Below, in pieces: positions 1-64,000 of a DNA stretch of 64,000 nt. The position numbers were made by a program, and so were the translations under genes. Under the pieces are notes generated by a model. That model searched no databases and was not told the DNA's origin. It saw nothing but the letters and a program-made list of their open reading frames with translations. The first letter of the stretch is position 1. Each line of letters begins with the position of its first letter. This stretch comes from Cordylochernes scorpioides (taxonomy: Eukaryota; Arthropoda; Arachnida; Pseudoscorpiones; Chernetidae), in the NCBI GenBank assembly GCA_030710605.1, contig CP092882.1:17480316-17544315 (forward strand). Reading direction: 5' to 3'.

Positions 1-184
1 AATAACTCTAAGGATATTCAAGATATTCAAGAAATTTTTTTTCGTAAACCTTTCCGGGAATACACCTCATAATATCCCAAAATTTCACGGCGATTGGATG
101 TATGGTTTTTGAATCCATAGAGGACACACACACACACAGACAGACAGACAGACAGACAGACATTCATTTTTATATATATAGATA
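1..184 (+). repeat. Family R repeat, 3' end
   Basis: The window opens inside an interspersed repeat. It ends in a run of CA and ACAG units (about 125-163) followed by a CATTCATTTTTATATATA tail. The same tail type closes the family-R copies at 52487-53012 and 36788-37882, and a variant closes the segment at 43193-43426. The 5' part lies outside the window. No coding capacity. Confidence 0.55.
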
Positions 185-189
185 TGGCG

Positions 190-405
190 CAATTATGTTA
201 TATTTGATTATATTGTAACAAAGTATTTATTATTTTATTAACAGAGTATCATTTTTTATGTTCATATTTTGCTAATATGTAAATTTCCCTCTTTGCTTAT
301 CTTTTGTTTATCATTCATAATTTGTTCTTGACTTAAATAAATTGCTGTGTCATCCTGAAGTTTGTCTTTCCTAATTTTCCACGAGGCAATATTTTATAAT
401 ATAAT
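190..405 (-). repeat. Interspersed repeat, family D
   Basis: This stretch matches, in reverse complement, the segments at 4322-4505 and 33785-33965. Shared blocks include a TTGTCTTTCCTAATTTTCCAC block, a block around TGTGTCATCCTGAAG, and AT-rich DNA ending in TAATAAATAC. Non-coding; class not recognised. Confidence 0.55.
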
Positions 406-441
406 ATGATGCGGCTTGTGGTTGTAAAACGACATTTAAAA

Positions 442-620
442 ATTATCCCGCATGAGTTTCTTTTCAATGAAAAATCAAAATTTATTTAAAGGAGAAATAA
501 CGATTATTTCTAACCTTAAGGATGAGGTATGAAAGGATGAATTGTGAAGAGTAATGATAAACGGAAAAATAAAAGTGTCCAGGGATCTCATCCTTAAGGT
601 TAGAAATAATCGTTATTGTC
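442..620. repeat. Foldback element, family T (copy without tRNA module)
   Basis: Two inverted arms of about 28 bp (497-524 and 590-617, reading AACGATTATTTCTAACC and its complement) flank a short spacer. The outer part matches the left half of the foldback at 24158-24430, including the GTGTCCAGGGAT edge where that copy continues into a tRNA-like sequence. Here the tRNA-like part is missing, and the arm is joined directly to its inverse. Confidence 0.55.
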
Positions 621-1450
621 TTACCTAATTTTTCCACGTGGCAATATTTATTATTGTCATATATCATCATTTTGATTCATCATCATCATTAGCTACAATA
701 TTCAGTAAGGTATGTGCAATTATGATACTCATCAATATAATACATAGGATATACTCCAATAAAATATTTACTAGCATATTACGATACTGTATTGTTAGTA
801 TTATGTAAATTTTCTATAAAATATGTAAATAAGTTTACTGTTTATCGAGATTCTAAAAATAACCCAAAATCTATATTCATTAGTTTGTTCAATAGAGCAT
901 AAAAGAAAAATCTTTAGAAAATTAATTTTTCTGTTAAAATAATTTTCTCAAAGAGAAAACGAATAATAAACGCTTCATTAAGTAGTTAATATATTCCATT
1001 ATCGATTATAGTCTGTGAAAACATTTTTTTCGTTTTTGACCCGCGCTCTCTTTAGAAAGAATGATTTTCCTTTTATAATGAACTCTGTTTATCTATTGAT
1101 TGATTGTAAATTTTGTGAGTGAAAAATTCTCCCCTTATCGAAATTAACTGATAATTTGTGAAAAATTGCGCTGGATAAATTATTCTGCGAAATTAAATTC
1201 TAAGAAAAAAAAACGTTAATTTTTAAAAAGTAATAAAATTTAATAATATGAATATTTATTTATCAATAAAACTATCTCTTTATATAAAAGTGATAATTAA
1301 AATGTATAGATTAAAATATTTTATATATATTAATAATGAAAGAGTATATATAATAAAATTTTTGCTATTAAATAATAATTTTTATTATTAAGTATTTGTT
1401 TAGAATATACAGATAAAATAAAAACTACAAATATAGGTTAAAACTAGATA
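621..1450. other. AT-rich DNA, nothing recognised
   Basis: I see no open reading frame of note, no RNA gene and no clear repeat structure here. Confidence 0.5.
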
Positions 1451-1452
1451 TC

Positions 1453-1665
1453 GTAGATAGTGGACATTGCTGCTGCTGTGATAGAGATACATGTAGACAT
1501 CTGAGGCTCTTCATTGGACACAACAACAACAACAGAAAGTTGACATGGACCCAGAACAGCAGCTTTACACACCCAAGATAGTGGACATTGCAACTTGAGA
1601 TAGAGATGTATGGAGACATCTGCGGCTCTTCATTGGACACGACAACAGCAACAACAACTAGATAT
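1453..1665 (+). mobile_element. Two tandem 3' tails of LINE family L
   Basis: Two consecutive copies of the 3' end of the LINE at 34963-48518. Each has the marker GATAGTGGACATTG, then ACATCTG(A/C)GGCTC, then TTCATTGGACAC, and ends in a CAA/ACAACA-type tail (about 1453-1534 and 1539-1663). The second copy reaches further upstream, including CAGCAGCTTTACACACC. No coding part is left. Single tails also sit at 33565-33625 and 60285-60416. Confidence 0.7.
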
Positions 1666-1723
1666 CATCTGATCAGCACTTATTCGTCCGGAAATATATA
1701 TTTTTTTATAAAAACTTTAAATA

Positions 1724-1875
1724 CAGGGTGGCCTTTAAGTCCCGAACCCTTTTATTTTTTTATTAAAAATTAAAAGACAAACTAGAGAATAAAATAGTTA
1801 TATTTTTATTCTATAGTTTGTCTTTTATAATTTTTAAGTTAAAAAAGGTTTTCGGGACTTATGGGGGCCACCCTG
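1724..1875. mobile_element. Palindromic mariner-type MITE
   Basis: A 152-bp near-perfect palindrome that starts CAGGGTGGCC and ends GGCCACCCTG, flanked by TA on both sides (1722-1723 and 1876-1877). A TA duplication with CAGGGTG termini is typical of non-autonomous elements mobilised by mariner transposases. The termini resemble those of mariner M (34381 and 50836) but are not identical. The centre is AT-rich with no reading frame. Confidence 0.75.
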
Positions 1876-2905
1876 TATATTAAAAAAACATTAAAATCTA
1901 CTTTATATACTAAGAAAACATGCAAATTTTATTCGACAGGTGACACTAATATATTAAATTTACTTTTTTCTAAACTTTCGATAAAATATTTTGATCTACC
2001 TCTCTTATAAGAAATATAAAATAAAAAAATATTTTTAACTCTCAGCTATATTTTGTTTTATATTAATCTTTATAAGAATTTTTAAAAATTGTTGAAACTT
2101 TATTTAAACATAAATATATTCCTCTAAACCAATTTTAATATTTTATAAACAAATATAAGAGGGAATTTCATGAAAAATTGAAATCCAAAAAATAAATATT
2201 TTTATAAAAATCCACCCGAATTTCTTTAATAAAAAAAGTAAACAGGGAGGAGAGGCAGTAAAAAAAGATTAGCTCACAGAATAATCCGATAACAGCAGAA
2301 ATAGCTTCAAAAAGGCTTATTAGGAGAGCGAAACGGCTTAACTCTGTGGCAGAGTGGGAATCCATATTGATTGGCAATTACAATGTGGCGTAATTAATAA
2401 GTTTGGTTGATTAGGAAGGCTGATAATTAACGGGGGAGGCTTGATTTGAGTGGTGTGATCAATTTGGAATATTCTGTGAGAATTCTTTTTAAATAAGACA
2501 ACTAGATCTCTCTCAGTGAATTTCTGAGAAAAATAAGCATTCTACTTGTCAAAGAATTATTAACTTGAATCGCAATTTTTAAAAATTTTAAAACAAAATG
2601 TATATTGTTTAATAAATTAAATCAATACTCATTAGTGAAATTTAGTTGAACATTTTCTCATGAGGTGGCCAGATGCTGGTTACAGATTACCTTGTCTAAA
2701 TTTTATAGCCTAGATTAAGTTAGTTGGAGTTAATTTAGGTTAAATTAGGCTATTGTTGGTTTAGCTAGGTTATATCTGGGTTAAGAGCGCCCGAAACATC
2801 ATACTTTGTTTATATTTTATGACTTAGGCTATATAGTTAGTGTTAGGAATAGGTTAAATTAGGTTTGGTCGTTATATATAGACTAAGTTAGGTATTAAGA
2901 AAAAA
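1876..2905. other. AT-rich DNA, nothing recognised
   Basis: No gene. From about 2690 to 2890 there are scattered TTAGGTTA-like words that do not form a regular array. Confidence 0.5.
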
Positions 2906-2909
2906 AGGA

Positions 2910-3370
2910 ATCTCCTGATTGTGCAACTAAAAGTTGCTGATGGCTTGCGCCATCTATCGGAATAAATATTAACTAATCGTTGATTTTTAATTATTCCAGA
3001 ATTGACCAAATACCGTTTCTTTATTAATCAATTGATATTAACTAATCGTTGATTTTTAATTATTCCAGAATTGACCAAATACCGTTTCTTGATTAATCAA
3101 TTAATATTAACTAATCGTTGATTTTTAATTATTCCAGAATTGACCAAATACCGTTTCTTTATTAATCAATTGATATTAACTAATCGTTGATTTTTAATTA
3201 TTCCAGAATTGACCAAATACCGTTTCTTGATTAATCAATTAATATTAACTAATCGTTGATTTTTAATTATTCCAGAATTGACCAAATACCGTTTCTTTAT
3301 TAATTAATTGATATTTATTCCGATAGATGGCGCGAGTCATCAGCAACTTTTAATTTCACAATCAGGAAAT
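2910..3370. repeat. Foldback element with internal tandem array
   Basis: Inverted arms of about 55 bp (2912-2968 and 3311-3368) contain GTTGCTGAT and GCGCCATCTATCGG. The space between them is filled by the 69-bp array described in the next entry. The arm and array unit resemble the sequence at 53825-53945, which runs straight into a family-F foldback. This element therefore looks like an F-type foldback whose middle was replaced by tandem copies of its inner arm. It has no ribozyme core. Confidence 0.7.
2966..3310 (+). repeat. 69-bp tandem repeat, five units
   Basis: Five head-to-tail units begin at 2966, 3035, 3104, 3173 and 3242, an exact 69-bp spacing. Units 1, 3 and 5 read TTTCTTTATTAAT near their ends, while units 2 and 4 read TTTCTTGATTAAT. 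The array therefore has a 138-bp two-unit periodicity and may have grown by duplication of a dimer. Confidence 0.9.
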
Positions 3371-4320
3371 GTCTTTTTTCTTAATTTATCCACCTGATCC
3401 CAGTACAAATTCACTTTTTTACTAATTTTCACCTAAGTTAGTTATGTTAGACTAAGTTAGATTAAATTTGGAGGGCCTGTGAGGTCATGGGTTAATGTCT
3501 GCCCATCTCAATCTCTCTATACCGATAATCTTTATAACAAAAATATCTCATTTTAATATAAAATAATTTTGAAACAGATTATCTCATTAATATATCGTTC
3601 TTTAACGATAATATTAAAGACCAAACGATGTTTATAGGAGAATAAAGTAGGCTTTTATTGTCTTTTGATAAATAATTGAAGCAATTTGTGTTTTGTTTAT
3701 AATCCCCTGTTTTAACCATTAAAATTGAAAAATGTGTTGTTTACACCCTCATTCCTTATAACTTTCTATAACCAAAATTTAATTTTGTTTATAAAATTGT
3801 GTTAAAAGGAAGTTCAATGTATTAGAAAAATATTTTATCACACACACAATTGACTTCCATTTAGAATTCTTTACTATTTTGTGGCATTATGGTAATGACC
3901 ACAAACACGATTCGCCAATAAATAACTAGTTTTTTAAATTTCTTTATTCAAATTATATATTATTTTGAAATATAAGGAAGTGGGTAGTTAAGAGAAAAAT
4001 TAATTAAATTAAGAACTAAATATAGTTTTAGGTATAGAAAAATGTACATATAAATATAAACATAAAAAGGTTTGGGAATAAATAAGTATAATATCCAATT
4101 AGCTAAGGTTTGTCTTAACAGTGCCATCTATGTACAGTTTTAGAAACTATTTATCCTACAATTTAATTGATAATTCCTTATATATAACTATAACTTTCTA
4201 TAATGAAAATTCATTTGTGTGTTCCTATAAAATTTTGTTATAAGGAAGTCCATTGTATTAGGAAAATTGTCTATGAAAATATTTTAATAAATATTTTATC
4301 ATAATTGACTGCGATCTAGA
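3371..4320. other. AT-rich DNA, nothing recognised
   Basis: No gene or clear repeat structure. Two stretches around 3760-3840 and 4190-4320 share short blocks (TTATAACTTTCTATAA, AAGGAAGT) and may be an old duplication. Confidence 0.4.
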
Positions 4321-4321
4321 A

Positions 4322-4505
4322 TTCTTTAATACTGTAACTTAGAAAATTAGGAAAGACAAAATTTAGGATGACACGCCAATTTATTTAAGGCAGGAACTAA
4401 AATAGATAAAATACAAGAGAAGCAATGAGGGAAGTTTACGCAAGTAATAAAATATATAAACATCAATATTATTAATCTGTTAATAAAATAATAAATACAA
4501 TATAT
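4322..4505 (+). repeat. Interspersed repeat, family D
   Basis: Plus-strand copy of the repeat also found at 190-405 (reverse) and 33785-33965. Shared blocks are AATTAGGAAAGACAAA, AGGATGACAC, CAATTTATTT, ATGAGGGAAGTTTAC and a TAATAAATAC end. Non-coding. Confidence 0.6.
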
Positions 4506-4763
4506 TTGATTTCTCTTTTTTATAAAAAATATTTTATGAAAGAGAAAAGAGCACCTGGCTCTAACATGATCTTATGGTAGATGAGCTATCTTGAGATTTA
4601 ATGTCGGCTTTTATAGCTGGGATTTAGAGGGCATCGTCTGGGATTTTATCGACAGTGTGGCTTGATGCGTTTCGTTGTCACAAAATAGTTTCCTCTACCC
4701 CATGTAATCATCATCAAAGCTATATGTAAATTTAATACAAAATTAGATTAGAGAATCATTTGA

Positions 4764-4835
4764 TACGCTCTGCCATCTAAAAAGCTCGTGTGGGCGTGGT
4801 CAGAATATGCCTTTTTGATATATGTATATTAAATA
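4764..4835. repeat. Family F foldback, arm fragment
   Basis: Contains CGCTCTGCCATCTAAAAAGC and GGTCAGAATATGCC, the outer arm of family F as seen at 7200-7262 and 54480-54547. Only the outer arm is present; there is no ribozyme core. Confidence 0.6.
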
Positions 4836-7015
4836 TAGGATTAATTTTGTAAATTCTATATAACTGTCAAAATATTTAATATGTAATTTTCTTCAAGTAA
4901 TTAAAAATAAAAACTACTTGATAGTAAATAATTATTTTATATTTTTCTTATATCACGACTGCACCTTTAATTCTTTATCTTTCCAAAACCAAAATATTAT
5001 ATTCATAAAAATTTCTACCAGACCCACTTATACCAGATTCACATAAATATTGCAAAATACCACGCACCAAATAAATTATGTTAATATTTATAACACTCTA
5101 TGTAGATATATTTAAATAGTGTTATTTTAAATCAAAAGTTTAATGTGATAGCTAACACAAATCTACATTTTAATTAATTGAATATTATTGTATTAAGGTA
5201 ATTTAAATATTGTTTAGAATTTATTTAAAGGAGATGAATTTATTAGATAAAATAAAAAAGTTTTATTTATTGAAGCTGAGAGAGAACGGTATAATTTTTC
5301 CTGGTGAAAATATGTAAAATCGTTTTATTTTTCCTAAAATATTCAATTCATTTAGTATAAGAGATTGAATAAAGAAAGGTCATATAACCTTATTTTTGGA
5401 CGTTTTATATTTTACTGAATATTTGCTATATCTACTCTTAATATTATATTTGTGACAATGGGAAATTTTATATTGTGGTAAATATAAAAATGATAATTCA
5501 ATGGAGATTAAAATTTATTTCAAAAATATGCCGCTTAATAATAACCTATAAAAACGTAATTAGATTTCGTAAAAAATGATTTTATTATGCCACTAATATT
5601 AAATATTTTCTTTTATATTTTTCGCATATTTTTTCATAAAAAACATTAGCTTTATAAATCAATAAACTTAGTATATATTTTAAGAAAAAGGAATATAAAA
5701 GTGTATACTTGTCTTATTACATTTGGGGTATAAAAAATATTATTTTTGTCTTTCTTCACAAAAAAAATGTTATACTGTATAATAAATGAAAAACTTGTTT
5801 TAAACTAGAGAGTTATATAGAAAAATCGCTTGTTTTAAAATGCATAAAAGTATACATGAATAAAAAATATAATTTCAAAAATAGATAAATCTTTTAGAGA
5901 AAGAACTCTTATTATATACCTCTAACCTTTTAAAAAATATTTCACTCTAAATATTAAGCATTTTATTATATTTATTATATGGATTTTTTAGGAACACACA
6001 ATTAATAAAATACGTTACCAATCTTTATGTCATATTATACGAGTATTCTATTCCATAATTTTAGTAATACGTTTTATTTATAATATTTGGAAATATATTT
6101 TTATTTAGCGCCATTTGACTTTTCATATAAACGTTTATAATAGGTCAATAATAAATAACTAAAACCATATATATTTTAAGTAAGATTTAATAGAAAGATC
6201 AAATTAACCCAGGTTTCTGGAGCGTATATAAAATCTTACCAACTACCCGGAATGATTGAAAGAAAATAGATACGCCTTATTTTTTTAGATATCAAACGAA
6301 ATAAAAAGGGTCATTTTTCATAGTAGTTGTCTATTTTTATATTTATATTTCGGTTGATATATTTTATAAATAAAATTGTTTATTTTTTAAATATTTTGAA
6401 TATAGATATAAGATAAAGCTTCTCTAGTAAATATATTAGAATATTATACATAAAATATTCGTTTGGTTCTAATATAAAATAGAATCACGTTGAACACAAC
6501 AATACAATATTTTTCTATGAGCTTCAAAAATGATCTTTATGATTAAATACGTAAAAATATATTAAAACTAGAATATAGATTATCTAGTCAACTGATACAA
6601 TACAAAGTTGGATGTGATGATAAATCTCCAAAAATCAGTGAGGTGAGAGAGATAAATGTAGGGGGTGGTATGTAAATGAGTGGTTGACAGTACAATTAGG
6701 GGGATATGGAAGAAGCAGACGACTTTAAAACAATAAATCATGATACTCACTACGCTCTTCTCTTCCCCCATGTGGCCCGTACTCCGGCTACCGACCTGAC
6801 GTCTGGTGGTGCTCACGCCAACTAACTATTGATCGTCTGCTACGAGCACCTGTTCTTCCGGGAGACCTTTGACCCCTCTCTTCTTAATCTTCCTCTATAG
6901 GGGTTTTTATTGATTTTTTATCGGTGAAAGTGATTTTTCGTATCCCCTCTATGAAAAATTCTCTACATATAGAATATATATGTGAAAAAATAATAGAACA
7001 AAAAAAAATAAAATA
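4836..7015. other. AT-rich DNA, nothing recognised
   Basis: Strongly AT-rich. A slightly GC-richer patch at 6770-6890 matched nothing I know. No RNA gene or supported coding sequence. Confidence 0.45.
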
Positions 7016-7019
7016 AGCC

Positions 7020-7270
7020 ATAAGCCTCGAGAAGCCTATGGGACCAAAAATATGTTTGGTCGCAGTGGTACAGCCCGCTCCACGCTGACGAGCGCCAACA
7101 ACGCGAAACGCGTTCGTGAATGGCTTTTCTTGATTTATCAAGAAAATGGGTTGGCCAAATATCAGGGAACAGGTTAAATCGATTTTTAGTTTATTTCTGT
7201 TCCACTAGATGGCGCTCTGCCATCTAAAAGATCATGTGCTCCTGGTCAGGATATGCCTTTTTTGATTTTA
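7020..7270 (+). mobile_element. Family F foldback, half copy with hammerhead
   Basis: Right half of a family-F element. In order it holds a GGGACCAAAAATATG block, the hammerhead at 7079-7120, the inner arm with CTTGATTTATCAAG and GGGTTGGCCAAATATC, and the outer arm with GATGGCGCTCTGCCATCT and GGTCAGGATATGCC. The left arm seen in the full copy at 54165-54547 is absent. No coding capacity, so it must depend on another element for movement. Confidence 0.75.
7079..7120 (+). ncRNA. Hammerhead ribozyme, type I (family F, copy 1)
   Basis: Core CTGACGA lies at 7085-7091 and GAAA at 7105-7108. Stem II (7092-7104) keeps three pairs next to the core, GCG with CGC, and has a mismatch in the fourth. Stem III is the minimal palindrome ACGCGT, and the predicted cleavage is after the second T of GTT (7114). 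Stem I pairs CACG with CGTG; the next pair is broken by an A at 7119. Core residues are intact, so this copy may still cleave but is weaker than copies 2 and 3. Confidence 0.85.
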
Positions 7271-7484
7271 ATATATGTATATGTAAAATAGTAATCAAAA
7301 TATTCAAACAGATTATAAAGGTAATGTGTTTCTGTATTAAATAAAGTCTATATAATGTATATACCAAAAGAGAAGTACCTCTCCCTTTAAATATACATTA
7401 AACACAACACATTATGTTAATCACTTCAGTAAAGAAATTTCGCGGTGTTTCTTTTAAAAAATAGACACTTCGGCCAGTTAAAGT

Positions 7485-7529
7485 TTTCTCAACGTTTCAA
7501 CAAAAATCTTTTGTCTCCGTCAGAAGAAA
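7485..7529 (-). ncRNA. Hammerhead-like motif, family G left arm (core mutated)
   Basis: Mirror copy of the motif at 7639-7683. On the minus strand it reads TTTCTT, then CTGACGG where CTGACGA is expected, then the AGACAAAA hairpin, then GAAACGTT and GAGAAA. The A9 position of the core is G, so this arm is probably inactive. Stem I retains a G-T pair at its base. Confidence 0.6.
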
Positions 7530-7638
7530 TAAAAATAAATAAACATTTGGCAAGGTGTTAAAAATTGTACTGAGGTTACAAGGGCGTTCTTACGCGACCT
7601 CAGAACAAATTTTAACACCTTGCAAAATGCTTTATTTA

Positions 7639-7683
7639 TTTCTCCTGACGAAGACAAAATATTTTTGTTGAAACGTTGAGAAA
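7639..7683 (+). ncRNA. Hammerhead ribozyme, type I (family G)
   Basis: Stem I pairs TTTCTC (7639-7644) with GAGAAA (7678-7683), six perfect pairs. Core CTGACGA is at 7645-7651 and GAAA at 7670-7673. Stem II runs 7652-7669 as A-T, a bulged G, then ACAAAA paired with TTTTGT. Stem III is the four-base palindrome ACGT with no loop, and the cleavage triplet is GTT. A loopless stem III cannot close in one molecule, so cleavage would be expected from a dimer, as known for minimal type-I hammerheads. Confidence 0.75.
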
Positions 7684-7794
7684 ATGAAACATTAACTGGC
7701 CGTAGTGTCTTTTTTATAAAAGAACTATGAATGCCGGTCAGGCAACCTCTATCTTTACGATATATTAAAATGATAAATAGTTTCTATGCATATT

Positions 7795-7968
7795 TTGTAA
7801 ATATGTAAATATTACAAGATATTTAAATAATGTAAATATGTAAATATTACAAGATATGTAAATAATGTAAATATGTAAATATTACAAGATATGTAAATAA
7901 TGTAAATATGTAAATATTACAAGATATGTAAATAATGTAAATATGTAAATAATACAAGATATGTAAAT
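7795..7968 (+). repeat. 35-bp AT-rich tandem repeat
   Basis: Five units spaced exactly 35 bp apart, marked by ACAAGAT at 7814, 7849, 7884, 7919 and 7954. The unit is made of TGTAAATA words. Confidence 0.9.
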
Positions 7969-8058
7969 AATAATTATAGATTCATTTTGTCATATACTCC
8001 TATAGAAAGGGTTTAGAAATACCCGAAAGCTTGAGAGAATATAGAAATAAAGTTCCAG

Positions 8059-8610
8059 TTTTAAAATCACTTTATTAGGTACCGCTCAACAAGAGCAACC
8101 TAGTTTATGATAATTGAAACAGTGAATAATATATGAAGGTTATTCACATATTAAACAAAATGTTAACGCGAGATTCAATCCCAGTTCATGACTATCGGGA
8201 ATCCACAGACTTTATGTACTTTAAAGTTCGGTTCAAAATCACTTTATTAGGTACCGCTCAACAAGAGTTCATGATAATTGAAACAGTGAATAATATGTGA
8301 TGGTTATTTACATATTAAACAAAATGTTAACGCGGGATTCAATCCAGGTTCATGACTGTCGGGAATCGAGGGTGTTACCCACTGGTCCACCGACTTTATG
8401 TAATTATAAATAATGTTCGGTTCGGTTCAAAATCACTTTATTAGGTACCGCTCAACAAGAACAATCTAGTTCATGATAATTGAAACAGTGAATAATATGT
8501 GAAGGTTATTCACATATTAAACAAAATGTTAACGCGGGATTCAATTCAGGTTCATGACTGTCAGGAATCGAGGGTGTTACTCATTCATCTAACAACTTTA
8601 TGTACTTATA
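8059..8610 (-). mobile_element. SINE-2, three consecutive copies
   Basis: Three minus-strand copies of a tRNA-derived SINE follow one another. The 3'-end marker AATCACTTTATTAGGTACCG starts near 8063, 8235 and 8429. On the minus strand, copies 2 and 3 begin with a tRNA-like head containing GTCGGTGGACCAGTGGG (box-A-like) and GGATTGAATCCCGC (box-B-like); copy 1 has lost part of the head. The body runs through TTTGTTTAATATG and ends near GAGCGGTACCTAATAAAG. A single copy with its target duplication is at 32345-32535. Confidence 0.75.
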
Positions 8611-8727
8611 AATAAAGTAATAAACTTATCCTTAGATGACGTTTTTTATTATTTCTATAAATGGTATTTATATTTATTATTTTTTTTAATTAAAAAGACA
8701 TATATTGGATCAAAATATCATTTATTT

Positions 8728-8772
8728 TTACCAATATTTCAGTTGGCTGAACGCCAACCTTTATCAAGGTAT
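8728..8772 (-). ncRNA. Hammerhead-like fold, family H (U3-A8 core)
   Basis: On the minus strand, stem I ATACC is followed by TTGATAA in place of CTGATGA. Then come stem II (AGGTTGGC paired with GCCAACT, one bulged G, loop GTTCA), GAAA, the palindromic stem III ATAT, an ATT cleavage triplet, and GGTA closing stem I. All stems pair. The only core departures are C3 to T and G8 to A, two positions that pair with each other in hammerhead structures, so the pair would be kept as U-A. Confidence 0.55.
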
Positions 8773-8792
8773 TATTAACATATTTAATGTGT

Positions 8793-10939
8793 TTATTTAT
8801 TTATTTATTGTTACAAAAGCACGAAGTCCAAAGGACTATTGTGCTGTGCTAGTATTATTTACATATATATGATTAATTATTTACACGATGGATTAGTAGT
8901 GTTTTGTAAATTATTGTACAAATAGTTCTAAACTTAACAAAGTTCTCATAAGATAGAGTATATACACAAAGAGAATTTGGTAATGTTTCAAAGTATCTAC
9001 ATACAATTTAATTAGTCAGAGGGCAAGTTAAAAGAAGATGCTCTGGTGATTCTACATCTAAGCGGCATTCACATGTTGGATCATTAATAACATTCAGTTT
9101 GAATAGGAAACTTAAGAAGGGTCCTATACCTGTTAAGAATAAAATAGTGAATTTATCAGAAGAAATGAAATTTGGGACAGCAATTGGAAAGAATTTCTTG
9201 AACAGTTCATTAGATTGAGAAAGATAAAACTTGAATTTTTGATCCAGATATAGTTTATTTAATTCTTTTTGAAGGGGTTTTTGGGTGTTCGATCTGTGAG
9301 AGAATTTGTCATATTATACTTTGTTTGTGATAATTCGAGATAATCGGACAGTAAAGGAGTTTTCGCTAGTATATGTGTGATGTAAGAAGATGAAGTCCTA
9401 TAAGCATGAATGCATCTAATAAGAATTTGATATTGTATAGAGAGAGAATTCAACTTAGATCTTTTTGCTGCAGTGATGAAAGGAAACCAAATAATTGATG
9501 CATAGCTTATTGTAGAGCGTATCATAGCTTTATATAAGATCAATCTACGCCGAGTATCAATGCCCCAAGTACGTGCACATAATGAGAATAATATATTCTT
9601 AAGTTTCGTAGCTTTTATAATTATATTGTCAACATGTGTTCCAAAATTAATCTTATTCCTTTGTCTATGAATTTTAAAAATAACTCCCAAAATTTTAACA
9701 GTTTCTGATGGTTGAATTATTTTTCCATCAAAATTAATGGGCAATTTTTCATAGTTATGTAGATAGAGTATACCTGTTTTGTTTGTATTTAGTGAAAGTT
9801 TTACCTTTTCACACCAGGCATTGATTTTTATTAGACATTTGTAATATTGTACTGAAGATCATAGATGTTTGAACTCCATACCACAAATGTCACATCATCC
9901 GCGAAAGCAATTACTCTAGCAAAACTTTCGTTAAAAGATAAGTTGAAATCATTAAGTAATATATTCCAAAGAATAGGAGAAATAATACCACCCTGGGGAC
10001 ATCCCTTATTTATCTTTCTTATACACTTTACATTAGTATATTTAAACTCTACACTCCGGTCTTCAAAGTAATAATTAATTATTTTTATAAGTACCGCTGG
10101 AAAATTTGCCTTGTCCAATTGTTGGAGAATTGCCGGATGCCATGCGTTGTCGAAAGCTCCGCTGATGTCCACTGTTACTATTGCCGTATTTTCTGTTTCT
10201 CTTTTCTGAAGACATAATTTAGTTATTTCTTGTAAAGCAGAGATTGTTGATTTTTCTTGTGTAAATCCATGTTGAGCAGGATGCATAACATTATTTCTAT
10301 TAATATGATTTAAAAGTTCAGTATGAATTAGACTTTCAAAAATTTTACCTAAATTAGAAGACAAGCTTATAGGGCGGTAGGCTTTCGGATCTTTATAATT
10401 TTCTTTATTAGGTTTTTTATAATCATTACTGCTGACTTTCTCCAGGCCTCCGGATAATAATTAAGTCCAATACAAGCATTGAACAATTTTGTTAACACAG
10501 GAGATGATGAACTGCCGTTTTGATCATCTGATTGCTTATATGATCTATTCCTGGAGCCTTGCCATTTTTGAGTTTTTCAATTATTGAACAGATTTGAATA
10601 TTATCAAAATAAATGATTTTATCATTAGAAAAAATATAACTCTTGCCTCTGATTAATTTATGATAGTTTGTGTCAGAAGATTGACAGTCTTTCGGAAATA
10701 GAGAAGAGAGAAGATTTTTCATTTCTGATTCGAGCACATCTTGAGCTACATTTAGAATTGGTAAATCAAAAGACCTAGGAGAAATTTTTTGTTTAAAAGT
10801 TTTATAAGTATTACCAAAAGGAGATGTATTTTCAACTTCCTCCAGGAATACCCTCCAGCTTACATTTCTTGTTTTTTCAATAATATTCATATACTTATTT
10901 CGTATTTCTTTATACATTTGTTCATCAACTAGCTGTCCA
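8793..10939 (-). mobile_element. 5'-truncated LINE (R1/LOA-like) inside element H
   Basis: Flanked by a 9-bp target duplication TTAATGTGT (8784-8792 and 10940-10948). The minus-strand 3' end carries an AATAAATAAATAAA tail (8793-8810), preceded by a hairpin in which AGTCC pairs with GGACT. The copy is cut off at its 5' side within the linker before the reverse transcriptase, the usual result of incomplete target-primed reverse transcription. The insertion point lies in the arm of a family-H foldback, so this LINE is younger than the foldback. Confidence 0.9.
8990..10937 (-). pseudogene. LINE ORF2 remnant: reverse transcriptase and C-terminal region
   Basis: Three pieces read in order on the minus strand. 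The first (about 10937-10492) is the pre-RT linker and RT start, with KAPGIDHISNQMI. The second (10364-9831) is the RT core, with TVDISGAFDNAWH, GCPQGGIISPILWNIL and the catalytic AFADDV motif. The third (9744-9259) is the thumb, with TVKILGVIFK and ISYASIIWFP. Near 9110-9000 a C-x-C-H-C zinc-knuckle-like end follows (CECRL then EHLLLTCP). Frameshifts separate the pieces, so no full protein is made. The endonuclease is missing. The RT motifs fit the R1/LOA branch; the clade call is by eye. Confidence 0.85.
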
Positions 10940-11142
10940 TTAATGTGTGTCAACAACAAATTCAGCGCCACATACCGTCAATAGAATTAAGTTTTAAAAA
11001 TATTTTTGCTTATATTCAATGGGGAGAAATATAAGCAATTTAATTGAATATATATATATAGAAGCAAAAATATTTTTTAAACTTAATTCTATTGACGTTA
11101 TGTGGCGTTGAGTTTGTTGTTGACACACATTAATATGTTATA

Positions 11143-11187
11143 ATATCTTGATAAAGGTTTGCGTTCAGCCAACTGAAATATTGGTAA
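11143..11187 (+). ncRNA. Hammerhead-like fold, family H right arm (U3-A8 core)
   Basis: Mirror partner of the motif at 8728-8772 in the same element. Reads ATATC (stem I), TTGATAA, a stem II hairpin 11155-11174 (one pair weakened by a T), GAAA at 11175-11178, TATT and GGTA. The same C3-to-T and G8-to-A changes are present. Confidence 0.5.
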
Positions 11188-11226
11188 AATAAATGATATT
11201 TTGATCCAATATATGCCTTTTAATTT

Positions 11227-11785
11227 AAAGATTTATTTATGGATTGCTCTAATTTCAAAAATATTTATTATTAAATTTGACTAAATGGATTTGTAACAGA
11301 CACTATAGAGACTTTACATAAATATCAAGTTAAAATGAACATCCAAATTTTCAGTAAAGTAAACCAATCAAAGTTTAATACCCTACAATCAAGAAGAGAG
11401 ACTAATTACAAAATGTTTTCTGTCTCATTTATTATTTAAATGAAGTATTTTCCTTCCTCCTCTTTTTCCCCCAATAAATGAAGTAATTGAGATAATTGTG
11501 TTTTTATATAAGTTGTTCTGACTCCTTTTGTTAATCGATTTTTGAATATTTTCCAAATCCAATACAAGAAATTATGAAAATAAAAGTTTTTTTTTAATTT
11601 TAATTTAAAGAGCTATGTCCCCCTCTCTAGGAACACTTGCGCTGTCATACATGTATGCCTTTACATTTGTCTATATATATATATACAATAATTTTAGGCC
11701 GTGAATAGAATAGTCATATGATATTAACAATGAGAAAGACAGAAAAAAACGAGAACAGAGAACTGTGTACAAAATAAAGAAGTGT
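11227..11785. other. AT-rich DNA, nothing recognised
   Basis: No gene, RNA or clear repeat structure seen. Confidence 0.5.
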
Positions 11786-11789
11786 CTGG

Positions 11790-12050
11790 CAATATGTATA
11801 ATCAACATAATATAAATTATCAGTTTCTTAAAAGATATTTGTTGCTATATAATTTAAAATATATCTATAAAAGGTATTGAATTTATTATACATTTCTTTA
11901 CTGGAAATAAAAATACTTGGATCTGTTACTATTAAATTATATCTGATTCTGTAGCCTTGAAAAACAGGACAATCTAGTAAAAGATGTATTGAGGTTTATT
12001 CCTCGTGCCCACAAAAACAACTCGAGTCTTCCACCGCTTTAATTCTTTTT
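11790..12050 (-). pseudogene. LINE ORF2 C-terminal fragment
   Basis: On the minus strand this translates to CFCGHEE, a stop, then SIHLLLDCPVFQGYR and a short tail. The spacing C-x-C, H, C and the HLLLDCP motif are those of the cysteine-histidine motif near the C-terminus of many LINE ORF2 proteins. Nothing upstream is preserved. One stop interrupts it. Confidence 0.55.
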
Positions 12051-12229
12051 TTAAAAAGGTAAAGAATAAAAAGAAAGTTTTCTTTTTACTCTATTAATCA
12101 CTTATTTATTTGTCGCTTCATTCAATATGAATTTTTACTATTCGAATGTATGCGTGTAGTACATAGTTTACTTCAATAAAAAAGGCATCTCCTGATTGTA
12201 CAACTGAAATTATTGTTATCGTGAAGATA

Positions 12230-12425
12230 GAGGCTGCCTGGCCGGCATTCATATTTCTTGAAAAAAGAGATACTTCGGCCAGTATAAATATTTTTATTAC
12301 CTCGACGTTTCGACAAAAAGCTTTTGAAATATCATAGTCTTCTCTAGTTGCCTTGCCATCTTTTTGTCGAAACGTCGAGGTAATAAAAAGATTTATTCTG
12401 GCCGAAGTATCTCTTTTTTCAATAA
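12230..12425. repeat. Foldback related to family G
   Basis: Inverted arms pair TACCTCGACGTTTCGAC (12299-12315) with its complement at 12366-12390, with GGCCAGTATAAAT-type outer parts. It keeps the GAAACGTC strand of the family-G hammerhead on both arms but has no CTGATGA strand, so no ribozyme can form. The left edge matches the family-G boundary sequence GCCTGGCCGGCATTCAT. Confidence 0.6.
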
Positions 12426-12995
12426 ATTATTGTTGTCTTTTTAAGTTGTCTAAGTAAGTAAGTTGCCTTTTTTCTTACTAAAATATATGTTACACTCCAA
12501 TTCTGATGGTCTTTTGTCTCAAAATTAGTTCGCAATATTTGTGCATCTGATATTTGCTGCAATCTTTCACAGTTCTTTGTTTTCCACTTTCATTTTCTCG
12601 ACATCATCTTTTATGGCACAATCTTGAAACTCTTTCCCACATTTTTTGCCTGTTTCTCTCTCCATATTCCTGAATTAACATCCTTGCATGCTTCCTCACC
12701 ATTATAATTTTTGGGATTTTCTTTCGTTTTCTGTTTATTTAATTTTACATAAAATCGTCATGTAGAAAATGAGAAAACACAAATTTCATAATGACACGAC
12801 AATTAATTTAATTTCAAAACAGAGTTAAAACTTGTAAAATATAAACAAATGGCTCATTCAATGAACAGGTCTACAATTACATCCAGTCCTAAGTCTCACT
12901 AAAGTTTTACCTTAATAAAGAATAGGTATATCCAAGAGACACTATATATATCGCTGAAAAAATAAAGTCTCAACTCCCAGTATTTACCGAGTTGA
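12426..12995. other. AT-rich DNA, nothing recognised
   Basis: Around 12740-12830 a few blocks recall family D (TCATAATGACACGACAATT). Otherwise nothing is recognisable. Confidence 0.35.
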
Positions 12996-12998
12996 AAT

Positions 12999-13372
12999 CG
13001 TTTATCCCAGACAAACAAACAGACGGACGGACAGACAGACAGACGGGCGGACAAACAAACAGACGGACAGACAGACGGACGGACAAACAAACAGACGAAC
13101 GGACGGACAGACGGACAAACAAACAGACGGACGGACAAACAAACAGACGGACGGACAAACAAACAGACGGACGGACAAACAAACAGACGGATGGACAAAC
13201 AAACAGACGGACGGACAGACGGACGGACAAACAAACAGACGGACGGACGGACGGACAGACGGGCAGACAGACAGACGGACGGACAGACAGACTGACGGAC
13301 AAACAAACAGACGGACGGACGGACAGACGGACAGACAGACGGACGGACAAACAAACAGACAGACGGACAGAA
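12999..13372 (+). repeat. Minisatellite of ACGG, ACAG and ACAA words
   Basis: About 370 bp of 4-bp words arranged in a loose 20-bp unit, ACAAACAAACAGACGGACGG, with length variants. Long open frames on both strands (RTDRQT-type and SVRLSV-type) are by-products of a 4-bp period without stops and are not genes. Confidence 0.9.
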
Positions 13373-13489
13373 ATCGTACTTGTATCTATATATAGACGAT
13401 TCTTGTTACCTTTACAATAATCTCAACCTTATACTCGCCATGATTACCATGGACTATATATATAAGTCATGCATAGATTTTCAATAACA

Positions 13490-13562
13490 AACAACAAGCC
13501 TTTTATTGGGGACCTCTGTCCTACACAGGATTCACCCTGGTGATAACCGCCCAGGAAAAAAT
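13490..13562 (-). mobile_element. LINE 3' end with terminal hairpin
   Basis: On the minus strand it reads GGTGAATCCTGTGTAGG, a small hairpin (GGAC paired with GTCC), then CCCAATAAAAGGC. The same layout with a different hairpin is found at 63008-63062. No coding part is visible next to it. Assignment to a LINE rests on this arrangement and the AATAAA near the end. Confidence 0.45.
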
Positions 13563-13835
13563 AGTTATTTACAGGCTCATTTATATATCTATTTACACAC
13601 TGAGGTAGAAATAACATTTGATGAAATTATTAATTAAAAAAAAATTGTCAGTAAATATAATTGTTACAAATTTTATCGATTGATGGCAACTGAATTTACA
13701 AATATAAATAAATGGTATTAATATACATACACTTTAATAAGAATTAATATATTCAGTGTGGATAATATAAAGACTCCCCATTTTACTATGCTTACCATGT
13801 AGTCTCTACCAATCCCATATTCAGGGAATATTCAG

Positions 13836-14138
13836 GGGGGTCGGTGGAAGGCTGGTTAAACCGTTTGGTTTACGACCACTACGACCCGGGTTCGATCCCC
13901 GCATTGGACACTTTTTTCTGTTTAAAAAAAAAATGCTCCAATGGCCCCCCGATTCTTGCAAAAGTCCAACGCCACCAGCGAGTGCAAGTAACCAAACGGG
14001 GCTCTGGCACATTTGTAAGTGCAAAGTCGAACTGCTTTCACATGTGTAGACATGTGGTGCGCTTACAGTAAAAAAAGCAGTCGCTAACTACCCACCATGA
14101 TTATCATGGCCTGTACCACGTGTACTAGGGATAAGCAA
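13836..14138 (+). mobile_element. SINE-1, tRNA-derived
   Basis: The head GGGTCGGTGGAAGGCTGG and the box B GGTTCGATCCC (13889-13899) form a tRNA-like RNA polymerase III promoter. A tRNA-unrelated body of about 220 bp follows, with GGCTCTGGCACATTTG and CCATGATTATCATGG, ending GGGATAAGCA. It matches 62031-62323 closely and differs mainly by a T-rich plus A-rich insertion after the tRNA part (about 13910-13932). The tail here is followed by TA repeats instead of poly(A), and I see no clear target duplication. Confidence 0.85.
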
Positions 14139-14703
14139 TATATATATATATATATCTTCGTTAAATATGTATTAATGAGGAATTGCTTTGACGCCCGCTC
14201 TACATATATTAGCATATCTACACAAAACAATTGTAGAATATGTAATTAAAGTTTGTTGTTGTTGGATCTTTGTAGCATCTCATTGAAATAATGCATCATC
14301 AAATTTGAAATTTTGGAATATACAATATTGATAGGAATTATGCAAATGATTAATCGTAGATTTTTTGTTTTTGATATAAAATTTATTAGGAGCTTTCACG
14401 CCTTACCCTTTCTCAACCTGTAAATAAAATAAGCGAAAGATACAGTGTTAAATAAAATATATACAAGTATAATGCAAGTAGGTAGAAAAATAATTTTACC
14501 TACAATACGTGTGCGTATATATTCAATTCTTTATTGTATCTTCTATTTATTTTAACTATAAATTGAGAAAAGTCAAGCCCCGAAAGCTTCTAATAATTTT
14601 TATATTTTAAACCACTTTCGATAAGTTATTTGAATAATTTCTACCAACATATAGTCAAAGAGGGGTTATTTTCATGTAAAATATAGGAATGGAATATAAT
14701 TTT

Positions 14704-14808
14704 AATATGAAACATTAGCACGCCATCTGTTATGAAAATTCGAAACTATTATAGACGTAAATGATTCTATTACCCTTCTATTGCCCTTACTGCAATGAAA
14801 AATTATTA
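14704..14808 (+). repeat. Family E foldback, arm fragment
   Basis: Contains CGCCATCTGTTATGAAAATT, TATTATAGACG and TGCCCTTACTGCAATGAAAA, as in the arms at 19925-20020 and 63640-63735. Only one arm is present. Confidence 0.55.
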
Positions 14809-14819
14809 TTATTATATAT

Positions 14820-15650
14820 ATACCATATATATATATTGTCACGGTAAGAATCGCAAGCAACAGGCGAAGATAAATCGAACAATAAAACGTTTTATTGTTG
14901 CCAACGAGCAGGCTACTCAAATCAAAGAATACACGAATATATATACCAATCATTAATTCAATATATGCAAAACAAACCCAAACAAAATCTAAAACTTAAT
15001 TATGTAAAACAATACAACAAATAACGCTACAATATATATGAATGGTATATTGTATGGTATGAATTGTGTATATAAAATGATATATATATATATGAAATGT
15101 TTAATTTTTAAAAGAATCATACGAGTCTATAATAGTTTCTAAAATTGTAAGAATATAATTTTGTAAAATAAAGTAAATAAAAGGTATGTATATAAGTATG
15201 CAAAATAGTTTTGCATAATCAATCATTCATCATTGGTGAGTAGTGTGAAACAAAATAATAAAGAGATTATATCTAGAGCTGTCTTGAGTCTTCTCTTTTT
15301 TTATATCAAATTTATTTTAATTTGGCAAGTTTTCAAATTATTCATTCAATAAGCTAAACGATGTTCACAAGAGGTGTTTTTTTAATGCTGAGTGTATTTC
15401 TTATGGATTTTCCATTGTCAATACAAAGGCAATATCAATAAATAAATTAGTATACGGTTTTGTTTAGATATTCTTTATACAGTTACGAGCGTCATGCGTT
15501 CTTAATCCGTCATTGATTTTTCATGTCTGTCACCGTTTGCTTTTTTTTTTGGAATGGCGCTCTCTCCTATTGGTTCGCTACGAACACGCCACCTTTGCCC
15601 CCCCACTCGCTTTTTGGTTTTTGTAACTATTGTGTTGGAGCGGGTCGCAC
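14820..15650. other. AT-rich DNA, nothing recognised
   Basis: No gene supported. A GC-richer patch at 15540-15650 matches nothing else in the window. Confidence 0.4.
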
Positions 15651-15654
15651 CTTA

Positions 15655-15795
15655 AATAAATGCATATATTAGTTAATAACTAAATGGAATCCTCTCTTTC
15701 TTTTTCCCAGTAAGAGACGCCTACGGAAGCCAACAGTACATAGACAGATAAAGCACATAGGCTATAGTTATTAACTAATATATGCATTTATATAA
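15655..15795. repeat. Short foldback
   Basis: Inverted arms AAATGCATATATTAGTTAAT (about 15657) and its complement (about 15768-15791) enclose roughly 90 bp. No coding content. Confidence 0.7.
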
Positions 15796-15834
15796 GGCGT
15801 CAATTTATAATTGTAACAAATAGTATTTGAATAA

Positions 15835-15892
15835 AAACATTCAATCTGGTAAAACACGGGCGTTGCCCGGGTCATTCGACTAGTTTATATAG
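15835..15892 (-). repeat. Family R repeat, 5' head fragment
   Basis: On the minus strand this is the start of family R: ACTAGTCGAATGACCCGGGC then AACGCCCG. The GC-rich imperfect palindrome CCCGGGCAACGCCCG stands out in AT-rich surroundings and recurs at 36790 and 52490. Confidence 0.65.
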
Positions 15893-16059
15893 ATTTAAGA
15901 GTTTGAATTTTAATTGGAGATCCATTCAATTTAGGTATAATAAAAGTGTGTATCCCTGAATCTGTGTGAGAGAAAAAGACGAGAAAAATTTGTAAATAAT
16001 TTTAGAATTGCCCCCTCTTTGTTATATTGCTCGAAGCATATTATATATTTATATTTAAA

Positions 16060-16400
16060 TACTACTCCACGCTGACGAGCGCCAACAGCGCGAAACGCGT
16101 TCGTGGATGGTTTTTCTTGATTTATCAAGAAATTGGGTTGGCCAAATATCAGGGAACTGGCTAAATCAATGTTTAGTTGATTTCTGTTCCACCAGATGGC
16201 GCTCTGCCTTCTGTAAAGCACATGTGCTCCTGGTCAGGATATGCCATTTTTATTTTTAATATATATATATATAAAATAAAGAAGACATCTCCTGACCACG
16301 AGCACATGTGCTTTTTAGATGGCAGAGCGCCATCTAGTGGAGCAAAAATAAACAAAAAGATGTTTTGGTCCCAGAGGCTTCTTGAGAAATCAAGAAATGG
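16060..16400. mobile_element. Family F foldback pair with hammerhead
   Basis: A family-F half (16060-16260: hammerhead, inner arm, outer arm) is joined tail to tail with a second half in inverse (16270-16400), so the two outer arms with GCTCTGCC and GGTCAGGA form the palindrome. The right half ends in a CCCAGAGGCTTCTTGAG edge and has lost its ribozyme. Confidence 0.75.
16066..16107 (+). ncRNA. Hammerhead ribozyme, type I (family F, copy 2)
   Basis: Stem I pairs TCCACG (16066-16071) with CGTGGA (16102-16107), six perfect pairs. Core CTGACGA is at 16072-16078. Stem II pairs GCGC with GCGC around loop CAACA (16079-16091). GAAA is at 16092-16095. Stem III is the palindrome ACGCGT and the cleavage triplet is GTT, with cleavage predicted after 16101. 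Every conserved hammerhead residue is present. Minimal type-I hammerheads of this design are known from Penelope-like retroelements. Confidence 0.92.
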
Positions 16401-16465
16401 GTATTTAAGGCCAAATTTGCGTAAAGACGCTTAGCACATGAAAAACAATAGAAAAAATATATATA

Positions 16466-16783
16466 TGTGATAAAATCCTGTCGACTCTTTTTGTGACAAT
16501 AATAAAATAATAATGTGGGGAAAGAGAAATAATCACATCACAAGTTGGTAGATGGAGAGAGACGGGAGAGGCCCGGGACCGGCCACCGCTGAGCGGCCGG
16601 CCGTTTTTGTCGCGAACAATATCCTCCAACTGTCTTAATTAGTCCTGAGGTTCCAAGAAAACGGCCCTGTGGTCGCCCCCTGGAATGTCGCTGGTGTCTC
16701 AAATGACTGGACTTTAGCTGCTGTCTCTCTCTGGGCTGACTCTAGGTTTACTTTATTATTCCTGGAAGAGTAATATTATGACA
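16466..16783 (+). repeat. Left LTR of copy A
   Basis: Starts near TGTGATA, contains one CTGTCGACTC unit, a GC-rich AGGCCCGGGACCGGCC region and GCGGCCGGCCG, and ends TATTATGACA. The right LTR matches except for a short block near 18843-18865, a few substitutions, and CACA in place of GACA at its end. Confidence 0.8.
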
Positions 16784-18763
16784 TATGGCTCCCGTTGAAG
16801 AAGGCTGAACATGGTTTGAGTATACTTAAAGCTGGAGAAGCCAGGAATAGAGAAAATAATTTTACAGTTGAAATTAATTAAGGTAATGGTGACATAGTTT
16901 TATGTAAATAAAATATTGTGTAGTACACAAGTAAATATTATTTACAAGCAGTTTTACAACACCGGAGAGTTTGATATTTAAGAGAATTTTGGATAATAAC
17001 AAAGCAACAAAAGGCTATATACAATAACATCTAATGTATTATAAGAGAAATGATATTGAGGAGTGTGAGCAACGAGAAGAAGAGCCACATACACATGATG
17101 AAAATATTGAGCCATTAAGACTGGGGAACTCTACATTTTGAGATATGTTTTCAGGTGGACATGGCATGGGGAAGACTTGGCATGGGTTTTCTATGCTATA
17201 GATGTAGAGTACGAGAAATGAGGTTGAGGCTGGAAATTGCGTGAGCTCAGGACTGAGGTAAATATAGAACTACATACAATGTTAGAATTTTGGCGAACAG
17301 AGCGAGGAGAAACTTGCTTTGGGCTATTCTACCTTATCTATGCAGTTACTCGTGTAGCGAGTCCGAGGGGAAAATCCCGTGTGTAGGTGAGGAAGTCGCA
17401 TGGACTTATAGTTAATTGGAGAAGATAAAATAGTTCGAGATACAAAGGTAGAATATAGGCGAACAGAGCGAGGGGAAACTTCCTTTGGGCCTTCCTACCT
17501 TAATTATTTCGATACTATGAGACTTTAGTAGTTTTAACTAATTGGAGGAAAGTATGCGCGCACAGTGCCAAAAATTGGGACGAGGACGGTGTTGTCCTTT
17601 ACTGGTGACAAGCTGCTCGGACACGAGGTGTTTGAACCGTCGTGGGAGCTTGTGCGAGGCGATGATTTCGCGGTGGGTTGAACGTAAAACCCATGTCTGC
17701 GCGAAATAATGACGGACCGGACAAAATCAGCGACGATGTTTAACGTACCTCCGTGGGAAATATCGGAGGTAGGTTATATCGTGCTGGTTTGGACAAGGGA
17801 CAAACATAGATTTGAAGACAGGGTCCGTGTGGCGAACGTGTGGCGCGAGAAGAAGGAGCGAACTGTGCCGCTCGATGCAGATTGTTCAAGTGCGAACAAA
17901 AGGGAGTTGATAAACATCTAGCAGTTAGTCAATCTGCATCCTGTGACGAACACACCAGTGGCTAGATGGTGTGGGTCGGTGGATATGCTAGAGAGGAACT
18001 ACGGAATATATTATCATAAATGAAAGGCATAAGCTGGTAGAAGGTTGACAAAGTTGTAAGAATGAGTGGAACATTCAGGGGGAGATTAATAAAGGTTACT
18101 AAAGGTTGGTTGTAAGCAAGGCTCACGTGGTGGTTGGAATTCTTCGACGCCTGAATTACAGAGTGAACTTTGAGTCGTTTAGGGAAAGAAATTATTCTTC
18201 GTGAGCCGTGCTTACAAGTAGGAGAGAAAGTCATATACAAATAGGTATACAAAAGTTTAGGTACTGGAGCACTGTTAATGGGGGTAAAGAGAATAAATGG
18301 AACTAAACTAATTATAGGAAATATTGGCATCAGAGTTTACAAGAAATGACTTCTTTAAAAATGAATGGTAGAGGTAAAACAATTTCACTTACAGGTTATG
18401 TTGGTTTAGAGAGAAAGTAGATTCATTGAGTTCATTGAAGGAGGGTTCTGTCAGTAGATACTGTACGTGCCAGTGTTGTGGGCCACAGTAGCGGCAGGGG
18501 TATGGCGGAGTCCATGGTGGTGGAAGGTGTCCTGCTCTGGCGCGGTCGTTCTTGGGCAGATCTAGTGCTGGGAGAAGTGGGCGGCAGCTTCATCTCCGTC
18601 GTAGGTGATCACTTCTTCAGGGTAAAGGTTCAAAGGTTGGCGAGGCAGGGGGTGAGAGCTCGAAGTGGCTACAGTTGAGTTGGGTTTGGCCGATCATCGT
18701 GGTCTTGCGTCTTGTTTTCTTCATATACTCTGGTATATGAGGGATTTGCTTCCCGGCCAGGTC

Positions 18764-19096
18764 TTATCCTGTCGACTCTTTTTGTGACAATAATAAAATA
18801 ATAATGTGGGGAAAGAGAAATAATCACATCACAAGTTGGTAGATGAACCCAGGCAACCAGAGAGAGATGGAGAGAGACGGGAGAGGCCCGGGAACGGCCA
18901 CCGCTGAGCGGCCGGCCGTTTTTGTCGCGAACAATCCTCCAACTGTCTTAATTAGTCCTGAGGTTCCAAGAAAACGGCCCTGTGGTCGCCCCCTGGAATG
19001 TCGCTGGTGTATCAAATGACTGGACTTTAGCTGCTGTCTCTCTCTGGGCTGACTCTAGGTTTACTTTATTATTCCTGGAAGAGTAATATTATCACA
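18764..19096 (+). repeat. Right LTR of copy A
   Basis: Matches the left LTR from TCCTGTCGACTC onward. It carries an extra GAACCCAGGCAACCAGAGAG block that the left LTR lacks but that has a counterpart in copy B, so the left LTR probably lost it. Confidence 0.8.
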
Positions 19097-19894
19097 TATA
19101 TATATGTGATGAGGTATGCTGTCGAGTAAAACTGCGTTTACCGAGAAGAACAGTCAGGATGGGGAGTTTTCCAGTACCTCTCTGCACCTTGGAAGACCTT
19201 TAACAGTTTCCTATCTATCTTTAGATGTTGTTGAACCTCCATCTCTTGCTTTAGCTCAACTCTTAATCTATTACAGAGTTTTATTTATTTATCCTCAGTT
19301 TGTACAAAGTACATTACATATGATGATGTAATGACACATGTCAATAATGCGTATAATCATTTACAGATGTGTTTCTATTATACAACATGAAAATCTTGTT
19401 ATAAGTTATATACAATATGGGGTTGTTGGTTTAAATTACCATATATATACAGTCTACTCTCGTTATAACGCCACCATCCGGATGTTGCAAAAAAGCGGCG
19501 TAAGGCGAGGGTGGCGTTGTATCGAACACGTTTAAAATGTGAAATTTGAAGATTCAATAAATTATTTATAACAATTAATAATAACAATTTATATTTAAGA
19601 GTCAATAAATAGAATGCAAAACCGGCATTAATTGATTAATATGATAAATAGAAAGCATTAATTTATAATTTATTCTCATAAAAAAATAATTACATTTTCT
19701 TGAAAAAGTCTGTGATCACAACTTGTGTTTTCTCTCCCTCACTTATGCCATAGACACGGTGTAACAAATCCGCAGATAGATTGACGTCGTCAGATGTTGC
19801 TCTCTTGGAGTGCTCAAGAAACAACAATAGTGATACTGATACTAGACTCTTGGAATGGGTATTTAGATTTACTATGGACATAAGGTTTGAGGTC

Positions 19895-20530
19895 TGTAGA
19901 ATTTTACATACAATTATAAATTTATAATATTTCCATCGCAGTAAGGGCAGTAAAAATTGTTTAACTTTCAAAAGAATCATACGCTTCTATAATAGTTTCC
20001 AATTTTCATAACAGATGGCGCGCAAATGCTTTTTATGTAATAAAGTGCTTTCATTGGATAGCTCAGAATCTTGAATTCCAAGTTAAATGTTTTGTTCTCG
20101 TTTTTCACCAGTTTTTAGAATTATTTTATCCGATCGTTAATATGACCTTATCATAGACTTCTGAATATTTAATTCTATATTTTCCATCTGATTTTGTTTT
20201 CAAATGAATCATAAATTGCGTAAAACAGATGGCGAGTTAATTCATAATGTTCATATTAAGTCTAAATGAACTTTACTTGTTGTTTGCGGAAGAGCAGCGC
20301 TCGAAGCATGTTTAGGAATTTATAAATATTTGTATTTCTACTGTACATAAGCTTATGTGCATAGTTGTTTAAAATCCCTTTTACAATAGTGTATCTTCAG
20401 TATTACTATAAAATAAAAACAGGAAAATACAAAAATTAAGCGGGATGGTAGATTAAACTGACAAAACCGCCAAGTAGATTCACAAATGATGAACCAGGCC
20501 CTCCCATCATTTTTATCATTGCGGTAAATA
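19895..20530 (+). repeat. Family E element, old copy
   Basis: Contains the arm blocks CGCAGTAAGGGCAGTA and TAACAGATGGCG and the core blocks GCTTATGTGCATAG and GATTAAACTGACAAAACCGC, ending AACCAGGCCCTCCC. The hammerhead-like core is decayed: GAAA reads AAAA and CTGATGA reads ATGATGA. Confidence 0.6.
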
Positions 20531-20969
20531 TACTAGAAATAGTATGAGTTTATGGATGGAAACATTTCTAGGCGAAGCTGACCTAAAATATATAAAGGCC
20601 CCTCCTCTCTCTCCCGTCAACATAGATACAATAACTTTGCTATATATCTATCAACCATTTTATTCAATCTAGCAGACTCTGGTGGAGGTCAATGCCACAA
20701 TAACATCTTTGTAAAATTCAGAATGTCACCAGGAGACCATAGTTTGGTTTATGGCTCTCGGCAGTCTAGGTAGAGCTTTGATTTCTTGTTATCCGCAAGG
20801 GATGCGTAGAATTTATCCAAAGAGTTATTCAGCGCTCTCAAAGTGGTTAGTTAATTCTATGGTGGAGATATATATGTAAATTTGTCACTTAACCGAGAGA
20901 GAGAGTGTGCAAGGTTGATGAGGCATTCAATCAATAAAGGCATAGTTCTGGCGTCTATTTTGATGCAAA

Positions 20970-21215
20970 ATGCGACGTTTATTTTCTGCTAAAAATCTAG
21001 TATATGATTGAGGGTCACCCAGAGTTCGAAAATGGCACTGAATTTAATGAAACCTTTCAACGTCATATAATCAAGGAAGGGCATGGTACATCATTGGTGA
21101 ATTCTCCCATCGGTTTCGCCAGTTTAATCCCCAGACCGTTCAACTATTGTAATAGATGGATTCTATCATGTAGTTTGATTTTGTTGAAGAATACTGGAAA
21201 TATTTTGAGCTAAGC
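20970..21215 (-). repeat. Family E core, diverged copy
   Basis: On the minus strand it reads ACGGTCTGGGGATTAAACTG, then GCGAAACCGATGGGAG, then TTCACCAATGATGT. GGTC and GCGAAACCG are kept, but CTGATGA is changed to ATGATGT. This copy shows which core parts survive in an old family member. Confidence 0.55.
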
Positions 21216-21349
21216 TGATATTTTATTTTATTTCTGTAACTCTATTTATGTGATTACTTGGTGTTTATTGAATTTTTTTCAGCAAGGATGGTTTATAGCA
21301 TTTAATGTAATAATTTTATCTCATTCAAAGTCCATGCATCACCAGACCA

Positions 21350-21745
21350 GGTCATGAATATTTTCGCAAAGGGTTTCCATGCCACCCAGGAGGTACCTGC
21401 TCAGCGCGTTAGCCTTTGTTTATAGTGGCGCTTCGCCTCCGTAGAAGCCCTATTCCACTCTTCTGGCACAACCAGAGCATCCAACTCGCTCTCGGCCGAG
21501 CTGATGGTCCAGGCCCTGCCAGGAACTGGTCTGCCGATGCTATGGACTCCGTCTCAAAGATCAAAGAGTCGGGGGAGAGGAAGACAAAGCCTCAATATCT
21601 GAGGAAACAAGTATATTCGGACAGAGTCTCAAAGCAGACCCGCCTCCACCTCAATTCCCAACCGACTGGCCCATTGTTGGACCGTTGGAAACGAAATTTT
21701 TATAGCGTCCTAAAAATTCAATATATTAATATTTATATGAAATAA
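21350..21745 (+). other. GC-richer segment, not recognised
   Basis: Base composition jumps from AT-rich to roughly balanced at about 21380 and falls back near 21690. A frame of 109 codons (21416-21745) is open but contains no motif I know and has a C-terminus of low complexity. It may be a fragment of an element or of a processed transcript. Confidence 0.2.
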
Positions 21746-22205
21746 AAAAATAATATGTATCTTTTTAAATTATATATTATCTGTTTGAGATATATTTAAA
21801 ATATTCTCCATCATTTTGAATTCAATATGAAATAGAATTTGGAACAATAAGATTATGACTAAATTTTTTACTTCAATAACCTCAAAAATAATAAAAGAAA
21901 TATTATTCAAACATTTGTTATTTATATAAAATGCTTTGAAGCTTATAATATGTATATTTTAAAATATATAAAATGATGAAATGTGAAAAAAAAATTGATC
22001 AAATTCAGACGTTTGCCCTCTCATTTTGCATTATCAAATATCAGTTGTCTTTCATACTTCACTATGAATATGCTTTATAGAGGAATACAAGTAAAATTTA
22101 TTGTCTATTCTCGATTTGAGACTGAGCTATGGGACTCGAAATTTCTGTTCCTAAACACAGTTAGGTCTTATTCCAGTGATCACCATAATCCTCATATCGC
22201 TGATA

Positions 22206-22925
22206 TACACTGGTCCGCAAAATTGAAGGAACAACATATTTTTCATTTATCTCAAATTTTATTGAACATATATCAATGAAATTTTATACACAAATTTATT
22301 ATTCCATTATTGATTAGAATACCCGAAATCAAAGAATTCTAACACGTATTTTATGCAAATTATCCGGTCAAGCAATGATCTTCTTGCAGTCAGTGCATAA
22401 ATATCTTGGATATTGTTGTTAATATGGGGTGTGATCACCTTTAACTGATAGGCAGGCTCTACATTGGTGACCCATACTGAGAATTAGGGAGTTTATCAGC
22501 TCCTGTGGAATCAACGCCCACATTTGTGTTAAGGCTGTTTCTAGCTCAAGAGTGTTTCTAGGAGGGGGTTGGAGGGATGAGATCCGCCGTCTTTGGTTGT
22601 CCCATACATGCTCAATGGGATTTAGGTCTGGGAATCGAGCTGGCCAATTCATCCGAGCAATTGCATGGTTTTGGAGAAAAGTGTTGACCACACCAGCCCT
22701 ATGTGGACGGGCATTATCATACATTAGAAGAAAGTTTTCTCCCATTTCCAATGCTTGAGGCATCACATATGCTGCCAAGATCTCGTCCCGATACCTCTGT
22801 CCAGTCAGGGTTCCTTGCCGAAAAATATGGAGTGCTGTGCGACCGCCCAAGAAGATTCCAGCCCAGACCATAAAACCTTGGCTTCTGTAGGGATCCCTTT
22901 CAACCATATTCCAGTAGAGTTGCAG
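22206..22925 (-). mobile_element. Tc1-like transposon, 5'-truncated
   Basis: The right-hand end in element orientation, CACTGGTCCGCAAAATTG next to TA at 22206, is typical of Tc1. The minus-strand frame 22928-22419 covers the second half of a DDE transposase: VWAGIFLGGRT, then LLMYDNARPHRAGVV with the second catalytic D, then DLNPIEHVWD with the final acidic residue. The DNA-binding half and the first D are missing. The 5' edge is joined directly to Tigger transposase sequence at about 22920. Confidence 0.85.
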
Positions 22926-23560
22926 CACAGTAGAACAGTGATTCGTTGCTTCATCCTTTCGACACCACGGCAGTTTTCATCTTTGTGAGCAAGTGTTCGG
23001 TCTGGAATGAGCTGAAAAAAATAATCCTGTTTCGTCTGCATTGTATATGTTGGTTGGGTCATATCCGGAGTTGGCCAGCATACTGTTCAAATTTGTAAGG
23101 TGTTCATCAATGATAGCTGGAGAAATCGATGCGCCTTCCCCACAGAGCCGTCGTTGCGAAATATGGAATCTCCCTTTAAATCGCTGCAGCCACCCACTGC
23201 TGTACGTGAAATTTTCTGGTACGTCCAACTCCTCGCCAAGTTTTTTTGCCTTTTCTCTTAGGAGGTCATCAGTAATAATAATATTATGGCACGCTTTTGG
23301 GTAAACCAGTTGAAGAGAGCGTCTTCCAAGTCACTAAATTTCCCGACTCTTTGTCTCTTTGAAGAACCAACATTATAATTTTCCCACTTCTCAGCCTGAG
23401 TGAGAATATCACGGACAGTTGTTCGTGGAAGTGAGAAACACTCTCCAATCTCATTCTTCGACATTCTTGCCAACTGGCATATCTCCTTCTTTTCAATGGT
23501 GATCGACTCCAGTTTACACTTTTGGGAACTCATGATACGACAATAAGGTTGATGTGTTGA
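22925..23560 (-). pseudogene. Tigger/pogo transposase remnant
   Basis: On the minus strand, 23540-23280 encodes a CENP-B-type helix-turn-helix (KEICQLARMSKNEIGECFSL, then RTTVRDILTQAEKW). Next, 23228-22990 encodes the second CENP-B domain (GWLQRFKGRFHISQRRLCGE) and the first catalytic aspartate in YNADETGLFF. A frame change follows, and the next frame continues with PDRTLAHKDENCRG and RITVLLCCNSTG up to about 22925, where Tc1 sequence begins. Later catalytic residues are missing. The element is dead in cis. Confidence 0.85.
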
Positions 23561-23910
23561 CGTTAGCAAAGGATGAAGCGACTGTGTATCTCCCAGGCAC
23601 AAGCAGATAAAGGGTATGCTGGCTGTTCACACAATCTGTTGTGTCAACAGCAGGCAAAGTCCGGTGCCGCTGGCGGAAAAAAAAAAGACAGGAAAAGGGA
23701 AGTGGGGGATGAGGGACGTTGTGAGCGGCGCTATAACGAGTGGTTTTTGCTACTTGGGATACTAAAAATCAGCGGCGGAAGGCGAACAGCGAGGGAGTGG
23801 CGTTATATCGAGAAAAATACATTGATGTCGATTGGGACAAAACGAAAAAGCGGCGTAAGGCGAGGGTGGCGTTATATCGAGTGGCGTTATAACGAGAGTA
23901 GACTGTATAT

Positions 23911-24066
23911 TTTTAAATTAATTCTATTGACGTTATGTGGCGCTGAGTTTGTTGTTGACACACATTAATATGTTATAATACCTTTAAAAAAGGTTGGCGT
24001 TCAGCCAACTGAAATATTGGTAAAATAAATTATATTTTGATCCAATATATGCCCTTTTAATTAAAG
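23911..24066. repeat. Family H foldback half
   Basis: Carries the inner arm (CTATTGACGTTATGTGGCGC) and the outer arm (GGTTGGCGTTCAGCCAAC, GAAATATTGG, TATATGCCC). It begins right after the Tigger end and its TA, so the Tigger landed in or beside it. The hammerhead-like core is decayed here: TTTAAAA in place of TTGATAA. Confidence 0.7.
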
Positions 24067-24157
24067 ATTTAGTTTCGTTTAATAGTTTCTTATAAGTAGA
24101 TGTGGCATTATGGGATTATAATTAATCTATCAAGTGTGTGTGATATGGTAGAACAAC

Positions 24158-24430
24158 AATTATCCCGCCTGTGTTTCTTTTGAACAAAAAATCGAAATTT
24201 ATTTTAAGAAGAAATAACGATTATTTCTAACCTTAGGGATGAAGTATAAAAGAATGAATTGTGAAGAGTAATGATAAACGGAAAATAAAGTGTCCAGGGA
24301 TGGGAATCGAACCCACAGTGTTCCGCTTACCGGACAGATGCCATGTCCACTAAGCTACCCTGGACCCTCGTTATTTCTCCGTAAAAAAAAATCGATTTTT
24401 CGTTCAAAAGAAACACATGCGGGATATTTT
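24158..24430. mobile_element. Foldback element, family T, with tRNA-like centre
   Basis: Inverted arms of about 60 bp, ATTATCCCGC on the left (24158) and GCGGGATA on the right (24430), share TGTTTCTTTTGAAC and AGAAATAACG. Between them lie an ATTTCTAACCTTAGGGATGA block and a tRNA-Thr-like sequence. The copy at 442-620 has the same arm and block but no tRNA part. Whether the tRNA sequence drives transcription of the element is not known. Confidence 0.65.
24293..24364 (-). tRNA. tRNA-Thr(GGT)-like sequence
   Basis: The minus strand folds as a cloverleaf. The acceptor stem TCCAGGG pairs with CCCTGGA (7 of 7), the D arm contains the box A TAGCTTAGTGG, and the anticodon stem TCTGT pairs with GCGGA. 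The T stem GTGGG pairs with CCCAT around TTCGATT. The anticodon would be GGT (Thr). Position 33, nearly always T, is C here, and the D stem has only three good pairs, so this is probably a tRNA-derived module or pseudogene. It sits in the centre of a foldback repeat. Confidence 0.6.
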
Positions 24431-24784
24431 CAAATGTCGTTCTATATTCATAAGCCGCATTATATTGTATTGTAAATTAAGTGATATCAATAGATTCAGT
24501 ATAGAAAGGAGTTTTCTCAGATTTAAAACAGTTTTCTCGCAGAGAGAAGACTCCAGCCAGGTCTGCGGTAGAGAAAGGATTACCACCACGGTCCATTAAT
24601 CCAGATTAGTGGTCAGATCATTTAATGATTAACTTTATCTTCCCTGCTTGGAGAGCTAATTGACTTCTTCTCTCACACTCTCAGACTTCTTGGCTACTTC
24701 AACTGCAATCTTTGGAAATATGCAACTTATAAAATAGATTTCAAATCAAAAATGCATATCCCCTGACTGCTAACATGAACCATT

Positions 24785-24862
24785 TGTTACAAAATAACTT
24801 TATTAGGTATCGCTCAAAATAAGCATCCTAGCTTATGTTATTTCTTGTGGGATAAAGTCGAT
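24785..24862 (-). repeat. SINE-2 3' fragment
   Basis: AATAACTTTATTAGGTATCG matches the SINE-2 3' end at 8063 and 32520. The tRNA-like head is missing. Confidence 0.5.
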
Positions 24863-25285
24863 GTTTTATTAAGCCCGTTGAAGAGTGATTATCACTTGAA
24901 AGCTAGCTTTTGTAATAAAAAGAAACTCATTGTGAGAAAATATTTTGTAATTTTAAAACGTTTTTCGAAATTTCATCATGAATAGAGATTTATGTTATTT
25001 ACAATGAAATATATGTGAAAAATATTTTTTAAAATATATATATATACACGGTACTTGTTTTACACGGTTTTCCAAATAAGTTTTTTTTTTATCGCACTAT
25101 ACTAAAATGCGATATTCTACTCTATACTACCTATGTTGGAAAGAATATTGGGAGGCTCTGATTCATGAGGGGGCGAACACCTATTCAGATTTTACAGTTT
25201 AATATACACCTATCCCTCGATTTACACGTTTTTCTCAGGAACGTATCTACCGTGTAAATCGGGGAATAAGTGTATATATGAAAAG
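24863..25285. other. AT-rich DNA with a short inverted repeat
   Basis: CCTCGATTTACACG (25216) and its inverse CGTGTAAATCGGGG (25250-25263) form a small foldback; a related TTTTACACGG lies near 25060. These recall pogo-type MITE ends but I cannot fix boundaries. Confidence 0.3.
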
Positions 25286-25289
25286 GTCA

Positions 25290-25485
25290 GGTGTTGATAT
25301 ATTAAAAACAAAATAAGTCATATCCTGACCGCGCTTACATAAACATTTCTAGATGGCAAAGCGCCATCTAGTGGAACAAAAATAAACTAAACGTTTTTTT
25401 TTTTTATCAACTTGTTCAGTGATATTTGACCAACCCAATTTCTTGATAAATCAAGAAAAGCTAACCACGTACGCGTTTTGAGCTT
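25290..25485. repeat. Family F fragment without ribozyme core
   Basis: Outer arm (ATCCTGACCGCGC, GCGCCATCTAGTGGAAC), then inner arm (TTGATAAATCAAGAAAAGC), then the final part of the minus-strand hammerhead (ACCACGTACGCG). It breaks off at 25482 inside the ribozyme, so strand CTGATGA is lost. Confidence 0.65.
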
Positions 25486-25746
25486 ATTAAAAAAATAAAT
25501 TATCACTGATTGAATAAATTAATGTGAATTAACCTCACTGCAGTTGGATGTATACCTTGTCGGTAATTAATATTGTGATAAGATCCAGTAGCCTGGGTGT
25601 GTTACCTATATCTTATTATTGTGAATAATGTTTATTTTGATTTGTATAAATCGTGTTATATTATTGAGATAAATAAACATTTTGTTTATCGTCTTAATTA
25701 AACGACTCCTTGTCATCACTACCGTGACAATATGTATATATATATA

Positions 25747-26174
25747 TGATATGATCCTGTCGACTCTTCTGTGATATGATCCTGTCGACTATTCTGTGAC
25801 AATATCCTGTCGACTCTTCTGTGATATGATCCTGTCTACTCTTCTGTGATATGATCCTGTCGACTTTCAATGTGGCAATATAGTGATAATAATGTGGGGA
25901 GAGAGAAATAAGGAAACTACAAGTTTGGAAAAGGAATTCCAGGCAACCAGCGAGAGAGAGGTAGCGCGAGGGGCTGTCACCGCTGAACGAACCGTTCGTG
26001 TCGCACACCACCCCCCAACTGTCCAAAAATAGTCCTGAGGGTTCCAAGAAAAGCCCCCTCCGGAATGTGGCCAGTGGTTCAAAATGGCCGTAACTTAGTT
26101 GCCTTCTATCGACGTCTCTCTCTCGTTGACTGTAGGTTTACTTTATTATTCCTGGAAGAGCATATATTATGACA
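25747..26174 (+). repeat. Left LTR of copy B, with 25-bp array
   Basis: The 5' part holds four full units of TGTCGACTCTTCTGTGATAT plus GATCC and a diverged final unit. The rest (GGGGCTGTCACCGCTGAACG, TTTACTTTATTATTCC) matches the right LTR. Ends ATTATGACA. Confidence 0.8.
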
Positions 26175-28303
26175 TATGGCCCCCGTTGAAGAAGGCTGAA
26201 CATGGTTTGAGTATACTTAAAGCTGGTGAAGCCAGGGATAGAGAAAATAATTTTACAGTTGAAATTAATTAAGGTAATGGTGACATAGTTTTATGTAAAT
26301 AAAATATTGTATAGTACACAAGTAAATATTATTTACAAGCAGTTTTACAAAACCGGAGAGTTTGATATTTAAGGGAATTTTTTATAAAATCAAAGTTATA
26401 AAAGGCTATATACAATAACATCTAATGTATTGTAAGGGAACTGTTATGGAGGGGTGTGAACAACGAGAAGGGGAGTCATATACACATGATGAAATTCTGA
26501 AGGTCATTAAGACTGGGGAACTCTACACTTTAAGATATTTTTCAGACGGACATGGCAAGGGGAAACTTGGCATGGGCTTTCTATGCTATAGGTGTAGAGT
26601 ACGAGAAATGAGGTTGAGGTTGGCAATTGTGTGAGCTCAGGACTGAGGTAAATATAGTACTACATACAATGTTAGAACCTTGGCGAACAGAGCGAGGGGA
26701 AACTTGCCCTGGGCCATTCTACCTTATCTATGCAGTTACTTGTGTAGCGAGTCCGAGGGGAAAAGTCCCGTGTGTAGGTGAGGAAGTTGAATGGACTTAT
26801 ATTTAATTTGCGGAAAGTATGCGCGCACAGTGCCAAAAATTGGGACGAGGACTGCGTTGTCCGTTACAAGTGACAAGCTGCTCGGACACGAGGTGTTTGA
26901 ACCGTCGTGGGAGCTTGTGCAAGGCGATGATTTCGCGGTGGGTTGAACATAAAACCCATGTCTGCGTGAAATGATGACGGACCGGACAGAATCAGCGACG
27001 ATGTTTAACGTACCTCCGTGGGAAATATCGGAGGTAGGCTATATCGTGCTGGTTTGAACAAGGGACAAACATAAATTTGAAGACAGGGTCCGTGTGGCGA
27101 ACGTGTGGCGCGAGAAAAAGAAGCGAACTGTGCCGCTCGATGCAGATTGTTCAAGTGCGAACAAAAAGGAGTTGATAAATATCTAGCAGTTAGTCAATCT
27201 GCATCCTGTGACGAACACACCATTGGCTAGATGGTGTGGGTCGGTGGATATGCTAGAGATGAACTACGAAATATATTATCATAAATGAAGGGCGAAGATT
27301 AGGATTTTGAAATGACAATATAGAAGTTCGATAATTGATTACTCAATAATTCTATAAAAGTTCCTGAGATGATATAAGGTTAACAAAGTTGTAAGAATGA
27401 GAGGGGAATTCAGGGGAAGATAGATAAGAGTCACCAAGGGTTGGTTGTAAGCAAGGCTCACGTGGTGGTTGGAATTCTTCGACGCCTGAATTACAGGGTG
27501 AATTTTGAGTCGTTTAGGGAAAGAAATTATTTTTCGTGAGCCGTGCTTACAAGTAGGAGAGGTCATATACAAATAGGTATACAAAAGTTTAGGTGCTGGA
27601 GGCATATTTTTATAGATAAATTGATAATGAAAAATCTATTGTTAATAGTAAAAATCGTAAAGCATTAATAGGTAAATTTCCAATTTTTTTTTAAAAGAGT
27701 TACGTTAAAATGGAAATTATTTAATTAAAATGACGATTGTTAAATTCTACTGGTAAGGTAACTAATTAAATGAGTTACAAATATCTAGATAAATAGTATG
27801 GAGAATAAAATCATTGTTAATAGGCGTGGAGAGGATAAATGGAGCTAATTATGTAAATATTGGGACAATTTACAAGGAATGACTTATTTAAAGAATGAAT
27901 GGTAGGGGTTAAAACAATTCCACTTACAGGTTATGCTGGTTTAGAGAGCAGATAAGTTCATTGAGCTTCGGGAGAGTTCTGTCTGTGACACTGTGCGTAC
28001 CAGTGTTGTACATAACAGTAGCGGCAGGGATATGGCGGAGTCTTGTCCATGATGGTGGGAGGTGTCCTGCTCTGGCACGGCGATCGTTCTTGGGCAGATC
28101 TAGTGCTGGAAGAAGTGCGTGGCAGCTCCATCTTCGTCGTAGGTGAATACTTCTTCGGGATCACGGTTCAAAGGTTGGCGAAGAAGGGGTTGAGGGCTCG
28201 AAGAGGAGTGGTTGCAGTTGAGTTGGGTTTGGCCGATCATCGTGGCTTGGCTTCTTGTTTCTTCATACTCCGGTATATGAGGGGTTTGTTTCCCGGTCAG
28301 GTC

Positions 28304-28748
28304 TTATCCTGTCGACTCTTTCTGTGATATGATCCTGTCGACTCTTCTGTGATATGATCCTGTCGACTCTTCTGTGACAATATCCTGTCGACTCTTCTGT
28401 GATATGATCCTGTCGACTCTTCTGTGATATGATCCTGTCGACTTTCAATGTGGCAATATGATAATAATGTGGGGAGAGAGAAATAAGGAAACTACAAGTT
28501 TGGAAAAGGAATTCCAGGCAACCAGCGAGAGAGAGGTAGCGCGAGGGGCTGTCACCGCTGAACGAACCGTTCGTGTCGCACACCACCCCCCAACTGTCCA
28601 AAAATAGTCCTGAGGGTTCCAAGAAAAGCCCCCTCCGGAATGTGGCCTGTGGTTCAAAATGGCCGTAACTTAGTTGCCTTCTATCGACGTCTCTCTCTCG
28701 TCGACTGTAGATTTACTTTATTATGCCTGGAAGGGTAATATTATGACA
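28304..28748 (+). repeat. Right LTR of copy B, with 25-bp array
   Basis: Five full 25-bp units and the diverged final unit, one more than in the left LTR. Both LTRs of a retrotransposon copy start identical, so the array has changed length since insertion, or was copied unequally during reverse transcription. Confidence 0.8.
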
Positions 28749-28749
28749 T

Positions 28750-31250
28750 ATATATATTGTCACTGTATAAAATTTTCATAGTTTGAATTTTATAAAATCT
28801 ATTTTCAAAGTTGTTACGTAAATTTATTTCAATAATCTTGTATGTAAATTTTTGGCTCAGAAGTTCAATAAAGTTTATATAGAAAACCGAACCAATTGTT
28901 TTTGTTAGCGCTAATCTGAATACCTGTTGACACAATAAATATCTGTGAAAATATCAACCTCGATAATAATAATTATAATTTAGATTTTTCAATAATTCGA
29001 ATTTTTTCTGTATGATCCCATCTCCATAACATCTAAACTAAGGTTTTAAAAAAAAGTCTTATTTTTCCCCTATATACTAGGGATTGTAGTTTTTAATTTT
29101 ATTAAAACTGAATCGGATTTTAATACGAAAAAAAAAACATATTCTTAAAATATTTAGAATCACACATACACACTCCGCGCGTTATTTATTTTTATTATCA
29201 TTATTTAAAATAAAAATTGAGGAAAAGTATTTTTAAAGTTAATTCAATAAATCAAAGTGTATTTTAATTTTTAAATTTAAAATATGGTTTATATTTGAAA
29301 AGATTTTATCATTGACTGATTAACTCAACGCTGATTGGCTGATTAGGGTCATGTGATAAGAGAGAACCAATTATAGCAGGTAACTAAAACAGACGCCTTA
29401 TATGCATATACACCGAGATTGAGGTTTATATTCTAAACGATATTTTCTATTTTGACAATTTATAATTTGAAAAAATAGTACAAACGTGATATTGAACTGA
29501 GATAAGGTTCATAAATTAAGAAAATGTCTTTCTTCTTAATTTATAATTTACTTTAAAACTTCACTAACATTATTTTTCATATTAAAAAGAGAAAATTTTT
29601 AAAATAGCTAGTTAGAAGCAGAAAAATATACTAAATCTTACCTAATCTATGGTTTAAATTTTTTAAATATTTGCTTCAATTGGTATTTTAAATGAAGTTT
29701 TTAATGTTATGATTATTTTGAAGAGATAAAAAAAATAATATTTAAAGTGTCAGTTAAAATATTAAGGCGGTTAATTATATCGGTGAGGAAAATATCCAAT
29801 TATCTCAAATAACTAAAATTTGACAATTTATAATTGGATCGTTTGGACTTTTTTAATTGACAGGAAATCGTCTGCATTTTATTGTAATTTCTATACATTT
29901 CGTTTGGTCTAAATGTCGAACTAACAAATTGGATTTCTTTTATATTTTATGACATGTTTGTTTTAGTTTTTTTTTACCAATTTGCTCTTAATGTAGGCCA
30001 ATAATAATTTTTATTGGTATATTGAAATTATAAAATGGATTAAATATATAGAGAGAGATAGATGTAACCCGGGCTCCTGGAGCGCAAAACCTAAATATAT
30101 ATTAAGAATGAGCGACATCTGTATATGAAAATTGAAATTTTTTTCAGCACGAAAAAAAATATTTTTTTATTTATTGCCTTTTTAAAAATATGATGAATAA
30201 CCTAATTAATTTTAAAATGTTAACTTTAGTAATAAAATACCATTGAATCGGATTATAATAAAAGAAAGAGTAAAAAATGTTATTTAAATTCTAAAAATTT
30301 TCTATATATTTCTATAAAAATGTAATTTATTTTAAATATTTTTTTTTTGTCTGAAAGCCAGATAGCCTTATTTTAAATACTAAGTTAAGGGCAAAAAAGT
30401 TTTTTAATTACAAAATTTAAATCGTTAAAACTATTTAAAGAGAGAGAGAGCGCACAAATGCATTAATAAAAAAATTAATTAAATATTTGATGTATATACA
30501 AAATAAATTATATAGAATTTTCAATAATTATTATTTAAAAATGTAAACAACACAGAGCAGCAAAACACGTATCAAATATTTTGCAGTTTATTAAAAATTA
30601 AATATTAATATAAATGAAAGAATATTTTACTGTAAATCCAAATAAAGAAGAATTGGCACGTAATCTTGAAGTCATTGGATGTAAAGCTTATAAAAATACG
30701 CCATCATCTAATCTACTAGAATTGAGAGTTTGCAGAAGATTATTTTTCTACCAGAAGACTAATTAGAGAAATGGTTTCTGAAGAGCCCTCGTTTCTAATT
30801 TAAGCCTCGTTGGGGCTAAATGGATATTTATTGATGTTTACTCTGTAAATAAAATTATTTTCCTTTCTTTGAGGGATGTTCTAATTAAGTTTATCGTCTG
30901 TGATGTATTTATGTTTATCTCTAGTTTTATATATATTTCTATATATGTGTGTTCTATTATTTTTGTTGGATGTTATATAGTTAATTTGTTTATTAATTTT
31001 TATTACATTATTATATTAATCTGTTACTTTATGATATGTGGTGTCAGGAATGTATATATATTTGAGCTAATATAGATTTAAGGAGAGAGGTGTGAGTTAA
31101 TAGATATAAATACTGTTAGAGTGAGTAGGTTTCTCCAGTAAGTCTAAATTAGATAGAGATAGAAAAGTATGTTCATTTAAATTATTTAGTTTTTACCTTT
31201 AATAAAGAAGATTTATATATATATATATATCTTTTACTTATCCTTTTATT
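28750..31250. other. AT-rich DNA, no gene supported
   Basis: About 2.5 kb with very high A+T. A 50-codon frame at 30615-30767 starts with ATG but shows no recognisable domain. No RNA gene. A TA microsatellite lies at about 31213-31231. Confidence 0.5.
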
Positions 31251-31257
31251 AGTCTAA

Positions 31258-31402
31258 ATTAGACAATATCTTGGAGGTCGTGCTCATAAAGAAGTTCAAG
31301 AACTCTTCTTGGTTCTCTGTACATGGATCCTTTGTTCTTTCCAATACAATTTAGTATATGTTGGGAAGTGGCCTCTTCGGTTTTGCACTCAGTGCACAGA
31401 TT
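31258..31402 (-). pseudogene. LINE ORF2 C-terminal fragment
   Basis: The minus strand is open and reads NLCTECKTEEATSQHILNCI, followed by REPRRVLELLYEHD. The C-x2-C, H, C pattern is the cysteine-histidine motif at the end of LINE ORF2 proteins. Upstream RT sequence is missing. It differs from the fragments at 9000-9110 and 11790-12050, so it may belong to another LINE family. Confidence 0.6.
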
Positions 31403-31439
31403 TATATTTTAAAAGATAGTAATAAACGAAAAAATTGCG

Positions 31440-31537
31440 CTACAAATTTTAAAATAAAACTACAACCTTTCGCAATAAGTTTATTTTATTATCTTTTAAT
31501 AAAAGAAACTTATTGCGAAAGGTTGTAGTTTTATTTT
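31440..31537. repeat. Short foldback
   Basis: AAACTACAACCTTTCGCAAT (about 31456) is followed by its inverse (about 31507-31530), with a short A+T loop. Near-perfect palindrome. Confidence 0.75.
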
Positions 31538-32034
31538 AAAAGATAGTAATAATTGCGATCCACCCAACAATTAGTATTTTTGATAGATTAACTAAACCTT
31601 ATGAAATATATATATATACGTATGTATATATACAGGGTGATTTCGAAAAGTCTTGCAAAACTTTAAAAATTAATAACTCTGCAAATATTTGTCGTAGAGC
31701 AATGCGATAAACACCATTGTGCTCAGGATGTAATGGATATTTTAATGGGAAATAATGAAAAATTCTAAAATGATTTCAATTACAAATTTAATCACTAGAT
31801 GACACTCTACCAGCATTAGAGAATCAGTGGAAATATCTTTATTTACGGGGCTGCTAACCAGAATGGAGGATTTTTGAGCCCCAAATGAATCAGTGGTCAA
31901 ATTGTTTGATAAATTGAAATATTAGAATTCATCGACACGTAATTTTCTTTTAAGAATACCTGGAAAGAACCCCAATAATATCTTATGATAGGTTAATAAA
32001 ACGCCATTTCGTTAAAAGTAGAAGAATTTGGCTA

Positions 32035-32275
32035 AAATAAAATCATAAAGCTTCCAGGGAAAATATTCTTTTTAAAATATTTTTTTATTTAAAAAATATT
32101 TCGAGCTTTCGGGCAAGTAAGCCCTTCTACGGGAGAAAATGCTTTATATGATTAATACGCCAATGAAATATTTTCCCGTAGAAGGGCTTACTTGCCCTAA
32201 AGCTCGAGATATTTTTTAAATAAAAAATATTTTAAAAAGAATCTTTTCCCTGGAGGCTTTATGATTTTATTTTAA
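32035..32275. mobile_element. Foldback element, family J
   Basis: Inverted arms of about 95 bp with AAAATCATAAAGC, TTCGGGCAAGTAAGCCC and CTTCTACGGG. Each arm, read towards the outside, contains CCGTAGA, a hairpin (GGGC paired with GCCC), GAAA (TAAA in the right arm), and the palindrome AGCT followed by C. This resembles a hammerhead with two changed core bases. Confidence 0.55.
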
Positions 32276-32344
32276 TATTAATTCAAGGGATTATTTTATC
32301 GAAGAAGGATTTGGTAACAAATTTTAAATGCAATCCGAGATATG

Positions 32345-32535
32345 AAAATATGAAGTCGGTGGACAAGTGGGTAAAACCCTCGATTCCCACAGCCATGAAC
32401 TGGGATCGAATCCCGCACTGGACACTTTGTTTAATATATGAATAACCTTCACATATATTATCCATTGTTGTAAATAACATAAGCTAGGTTGCTCTTTTTG
32501 AACGGTACCTAGTAAAGTTATTTTGGATCAAGAAT
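32345..32535 (+). mobile_element. SINE-2, complete copy with target duplication
   Basis: Flanked by AATCCGAGATATG on both sides (32332-32344 and 32536-32548), a 13-bp duplication that shows retroposition. The head has GTCGGTGGACAAGTGGG (32355; box-A-like) and GGGATCGAATCCCGC (box-B-like), then a tRNA-unrelated body ending CGGTACCTAGTAAAG. The host sequence is mariner M DNA, and the duplication restores it. Confidence 0.85.
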
Positions 32536-32660
32536 CCGAGATATGTAAATAGGTAATTGCAAATTTTAAAGCACGTATCAAATATAATTGATATTTTATA
32601 TGCGGTTTGTTGGAATCCTCTCAGCGATTTAAATTACAGAACTTCTTGTTTTATTTTTTA

Positions 32661-32920
32661 AAATTTTATTTGATATATCGGACGTGATATTTCAGTTTGG
32701 GATACTTGCGCCTAAATACATTTTAGCAACTTATATACAATTCATTTTATATACAATTCAATAAACAAGACTAAAAACAAAATTAAAACTGATAAAGGTT
32801 GGTTTTCTCAAACAAAAAAGAAAATATAAAATGAATTTACAAAAATTATTGAATTTTACATAGATGTCTTTATTATATATAAATTCGCACATTGCTTCGA
32901 TGGGATAAAAATAATTACTT
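32661..32920. other. AT-rich DNA, nothing recognised
   Basis: No gene or repeat structure seen. Confidence 0.4.
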
Positions 32921-32921
32921 C

Positions 32922-33020
32922 TGTATTCCAGAATTGGCCAAATACCCATTCTTGATTAATCAAGAAAAGCTAACCACGTACGCGTTTCGGGCTGTTGGCC
33001 CTCATCAGCGTGGATAATTA
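32922..33020 (-). mobile_element. Family F fragment with hammerhead
   Basis: Inner arm (CCAGAATTGGCCAAATACCC, TTGATTAATCAAG) followed by a complete minus-strand hammerhead. The outer arm is absent. It abuts the Tc1 fragment at 33057. Confidence 0.75.
32973..33014 (-). ncRNA. Hammerhead ribozyme, type I (family F, copy 4)
   Basis: On the minus strand, TCCACG is followed by CTGATGA, then stem II with GGGC paired with GCCC around loop CAACA, GAAA, palindromic stem III ACGCGT, A at the cleavage position (GTA triplet) and CGTGGT closing stem I with five pairs. Compared with copies 2 and 3, the second stem II pair is G-C instead of C-G, a compensatory change. The variable core base is T instead of C. 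All conserved residues are intact. Confidence 0.92.
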
Positions 33021-33056
33021 CTTCTGTAGCTGTGAAGATTGTAATAATAAATTGTT

Positions 33057-33480
33057 TTATGGTGTGGGATGGCATCCTATTTATTCAAGGTACAATTACT
33101 GCTCAGTTATACATTACAGATGTGTTGCAACCTGTTGTGTTACCATTTCTTGAGCAGACTAATAATACCATTTTCCAACAAGATAATGTCCGACCACATA
33201 CAGCCAACATCTCATGAGCCTTTCTTCAAAATGTTGGCATCCATCCTTGTCCATCATGTTCCCCAGATCTTTCCACAATTGAGTATGTATGGGACATGAT
33301 CGAGTGGAAAATTTGACAATCCCCACAACCAAGTAATCTTTAACAGCTTTGGCAAAAAAAATTTGAAATGACATGGTCTAGCATCCCACAATAATCCATA
33401 AAAAAACTATATGACAGTATACCTCACCATGTAGCTGCTTGTATTCGTGACAAAGGACACACCAAATAGTGATAAAAAGG
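33057..33480 (+). pseudogene. Tc1-like transposase C-terminal fragment
   Basis: The plus strand reads MVWDGILFIQGTITAQLYI, then NTIFQQDNVRPHTANIS containing the second catalytic D, then in another frame CSPDLSTIEYVWDMI with the final acidic residue, and near the end IRDKGHTK. One frameshift and several stops break it. It is distinct from the Tc1 at 22206-22925. No inverted repeat is recognisable. Confidence 0.75.
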
Positions 33481-33564
33481 ATACGTAACTCAATAAATTT
33501 ACATCCCTTTTTAAATTTTTCAAAATCAATTATTTTTCACATTACCATTATATAAAGCTCACCT

Positions 33565-33625
33565 GATGGATGATGCATGGAGACATCTGAGGCTCTTCAT
33601 TGGACACGACAATAATAACATAAAG
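33565..33625 (+). repeat. LINE L 3' tail fragment
   Basis: GGAGACATCTGAGGCTCTTC followed by ATTGGACACGACAA and a short AATAATAACA tail, as in the LINE L end at 34963. Confidence 0.6.
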
Positions 33626-33784
33626 CTCACAACAATTTTCAGAAAATTTACATATTTCCATTATTTTCAATAGGTAATGCATTTTTTTCTAGCCAGTATA
33701 TATATTTTGCATTATCATAACACTATAAAATTAGGCTATTAAAATATTTTGTAAAGAATTCTAAAATCTTTCTATTCAATATTG

Positions 33785-33970
33785 CCACGTGGAAAATTAC
33801 GAAAGACAAACTTCAGGATGACACAGCAATTTATTTGAGGCAAGAACAAACTATGAATGATTAAAAAAAAGATAAACAATGAGGGAAGTTTACAGAGTAG
33901 AAAATATAAACATCAAAAAATGATACTATGTTAATAAAATAATAAATACTTTGCTACAATATATATGTGG
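33785..33970 (+). repeat. Interspersed repeat, family D
   Basis: Third copy of family D, with CACGTGGAAAATTACGAAAG, AGGATGACACAGCAATTTAT and ATGAGGGAAGTTTAC. Non-coding. Confidence 0.6.
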
Positions 33971-34215
33971 GGAATTTGGTGAAAATTAACATTTTAGGCC
34001 TTCATCCAACCTTCCAAGAACATTAGAAAATAGAATCAATCGAATAAAGGCTATACGTAAAATATATATTTCTTTTTACTGTTAACAAAAACACAAGCAA
34101 ACTATCTTAGCATACGAAATACAAATGCATACCCCATTCATAGTTAATTATGCACGCCTATTCTATTTTTTTTTTTTTTTGAAAATAGAGCAATCCATAA
34201 ATAAATCTTCAAATA

Positions 34216-34379
34216 AAAAGGCATATATTGGATCAAAATATCATTTATCTTACCAAAATTTCAGTTGGCTGAACGCCAACCTTTATCAAGGTATTATAAC
34301 ATTTTAAAGTGTGTCAACAACAAACTTAGCGCCACATAACGTCAATCTTGGTAAAATAAATGATATTTTGATCCAATAT
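34216..34379. mobile_element. Family H foldback, left part (outermost layer of the nest)
   Basis: Left outer arm AAAAAGGCATATATTGGATC, inner arm to 34345, then a shortened right arm ending TTTTGATCCAATA. The element stops at 34379 because mariner M was inserted at TA. Its last bases, TGTCTTTTTATT, reappear at 50839-50850 on the far side of the insertion. In other H copies the same junction reads CCAATATATGCC with no insert. Confidence 0.85.
34251..34294 (-). ncRNA. Hammerhead-like fold, family H copy 3 (U3-A8 core)
   Basis: On the minus strand: ATACC, TTGATAA, stem II hairpin (34263-34282, same bulged G as in 8728-8772), GAAA, TTTT, GGTA. The third independent arm with T at position 3 and A at position 8. 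Stem III is ATTT here and so weaker. Confidence 0.5.
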
Positions 34380-34380
34380 A

Positions 34381-34810
34381 CAGGGTGATCCAAAAGTCCC
34401 GCACAACTTTAAAAATTAATAACTCCTCGAATATTTGCGCTAGAGCAATGCGGTAAACACCATTGTGTTCAGGATGCAATGGGATTTTTTATGGCAAATA
34501 ATGAAAAATTCGAAATTGATTTTAGTTACAACTTTATTCGCTAGATGGCGCTCTACCAGAACCAGCGATTCAGCGGCCAAATTGTTTGATAAATTGAAAA
34601 ATATAACTGAACGACACGTATTTTTACTTTTTGAATACCAGGAAAGAACCCTAATAATATCAAATGATAAATTAATAAAACACCATTTCGCCAAAAGTTA
34701 AAAGAAATGGTTAGCGATTTTTAAATACGATCTGAGATATGTAAAATAGGTATATGCAAATTAGAACATGTAGCAAAAAAAAAAAAACTGATATTTTAGA
34801 TGCGGTTTGC
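34381..34810 (+). repeat. Left terminal inverted repeat of mariner M
   Basis: Matches the inverse of 50408-50836 with few differences. It contains the blocks CGCTAGATGGCGCTCTACCA and AAACACCATTTCGCC. Long inverted repeats are unusual for mariners, whose ends are usually about 30 bp. Confidence 0.85.
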
Positions 34811-35169
34811 TTGAATCCTCTCAGCTATTCAAATTTCGAAAATAATAATTTTCTAATTTTTTTAATTCAACTCTCTCTCTCAGTATCGATTATATTTATT
34901 TTAATTCATTTGAAAAATATTTATCTATCTCTGATGATTTATTTTACTCTGGAATGCCGTTGTTGTTTTTGTCGTGTCCAATAAAGAGCCTCAGATGTCT
35001 CCATGCATCTCTCTATCACAGCAGCAGCAGCATTGTCCACTATCTTGGGTGTGTAAAGCAGCTGCTCTGGGTCTATGCCAATTTTCTGCAAGGCTGCGGG
35101 CATGAGAATATGTGGGTAGTTGTTAGTTCCACACCAGGACAGTTGTTGAATGTTCTATAGGTTATTGTG

Positions 35170-36673
35170 CCATCTGGATGTATTGTCATCCTTTATAATG
35201 TTTTGTTCTAAATCTTGTTATAGTTTTGTCATTTTTCTCTCGGAGTTTATTTCACATTTTGATCTTTCTCATTTTTTTGTTTAATTATCTTGTATTTTTC
35301 AAAAGCATTAGCGTCAAATAATGACATTTGTTCTTTCCTTTGGCTCAACTTTCTGGCTTCCTTTGCAAATTTAACTGCCATTTCATTACCCCTGATCCAA
35401 ACACTGGCAGGAATCCATTGTAGAATGCAGTTATTCTCCAATGATATCAGTTGAGTAAGTAACGAATGTATTTTCTGTGTGATTATAGTATTGCCCTTCT
35501 GAATTGCTTCTAGATCGGATATGAAGTCGTTGTACGTTATATTATAATTCCTTCTGCTTGATGCAGGGATGGTTGGTTAAGGCATACATCAAGAGATTTC
35601 CAGATAGCTGTCAGTTCACAAGTGAAGTTTGATGAAATCTTTCTTGCTCCTTCTTTGATTTTGATGTATGTTCCATCTTGCAGTGTTATGTTAATTCCAG
35701 CCCCTCCATTACTTATGGTAAGGTCTGATGATCCATCTGTATATGCTGTTAAATAATTTATCTGATCGCATAAACCAATTGTTTCAAGTCCTTTCTTTTT
35801 AAGTATGTTTTTGTTCTATTTTTTTATTGCAGGGTTCATTCAGGTTAAGATTGATGATTACATTTGATGGCAATGGGGTAGGAAATATTGGTTATTCTCG
35901 AATTTGAAATTCATTATGTTTCATATTTATGCTCTTTCTAATATTGTTGTCGTACTGAAGTGTTGAAGATCTTTAGAGCCTTTCTTTTTGTGTCCAGTTT
36001 AAATAGGTTCTATGGGATATGTGTTCGGTTTCTTTAGTTTTTAAGCTATTGGTGAATTTTATTGTTTTTAATTGTATTCTGCTTTCAAGTAGGTCTAGAC
36101 CACATTCTCTCTGAATTTTCTAATTGTTGGTATTTGAAACAGCACCAGTGATTAATTTGGCCGCTTTTGCTTGAACATTGTCTAGTCTTCTTTTTAGTGA
36201 TGAACTTGAGGGAGCCCAAACAGGTGTTGCATATTCCATTATTGGCCTTATTAAGGTGATATATGTTGTTCTGAGAATTTTGGGTTTTGCTCCCCAATTT
36301 GTTCCACATAGCCTTCTCAGAATGTTTAGGTTTATGGTAGCTCTATTTGAGGTGCTGATTATGTGTTCTGTAAATCGCAATTCCTCATCAAGTATCACAC
36401 CTAGGTAATTTGGAGATCTAATTTTATCAATTATATGGTTGTTTATGCTTATTTTGGAGTTGAATTCATGCCTTTTTTCCTGTCAGTGAAGGAGACCTAT
36501 AGGTTTGTGTTTATTGGGTTTATTGTCATTTTGAGTTTCATTGCCCACTTCTCTAGTCCTCTCATTGATGTGTTCAGTATTTATCTGATATTTCTATACT
36601 GCTACTTGTGTGCCATATGGCTATATAATCTTCATAACAGGCAACTTTTGTGTCTTCAGTGAGGATGGATGTT
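35170..36673 (-). pseudogene. LINE L ORF2, distal part: RT thumb and RNase H
   Basis: Continuation of the ORF2 whose front is at 46445-48506. Just inside 36673 the minus strand reads KVACYEDYIAIW where F-A-D-D is expected, so the RT active site is damaged. At 36398-36120 the thumb follows (LNILRRLCGTNWGAKP, LIRPIMEYATPVWAP). At 35441-35250 is the end of RNase H (LQWIPASVWIRGNEMAVKFA). Several frameshifts and stops occur. RNase H after RT places the family with I-like or related LINEs. Confidence 0.8.
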
Positions 36674-36678
36674 GTTAA

Positions 36679-36787
36679 TGTTGTGTCGTAATTAGATGTA
36701 CAACAACTCAAACTTGACCATGACTCTTTTTTTAGCTCTTATTCTTTTCGTTTGGCCAGCAAAAAATGTCCAATTTATATACACACT
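36679..36787 (-). repeat. LTR element 2, 3' LTR, outer part
   Basis: TGTTGTGTCGTAATTAGATG onward matches 46301-46375. It contains an extra T-rich block of about 30 bp after GACCATG and breaks off at TTTATATA, where family R begins. Confidence 0.8.
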
Positions 36788-37292
36788 AGCCGAATGACCC
36801 GAGCAACGCCCGGGTTTTACCCGATTAAATGTTTTTATTTAAATACTATTCGTTACAATTATAAATTGGCGGCGTGGATGTCACTCTTGTGAAACGTCCC
36901 GCTCCAAACTTTGTGTCTGAGAAGCGATATTTTTTATAGAAAGATGATCTGGCTTTTGTTTTCTGCTCGAATGAATGTTTTTCTGTTAGAATTTTGTTCC
37001 TGCGTACAAAATAATGAGCTGGTTTCACCCGTGGTCTCTGCTTTTTGGAATTTTTCCCGATATAATTTTGTATCTGATAATCTTACATGATACAGCAATA
37101 TCGTCATCATCATTTTCTGACTAATAATATATAGTTTTAATAATTGATTTATATATTTTTTAAAATAGCCTATCGTCTTCCCCGTATTTTTTTACCTATG
37201 TATGGAAATTTTGGTTTGAATTAGTGAACTACTGCGAATTTGTATACCGGACATACAAACCAACAAACAAACATACAAACATTCATTTTTAT
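36788..37292 (+). repeat. Family R repeat, main part
   Basis: Starts TAGCCGAATGACCCGAGC with the hairpin-forming GCAACGCCCGGG head and ends in ACAAACATTCATTTTTAT at 37292. It is nearly the same as 52487-53012. Its tail continues at 37865-37882 and again after 43072, because family E and the gypsy element both landed in the tail. Confidence 0.8.
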
Positions 37293-37864
37293 AAAATAAA
37301 AGGATTTAAAAGCGCGAATGTTTCTTTTATACATAAAACGAACTTCTACTGTCCTTACTGCGATGAAAAAATATATTGGACAGTACAGTACAGTAAGGAC
37401 AGTAGAAGTTCGTTTTATGTATAAAAGAAACATTCGCGCTTTTAAATCCTTTTATTTTATATGTATAGATTGCGCGTTATTGCTTTGTGTTAATTTATTC
37501 CCAATGGCCTTGTCTTTATAGTTTGCTGAAGAGCATTGCTCGAAGCAAATATTTGAATATAATTCTACTGTCCTATAAGCTTATGTCCATAGTTTACTTG
37601 AAAACCATTTCTAAGATTCCATCCTTCAGTGTAGCATATAAAAGCAGAATGATCCAATACAATATTAGAGCTCTGAGAAGCGGTCTGGTGGATTAAATTG
37701 GCGAAACCGCTGAGAGGGTTCACCACTGATGAGCCAAGCCCTCCCGATATATTTTTTCATCGCAGTAAGGACAGTAGAAGTTCGTTTTATGTATAAAAGA
37801 AACATTCGCGCTTTTAAATCATTTTATTTTATATGTATAGATTGCGCGTTATTGCTTTGTGTTA
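37293..37864 (+). mobile_element. Family E foldback with 12-bp target duplication
   Basis: ATTCATTTTTAT is present at 37281-37292 and 37865-37876, a 12-bp duplication. Arms with GAACTTCTACTGTCCTTAC occur three times (37340, inverted at 37388, inverted at 37760), with the core between the last two. The core includes GCTTATGTCCATAG and the hammerhead-like region 37679-37737. No protein is encoded. A long duplication is not expected of a TA-targeting DNA transposon and suggests retroposition. Confidence 0.8.
37679..37737 (+). ncRNA. Hammerhead parts in non-canonical order (family E)
   Basis: All three hammerhead strands are present. First, AGCGGT, C, TGGTG (37679-37690): stem III, cleavage site GTC, stem I. 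Second, TTGGC, GAAA, CCGCT (37698-37711): stem II, core, stem III. Third, CACCA, CTGATGA, GCCAA (37721-37737): stem I, core, stem II. Stem III has six pairs, stem I five, stem II five. The linear order is not a circular permutation of a normal hammerhead, so the three stems would cross as a pseudoknot. Activity is unproven. Confidence 0.5.
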
Positions 37865-37971
37865 ATTCATTTTTATATATATTGTTACATCATGATTAAT
37901 GGCGTATTTCTTATATTAGTTGTAATATATTTGAAATTTAAATTATATATTTATTTATTTTTATATAAAAT

Positions 37972-37980
37972 ATTCTATGA
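37972..37980 (+). promoter_or_regulatory. Putative TATA box in the gypsy LTR
   Basis: TATATAAAA lies about 90 bp into the LTR and about 85 bp before the AATAAA, a spacing that would give a short R region. Inferred from position only. Confidence 0.4.
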
Positions 37981-38062
37981 TATTTATTTAAAACAGATTA
38001 TTAATTTATCATCATTTGTATTTAGGTACACTGTGACTTCACTGCTCTCTTTGATGTGATAA

Positions 38063-38072
38063 AATAAATAAA
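38063..38072 (+). terminator. Polyadenylation signal in the gypsy LTR
   Basis: Overlapping AATAAA words at 38063-38068 and 38067-38072. In the 3' LTR the same words lie near 42909-42918, where they would end the transcript. The gag start codon lies about 65 bp downstream of this signal, in U5. Confidence 0.5.
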
Positions 38073-38132
38073 GGATTCTGGTGGCTACTTAAAGAAGACT
38101 TATCTCGTTATTCCCTTTTATAAATTTGTAGG

Positions 38133-39281
38133 ATGGTTGAAACACGCTCTGGTAAGATGCAAGACCCAGCACAGGAGAGAATCCAGGCTGAAGAGTCTGC
38201 CAAGCCGCAACCTGGTGCAACAATTGGTGGAGATGCTAGTTCCGACCCAGTTGTCCTGAATCCCAACATCGACATCCCCAAGTATGATGGAACGGAAGAC
38301 CCTCGCCCATGGATTGAATCTCTTGAAGAAATTGGCTTCTTGTACCATTGGGCAGACTACATTATCTCTCGTTATGCCGCCATGAACATGACGGGAAGCG
38401 CTAAAACCTGGTTGAATTTACACAAAGCTAGTTTCACGAGCTGGGAAAATATTAAAATCCGCCTCATTCAGGATTTTTCTTTGGACGCGAATAAAGAAGA
38501 ACTTAGAATGAAGCTCAACAGAATGCAACACTGGAATGAACCAGCAATCAGGTTCGCGGAAGACATTCTAGTGTTGTGCAACAAGGTTGACCCCGCAATG
38601 GAAGAAGAAACAAAAATTGAACATGTTATTGGAGGACTGAAAAAAGAGTACTCATTCGCGCTCTACCTGAACCCTCCTAAAACGACCGATGACCTTCTTG
38701 TCGTGTGCAAGAAAATGGATTCTTTTGAAAAGAAGTATCGGGAACGTGTGGAGAAATCCAGAAACCTATATAACGGTCCACGCTATTCTAGACCCCAACA
38801 ACAATCGAGGTACGTGCCGCCGACTGCCGCACGAAACTACCAGACCACTTCCAGGCCCCAAGCCCCTGTTTCCAATAATTACAAGAACGACTCCCATCCT
38901 ACCCCCAGACAGTATCGAAACAACTTTCCCCAGCCCTCTACCCCTAGACGTCCTTATAATCCTAACTTTGTGCCGAAACCAAACCTTCAGAGAAACACTT
39001 ACAATAAAAGCCAAGAAGTGAGCAAAAATAGGACGGAAGATGGAAGACCAATCTGCTTTAAATGTAACAAGCCAGGGCACGTGGCCCGTTATTGTAGGGT
39101 CAAGTTTATAAGAATCCTAGAAGAGGATCCAGCAGATACCCAAGAGAAGGTCGAAGAAAAATGCCAAATGAATGAAATATCAGAGAAATCAGGACCTCGG
39201 CTTTATGCTGATGTATGTCATAGCACACAGACAAATATTCCTACCCGGAATAGATATTCCGTGTTGGAAGATTTAAACTAA
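38133..39281 (+). CDS. gag: gag polyprotein of the intact gypsy element
   Basis: 382 codons. The ATG at 38133 lies in U5 of the 5' LTR; the next in-frame ATG comes only after the start of the conserved capsid region, so the LTR start is the likely one. Residues of about 50-200 show a Ty3/gypsy capsid pattern (PKYDGTEDPRPWIESL, GSAKTWLNL, MKLNRMQHW). A basic, proline- and glutamine-rich stretch follows. A zinc knuckle CFKCNKPGHVARYC (about residues 307-320) binds nucleic acid in this family. The frame ends at TAA 39279-39281, directly after a slippery heptamer leading into pol. Confidence 0.93.
   Translation: MVETRSGKMQDPAQERIQAEESAKPQPGATIGGDASSDPVVLNPNIDIPKYDGTEDPRPWIESLEEIGFLYHWADYIISRYAAMNMTGSAKTWLNLHKASFTSWENIKIRLIQDFSLDANKEELRMKLNRMQHWNEPAIRFAEDILVLCNKVDPAMEEETKIEHVIGGLKKEYSFALYLNPPKTTDDLLVVCKKMDSFEKKYRERVEKSRNLYNGPRYSRPQQQSRYVPPTAARNYQTTSRPQAPVSNNYKNDSHPTPRQYRNNFPQPSTPRRPYNPNFVPKPNLQRNTYNKSQEVSKNRTEDGRPICFKCNKPGHVARYCRVKFIRILEEDPADTQEKVEEKCQMNEISEKSGPRLYADVCHSTQTNIPTRNRYSVLEDLN
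38225..38242 (+). promoter_or_regulatory. Probable primer-binding site of the gypsy element
   Basis: TGGTGGAGATGC begins two bases after the LTR end, the place and TGG start expected of a primer-binding site. I do not recognise the matching tRNA. Because gag starts upstream, this site is also translated. Confidence 0.4.
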
Positions 39282-42200
39282 GCGTCGCGCCTGAATCTGT
39301 CAATCAAAGCAAGTCGACCATAAACGGAATCAAGAAGTTGGACCCTAAATACAAATTAAAAATTAATGTGGACAAGATAGGGACTTTTGAAGCTTTGGTT
39401 GATACAGGTGCTGACCTCTCAGTGGTCGACCTCAGAACGGCCCTCGATACAGGCCATGGTATAAGTAAACTCGCAAAAATTTGTGCAGGACCCGATGGAA
39501 AAAAATTGGACATGGTAGGAAGTATATTTTTAAATATAAAAATTGATGACGAAACATTATCACACAACTTTGTGATATTGAAAACGCATTTACGGACATT
39601 AATTCTTGGGAGAGATTTCCTTAAGAAAATGAACGCAAAAATAGATTGTAAGCAAGAAACTATAAAATATGATTTGACGAATAATCATGACGAAATCAAT
39701 TTTGAAATGTTGAAAATAAAGAGTGCCAAGGATTCCATTGTACCGGAATGTTCCATGAAATTGATCAAGGCATTGGTAGAAACAGAGGATGGAGAATATA
39801 TTATCGAGGAGAGCAGCAAAATGTTTCAAACAAATGGACTTCGTCTAGCAAGAAGCTTGATCAATGTTATAAATAGGGAAACACACATCTGGATAACTAA
39901 TCCGTATCCTCGACCGTTAAAAATAATGAAAAACCAAACATTGGCTTTTGGAAGTAGTCCAGCGAAAATAAATGTGAGTCGAGAAAGAGAGGTAGAAAAG
40001 AACGAAGAACCTAGATTCCAAATAAACGAAAATCTTTCACCAAAGGAACAGAAGGAGTTAAAACAAGTTTTAGAAAGGTATGGAGATCTTTTTTCATCGA
40101 GATTAGGGAGAACCAATTTGGCAAAACATCGGATAGACACAGAAGACGCGAAGCCAATTAAACACAAGCCTTACCGGGTAAGTGCTAAAGAACGAGATAT
40201 TATAAAAGAGCAAATTGACGAGATGCTTACAGAAGGCATAATTAGACCATCTTCTAGCCCCTGGTCTTTTCCAGTAATATTGGTCAAGAAGCGAGATGGT
40301 AAATACAGATTTTGTGTGGACTACAGAAAACTGAATAATGTGACAGTAAAAGATGTCTATCCGATCCCTAGAATAGACGAAGTTATGGATACTCTCCAAG
40401 GATCTACACACTTCTCAGCAATAGACCTCAGATCTGGATATTGGCAAGTTGAAGTCGAAGAAAGAGACAAAGAGAAAACAGCTTTCACTACAGCGCATGG
40501 ATTATATGAATTCAACGTGATGCCTTTTGGACTTTGTAACGCGCCTGCTACCTTTGAGAGAAATATGGAGAATATGCTTGGAAATCTGAGATGGCAAATT
40601 TGTTTGTGTTATCTGGATGATGTTATCATATATAGCCCGGATTTTCCAACGCACCTCAAAAGACTTGAAGCTGTTTTTAGATGTTTTCGTGAATCTAATT
40701 TAAGGTTAAACGACAAAAAATGCCGATTTGCTTTTGAAGAATTGGAGATTCTCGGCTATATAACGAGCAAACATGGTATAAAACCCGCGGAACATAACAT
40801 CAAAGCTGTCAGAAATTTTCCTCGACCCAAAAAGGTCAAAGAAGTACAATCCTTTTTGGGAATGTGTTCATATTATAGAAAATTTATCAAAGACTTTTCA
40901 AAAATTGCTGACCCTTTGACCAACCTTATAAAAAAAAGTGTATCATTTACCTGGACAGAAAGACAAGAGGAAGCGTTTCAAACCCTAAAAACAGCACTAT
41001 TAAGTCCACCAATTTTAGGTCACTTCAATCCAAATGCACCTACTTATGTTCATACTGATGCGTCCAACATCGGCATAGGTGCAACACTTGTCCAAGACAT
41101 CGGTGGTGAAGAGAAGGTGATCTCATATTTGAGTCGTACCCTAAGTAAAGCGGAGCAAAATTATTCAACCACTGAAAAAGAATGTCTGGCCGTTGTCTGG
41201 TCAATGTCAAAATTACGACCCTACCTTTATGGAAGACACTTTAAAATAGTAACAGACCATCACGCCTTATGCTGGCTCAAAAACTTGAAGGATCCAACAG
41301 GTCGATTGGCAAGATGGGCATTGAAAATTCAAGAATATGACTTCGATATAATACATAAATCGGGAAAGAAGCATCTGGACGCCGATGGCTTATCTAGGGG
41401 GCCCTTACCAGAAACTGATTGGGATGAGGATTTTGAAAGGCTATTTTTAAATCAAATAACAGACGAAGAGGATAAATTTATCGAAAGTGTTAAGAAAAAC
41501 CTTAATGGAAGCAGGCGATCAATTGCGCAAAACTTTAAAGAAGAAGATGGATGCCTCTTTAAGAAAAACCCGAACCCTGAAGGCAGGGCGTGGTTGCTTG
41601 TGGTTCCAGAGAATAAAAAGAGAGAAATTATGAAAGAATATCACAATCATATGTCGAATGGCCATCTGGGCGTTGCCAGAACCATGTACCGAATAAAGAG
41701 TAAATACTTTTGGCCATCCATGCTAAAGGATGTCTCAGAATTCGTTAGGACGTGTCACCTTTGCCAAAGTAGGAAAGGCTCAAACCAATTACCTTCTGGA
41801 CTACTACAGCCCATCCCCCCAGCCAACTTTCCTTTCGAAAGAATTGGAATTGACTTTGTTGGTCCACTACCATCTACGAAAAACAGGAAAAAATGGATAA
41901 TCGTGCTGTCGGACTACTACACTAGATATGCAGAAACAAGAGCAGTCTCGGAAGCAACAGTGAAAGAAGTTTCTAAATTTCTAGTAGAGGATATTTTTCT
42001 TCGGCACGGAGCCCCACAATATCTTATTAGTGACAGAGGCTCTCAATTTACCAGTAATTTAATGAAAGAGGTGATGAAAACGTGCAAGATTAAACATTGC
42101 TTCACAACGAGCTATCATCCCCAGACTAATGGATTGACAGAGCGGTTAAATAGAACATTGATCAATATGCTCAGTATGTATGTGAACACTGATCAGAAAA

Positions 42201-42745
42201 ATTGGGACGAAATACTCCCATTCATCACTCACGCTTACAATACTACAATTCAGGAAACCACAGGATATTCTCCCTTTTTCCTGATGTTTGGAAGAGAACC
42301 CACGTCTCTTTTGGACGACAGGAATATCTCGGTGGACATTGACAAAGATGATTATGATGAATACATAAAACATCACTTAGACAAAATAAACAGAACAAGA
42401 AAATTAGTTATTAACAACACAATAAAGACTCAAGAAAGAATGAAAAAGAACTATGACAAGAAACACATGGAAAGAAGCTACGAACCAGGAGAATTAGTAG
42501 CAGTTTGGACACCAATTAGGAAAATAGGAAAGTGTGAGAAACTACTGAGAAAATATTTTGGCCCATATAGAATATTAAAGAAGCTGTCCAACGTAAATTA
42601 CTTAATTGAACCAAAAGATAATCCTGGCCAAGACCCATTGATTGTCCATGTCTCAAGAATCAAACCCTATTTTGAAAGAATTGATGAGGTCAATCACGAG
42701 GACGTGACGACCTCTGGAGAGGGGGAAGTGTTACATCATGATTAA
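39254..42745 (+). CDS. pol: pol polyprotein: protease, RT, RNase H, integrase
   Basis: The frame is open from 39254, in the -1 frame relative to gag. No ATG starts it early, so it is probably made as a gag-pol fusion. Residues counted from 39338: protease DTGADLSVVD near 22; RT with CVDYRKLN, FGLCNAPATF and the catalytic YLDDV near 425; RNase H with HTDASN near 573; integrase zinc finger (HNHMSNGHLG, CHLCQ) near 770-810; integrase core GIDFVGPLP, SDRGSQF and TERLNR (D, D, E); and a C-terminal FGPY region near 1071. No stop or frameshift is seen. The stop codon at 42743 lies inside the 3' LTR. Confidence 0.95.
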   Translation: MFRVGRFKLSVAPESVNQSKSTINGIKKLDPKYKLKINVDKIGTFEALVDTGADLSVVDLRTALDTGHGISKLAKICAGPDGKKLDMVGSIFLNIKIDDETLSHNFVILKTHLRTLILGRDFLKKMNAKIDCKQETIKYDLTNNHDEINFEMLKIKSAKDSIVPECSMKLIKALVETEDGEYIIEESSKMFQTNGLRLARSLINVINRETHIWITNPYPRPLKIMKNQTLAFGSSPAKINVSREREVEKNEEPRFQINENLSPKEQKELKQVLERYGDLFSSRLGRTNLAKHRIDTEDAKPIKHKPYRVSAKERDIIKEQIDEMLTEGIIRPSSSPWSFPVILVKKRDGKYRFCVDYRKLNNVTVKDVYPIPRIDEVMDTLQGSTHFSAIDLRSGYWQVEVEERDKEKTAFTTAHGLYEFNVMPFGLCNAPATFERNMENMLGNLRWQICLCYLDDVIIYSPDFPTHLKRLEAVFRCFRESNLRLNDKKCRFAFEELEILGYITSKHGIKPAEHNIKAVRNFPRPKKVKEVQSFLGMCSYYRKFIKDFSKIADPLTNLIKKSVSFTWTERQEEAFQTLKTALLSPPILGHFNPNAPTYVHTDASNIGIGATLVQDIGGEEKVISYLSRTLSKAEQNYSTTEKECLAVVWSMSKLRPYLYGRHFKIVTDHHALCWLKNLKDPTGRLARWALKIQEYDFDIIHKSGKKHLDADGLSRGPLPETDWDEDFERLFLNQITDEEDKFIESVKKNLNGSRRSIAQNFKEEDGCLFKKNPNPEGRAWLLVVPENKKREIMKEYHNHMSNGHLGVARTMYRIKSKYFWPSMLKDVSEFVRTCHLCQSRKGSNQLPSGLLQPIPPANFPFERIGIDFVGPLPSTKNRKKWIIVLSDYYTRYAETRAVSEATVKEVSKFLVEDIFLRHGAPQYLISDRGSQFTSNLMKEVMKTCKIKHCFTTSYHPQTNGLTERLNRTLINMLSMYVNTDQKNWDEILPFITHAYNTTIQETTGYSPFFLMFGREPTSLLDDRNISVDIDKDDYDEYIKHHLDKINRTRKLVINNTIKTQERMKKNYDKKHMERSYEPGELVAVWTPIRKIGKCEKLLRKYFGPYRILKKLSNVNYLIEPKDNPGQDPLIVHVSRIKPYFERIDEVNHEDVTTSGEGEVLHHD
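39272..39278 (+). promoter_or_regulatory. -1 ribosomal frameshift site UUUAAAC
   Basis: In the gag frame the heptamer is T TTA AAC, directly followed by the gag stop TAA. It lies in the 28-nt gag-pol overlap (39254-39281), and pol is in the -1 frame, exactly as this X-XXY-YYZ class of slippery site requires. UUUAAAC is one of the most efficient known eukaryotic slippery heptamers. I could not establish a downstream pseudoknot by eye. Confidence 0.85.
42715..42728 (+). promoter_or_regulatory. Polypurine tract of the gypsy element
   Basis: GGAGAGGGGGAAG ends directly at the first base of the 3' LTR (42729). It is also the last coding part of pol before the LTR. Confidence 0.8.
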
Positions 42746-43068
42746 TGGCGTATTTCTTATATTAGTTGTAATATATTTGAAATTTAAATTATATATTTAT
42801 TTATTTTTATATAAAATATTCTATGATATTTATTTAAAACAGATTATTAATTTATCATCATTTGTATTTAGGTACACTGTGACTTCACTGCTCTCTTTGA
42901 TGTGATAAAATAAATAAAGGATTCTGGTGGCTACTTAAAGAAGACTTATCTCGTTATTCCCTTTTATAAATTTGTAGGATGGTTGAAACACGCTCTGGTA
43001 AGATGCAAGACCCAGCACAGGAGAGAATCCAGGCTGAAGAGTCTGCCAAGCCGCAACCTGGTGCAACA
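42729..43068 (+). repeat. 3' LTR of the intact gypsy element
   Basis: 340 bp, identical to the 5' LTR as far as I can compare. It includes the pol stop codon at its start and a repeat of the first 30 codons of gag at its end. Confidence 0.95.
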
Positions 43069-43121
43069 ATATAGAAGAGAAGATATAATATAAATGAGTT
43101 TTAAAAATTGTTTTAAAAAAA

Positions 43122-43192
43122 TGCATCGGCCGGGAATCGAACTCTGGCCGCCCGCGTGGCAGGCGAGCATTCTACCACTGAACCACCGATGC
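43122..43192 (-). tRNA. tRNA-Gly (GCC)
   Basis: The minus strand reads GCATCGG (acceptor), TGGTTCAGTGG (box A), anticodon arm CTCGC, CTGCCAC, GCGGG with anticodon GCC, then GTTCGATTCCC (box B) and CCGATGC with A at position 73. The acceptor stem is perfect, 7 of 7. A run of T directly after position 73 serves as RNA polymerase III terminator. The T stem has two mismatches (CAGAG against CCCGG), so function is likely but not certain. It lies inside the nested repeats, not in a tRNA cluster. Confidence 0.78.
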
Positions 43193-43426
43193 TTTAAAAA
43201 AATGGCCATATTTAGGTATTCATTCCATTCCGGATTAGTCCGCGTAAAAAAAAGTTCTTCAAATGAAAAAAGAAATAGCCAAAAATACTAATCAAAATGC
43301 AGCCGAAAATTTTCCTCAGGTTTATAAAAAGCGACATGCAAAATTTGGTACCAATTGGTTCAGTAGTTTTTGAGTTTATCGCGAAACAGACAGACAGACA
43401 GAAATTGACTTTTATATATAGAGAGA
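43193..43426 (+). repeat. Family R-like 3' segment
   Basis: Ends GGTTCAGTAGTTTTTGAGTT, then TTATCGCGAAA and an ACAG run, then ATTGACTTTTATATATAGAG. This is the same tail type as at 1-184 but with a different upstream sequence, so it is a second R-type element. It closes the interruption of the LTR element 2 3' LTR at about 43427. Confidence 0.55.
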
Positions 43427-43490
43427 TATATTCTTACATAATGAGACTTTAAAGAATGCAAATAATCTTCATCTATTTACATACACAACA
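43427..43490 (-). repeat. LTR element 2, 3' LTR, inner part
   Basis: ATTCTTACATAATGAGAC to ATACACAACA matches 46376-46439. The purine tract follows on the internal side (43491 onward, minus strand). Confidence 0.8.
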
Positions 43491-43804
43491 CATCTCTCCC
43501 CTTAATAATACTCCAGTCGGTCTGGGGGTTTCCTGGCTCTCTGAGGTCTAGGACTGCGGACGGGCACTTGCACAGCGGCAGGCTTCGGTTTAGGAGTGCA
43601 AGAGGGCACGTGCACAGCAAAAGACCCTGGTCTAGGAGTGCAAGAGGGTACGTGCACAGAAGCAGTCTCCTACTTGTTTCCTGATGTAACCTCTGGAACC
43701 TCCTCTTCACTTTATTTCTGACTTCCACCTACAGGCTTCTCTCCTGATGTTCGAGGAAGTATCAAATTTCTTGTCTCCACTTGTTTCTTTCTCACAGGTC
43801 GCAG

Positions 43805-44605
43805 TTAATTGATATGCCTCTTATACATAAGGCCCTCGCAACCTATAAGGTAGTGACGGCAGCTCAATAATTTCAAAATTGTACCTTTTTTCCATTTAGG
43901 TCCAGTTGCATAGTTGCAGAAATAAACCTCGCAACCTGTAGTAAACTGCTTCTGCCTTCTTACGGCCTTATGAAACACCTCTCGCGGATTTCCTATCTTG
44001 GTATTAAATTCGAGAATATTGATCTCAAACTTCTCTTCATTAGCAGTTCCGCGGGGGAATTCCTTTATTACAGTTTGGGGGAATGCTCTATGAGCAAATA
44101 GGATTCTTTGTAGATTCGTCTCTAAATAATCCTTCCCATAATTCTTTCTCAAAAAGTTTTTAAACTCTCTTACATATCTCTCAGCTAAACCATTTGTACT
44201 AGGATTATACGGTTTGGTCTTAGTGTGCTGTATACCATTCACTTTGGTAAATTGCTCGAATTCACCGGAGACAAACTGTCTTCCGTTATCTGTAACCAAA
44301 AATTAGGGCAATCCAAATTTGGCAAAAATTTCTCTAAGTTGATTTATAATCGTTTTGCTGGTAATATCTTTGATGATAAAAAATTCTATCCACTTTGAGT
44401 ATGCGTCCACGAGAACCAAAAACATTCTTCCCATGAACGGACCCGCTAGATCAAGATGAAGTCGATGCCACGGTTTTTCGGGCCAAGTCCATTCCGAGTT
44501 GGTAGCCGGGGGCATGCTTACCGATTCTTGGCATACTCTACATTTTCTAGTTAACTCCTCGATGTTACTGTCTATGCCTGGCCACCAGAAAATACCGTCT
44601 GGCAA
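43805..44605 (-). pseudogene. Integrase of LTR element 2
   Basis: On the minus strand, 44605-44303 holds WWPGIDSNIEELTRKCRVCQ (zinc-finger cysteines) and LHLDLAGPF with the first catalytic D. The second half, 44299-43805, reads VTDNGRQFVSGEF with the second D and GLAERYVREF with the E, ending YLIGCEGLMYKRHIN. A stop at the junction separates the halves. The sequence resembles the integrases of mag/K02A2.6-like gypsy elements. No activity is expected. Confidence 0.85.
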
Positions 44606-44739
44606 TCATCTTCATTTTAACAATCCCCATGTGTATTTAATGCAAGTCATTTAAAATTACAGATCTTAATTTTTGGGGAATTACCACTCTTTCACGCCAT
44701 TGAAGACAACCAAACTCCAAACTTAATTCCTCATTGATC

Positions 44740-44985
44740 TTATAATGAGGAGCTAGTGGGTTTTCTCTCGGTACCCTTGTGAATTTCCACACACACACAG
44801 TTGCCTTCTCTAACATTCCTTAATACTATAGACAGTATTTTATCTTGGGGCGTCTCATATGCCACCTCCATAAAAGAGAACGGTACCTCATTCAATTTCC
44901 TGAGAAGAAGTACCTGGTCTTCATCAAGAGACTCCCTGACACTCGATTCTAAAGGAAGTCGTGACAATGCGTTAACAATGCGTTA
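44740..44985 (-). pseudogene. RNase H to integrase linker of LTR element 2
   Basis: Reads ALSRLPLESS, then QDKILSIVLRNVREG. A-L-S-R-L-P is the usual end of the RNase H region in this type of element. Directly upstream (plus-strand right) the sequence jumps to protease, with ACAATGCGTTA duplicated at 44965-44986, so this is the edge of an internal deletion. Confidence 0.7.
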
Positions 44986-44989
44986 ATCT

Positions 44990-45529
44990 TTGTTAAACAA
45001 ATAAGCATATCTATCAAACTATTTCTATTAAATTCATTATTTAAATTTTTAATGCTAAACAATCTAGAATAATCAAGTTTTAACTGTTTAAGCCATTCTC
45101 TTTCTAACAAAATCACCTGGATTTTTCATTTACAACTATTAATCGTAAATATTGATTGGCTTCTTTTACAAAAACATTTCTTTGCCCTATAATCTCTATT
45201 GATTTACCACAAAAGGATTTTATTCTTAAATTTGTTGGAAATATTTTTTTACTTTTCCAATAAATCTTATAAATATCTTTAGGTATTAACGTAACTGGAC
45301 TTCCTGTATCTATTGTAAAGCACAAAGAATATTCATCTACTGTTAAATTTATTGTGGCATCAGTTTCGCCCTGTACAGAATATATAGAGTCCTCTTGTAC
45401 AAATTTACATCCCCACATTTTTTTACTAGCTTTGAAGACCCTACTTAAATGACCCAGGTTTTTACATTTTAAAACAAGTCTCTGTTCTATGAGGGCAAAC
45501 AGAGGCCACGTGTGAATGTCTTTCACCAC
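44990..45529 (-). pseudogene. Protease region of LTR element 2
   Basis: Contains FTIDTGSPVTLIPKDIY with the aspartyl protease D-T-G motif, and after a frame change EREWLKQLKLDYSRLF, the usual link from protease to RT. RT itself is missing. Confidence 0.8.
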
Positions 45530-45664
45530 ATCTATAACACATTATTTCTCCCCTTTGCCTGAAAGGCCTATGCTGCACCATACTATTATTGTACTCACCC
45601 TTTTTATCTTTTCCATTCACAAGGGATATCTTGGCCACTAATTTATCTTGTAATTATTTTGTAT

Positions 45665-46170
45665 TTATCTCCGCCAGTTCGAACGAGATCGCCACTGCAA
45701 AACTTTATCCAGGGTGACATCGTCGTTTTCTTGTAGTAGCTTCTTTTGCAGGCTTTCCAACTTGATTCCAGTCACAAAACGGTCTCGCATCATGGTTCCC
45801 AGCATATCGCCGAAATTACAATTTATTGCTAAATGTTTCAGTTCTCTAAGATATTCCGAAATTGATTCTCCTTCCTGTTGAATTATCTTTAAAAATCTGC
45901 ATCGCTGTGGTATCACTTTCTTCTTTGGATCCAAATGCAGCTTAATTCTTTGAATGATAGTATCATAGGGTTGATCTTTCATTAGACCAGGAAGAAAATG
46001 TCGTTTCCCTGCTTCAAAGTTTCAGAATCTGGTAGCGAGGTAAAAATCAGCACTTTAATCTCCTCCTTCAGATGCCAAAAAGAAAGCCTCAAATATTTGT
46101 ACAAAAAGATCGAAGTGTCCTCCACTGGGCTATAGCATCTAAAAGGTACTATTAACTTTGAACTTGTCAT
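45665..46170 (-). pseudogene. gag remnant of LTR element 2
   Basis: Reads SFWHLKEEIKVLIFTSLPDS near the start, then YDTIIQRIKLHLDPKKKVIP and EGESISEYLRELKHLAINCN, ending with LDKVLQW. These are capsid motifs of mag/K02A2.6-like gypsy gags. The zinc-knuckle region (45530-45660) is degraded. Confidence 0.75.
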
Positions 46171-46300
46171 GCTGATCTTTTCTACTTCTTTGTTTTCTTG
46201 ATCCAGATAGTTTAAAAGATGTAGTTGTTATACTTGCATAGACGCCGTTTTCCTCAGCTTTTTACTGGCTCTGTAGATCGCGCATCCTCGTCGCCACTTT

Positions 46301-46439
46301 TGTTGTGTCGTAATTAGACGTACAAGAGCTCAAACTTGACCATGGCCAACAACAAATGTCCAATTTATATATTCATATATTTTTACATAATGGGGCTTTA
46401 AATAATACAAATAATATTCATCTATTTACATAAACAACA
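46301..46439 (-). repeat. LTR element 2, 5' LTR
   Basis: 139 bp from TGTTGTGTCG (46301) to AAACAACA (46439), TG...CA in both orientations. Next to it on the internal side, in minus-strand reading, is AAAAGTGGCGACGAGGATG. Confidence 0.85.
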
Positions 46440-46444
46440 GTTAA

Positions 46445-48506
46445 TATATAGCAAGAAGAGTAGAGGACTGAGCACAGATCCCTGAGGTACACCAGCCCAT
46501 GTTCTTCGGTCCTTGGAAAATGTTCCATGACCCGAACCTTTATCCTTCTTCCCCTTAAGAAGTCTGCAATCCAGATTAAGGTTTTTCCTCTTACTCCGAT
46601 GTTGTGCAGCCTTATAAATAATTTCTACACTCGATTAAAAGCTGAGGTCATATCCAATAATACGGCCGTTGTCTTCTTTGGCGGTTTTTCCTAGAAATCT
46701 ATTATTGATTGACAAAAGTAGAACAGTTTATCAGTTGTACACTGTCTGGATCTTTAGGCAATTTGGTAGAAGTTTATTTTATTATTGTTAGTGAGCCAGA
46801 CTATGAGCCTAGAGTGGATAATTCATTCTGTTATTTTACAAAGTATGCTGGTAAGAGCAATTGGCCGATAGTTCTTGCATTCCTTGGCATCTTTGTTTGG
46901 TTTCAGTATCGGCACTATAATTGATATCTTCCAATTCTTTGGTAGTTTACCAGTTTGCCATGAAATCTTCAGTATTCGTAGGAGTTGATTTTTAGCTTCG
47001 TCTCCAAAGTGTTTAATCATTTGACCAAAGATTAGAGCATCTCCAGGTGACATCTTGGATTTAACTTTCTTATTGATGAGTTTAGCTCATTCAGTGTGAA
47101 GTCTCTTGAGAAAATATCTTGTTGATGGTAATTTCTTGCTTGTTTAACTAACCTGTTTACATTATTTTTTAGAGTCCTGCCTTCATTCGTATAGCTGAGT
47201 CTGGAAGTGCTTGAAAGATATTCAGCAATTATTTCAGCCATCTGTTTGTTCGTTCTCGCTATTCATATCGGTTAGAGTATTGGAGGATTAGTGTTGGTTT
47301 TGATTGTTTTATAACACTAATTAAATTCCAGTGATGGCCTACCTTTTTTGGATCCATTTTTTTCGCAGAATTCTGCCCATTTTTCTCTCTCTCTTGTTTT
47401 AATATCCAAATTTCTTGTTCTATTTTGTGACTAATTTCAATGAGTTCCTTTATGATTTCTTCTGTTTTATTTGTTTTAAGAAGTTCATTGATATTGTCTC
47501 TCTCTGCAATCATTGCCTCGATATTGTGGTCCTTCCAGTAAAGTATTCAGAGGTCTTTACGTCTACCTCTAGGTATCGATACTTTTGCAGCTTTGGATAT
47601 GTTCGAAGAGAATTTTTCCAATTTTTTTGTCAATCGTTTTGTGATTTAATTCTTCGTTGCACAGTTCTTCAAGCTTTTCTGTGATTTTTTTCCAGTGTTC
47701 TTTTATTCTGTTGGAAATTCTCAATTTTGAATTTTATGGTTGTTAAAATTGTGTGTGTGTGGTCTGTGGTCACTGATTGCACTTTTCAGAATTTTCCATT
47801 GTGTTGTGGGTGCGATGTTGTAATTTATCGCTGTGATGTCTATTGCGGATTCTGTGACTGTGAACTTGGATAGATAGGTGTTCTTTTCGTTATTTAACGG
47901 TGTAAGGTCGAGGTCGGTTAGCATGTCCTCAACTTGCTGACCTTTGTTATCCTGGACAGGTGATCCCAAGTTGGTCTTTCGGCGTTAAAATCACCAAGTA
48001 TGATTGCGATATCCGAAGACGCTTCACTCAATGTCTCTATCAGGCCTGTATTGATGCTAGTATTATCGTGTTGATGAACATTTTTGATTGGAATTGTTTT
48101 ATCTGTAAGATAGATTTCTATTGTCTGAGCTTCTGTCGTGCTTTCTCTAGGCTTACTCTGATTATAGGCGATTTCCTTAAATTTGATTTCTAGAGTTTTA
48201 ATCAAAACGGCAAGTCCTCCTCCGAATTTTCCCGGAACGTCCTTTCGTAGTGTTGTATAATCTTTGATATTGAATCTCAGATTCTGATTCAATTTTGTCT
48301 CCTGAGGACAAGTAACATGTACATTGTTGTCACAGAGAAGACAAGTCAGCTCTTTATTTTCCTCTGGGTACCATTTATATTGAGTTGTAGTAGATTAAAT
48401 TGTGTCCTCGTAGTAGATTTCTCATCATGAGCTCGAGCTGCAGCTCCTGACGCGGCGGTTACCCCGGACGCGGTAGCATTACTGGAGATATCAGTTTTGC
48501 TCTTCA
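46445..48506 (-). pseudogene. LINE L ORF2, proximal part: endonuclease and RT fingers
   Basis: The minus-strand start ATG at 48506 leads into FNLLQLNINGTQRK, the usual start of an AP-type endonuclease. VTCPQETKLN follows near 48300, and IAIILGDFNAERPTWD near 48000 has the catalytic D-F-N. The RT begins with APSP-like sequence near 47050 and SIIVPILKPNKD, KNYRPIALTSILCK (46900-46823), and reaches AGVPQGSVLSPLLFLLYIN at the break (46445). Frameshifts and stops occur throughout. Confidence 0.85.
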
Positions 48507-48630
48507 TTTGAAAATGGGTGCCGTTGCAACGTTAGTCATCTTGGAAACGAACCAGAATTTGGTCAAATATTCTAAGGATCCAGGGGGGACCGCAAGGAGG
48601 TGTGGTTGGACTTCTCCCCCTTCCCCTGGA

Positions 48631-49735
48631 ATGCCGTCACTACAGGATAAAGCACTATTGGTGAATTTGTTTAATTGTGATTCAGAATCTGCCACTAAAG
48701 CTTTACGAGCGTTTCGTTCCTTTAAAGATATTCGAAGCGGTAAAGGACCAATGAGTTGCTACTCTCTGAAGCGATTGATTAAACGTTTTGAGGAAACTGT
48801 ATCTCTGGAAGCAAAACCTCGGAGTGGAAGACCATCGACATGCAAGTCAGTGGCTGTTACGGTTTTGCAGAATGCTAAAGCTATTGAAACGTTATCCGCG
48901 TATGGAGAAGTAAGTTCTTACAAGTTTCTCGACAAACGGGGATTTCGTATGGAACAGTTTGGAGAGAACACACATTTAGAATTTTTCTATAAAAATACCC
49001 TAACAAAATTCAAAGTTTTCACGAGTTGAAAGTCAGCGATTTGAGAAGCGTCAAGAATTCGCTGCATGGGTTTTCCGGCAAATTGATATTGATGAAAACT
49101 GGCTGTCAAATGTTCTAAGAACAGATGATGCTCACTTTTATCTAAAGGGAGAATTTAACATTCAAAACTGCCTCATTTTGGCAACAGAAAACCCTAGGAT
49201 TTTTACAGAAATACCACTTCATCAGCACAGAGTTACAGTTTTGTGTGGGTTCACTTCTTCTTTTATTATTTGGGCCATTTTTCTTTGAAAAAATCAATAG
49301 AAGAACTTTTAAAACCGTTTTTGTAACTGGTGAACGTTATGTTCAACTTTTGAGAGAAAGGGTTATCCCCATATTGCAGGATAGACAAGCACTAAGCGAA
49401 ATAACATTCATGCAAGATGGAGGACCTCCTCATATCTCCCGCGGTGCCAAACAATTACTGAAGGATACGTTCAGTGAAATTCGTTGATAAGTCGCCACTT
49501 TATATACCAGTGACCTCCAATATCACCAGACTTGACGCCTTACAATTTCGGTTATGGGGGTACATTAAGTCGCGTTTTTATCGATGCCGGCCTACCACAT
49601 TGGCCATGTTGAAGGCTTCTATCAGATGGCATGTTTTATAAATTTCAACTATTTAATTGTGACCATTCTGTGATCTATCGTCTGCAGGCGGTGTTTGAGA
49701 ATGAAGGGCGCCACATTGAGCAAGGATTGTGACCT
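48631..49735 (+). pseudogene. Mariner-like transposase of element M
   Basis: Starts MPSLQDKALLVNLFNCDSES. The DNA-binding part continues to about 48960 (YSLKRLIKRFEETVSLEAKP, RSGRPSTCKS). After a frameshift, FAAWVFRQIDIDENWL and RTDDAHFYLKG give the first catalytic D, FMQDGGPPHISRGAKQLL the second, and RLWGYIKSRFYR with TLAMLKASIRWHV the end. Frameshifts near 49015 and 49480 and further breaks make it non-functional. The type with M-Q-D-G-x-P-P-H is widespread in arthropods. Confidence 0.82.
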
Positions 49736-50407
49736 AATATAATAGAGAAGGCAGTTACCTCATGTGTTATATTTTGCAGCTCTTTGTTTTGGGTTATGGG
49801 AATAATAAATGATGTCCTCACATCTTGACTCTTTTTTTTTCTGTGAACAGTATTTTTTTTTGTTTGTCATTTGCCCACATCTTATATTATGTCGTGCAGG
49901 CCAAAGTGTTATAACTTCTCCAATAACACTGGTATACACAATTTTAACCCTTATGTTTAGTTTATCGCTTTTCGCTCATTAGAAGAAATAGCATAAGGAA
50001 TATTCTCTGTATCCCCCCAACTTTAGAAATTTTGCGCCAAAAAATAATACAAAATGATTTTGCTACCACGTTTTTCAACGCAAAAGGTCGATTTAAAAAT
50101 GTTTTTTTTTGAGGGGATACATTTTCAAAATTATGTACAGTATAATAAACAATGATAACATTTGACAAACCCATAGGATATTTGGAATAAAGTTCGACAA
50201 ATATATTTTGTCACTCCCCTCTATATTTCATCTTTGGATCATGACAAATATCCAGTTAAATAGTCAAGTGTCGCCAATTAGTCAAGAAACTATACATTCC
50301 TTATAGCACGAAATCCTATTAGTAGTGCCATCATAATTTTTGGTACTATATTAACATTTCAAAAATCGTGTATTGATATCAGTAGTTATTTTCAAACATT
50401 CAATCTA

Positions 50408-50836
50408 TTTCTCAAAACTCCATCTAAAATATAAATATTTTTGCTACATGTTTTAATTTGCATATACCTATTTTACATATCTCAGATTGTATTTAAAAAT
50501 CGTTAACCATTTCTTCTAACTTTTGGCGAAATGGTGTTTTATTAATTTATCATTTAATATTATTACGGTTCTTTCCTGGTAATTAAAAAAGAAAAATACG
50601 TGTCGTTCAGTTAGATTTTTCAATTTATCAAATAATTTGGCCGCTGAATCTCTGATTCTGGTAGAGCGCCATCTAGCGAATAAAGTTGTAATTAAAATCA
50701 ATTTCGAATTTTTTAATATTTGCCATAAAAAATCCCATTGCATCCTGAACACAATGGTGTTTACCGCATTGCTCTAGCGCAAATATTCGCGGAGTTATTA
50801 ATTTTTAAAGTTGTGCGGGACTTTTGGATCACCCTG
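50408..50836 (-). repeat. Right terminal inverted repeat of mariner M
   Basis: Inverse of 34381-34810, ending GGATCACCCTG next to TA (50837-50838). The family-H end TGTCTTTTTATT follows directly. Confidence 0.85.
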
Positions 50837-50851
50837 TATGTCTTTTTATTA

Positions 50852-51838
50852 AAAAATTCTATTTATATCTACATAATTATAATTAATGCAAAACATACTA
50901 CTCTAAAAAAAAGTTGAAACTTTTGAAAACCAATTCGAGCGAAAAACCATTTCCGTATAAATACCCTTATCAAAAAAGATATCAAGATAGTAAACAATAC
51001 TATCAACATAATCTAAGAGAGACATCTTGGCTCAAAACAACATTTGTACCAACTCAGATGTAAAATTATTTGCCTGGCTCAGAAAAACTTTTCCAATATC
51101 AAGAATCAGACATTTTTTCAGCGCCAATAAGGTCAATTATAGATGGTTGAAAAACATAGTCAGTAGTCCAAAATCAAGCTAATGGTATTTTTCATAGCAT
51201 CTACCAACGCTAATATATTTTTTTATTTATTCCACATTGGGTTGGTTACGAAGCTTTCAACAATGAGGTTTATTTTTAATCATTCATCTATTGAGTTCTT
51301 CTAGCCAATCATTTCACTTCAATCAAGGATTTTATGTATTCTTTATTTCAATGATTCACGAAAATATTAAGAACTATGGCCGCAAATGCTCAATTTTCAT
51401 CAAAAATCTTTGAGAAGAAGATATCACTGACAAAATATATCTAGAATGAAGAAATTAATCAATGCATTTCACAGTATAAAACTCAAAGAAACCTTATGTA
51501 CTCATTCATGCTATTTATTTGCTTGCAAAAACTTCATCATCTTTGAAGCCATCAGCTTTTTTTTTTTGTTAGATTGAGATTCAATCGCAAATTAAAAATG
51601 ATTATCCTTTATAAAAGAGAATTCTTTAAGAAAGATATTCAAATTCAATCAATCAACACTCTCTCTACAGTTGACTACAACTTGCTTTTAACTTTGACAA
51701 TAAGTGAATCAACTACAATTTCAAGACTTCAATGATTTTTATCTTCGAAAATATTATAAAAAAAAATTCATTTATATTTGACTCTATATAAATGTCACCT
51801 TCAAGAAATTCTCGCGCAACCATTTAAGACCTCGATGA
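50852..51838. other. AT-rich DNA, nothing recognised
   Basis: No reading frame, RNA or clear repeat structure seen. Confidence 0.45.
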
Positions 51839-51853
51839 ACAAGAATGAAATTA

Positions 51854-52119
51854 ACACAAAGCAATAACGCGCCATCTATACGTATAAAATTAAAGGATTT
51901 AAAAGCACGAATGTTTCTTTTATACATAATACAAACTTCTACTGCCCTTACTGCGATGAAAAAATATATTGGAAGGGCTTGGCTCATCAGTGGTGAACCC
52001 TCCCAGCGGTTTCGCCAATTTAATCCACCTGACCGCTTCTTTTTCATCGCAGTAAGGGCAGTAGAAGTTTGTATTATGTATAAAAGAAACATTCGTGCTT
52101 TTAAATCCTTTCATTTTAT
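51854..52119 (-). mobile_element. Family E foldback with 13-bp target duplication
   Basis: AAGAATGAAATTA is present at 51841-51853 and 52120-52132. Inverted arms (TTCTACTGCCCTTACTGCGA at 51937 and the inverse at 52047) flank a shortened core. The core keeps the minus-strand hammerhead-like motif 51979-52037. This copy lacks most of the interior of the 37293-37864 copy, so it is a shorter version of the family. Confidence 0.8.
51979..52037 (-). ncRNA. Hammerhead parts in non-canonical order (family E)
   Basis: Same three strands as at 37679-37737: AGCGGT, C, AGGTG; then TTGGC, GAAA, CCGCT; then CACCA, CTGATGA, GCCAA. Stem II and stem III are perfect. The first stem I pair is lost (A opposite A). 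Confidence 0.45.
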
Positions 52120-52486
52120 AAGAATGAAATTATTCAGATGAGCATAATTTTTCAGACAAGGAATTCGAAAATTGCCTGAAAGGTGGTCCGAGTGTATAGC
52201 TAATCAGGGCAATTACTTTGAATAAAAAATCTTTTGTTGTATGGAATTGGCGAACTTTTGAATTCACTGAAAATTTTCCGCGTTTCATACTAATAGACCT
52301 GGTATCCTCTTAGTAGTCAAAAATATTCAGAAAGGTTTATAAAGAATATTATTCATTTTATGTTCATATTAATCATGAAACTAATATTCTGTATTAACCA
52401 ATACGATATTGTCTTTATTTCAACATTCGAATTGTGAGAGAATATATTTCAATCAATTATTTTATCATAATCTTGATTATATATGA

Positions 52487-53012
52487 GACTAGCCGAATGA
52501 CCCGGGCAACGCCCTGGTTTTACCCTATTAAATGTACCCTATTCAAATACTATTCGTTACAATTATAAATTGGCACCGTGGATGTCACTTTTGTGAAACG
52601 TCCCGCTCCAAACTTTGTGTCTGAGAAGCGATATTTTTATAGAAAGATGATCTGGCTTTTGTTTTCTGCTCGAATGAATGTTTTTCTGTTAGAATTTTGT
52701 TCCTGTATACAAAATAATGAACTGGTTTCACCCGTGGTCTCTGCTTTTTGGAATTTTTTCCGATATAATTTTGTATCTGATAATCAAACATGATACAGCA
52801 ATATCGTCATCATCATTTTCTGACTAAAAATATATAGTTTTAATAATTGATTTATATATTTTTTAAAATAGCCTATCGTCTTCCCCGTATTCTTTTACCT
52901 ATGTATGGAAATTTTGGTTTTAATTAGTGAACTATTGCGAATTTGTATACCGGACATACAGACAGACAAACAGACAAACATACAAACATTCATTTTTATA
53001 TATATTGAGAAG
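52487..53012 (+). repeat. Family R repeat, full copy
   Basis: Runs from ACTAGCCGAATGACCCGGGC (head with hairpin-forming GCAACGCCC) to a CAGACAAACAGACAAACATA tract and TTCATTTTTATATATATTG. It matches 36788-37292 at nearly every position. No protein is encoded. The class is not known to me; terminal inverted repeats are lacking. Confidence 0.75.
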
Positions 53013-53397
53013 AGATATAGAGAGAAAAAAAAGGTGAAATTGATGATTCAATGACTTAATGATTCAGCATCCCATATGGACGAATTCTTTTGTTAACCTT
53101 ATATCTGTTCATACGCAATGACATCTGTGGACAACAAATGTTGGCAATTCCTTTTGCTTATATCGAATATGCTTATGCGTCATTACAACGCTTACGTTAT
53201 GGAATTGGAACTTTGATAAAAGGCCAAGCAAATCCACAAACTACCAATACAAGGTGTGTTTTATGATAAAAGTATACCTTATTGAAACAACTCAAGTATT
53301 ATTTTCCCTTTAATCTAACCAAAATTAATGGTTCTTCCAGAAATTTGTCAAGAAATCTAATATTGCATTTGCGCACATATAATTTTACTTCAAACAC

Positions 53398-53510
53398 AAG
53401 TTCGGCCAGTTAAAGTTTTATTTTCTCTTTATCTGAACGAAGAGTCTATTTTATAAAGAAATATGAATTCCAGCCAGGCAACCTCTATCTTGAAGACAAG
53501 TTTATATTCA
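53398..53510 (+). repeat. Family G fragment
   Basis: TTCGGCCAGTTAAAGTTTTA, then CTGAACGAAGAGTC (a damaged hammerhead core), then the family-G edge CCAGGCAACCTCTATCTT. No complete ribozyme. Confidence 0.5.
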
Positions 53511-53547
53511 CTCAAATACTTGTTTATTTTGAATATAAAAATGAGAA

Positions 53548-53606
53548 GTTGCGGGGTCGAACCTCGTTTGTCTCTTTATTTCCTCTACATTCAACGCTCT
53601 ACCACA
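53548..53606 (-). tRNA. tRNA-like fragment
   Basis: The minus strand shows TGGTAGAGCGTTG (box A pattern) and GAGGTTCGACCCCGCAAC (box B) about 35 bp apart. An acceptor stem cannot be closed, so it is a tRNA-derived fragment or pseudogene. Confidence 0.35.
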
Positions 53607-53824
53607 TATATATATATGTTATGAATATTTTGTTTTGTTGTTGAAAAAGATAGAGAATTGAAGGTGCAGTCGTAAAAATAGGATAGATAATTATTTACCC
53701 ATCAAGTAGTTGTTCTAAATCTATGGTCAAAAATAAAAGAATAGCCAATGATGAAAATAAAATACATGTTTTTGAAAAATATTTCCATTTTAGATTATAT
53801 AATATATACATATATATTTTTAAA

Positions 53825-54105
53825 AACATCTCCTGATCGTGCAACTAAAAGTTGCTGATGACTTACGCCTCCTATCGGAATAAATATCAACTAATCGTTT
53901 ATTTTTAATTATTACAGAATTGGCCAAATATCCTTTCTTTGATTAATCAAGAAAAGCTAACCACGTACGCGTTTCGGGCTGTTGATCCTTATCAGCGTGG
54001 TGCAAGCTGTACCTCAACAACTAAAAAAGCTGGTCATTCAGGCATCCGGAAAAATCATTAAACAGGTAGTCAAGGCCAGAAGTGCGTGAGGACGCTAAAC
54101 AATGT
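53825..54105 (-). mobile_element. Family F-related foldback fragment with damaged hammerhead
   Basis: Begins like the arm of the 2910-3370 element (GTGCAACTAAAAGTTGCTGA), continues with the inner F arm (AATTGGCCAAATATCC) and a minus-strand hammerhead remnant at 53960-54001. This copy links the two foldback types. Confidence 0.65.
53960..54001 (-). ncRNA. Hammerhead remnant (family F, copy 5)
   Basis: On the minus strand ACCACG is followed by CTGATAA: the conserved G8 is A, with C3 unchanged, and stem II has two broken pairs (GGAT against GCCC). GAAA, stem III and stem I are kept. Expected to be inactive. Confidence 0.7.
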
Positions 54106-54164
54106 TAAAAATTAGTACAAAAGTAAAATTGTACTATTTTACACACATACATACCATTTTATTA

Positions 54165-54547
54165 AAAATAAAAAAGGCATCTCCTGACCACGAGCACATG
54201 TGCTTTTTTGGATGGCAGAGCGCCATCTAGTGGAGCAAAAATAAACTAAACGTTTATTTAGCTTGCTCCGTGATATTTGGCCAACCCAATTTCTTGATTT
54301 ATCGGGAAGCCATTGGGACCAAAAATATTTTTGGTCGCAGTGGTTACAGCCTTCTCCACGCTGACGAGCGCCAACAGCGCGAAACGCGTTCGTGGATGGC
54401 TTTTCTTGATAAATCAAGAAATTGGGTTGGCCAAATATCACGGAGCAAGCTAAATAAACGTTTAGTTTATTTTTGCTCCACTAGATGGCGCTCTGCCATC
54501 CAAAAAAGCACATGTGCTCGTGGTCAGGAGATTTTTTTTTATTTTTA
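54165..54547 (+). mobile_element. Family F foldback, full copy with hammerhead
   Basis: Best full copy. Left arm 54170-54305 and right arm 54403-54547 are almost perfect inverses (AAGGCATCTCCTGACC at the left edge, GGTCAGGAG at the right). The space between them holds GGGACCAAAAATA and the hammerhead. The whole RNA would fold into one long hairpin with the ribozyme at its tip. No protein is encoded. Confidence 0.85.
54355..54396 (+). ncRNA. Hammerhead ribozyme, type I (family F, copy 3)
   Basis: Identical in all 42 positions to copy 2 at 16066-16107. TCCACG and CGTGGA form stem I, CTGACGA is at 54361-54367, stem II at 54368-54380, GAAA at 54381-54384, and the GTT cleavage triplet ends at 54390. 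Intact. Confidence 0.92.
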
Positions 54548-54884
54548 ATATCAACACCTGACCCACTTATCTTTTATTTTTTCTATTGTTTTTTCATACC
54601 ATTTTATATGGTAAAAAGCAGAGACCAAATTACATCAGTGTTATCAAAGAGAGAGGATACCAAACAACTTGTATATCTTCGCATTACTCAATATAAGTTA
54701 GTAAATAGAAGGGTCTCCTAAACCTTAAACAAAAGGCCAGTTTTAAAAATATGTTTTAATAAATACAGAAATTTAACCCATATACAACGGGAAAATGTAA
54801 AGAATAATTCAAACCTTAAAGGTTTTTGCGAGTTGATAGAAATAATGAGTAGTTTCTCTTTAATATATATTTTTGGACAATACA

Positions 54885-54960
54885 CACACACACACACAAA
54901 CCTTTATTAAGACACACAGGTCTTACAGACGATTCTTCTTGGGGTTACAAGACGGAGAAA
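54885..54960 (-). mobile_element. Possible LINE 3' end with hairpin
   Basis: After a CA run, plus-strand CCTTTATTAAGAC, ACACAG, GTCTTA gives a six-pair hairpin next to TTTATT, the same layout as the LINE ends at 8793, 13501 and 63021. No coding sequence adjoins, so the call is tentative. Confidence 0.3.
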
Positions 54961-55397
54961 CCCATGAAAGTGGGAAATATACAAAGGGGTAAAATTGGAG
55001 AAAGATTATATACACATGGTAAATATATACAGATTATTATTTGAATAATCCTATTAAAAAAATAAGAATATGGATTTGGAAAAAAAAAATTTTTTTTTTT
55101 TTTGGAAATATGGGTGGGAGAAGTGGAGAGTGAAAAGAGGAAAGAAAACAGGTATTTACATATGGAACATACATATAATGGAACAAGTCAATTTAAGCTC
55201 TTCTGCTCACACAGCACAGGTGGACCATGGCTTTTTACAAGAAATCTTTAAGAGATTTTCCAGGAAAATCCGAGTGTTCAGAGTTGTAAGGTAAACACCG
55301 TTTTATGGTGTGAGTTTTTAGACAATATATTTTATTGACACTTTTGGTTAAATTTTACCAAAATCAAAGATAAATTAAACAAAGATAAATGTGATTA

Positions 55398-55563
55398 CAG
55401 TTAAACCTGTCTATAGCGCAACCTCTAAATAGCACCTCCCTCCCTATAGCGCCCGATTTTAAATACGTAGTACGATGCAAAGTGAGCTGTCTATAGCACT
55501 CCCTCTCTATAGCACCCTATTTTGGTGAGTTCCAAGAGGGGGCGTTATAGACAGGTTTAACTG
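55398..55563. mobile_element. Pogo/Tigger-type MITE
   Basis: 166 bp with 22-bp terminal inverted repeats (CAGTTAAACCTGTCTATAGC and inverse, one mismatch) flanked by TA (55396-55397 and 55564-55565). Internal CTATAGCACC words repeat, as in other pogo-type MITEs. No reading frame. Confidence 0.85.
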
Positions 55564-55886
55564 TATTTAAAATTTGGTGATAAAATATCAAAAACAACAG
55601 CTTTATTAGTGTTAAAATAAATGTGTTTCAGCAACCCTGGCAGTACGGAACAAAGGAATGTGTATTAGCCCTAATGTTTACCTTTTAGTGTGTTGTAAAT
55701 AATTCTCTAATTATAATATGTTTGTTTTCCTTTTAAAGATAATAAAATAAGATATTATCTTAATTTGTAGTATATTTATGTGTTAAATAAACTACAAAAT
55801 AACAGATTATGAGACTGAAGTTTAAATAATAACAAAGAAATATCAAGAACGTGTTTTAGTAAGTACAACTTTAAATATATTTTAAA

Positions 55887-56565
55887 ATGAGCGTAATTAA
55901 TTCTAATTTGCCAATTTTGACTGGTACAAATTTCAACAGCTGGAAATTTAGAGTTAAACTTTTGTTAGAAGAAAAACAAATACATCTAACATTAGAAAAG
56001 GAAATTAATGATTTTGTCGATGAAAAAGAACGCGAGTTATTTGCAATTAAAGATGCAAAGGCAAAATCTACGCTTGTTCAATGTTTAACTGATAAACATC
56101 TAGACATAATTAAAGATGCAAAAACGGCTAAAGAAATGATGAAAGCGCTCGAAAATATATTTGAAAGAAAAAGCGTGTTTACAAAACTAACACTAAAAAG
56201 AAAGTTGTTGACTTTAAAATGCAAACATAATGAAAAATTAGAGGACCATTTTCTTAAATTTGATTCTATAATTCGTGAATTGGATAATATAGGTTCCAAA
56301 ATGGATGAATCTGACAAAATATGTCATCTGTTATTGTCATTGAATGAAGAGTATGAAAATGTAATCACAGCAATAGAAACAATAAATACTGAAATCAAAA
56401 TGGAATTTGTAAAGGCAAGATTGCTGGATGAAGAACTCAAAAGGAAAAATAAACAAGGGGAACCTAGGAATGAAGAAATGACATTTGGATCATTCACATT
56501 TACATGTTATAATTGTGGCAAGAAAGGTCACAAGGCTACAGAATGTAGAAGTAAAAATAAAGAGG
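55887..56565 (+). pseudogene. gag: copia-type gag, 5' part of an LTR retrotransposon
   Basis: An open frame starting at ATG 55887 reads LTGTNFNSWKFRVKLLLEEK (copia gag N-terminus), LTLKCKHNEKLEDHFLKFDS and MDESDKICHLLLSLNEEYEN. It has a CCHC zinc knuckle CYNCGKKGHKATEC at about residues 207-220. Similarity to copia ends near 56565; the frame continues by chance to 56669. Just upstream, ATTATGAG at 55805-55812 follows AACA and may be the LTR end and a copia-type primer site. Protease, integrase and RT are absent. The open gag could be a recent truncation or, less likely, a retained gene. Confidence 0.7.
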
Positions 56566-56819
56566 TCTGTTCAATTCTACTTTCAATATCTTCGCATAAT
56601 CTACCTGAATGTAACCATAATTGGATAAATTGGTTGCTGAGGTCAATCCATGTTCCATGTTTGAAATAATTGAGAACAATAGTCTCGGAGTGGTAGCAAA
56701 TCTTTGGATATTTCTGATCAAGAGTAGTCTTCGATATAGAGGTCTGTTCATATTTTGGGAATGACACTCGTTGGGAGGATGGTCGAATATGGGCTTCTTT
56801 CTTATCTCCACTCAACAAT

Positions 56820-57300
56820 CATATCACGGTATCAAGCCTGTAGAACTTGAGATGGTGTCTTCTGGGGGGGGTGATTAGAGCTCATCAAAGGATATTTGAG
56901 ATTCATAATTAAAGGGTGGAGTAGAATGCATCTTCTTTTGTCATTAAGACAGAGAGAACTACTTAGTAGCAGGCCGACTTAGCTCCAATATGAAATGGCC
57001 GCCTCTGACATGAGGAACAGAAGCCATGTGCAGCCGCTCCTAAAATGGAGTACAGATGCTGCTCATCCTGCATCCCTGGATCAGGAGCCCTTACAGCCTT
57101 ACAGGGTACTATCAGCCGGGCTAGCTTAGCCCAGGTTTTTTTTAGCGAGCTAGCCTTGAGGCTATGGGCACTATGAACGACATACTCCGCGATTGACTCC
57201 AAGATTCCACCACCTGTAAAACCCAAGACTTCTTTCCAAGAAGTCGATGTCCCTAACGCTACGACGACAAAGCCCGCTCTTCCAGTACTTTAAGCTACTA
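56820..57300 (-). other. GC-richer segment with an open frame of unknown nature
   Basis: A minus-strand frame of 87 codons (57226-56963) starts MGFTGGGILESIAEYVVHSA and ends FHIGAKSACY. No domain is recognisable. Base composition is richer in G+C than on either side, which may point to a fragment of a coding element. Low confidence. Confidence 0.2.
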
Positions 57301-60280
57301 GGGACCACTTTCAAGACGCTGAGAGAAACCTTGACTGTATGTAAATATGGTTGAATTGTTTTAATTTAAAAAATTGTCCTGTCATATATTTTCATTTTGT
57401 CTTTCCTAATTTTCTACTTGACAAAAAAGTCCCTTTGTTAATCAATAATCACTTAACTAAAAGTAATAAAATGATGCTCAAGAAAGAGGAGTATTTTCTA
57501 AACCAGCAAATCTGTGCTCCATTTAAACCTATGCAGTCACCCCTAAAAAATCCAACTCTTGATATCACATCTAGAATGACTTCAGATCTTGGGAAAGGCC
57601 TCTTAGTTATATTAATTTAAAAAATCATTATTCATAGTTTCTATATATTTTCATTTTATATATATATCTTTTTATTTAAATAGAGAGTGCCCATATCCAA
57701 TATATATCCAATTCAAGTTAATTTACAAAAATAGAATATATTATCAAATACAATTTCTGAATTTTACTGATAGATAGTACGCTTAAAATATGGTCCAGTC
57801 ATTAAAATTAAATGGATTTTTAAAGGATATATACCTTGGAAAAAAATATTTTTGATGGTAGCGAGATAGGGTGAAGAAAAATGTTTGATGTCCAGAGAGA
57901 AGAGAAGAGAAACGCAGGCGAAAAGATCCTGCATATCAATGTCAGCATCAAATAGAAGATGGATGATTCCTTTAAGGTTCACTCATATAATATTATGTCA
58001 ATTTTTATAATTTATGTTACAATAAACAATACATATAGTTATAAATGACTTTGTATTTTATTCCCACACGCACAAATCATATAAATTGAATGAATTGGAT
58101 GAATGAGTTATTTTGAGAGATAGAAATGTATAAATGTGTTTGTTCAATAATATATGTAACACAATAAAAAGATAAAATATATTATATGCGTCTTAAATGT
58201 GGAAATATTCTTCGGGCATAAAAGGATAAAATAAAACTAGCGAAACTTGAGATATTTATAAAAATTAGCAAAATGAAATTGAAAGATATTTATTTCTTTC
58301 GCCATTTAAATTTAGCTTTTGTTATTTATTTTGTGGGCATTATATAAAGTTATATAGCTGAATATATTAGTAAAGTTAAATAATTTAGACGAATTATGTT
58401 GTTAATTTTATTTATTTTATAAATATTTTAGAGGGGGGGGGGGAAGAAAAAAGCACGTTCTCTTATATATATTCTAAATTTATCAAGTATTAATATTTTA
58501 CAAATATTATGATAAGAAATTTATTATATCTAAGAGTTACCTATTTTCAAACTTTTTGTATATACAATGTGTATTGAGCTAAAGTTTTCTTTGATTCAAA
58601 AATAATATTTTATAAAATTTAATTAATACGAATAATCTTAAAATAATCGATAGTTAACGGGAGGCATATTTTTATTTGTTAATAATAACTATTTATTGAA
58701 TTTTTTCTGACAATTTTTTCCCTATATTATTAAAATATGATATTTATGTTGCATCTTCCTCAAAAATAACTACCGGCTACTATTTTAAAACTGAAAAGCG
58801 ACTTTTCCTGTATTTTGTTATTTTTCTAAGCACATTTGAAAAAAAATTGAGTGATAATGACCAGTTTTATTTACGTTTATGAATGAATAGACAAAGCATC
58901 TTAATGATGTTGTTGCTCTTTTAAGCTGGCTACGCTGGGGCGTGGCCATACAAAAATTTGCCGTGGCATAGTACCTAAATATTAGAAATAACAAAAAAAT
59001 TATAAATTTTATTTTTTACAGTAAGTATTTAAACATTTTATTTATTTTTCGAATAAATATTGGATAAGATGACATATACATAGATAGCCAACTTTCTTGT
59101 CAATTATATTATTTTAACATCTATCAAATGTAAAGGCATTCGACCCTTTAAATGTTTTGACAACTTTTAAAAATAATTTTTGCGAAGTGAAGTGCGGAGT
59201 CAAACTTCGACAATGAGCTCTTAAAAGATATCTTTAAAAATAGTTTTAACATAGCGACAATAAGTCGACGCAAAAATCTGTAAGAAAAGAATTTCCAAAT
59301 CGGAATTGTTATCTAATCTTTGTATACAAACATAAAAATCAAACTTGTAAAGACTAAATCAAAAGATCATGAAAACCATATTAATTACTAATAACCAAAG
59401 TAAAACTATGCATTTTAAGAAATAATATTCAACTTGTAATCAACATCCTTATTGAATTATAGTGTACATTCAGTTTTAAAGAAAGCATAATGAATTAACA
59501 CAAAACCTAAAAAATTATAAAATTAAGAAAATATATATGATCATGCCAGTTAAAAATATATAAATAATTATTATCATACTTTTATTGCATAATATGAAAT
59601 CTCTGCAACAGATACATTTGTGATTTATAAAAATGAAACATCCAATATAAGACTATAATTTTATAAAATATTTCAAATTCTTTTGGTATTTATATTATAA
59701 TATTATTCATACACAATAAAATAAAACTAAAGCTATGTAACTTTTTAATCATCTATTTTTTCCCTACATATTAAGTATTTATAATATATGCAAGGGGGAA
59801 TTAAAAAAAATTAATTCAAAATATATTTAACTTAAAAGTAACAGCATCCATATGCCTCCACTATATATAGTAAAAATTTAGGATCATATTTGCATATTAC
59901 ACCCACTTTTTTTTTTTTCCAAAATATATTTTTTTTATGAGCAAAAGATTTTTAAAAAATCTATTTATTAAAATGTTTTCTTACATGAACAAGTTAAAAT
60001 TGATTTGACAAAGCTAGATTAAAGGAGATATTCCCATAATTGATATAAAATAATTATAATATATTGACATTTTAAACAATTTTATTGATTCTTATAATCA
60101 ATTTTTACAGAAAAATTCTGATAAAATTTGAAGGGTAATCACATATAATAAAGCGTATATAATAAAGGGGTAAATAAAATGTAGAGAAATATATACAGTT
60201 GTATATCATTTTGAAAATAAAGTAATCCATATTCAAATCTTTAGGTAATAAAAAGGCATTATTATGGATTTATGGATTAG
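57301..60280. other. AT-rich DNA, no gene supported
   Basis: About 3 kb with very high A+T. It holds a G run at about 58433-58442. A short stretch near 57395-57430 recalls family D. No coding, RNA or element structure is supported. Confidence 0.5.
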
Positions 60281-60284
60281 TTTG

Positions 60285-60416
60285 GCCGCAGCCTTGCAGA
60301 AAATTGACTTAGACCCAGAGCAGCAGCTTTACACACCCAAGATAGTGGATATTGCTGCTGCTGTGATGGAGATGTAATGCAGACATCTGAGACTCTTCTT
60401 TTGGACACAACAACAT
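60285..60416 (+). mobile_element. LINE L 3' tail
   Basis: GCAGCCTTGCAGAAAATTGA, CAGCAGCTTTACACACCC, GATAGTGGATATTGCTGCTG and ATCTGAGACTCTTC, ending GGACACAACAACA. It corresponds to the LINE L end at 34963-35110 (inverse). 5'-truncated. Confidence 0.75.
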
Positions 60417-60682
60417 GGATTGAATAAAAATAGGTTTGAAAAAGAAAGAATAAAATTCAGGTAAAGAGTTTTTTTAATTTGGTTTTTTGCAAGTTTTCAA
60501 GCAAATTTTCTGATCTTTAACTTCTATGACAGAAGTATTTACCCGTTGAAGAACAGAAAATTTGCTTGAAACCTTGTAAAAACCAAAAGAAACTCTTTGC
60601 TTGAATTTTATTGTTTCTTTTTTTCCAATAATTTCTGGATAACTATTGCTCACATAAATAGGTTTATATACAAAATGTGATG

Positions 60683-60766
60683 ATGCCTTTAACAAAGGTT
60701 GGCGTTCAGTCAACCAAAATTTTGGCAAATATTCAATCCAATATATGCCTTTTTATTACCTAAACA
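60683..60766 (+). repeat. Family H foldback half
   Basis: AAAGGTTGGCGTTCAGTCAA, then ATTCAATCCAATATATGCC. The hammerhead-like core is decayed (TTTAACA). Confidence 0.6.
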
Positions 60767-60781
60767 GTTGTATATGTATAT

Positions 60782-61062
60782 AAAATGAAAGGATTTTGAA
60801 GCACGAATGTTTCTTTTATACATAATAACAAACTTCTACTGCCCTTACTGCGATGAAAAAATATATATTGGGAGGGCTTAGCTCATCAGTGGTGAACCCT
60901 CCCAGCGGTTTCGCCAATTTAATCCACCAGATCGCTTCTCAGAGCTCTAATACTGTATTGGACGATTCTGCTTATATACGCAGCACTGAAAGATGGAATC
61001 TCAGAAATGATATTTAAGAAAACTATGGACATAAGCTTATAGGACAGTAGAATTATATTCAA
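60782..61062 (-). mobile_element. Family E copy, one arm and core
   Basis: Arm CTTCTACTGCCCTTACTGCG at 60833, core with the hammerhead-like motif (60879-60936, minus), and CATAAGCTTATAGGACAGTA at the end. Only one arm is present. Confidence 0.65.
60879..60936 (-). ncRNA. Hammerhead parts in non-canonical order (family E)
   Basis: AGCGAT, C, TGGTG; then TTGGC, GAAA, CCGCT; then CACCA, CTGATGA, GCTAA. Stem I is perfect, stem II keeps a G-T pair, and stem III has one mismatch (A opposite C). Core bases are intact. Confidence 0.4.
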
Positions 61063-61285
61063 ATGTAAGTTGTATATGTATAAATTTCTACAGCAAGACA
61101 ATTTTATTATATAAAATCTCTCTTGAGAGTTTTCCTGTCTTAGGAATACATTTTTGAGGAGAACTCTTTTTCCATTAATTTGGGTTTCTAAGATATCTGA
61201 CCCAGTATAACTCATTCATTTCTCAATTTGTAGGCTCCCATAAACCTAAATGTTTGAATAACCAATTGTGCCTAACACACTATAG

Positions 61286-61707
61286 GTCTTATTATTACCT
61301 TGTGTTTATAATCTATAATTCAAATAGTTCATCTTCTTGGACCTATCCTTATTATTTAGATCTACATCAAAAGTAATGCTTTTTTTTAGCAATTTATTTA
61401 TAATTTATCCAATTTTATCTTGATGGGCCTTCATTCTAACTTTCAGGTCTTATTATTACCTTGTGTTTATAATCTATAATTCAAATTGTGTATTATCATT
61501 ACAATCTAATGTATTAAATGTAGCCAGAGGGAAATGACGGCTGTTGCATCCTGACAGATCATATGATGATACTAGCCATGCACCTTCATCTTCTTGGACC
61601 TATCCTTATTATTTAAATCTACATCAAAAGTAATGCTTTTTTTTAGCAATTTATTTATAATTTATCCAATTTTATCTCTTGATGGGCCCCTTCATTCTAA
61701 CTTTCAT
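61286..61707 (+). repeat. Imperfect tandem duplication
   Basis: Unit 1 (61286-61445) and unit 2 (61446-61707) both begin GGTCTTATTATTACCTTGTG and end TTCATTCTAACTTTCA. Unit 2 has about 105 bp (61488-61590) in its middle that unit 1 lacks. Either unit 1 lost the block or unit 2 gained it. Confidence 0.8.
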
Positions 61708-62030
61708 CTCTTCATATTAAGTAATTTGTAAAAACAACTTGCAAAATTTGATGGAGAGAAAAAAAAAATTGCCCCTAAAATAATTTTTAATCTTCAACAA
61801 ACCTTATAATGAATGCAAGGTATCCTTCTGCTCAAGAGCTGACATGACACAATATTTCTCATACCTATTTAACATTTTTTTTTTTTTACGATGACTTAAC
61901 ATTTTTTGACAAGGTTGTTAAACTTTACATGATTGTTAATGGTTACGTGATAAAGTAATCCCAGAGGGACATTTGGGAATCTTGGAGTCCATTTGGTATA
62001 TGTGAAACCTTCCAAAATTTATGTTTTAAG

Positions 62031-62323
62031 TGGGGGTCGGTGGAAGGCTGGTTAAACCGTTTGGTTTTCGACCACTACGACCCGGGTTCGATTCCCGCAT
62101 TGGACAAAAATGCTCCAATGGCCCACCGATTCTTGCAAAAGTCCAACCCCACCAGCGAGTGCAAGTAACCAAACAGGGCTCTGGCATATTTGTAAGTGCA
62201 AAGTCGAACTGCTTTCACATGTGTAGACATGTGGTGCGCTTACAGTAAAAAGCAGTCGCTAACTACCCACCATGATTATCATGGCCTGTACCACGTGTAC
62301 TAGGGATAAGCAAAAAAAAAAAA
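62031..62323 (+). mobile_element. SINE-1, complete copy with poly(A)
   Basis: Same element as 13836-14138. tRNA-like head GTCGGTGGAAGGCTGG and box B GGTTCGATTCC, body with CCACCGATTCTTGC and CCATGATTATCATGG, then GGGATAAGC and 13 A. Flanked by ATGTTTTAAG on the left (62021-62030) and ATGTTTAAG on the right (62324-62332), a probable target duplication with one T difference. Confidence 0.88.
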
Positions 62324-62332
62324 ATGTTTAAG

Positions 62333-63005
62333 AGCCTGGAAACCTTTTTTGATAAAGTGACAAATCACAGTTAAGTGAGGGTTGAAAAATGTTTGTAGTT
62401 CCTGTAAGCTGTTTATTTTTGGTGCTTACAATGTGGGCACCTTTTGATTACTTTACAATCCCCCATAAGGCAATAAGACCAAATAAATAAATAATGTGTA
62501 ACAATGCTGTTACAGAAATGTTGCATGCTATTTTATTTATTTGAATTTGATCTTATTTCTGTTTTTTTAATCTATAAAACAAAAATTGTACCTAATCATT
62601 TACAAACCCCCCACTAAGAGAATTAAGAGCATAGAGGATTCAATTTTATTACCTATAGGTTTTCCATTGAGAACTAGATCCACGAGAGATTGTGATTGTT
62701 TTAAACTGCAATTTAAACTATTATTTTCCAATACATGCGTTGTAATAATTTTTCAGGTGTATATATTCGCTAAATATCAAAATTTATTAGGAAAAAGTAT
62801 ATTGTGCACTTGAACCTTGCTGACAACTTTCTATAATCTATCAGAAAGAAAAAAAACTTAACTGAATATTGCTTTATCATTTTTGGAATTTGGCAGTGAA
62901 GGAAATGGAAGTTTGCAGTACTCAGATTGAGAGATAATCAATTGACCCTACTGGAGGAGAGATAAAATTTGGAGAATATGAAGAGGTAAAGGTAGATAGC
63001 AATAT
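62333..63005. other. AT-rich DNA, nothing recognised
   Basis: Open frames are short and without motifs. No RNA gene or element structure seen. Confidence 0.4.
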
Positions 63006-63007
63006 CA

Positions 63008-63062
63008 ACACAACAAAAAGCTTTTATTTAGGGTCACTGACCCTATACAGGATTCACCAGAG
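63008..63062 (-). mobile_element. LINE 3' end with terminal hairpin
   Basis: On the minus strand: GGTGAATCCTGTATAGGG, hairpin AGGGTCA paired with TGACCCT (63030-63044), then AAATAAAAGC. It is a relative of 13490-13562 with a different but equally well paired hairpin. Confidence 0.45.
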
Positions 63063-63627
63063 GTATGCATAAGAACAAAGCAGTGAGACAAAGGAAACAA
63101 CGATATAGACAGAAGAAAAAGAATAAGAAAAAACAAGAAAGAGGGAAGCAAGAAAAACAACACAAAAAGAGTAGCAGTAAGAAAGTGAGGAGTGAGTGTC
63201 GCTTGGCCTTCTTCTGAGATAGGGACTTGTGGAAACCATAAAACGCCGTAGCAATAGGTAGATAGCAATATAGAAATTTTAGAACATCTAAACTCTCTCT
63301 TGTTTGAAGAGTCTTTATTTAATCTTTAAAAATACAAACTATAATGAGAAGGCTCTAAGAAACAACTGTTTTCTAATGAAAAACCTGACTACAAGAAAAC
63401 ACCTTTCTGATCCTTCTAATAGAATGATCTGGAATTAGGAAGTACAAAGAGTATTGTTCAGAACAAGATGAAATGGTGCTTTCATGATAGTTGAATCTCC
63501 ATATCAGAGATGGCACTTACCCTGTTAAAACTACAATATTAAGAACCTATACTTTTAGGAACAAATTTCCCTCCTCCTCTCTCCAAAAAAAATATAGTTG
63601 ATTAAAAAAAAAAACAACTCTTTGATT

Positions 63628-63800
63628 TTACGATGCACTAGCGGGCCATCTGTTATCAAATTACGAAACTATTTTAGACGCGTAATATTCTTTTTAAAAT
63701 AAAACAATTTCTACTGCCCTTACTGCAATGGAAAAATTAAAGGGAGGGCCTGGCTCATCAGTGGTGAACCCTCCCAGCGGTTTCGCCAGTTTAATTCTTT
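63628..63800 (-). mobile_element. Family E copy, arm and core
   Basis: Arm with GGCCATCTGTTATCAAATTA and TCTACTGCCCTTACTGCAAT, then the core with TCATCAGTGGTGAACCC and GCGGTTTCGCCAG. In the core, stem II reads CTGGC and GCCAG in place of TTGGC and GCCAA, a compensatory change. The first strand (GGTC) is missing. Confidence 0.6.
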
Positions 63801-63924
63801 GATTTTATGTTCACATGACCAGAATCTAAGACTATAATTCTGAAAATATCACTGTGGGACTATAGAAATGACACCAATAGTTTGACTTACTCAAATTACT
63901 TTTCAATACTTTTTTTTTTTTAAA

Positions 63925-64000
63925 TAGAACCTCCCTGTAAAGGACACCTAATTGCAGAGCCAAAGTATCCTTTGAAGAGAGGTGTCCTCTTACTGGAGAG
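63925..64000. repeat. Possible pogo-type MITE, cut by the window end
   Basis: AACCTCCCTGTAAAGGACACC and, inverted, AGAGGTGTCCTC near 63980 suggest the start of a palindromic MITE whose right end is outside the window. Confidence 0.3.

What the first reader, a model, noticed from the sequence alone, without database searches (positions are those of the whole stretch)
54355..54396. Complete minimal type-I hammerhead ribozymes in foldback family F
Copies at 16066-16107 and 54355-54396 are identical and have every conserved hammerhead residue, six-pair stem I, four-pair stem II, palindromic stem III and a legal GTT cleavage triplet. Further copies are at 7079 and 32973 (minus). In the full F element the ribozyme lies at the tip of a long hairpin of about 135 bp. 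Hammerheads of this design are known in Penelope-like elements; their association with a long foldback body is the point to follow.
Basis: partly seen in the sequence, partly recalled or inferred. Interest (0 to 1): 0.88.

Follow-up and report, generated by a model that had tools for sequence, protein, structure and literature searches.

The report
Ribozyme hitchhiker using Penelope insertion machinery
The ribozyme belongs to a very abundant, protein-free repeat of about 350 bases in a pseudoscorpion, and the way its copies sit in the DNA suggests that it is inserted, often two copies head to head, by the enzyme of Penelope-type jumping genes, which bears on the open question of what moves such ribozyme repeats in animals.

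Summary
The hammerheads are real: four exact cores in the window against 0.07 expected, and 24,628 in the 2.6-Gb genome against 0 for the reversed pattern. The genome is Cordylochernes scorpioides. "Foldback family F" is not a fixed foldback. The unit is a non-coding monomer of 338-350 nt, found in tandem at that period. 37 of 51 insertions studied are head-to-head pairs of arms of independent length. In 33 of the 37 one outer end lies near monomer position 207 and the other near 254; none has two alike. Autonomous Penelope-like elements here (RT + GIY-YIG) are also found head to head, with a roughly 35-nt "tail" on one end only in 13 of 14 resolved pairs. In F and in the Penelope element compared, the tail-less end falls in an A/T-rich loop (29 and 31 nt) closed by a 7-bp stem. 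F is best read as a hammerhead retrozyme copied, perhaps from RNA circles, onto both nicked target strands by a Penelope-type enzyme. Cleavage, circles and enzyme are untested.

The parts
54160..54597 (.). complete F insertion: minus arm and plus arm joined head to head
   Evidence: L001
54160..54313 (-). minus arm, monomer positions 206 to 52, tail-less outer end
54286..54597 (+). plus arm, monomer 291-350 then 1-254, tailed outer end (overlaps the minus arm by 28 bp)
54355..54396 (+). type I hammerhead ribozyme, predicted cut after 54390
54150..54162 (.). left copy of the 13-bp target site duplication CATACCATTTTAT
54595..54607 (.). right copy of the target site duplication
54522..54563 (+). 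GGTCAGG-loop-CCTGACC hairpin; site A (monomer about 205-207, the end type of the other arm) lies in its loop
16062..16262 (+). F single arm, monomer 7-207, ribozyme at 16066-16107
16267..16457 (-). second F arm (monomer 207-117, then 339-234), tail to tail with the previous one across a TA repeat
7026..7274 (+). F copy with mildly decayed ribozyme at 7079-7120
32934..33017 (-). F fragment of the GGGC/GCCC stem II subfamily, GTA triplet
53934..54011 (-). older F fragment with a broken core (CTGATAA)
25285..25484 (-). old F copy, about 80% identical
7449..7757 (.). Penelope-like pLTR pair, head to head, its own hammerhead on the right arm, tail on the right end only
12220..12418 (.). second Penelope-like pLTR pair (bounds by eye), tail on one end only, AACAATAAT on both sides, beside an F-like remnant

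Best explanation
F is a non-autonomous, non-coding hammerhead retroelement (a metazoan non-LTR retrozyme) with a monomer of about 350 nt. Proposed cycle: tandem copies are transcribed; hammerheads cut the RNA into monomers, probably as dimers because stem III is the palindrome ACGCGT; the monomers are closed into circles. A Penelope-type RT/GIY-YIG enzyme recognises a stem-loop in the RNA, nicks both strands of an A/T-rich target about 9-14 bp apart, and starts reverse transcription on each strand at one of two fixed internal sites: A (monomer about 205-207) on one strand and B (about 254) on the other. Each cDNA runs for an independent distance, sometimes more than once round the circle. The two are then joined at their 5' sides, giving the head-to-head 'foldback' with one tailed end and a target site duplication. 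Shown: ribozyme sequence and covariation, monomer period, head-to-head layout, one-A-one-B rule in the sample, duplications in about half of the scored copies, same layout in autonomous elements. Inferred: transcription, cleavage, circles, the enzyme, order of steps.
For: Head-to-head in 37 of 51 insertions; A+B ends in 33 of 37, A+A or B+B in 0 (exact ends printed). Duplications of >=9 bp that contain G or C in 17 of 36 scored, against 13.8% of 1260 mismatched flank pairs. Among the first 100 core places (not ranked by similarity) 16 neighbour pairs lie within 1.5 kb: 8 of 8 same-strand pairs are 338-350 bp apart, including a run of five units, and 7 of 8 opposite-strand pairs are head to head (recount). 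69 of 87 arms read through the cut site, 47 of 87 exceed one unit, longest 953 nt. Autonomous elements in this genome: RT + C-terminal GIY-YIG in L053 and L054; 11 of 11 neighbour pairs within 10 kb among 146 listed GIY-YIG matches are head to head; one tail in 13 of 14 resolved pairs. A 7-bp stem encloses the A site at offsets 22/7 in F and 23/8 in L054; 177 of 20,000 shuffles of the F region do so. Literature: in the anole PLE the enzyme cuts and extends both strands and starts at two adjacent internal sites (PMC11167929, parts 1-2 of 4 read). The A. vaga paper gives duplications of 8-10 bp where present, a 31-bp tail optionally on one of the inverted pLTRs, and head-to-head as the commonest inverted layout (PMC3846280, passages).
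Against: No RNA data, so cleavage, circles and enzyme are unproven. The anole work found that ribozyme mutants still insert, that unprocessed RNA is the main substrate in vitro, and that no RNA-seq ends lie at the cut site (PMC11167929), which speaks against a need for cut or circular templates; it also saw no difference in start site between strands. 4 of 37 head-to-head insertions have an end that is neither A nor B: L027 clearly; in L029 and L056 another repeat appears to interrupt the end (by eye); L064 unresolved. One autonomous pair (L053) has two tails. 14 of 51 insertions are not head-to-head pairs (13 single arms, one + then - pair). 19 of 36 show no G/C-containing duplication of >=9 bp, and TA-repeat targets make duplications hard to score. 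F and the Penelope elements share no sequence that I saw outside the ribozyme core and the stem-loop shape. Tail lengths differ (about 47 against about 35 nt). The stem-loops are not unusually stable as folded pieces (z between -0.57 and -2.70). Long arms could also come from uncut linear multimers.
Confidence: 0.74

Rival explanations
1. F is the pseudo-LTR of an autonomous Penelope-like family whose coding copies were not sampled; the F copies are solo or partial pLTRs, not an independent retrozyme.
For: Solo pLTR pairs of the coding families look much the same, and those pLTRs carry hammerheads.
Against: In 51 F loci with about 1.5 kb on each side no Penelope ORF is joined to F in a regular way (only scattered short matches, in 11 of 51 loci). 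Tandem copies stand exactly 338-350 bp apart, up to five units, which leaves no room for an ORF. Of 20 GIY-YIG loci one (L043) holds a clear F copy, and there F breaks into or truncates the GIY-YIG element; L045 has a 27-nt weak match only.
Confidence: 0.2
2. Head-to-head F arises from an antisense template that primes itself, not from two separate priming events (the self-priming idea in the A. vaga paper).
For: PMC3846280 (passages) proposes this for PLE inverted repeats with palindromes at the join; F's monomer also has palindromic stretches at about 315-349 and 58-77.
Against: The two arms start at different fixed sites (A and B). Only 3 of 36 joins have an arm end at monomer 305-350 (short hits to that palindrome had been filtered out before).
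Confidence: 0.12
3. Ordinary foldback or MITE-type DNA transposon that carries a ribozyme by chance.
For: Long inverted arms and short target duplications.
Against: No fixed terminal inverted repeat: the two outer ends differ by about 47 nt, arm lengths range from 26 to 953 nt, and tandem units occur.
Confidence: 0.03
4. LINE-type insertion with twin priming.
For: Twin priming also gives head-to-head joins and short duplications (recalled).
Against: Twin priming inverts the 5' part of one copy and leaves one 3' end (recalled); here both outer ends are 3' start sites, and no poly(A) is seen at the ends listed.
Confidence: 0.03

Closest known systems
Metazoan non-LTR retrozymes (PMC7229834, parts 1-4 of 6 read)
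   Same: Type I hammerhead in a non-coding, low-GC tandem monomer of 170-400 nt, strongly self-paired RNA (z -5.7), many copies, co-existing with Penelope elements.
   Different: Described there as tandem repeats; a review by the same group says no motif names the partner (PMC7761336, passage). F shows a head-to-head layout with two fixed ends. Circles not shown for F.
Penelope-like elements (RT plus C-terminal GIY-YIG) and their pLTRs
   Same: Head-to-head copies, tail on one end, short duplications, A/T-rich targets, minimal hammerhead.
   Different: F has no RT/GIY-YIG ORF, a different ribozyme and body sequence, and a longer tail (about 47 nt).
SINE and LINE partnership (recalled)
   Same: A small non-coding element that seems to imitate the start structure of an autonomous element.
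   Different: Proposed here for a Penelope-type partner and a self-cleaving, possibly circular RNA.

Membership tests
Type I hammerhead ribozyme | conserved core, stems I and II, NUH cut triplet | tested here: met
   (90.8% of 240 cells paired in 20 chosen sequences; two pairs change on both sides, 13 cells)
Type I hammerhead ribozyme | Rfam curated score | tested here: not met
   29.9 bits at best against 52 for HH9; Hammerhead_1 search uninformative
Type I hammerhead ribozyme | self-cleavage in magnesium | not testable with these tools
   needs bench work
Metazoan non-LTR retrozyme | tandem monomers of 150-450 bp with type I hammerhead, GC below 50% | tested here: met
   338-350 period, GC 40.6% in one monomer
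Metazoan non-LTR retrozyme | no protein-coding capacity | tested here: met
   longest stop-to-stop frame 83 aa in one doubled monomer
Metazoan non-LTR retrozyme | expressed as linear and circular RNA | not testable with these tools
   no RNA data
Penelope-like element | ORF with RT and GIY-YIG | tested here: not met
   none regularly joined to F in 51 loci
Penelope-like element | direct and head-to-head inverted copies, tail on one end, short duplications | tested here: met
Penelope-like element | start of reverse transcription at two internal sites | tested here: inconclusive
   inferred from DNA ends only

The most novel reading that the evidence does not exclude
Each insertion records one asymmetric, two-sided priming event: a Penelope-type enzyme, probably a dimer, holds one ribozyme RNA circle by a stem-loop and starts on one DNA strand inside the loop (site A) and on the other strand beyond the stem (site B), never at the same site twice; animal retrozymes are obligate parasites of this machinery and imitate its start structure.
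Probability: 0.44. Interest if true: 0.78.

Novelty: new variant of a known kind. Interest (0 to 1): 0.62.

Why it matters
A 2020 review says that metazoan retrozymes show no conserved motif that would name the autonomous element whose machinery they use (PMC7761336, passage), and the primary paper calls PLEs a strong candidate (PMC7229834). The F end structure gives a testable sign of the partner. It also gives many natural records of how a Penelope-type enzyme may use two start sites, which in-vitro work on one PLE has only begun to describe. I saw no title or abstract start that reports this for retrozymes in the rows shown, which cover open-licence PMC papers only.

Tried and rejected
Rfam Hammerhead_1 over the genome: silent also in controls, so not used. 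Stop of cDNAs at the ribozyme cut site: 4 of 87 arm ends lie within 7 nt of it, about what chance gives (3.7 by hand), so no sign of cleaved linear templates; this does not prove circles. A pile-up of arm lengths just over one unit was seen, but it is largely forced by the query (the matched arm must exceed about 350 nt), so I dropped it; among the 37 partner arms, not so forced, 10 exceed 350 nt (by hand). Sequence homology between F and Penelope pLTRs: none seen outside the core and the stem-loop form, by eye; no dedicated search was made. Counts of the mismatched stem II combinations in the genome were asked for but did not complete, nor the CG-type count (106); only the GC-type count (13,192) is known. 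In one search two of five measures do not favour the structure: pairs with a change on both sides (2 against a shuffled mean of 2.5) and further pair types (9 against 8.7). In a folded 600-nt tandem piece one ribozyme forms stems I and II and the other does not.

Limits of the end census: matches under 25 nt or under 80% identity, and short hits to the 315-349 palindrome, were left out, so a 'single arm' may hide a short second arm.

Full report
What was checked. The two 42-nt ribozymes are identical and complete. The motif occurs four times in the window against 0.07 expected. Rfam finds two HH9 matches with E below 0.01 and one at 0.64, all below the curated score. In the genome a strict 29-nt core occurs 12,341 + 12,287 times, and the reversed control 0 times. 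The stem II form GGGC..GCCC makes up 13,192 of these (6659 + 6533). In 20 chosen diverse copies 90.8% of 240 pair cells are standard pairs; one stem II pair changes from C-G to G-C in 7 copies and the outer stem I pair from U-A to A-U in 6, and none of 500 shuffles reached the covariation score, while two other measures do not exceed the shuffles. These are probably only one or two events shared by subfamilies, so the shuffle count overstates the support.

Where it is. The length of contig C4 (129,427,685) equals that of the contig behind a protein of Cordylochernes scorpioides found with a Penelope ORF of this genome, which names the pseudoscorpion.

What the unit is. Among the first 100 core places on contig C1, which are not ranked by similarity, there are 16 neighbour pairs within 1.5 kb: 8 on the same strand, all 338-350 bp apart (one run of five units), 7 head to head and 1 tail to tail. 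One monomer RNA is strongly self-paired (z -5.7), has GC 40.6% and no long frame (83 aa at most when doubled).

How the copies sit. From two searches (the best 40 of 717 and of 1540 candidates scored, 30 loci fetched each) I kept 51 separate insertions. 37 are head to head, 13 are single arms and 1 is a + then - pair. In 33 of the 37 one outer end lies at monomer 203-211 and the other at 238-258; none has two ends of one class; 4 have one end elsewhere. If the two ends were independent and equally likely, 33 of 33 mixed would have a chance of about 1 in 8.6 billion. The typical exact ends are ...TTTTTAAT(AT)| and ...TTTTCTCA(T)|; L008 and L009 end about 14 nt short of the second and were counted in its class. 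Arms are 26 to 953 nt long, 47 of 87 exceed one unit, and 69 of 87 read through the cut site; the query favours long arms. Target duplications of at least 9 bp with a G or C occur in 17 of 36 scored, against 13.8% of 1260 mismatched flank pairs. The window copy has CATACCATTTTAT on both sides (54150-54162, 54595-54607).

The autonomous comparison. GIY-YIG gave 146 listed matches out of 17,015 candidates (150 scored). Eleven neighbour pairs lie within 10 kb, and all eleven are head to head. L053 and L054 encode RT plus C-terminal GIY-YIG; L051 has GIY-YIG near the N-terminus, as in permuted (Naiad-type; name recalled) elements. L054 has arms of 2402 bp that are 100% identical, so it is probably recent. 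Of the pairs whose two ends could be read, 13 of 14 have one tailed and one tail-less end: seven of nine fetched pairs (L085/86 and L101/102 not resolved; in L099 the tail-less end stops somewhat earlier than usual), L054 and window 7449-7757, L104-L106 (the query contained the tail, so one tailed end was selected there, L106 is judged from BLAST ends only, and L103, L107 and L108 were not resolved), and window 12220-12418. L053 has two tails. L051 was cut by the fetch. Duplications read by eye include TATAATGGAT, AAGTTTTTTGTT, TCTATACTT, AAGAATATTAG and GATTCAGGTA.

A shared start structure. In F and in L054 the tail-less end falls 22-23 nt into a loop of 29 and 31 nt closed by a perfect 7-bp stem (GGTCAGG/CCTGACC in F, CTGGCCG/CGGCCAG in L054). 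Shuffled F sequence does this in 177 of 20,000 trials (the window of offsets was chosen after seeing the pattern). RNA folding predicts these stems, although the pieces are not unusually stable (z -0.57 to -2.70). An older F copy in L025 keeps the stem through two G-U changes.

Reading. The foldback is best explained as an insertion product, not as the body of the element: two cDNAs, one per target strand, each started at a different fixed site, joined at their 5' sides. In-vitro work on the anole PLE shows cutting and extension on both strands and two internal start sites, without a difference between strands (PMC11167929). The A+B rule in the F insertions is therefore a further observation. 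The same paper found that ribozyme mutants still insert and that uncut RNA is the main substrate in vitro, so the part of the ribozyme and of circles in insertion is the weakest step here. A one-sided tail and head-to-head layout are already described for PLEs (PMC3846280), so those features are known. What is added is that a protein-free hammerhead repeat shows them.

Limits. No RNA, no bench data; samples are the best-scoring copies; circles are inferred from arms that pass the cut site and exceed one unit; an unsampled autonomous element with F ends is possible (about 0.2).

Noticed in passing
window 37883-43028: Ty3/gypsy-type element (type judged from the translation) with 300-bp repeats 100% identical at both ends (37883-38182, 42729-43028) and two long overlapping frames (385 and 1163 aa): probably a recent insertion.
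   Followed up: partly
window 54478-54496: F carries CCACTAGATGGCGCTCTGC, which resembles the CTCF binding core (motif recalled, not tested); with so many F copies this could matter for chromatin in this species.
   Followed up: no
window 7449-7757 and 12220-12418: Two head-to-head Penelope pLTR pairs; the one at 7449-7757 carries a second hammerhead type (CTGACGAAGACAAAA..GAAACGTTGAG).
   Followed up: yes
L051; L031 and its relatives among L033-L046: A second Penelope lineage with GIY-YIG at the N-terminal side; L051 is inserted head to head.
   Followed up: partly
L097: A Penelope element and what looks like an F end share one TA repeat.
   Followed up: no
window 15857-15884: CGGGCGTTGCCCGGGTCATTCGACTAGT looks like a Helitron 3' end (recalled); similar sequences abut F copies in L007, L027 and L083.
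   Followed up: no
window 22419-23626: Broken frames resembling a DDE transposase of the pogo/Tigger kind (from the translation only).
   Followed up: no
window 43122-43192 and 24292-24364: Two tRNA genes on the minus strand, above Rfam's gathering score.
   Followed up: no
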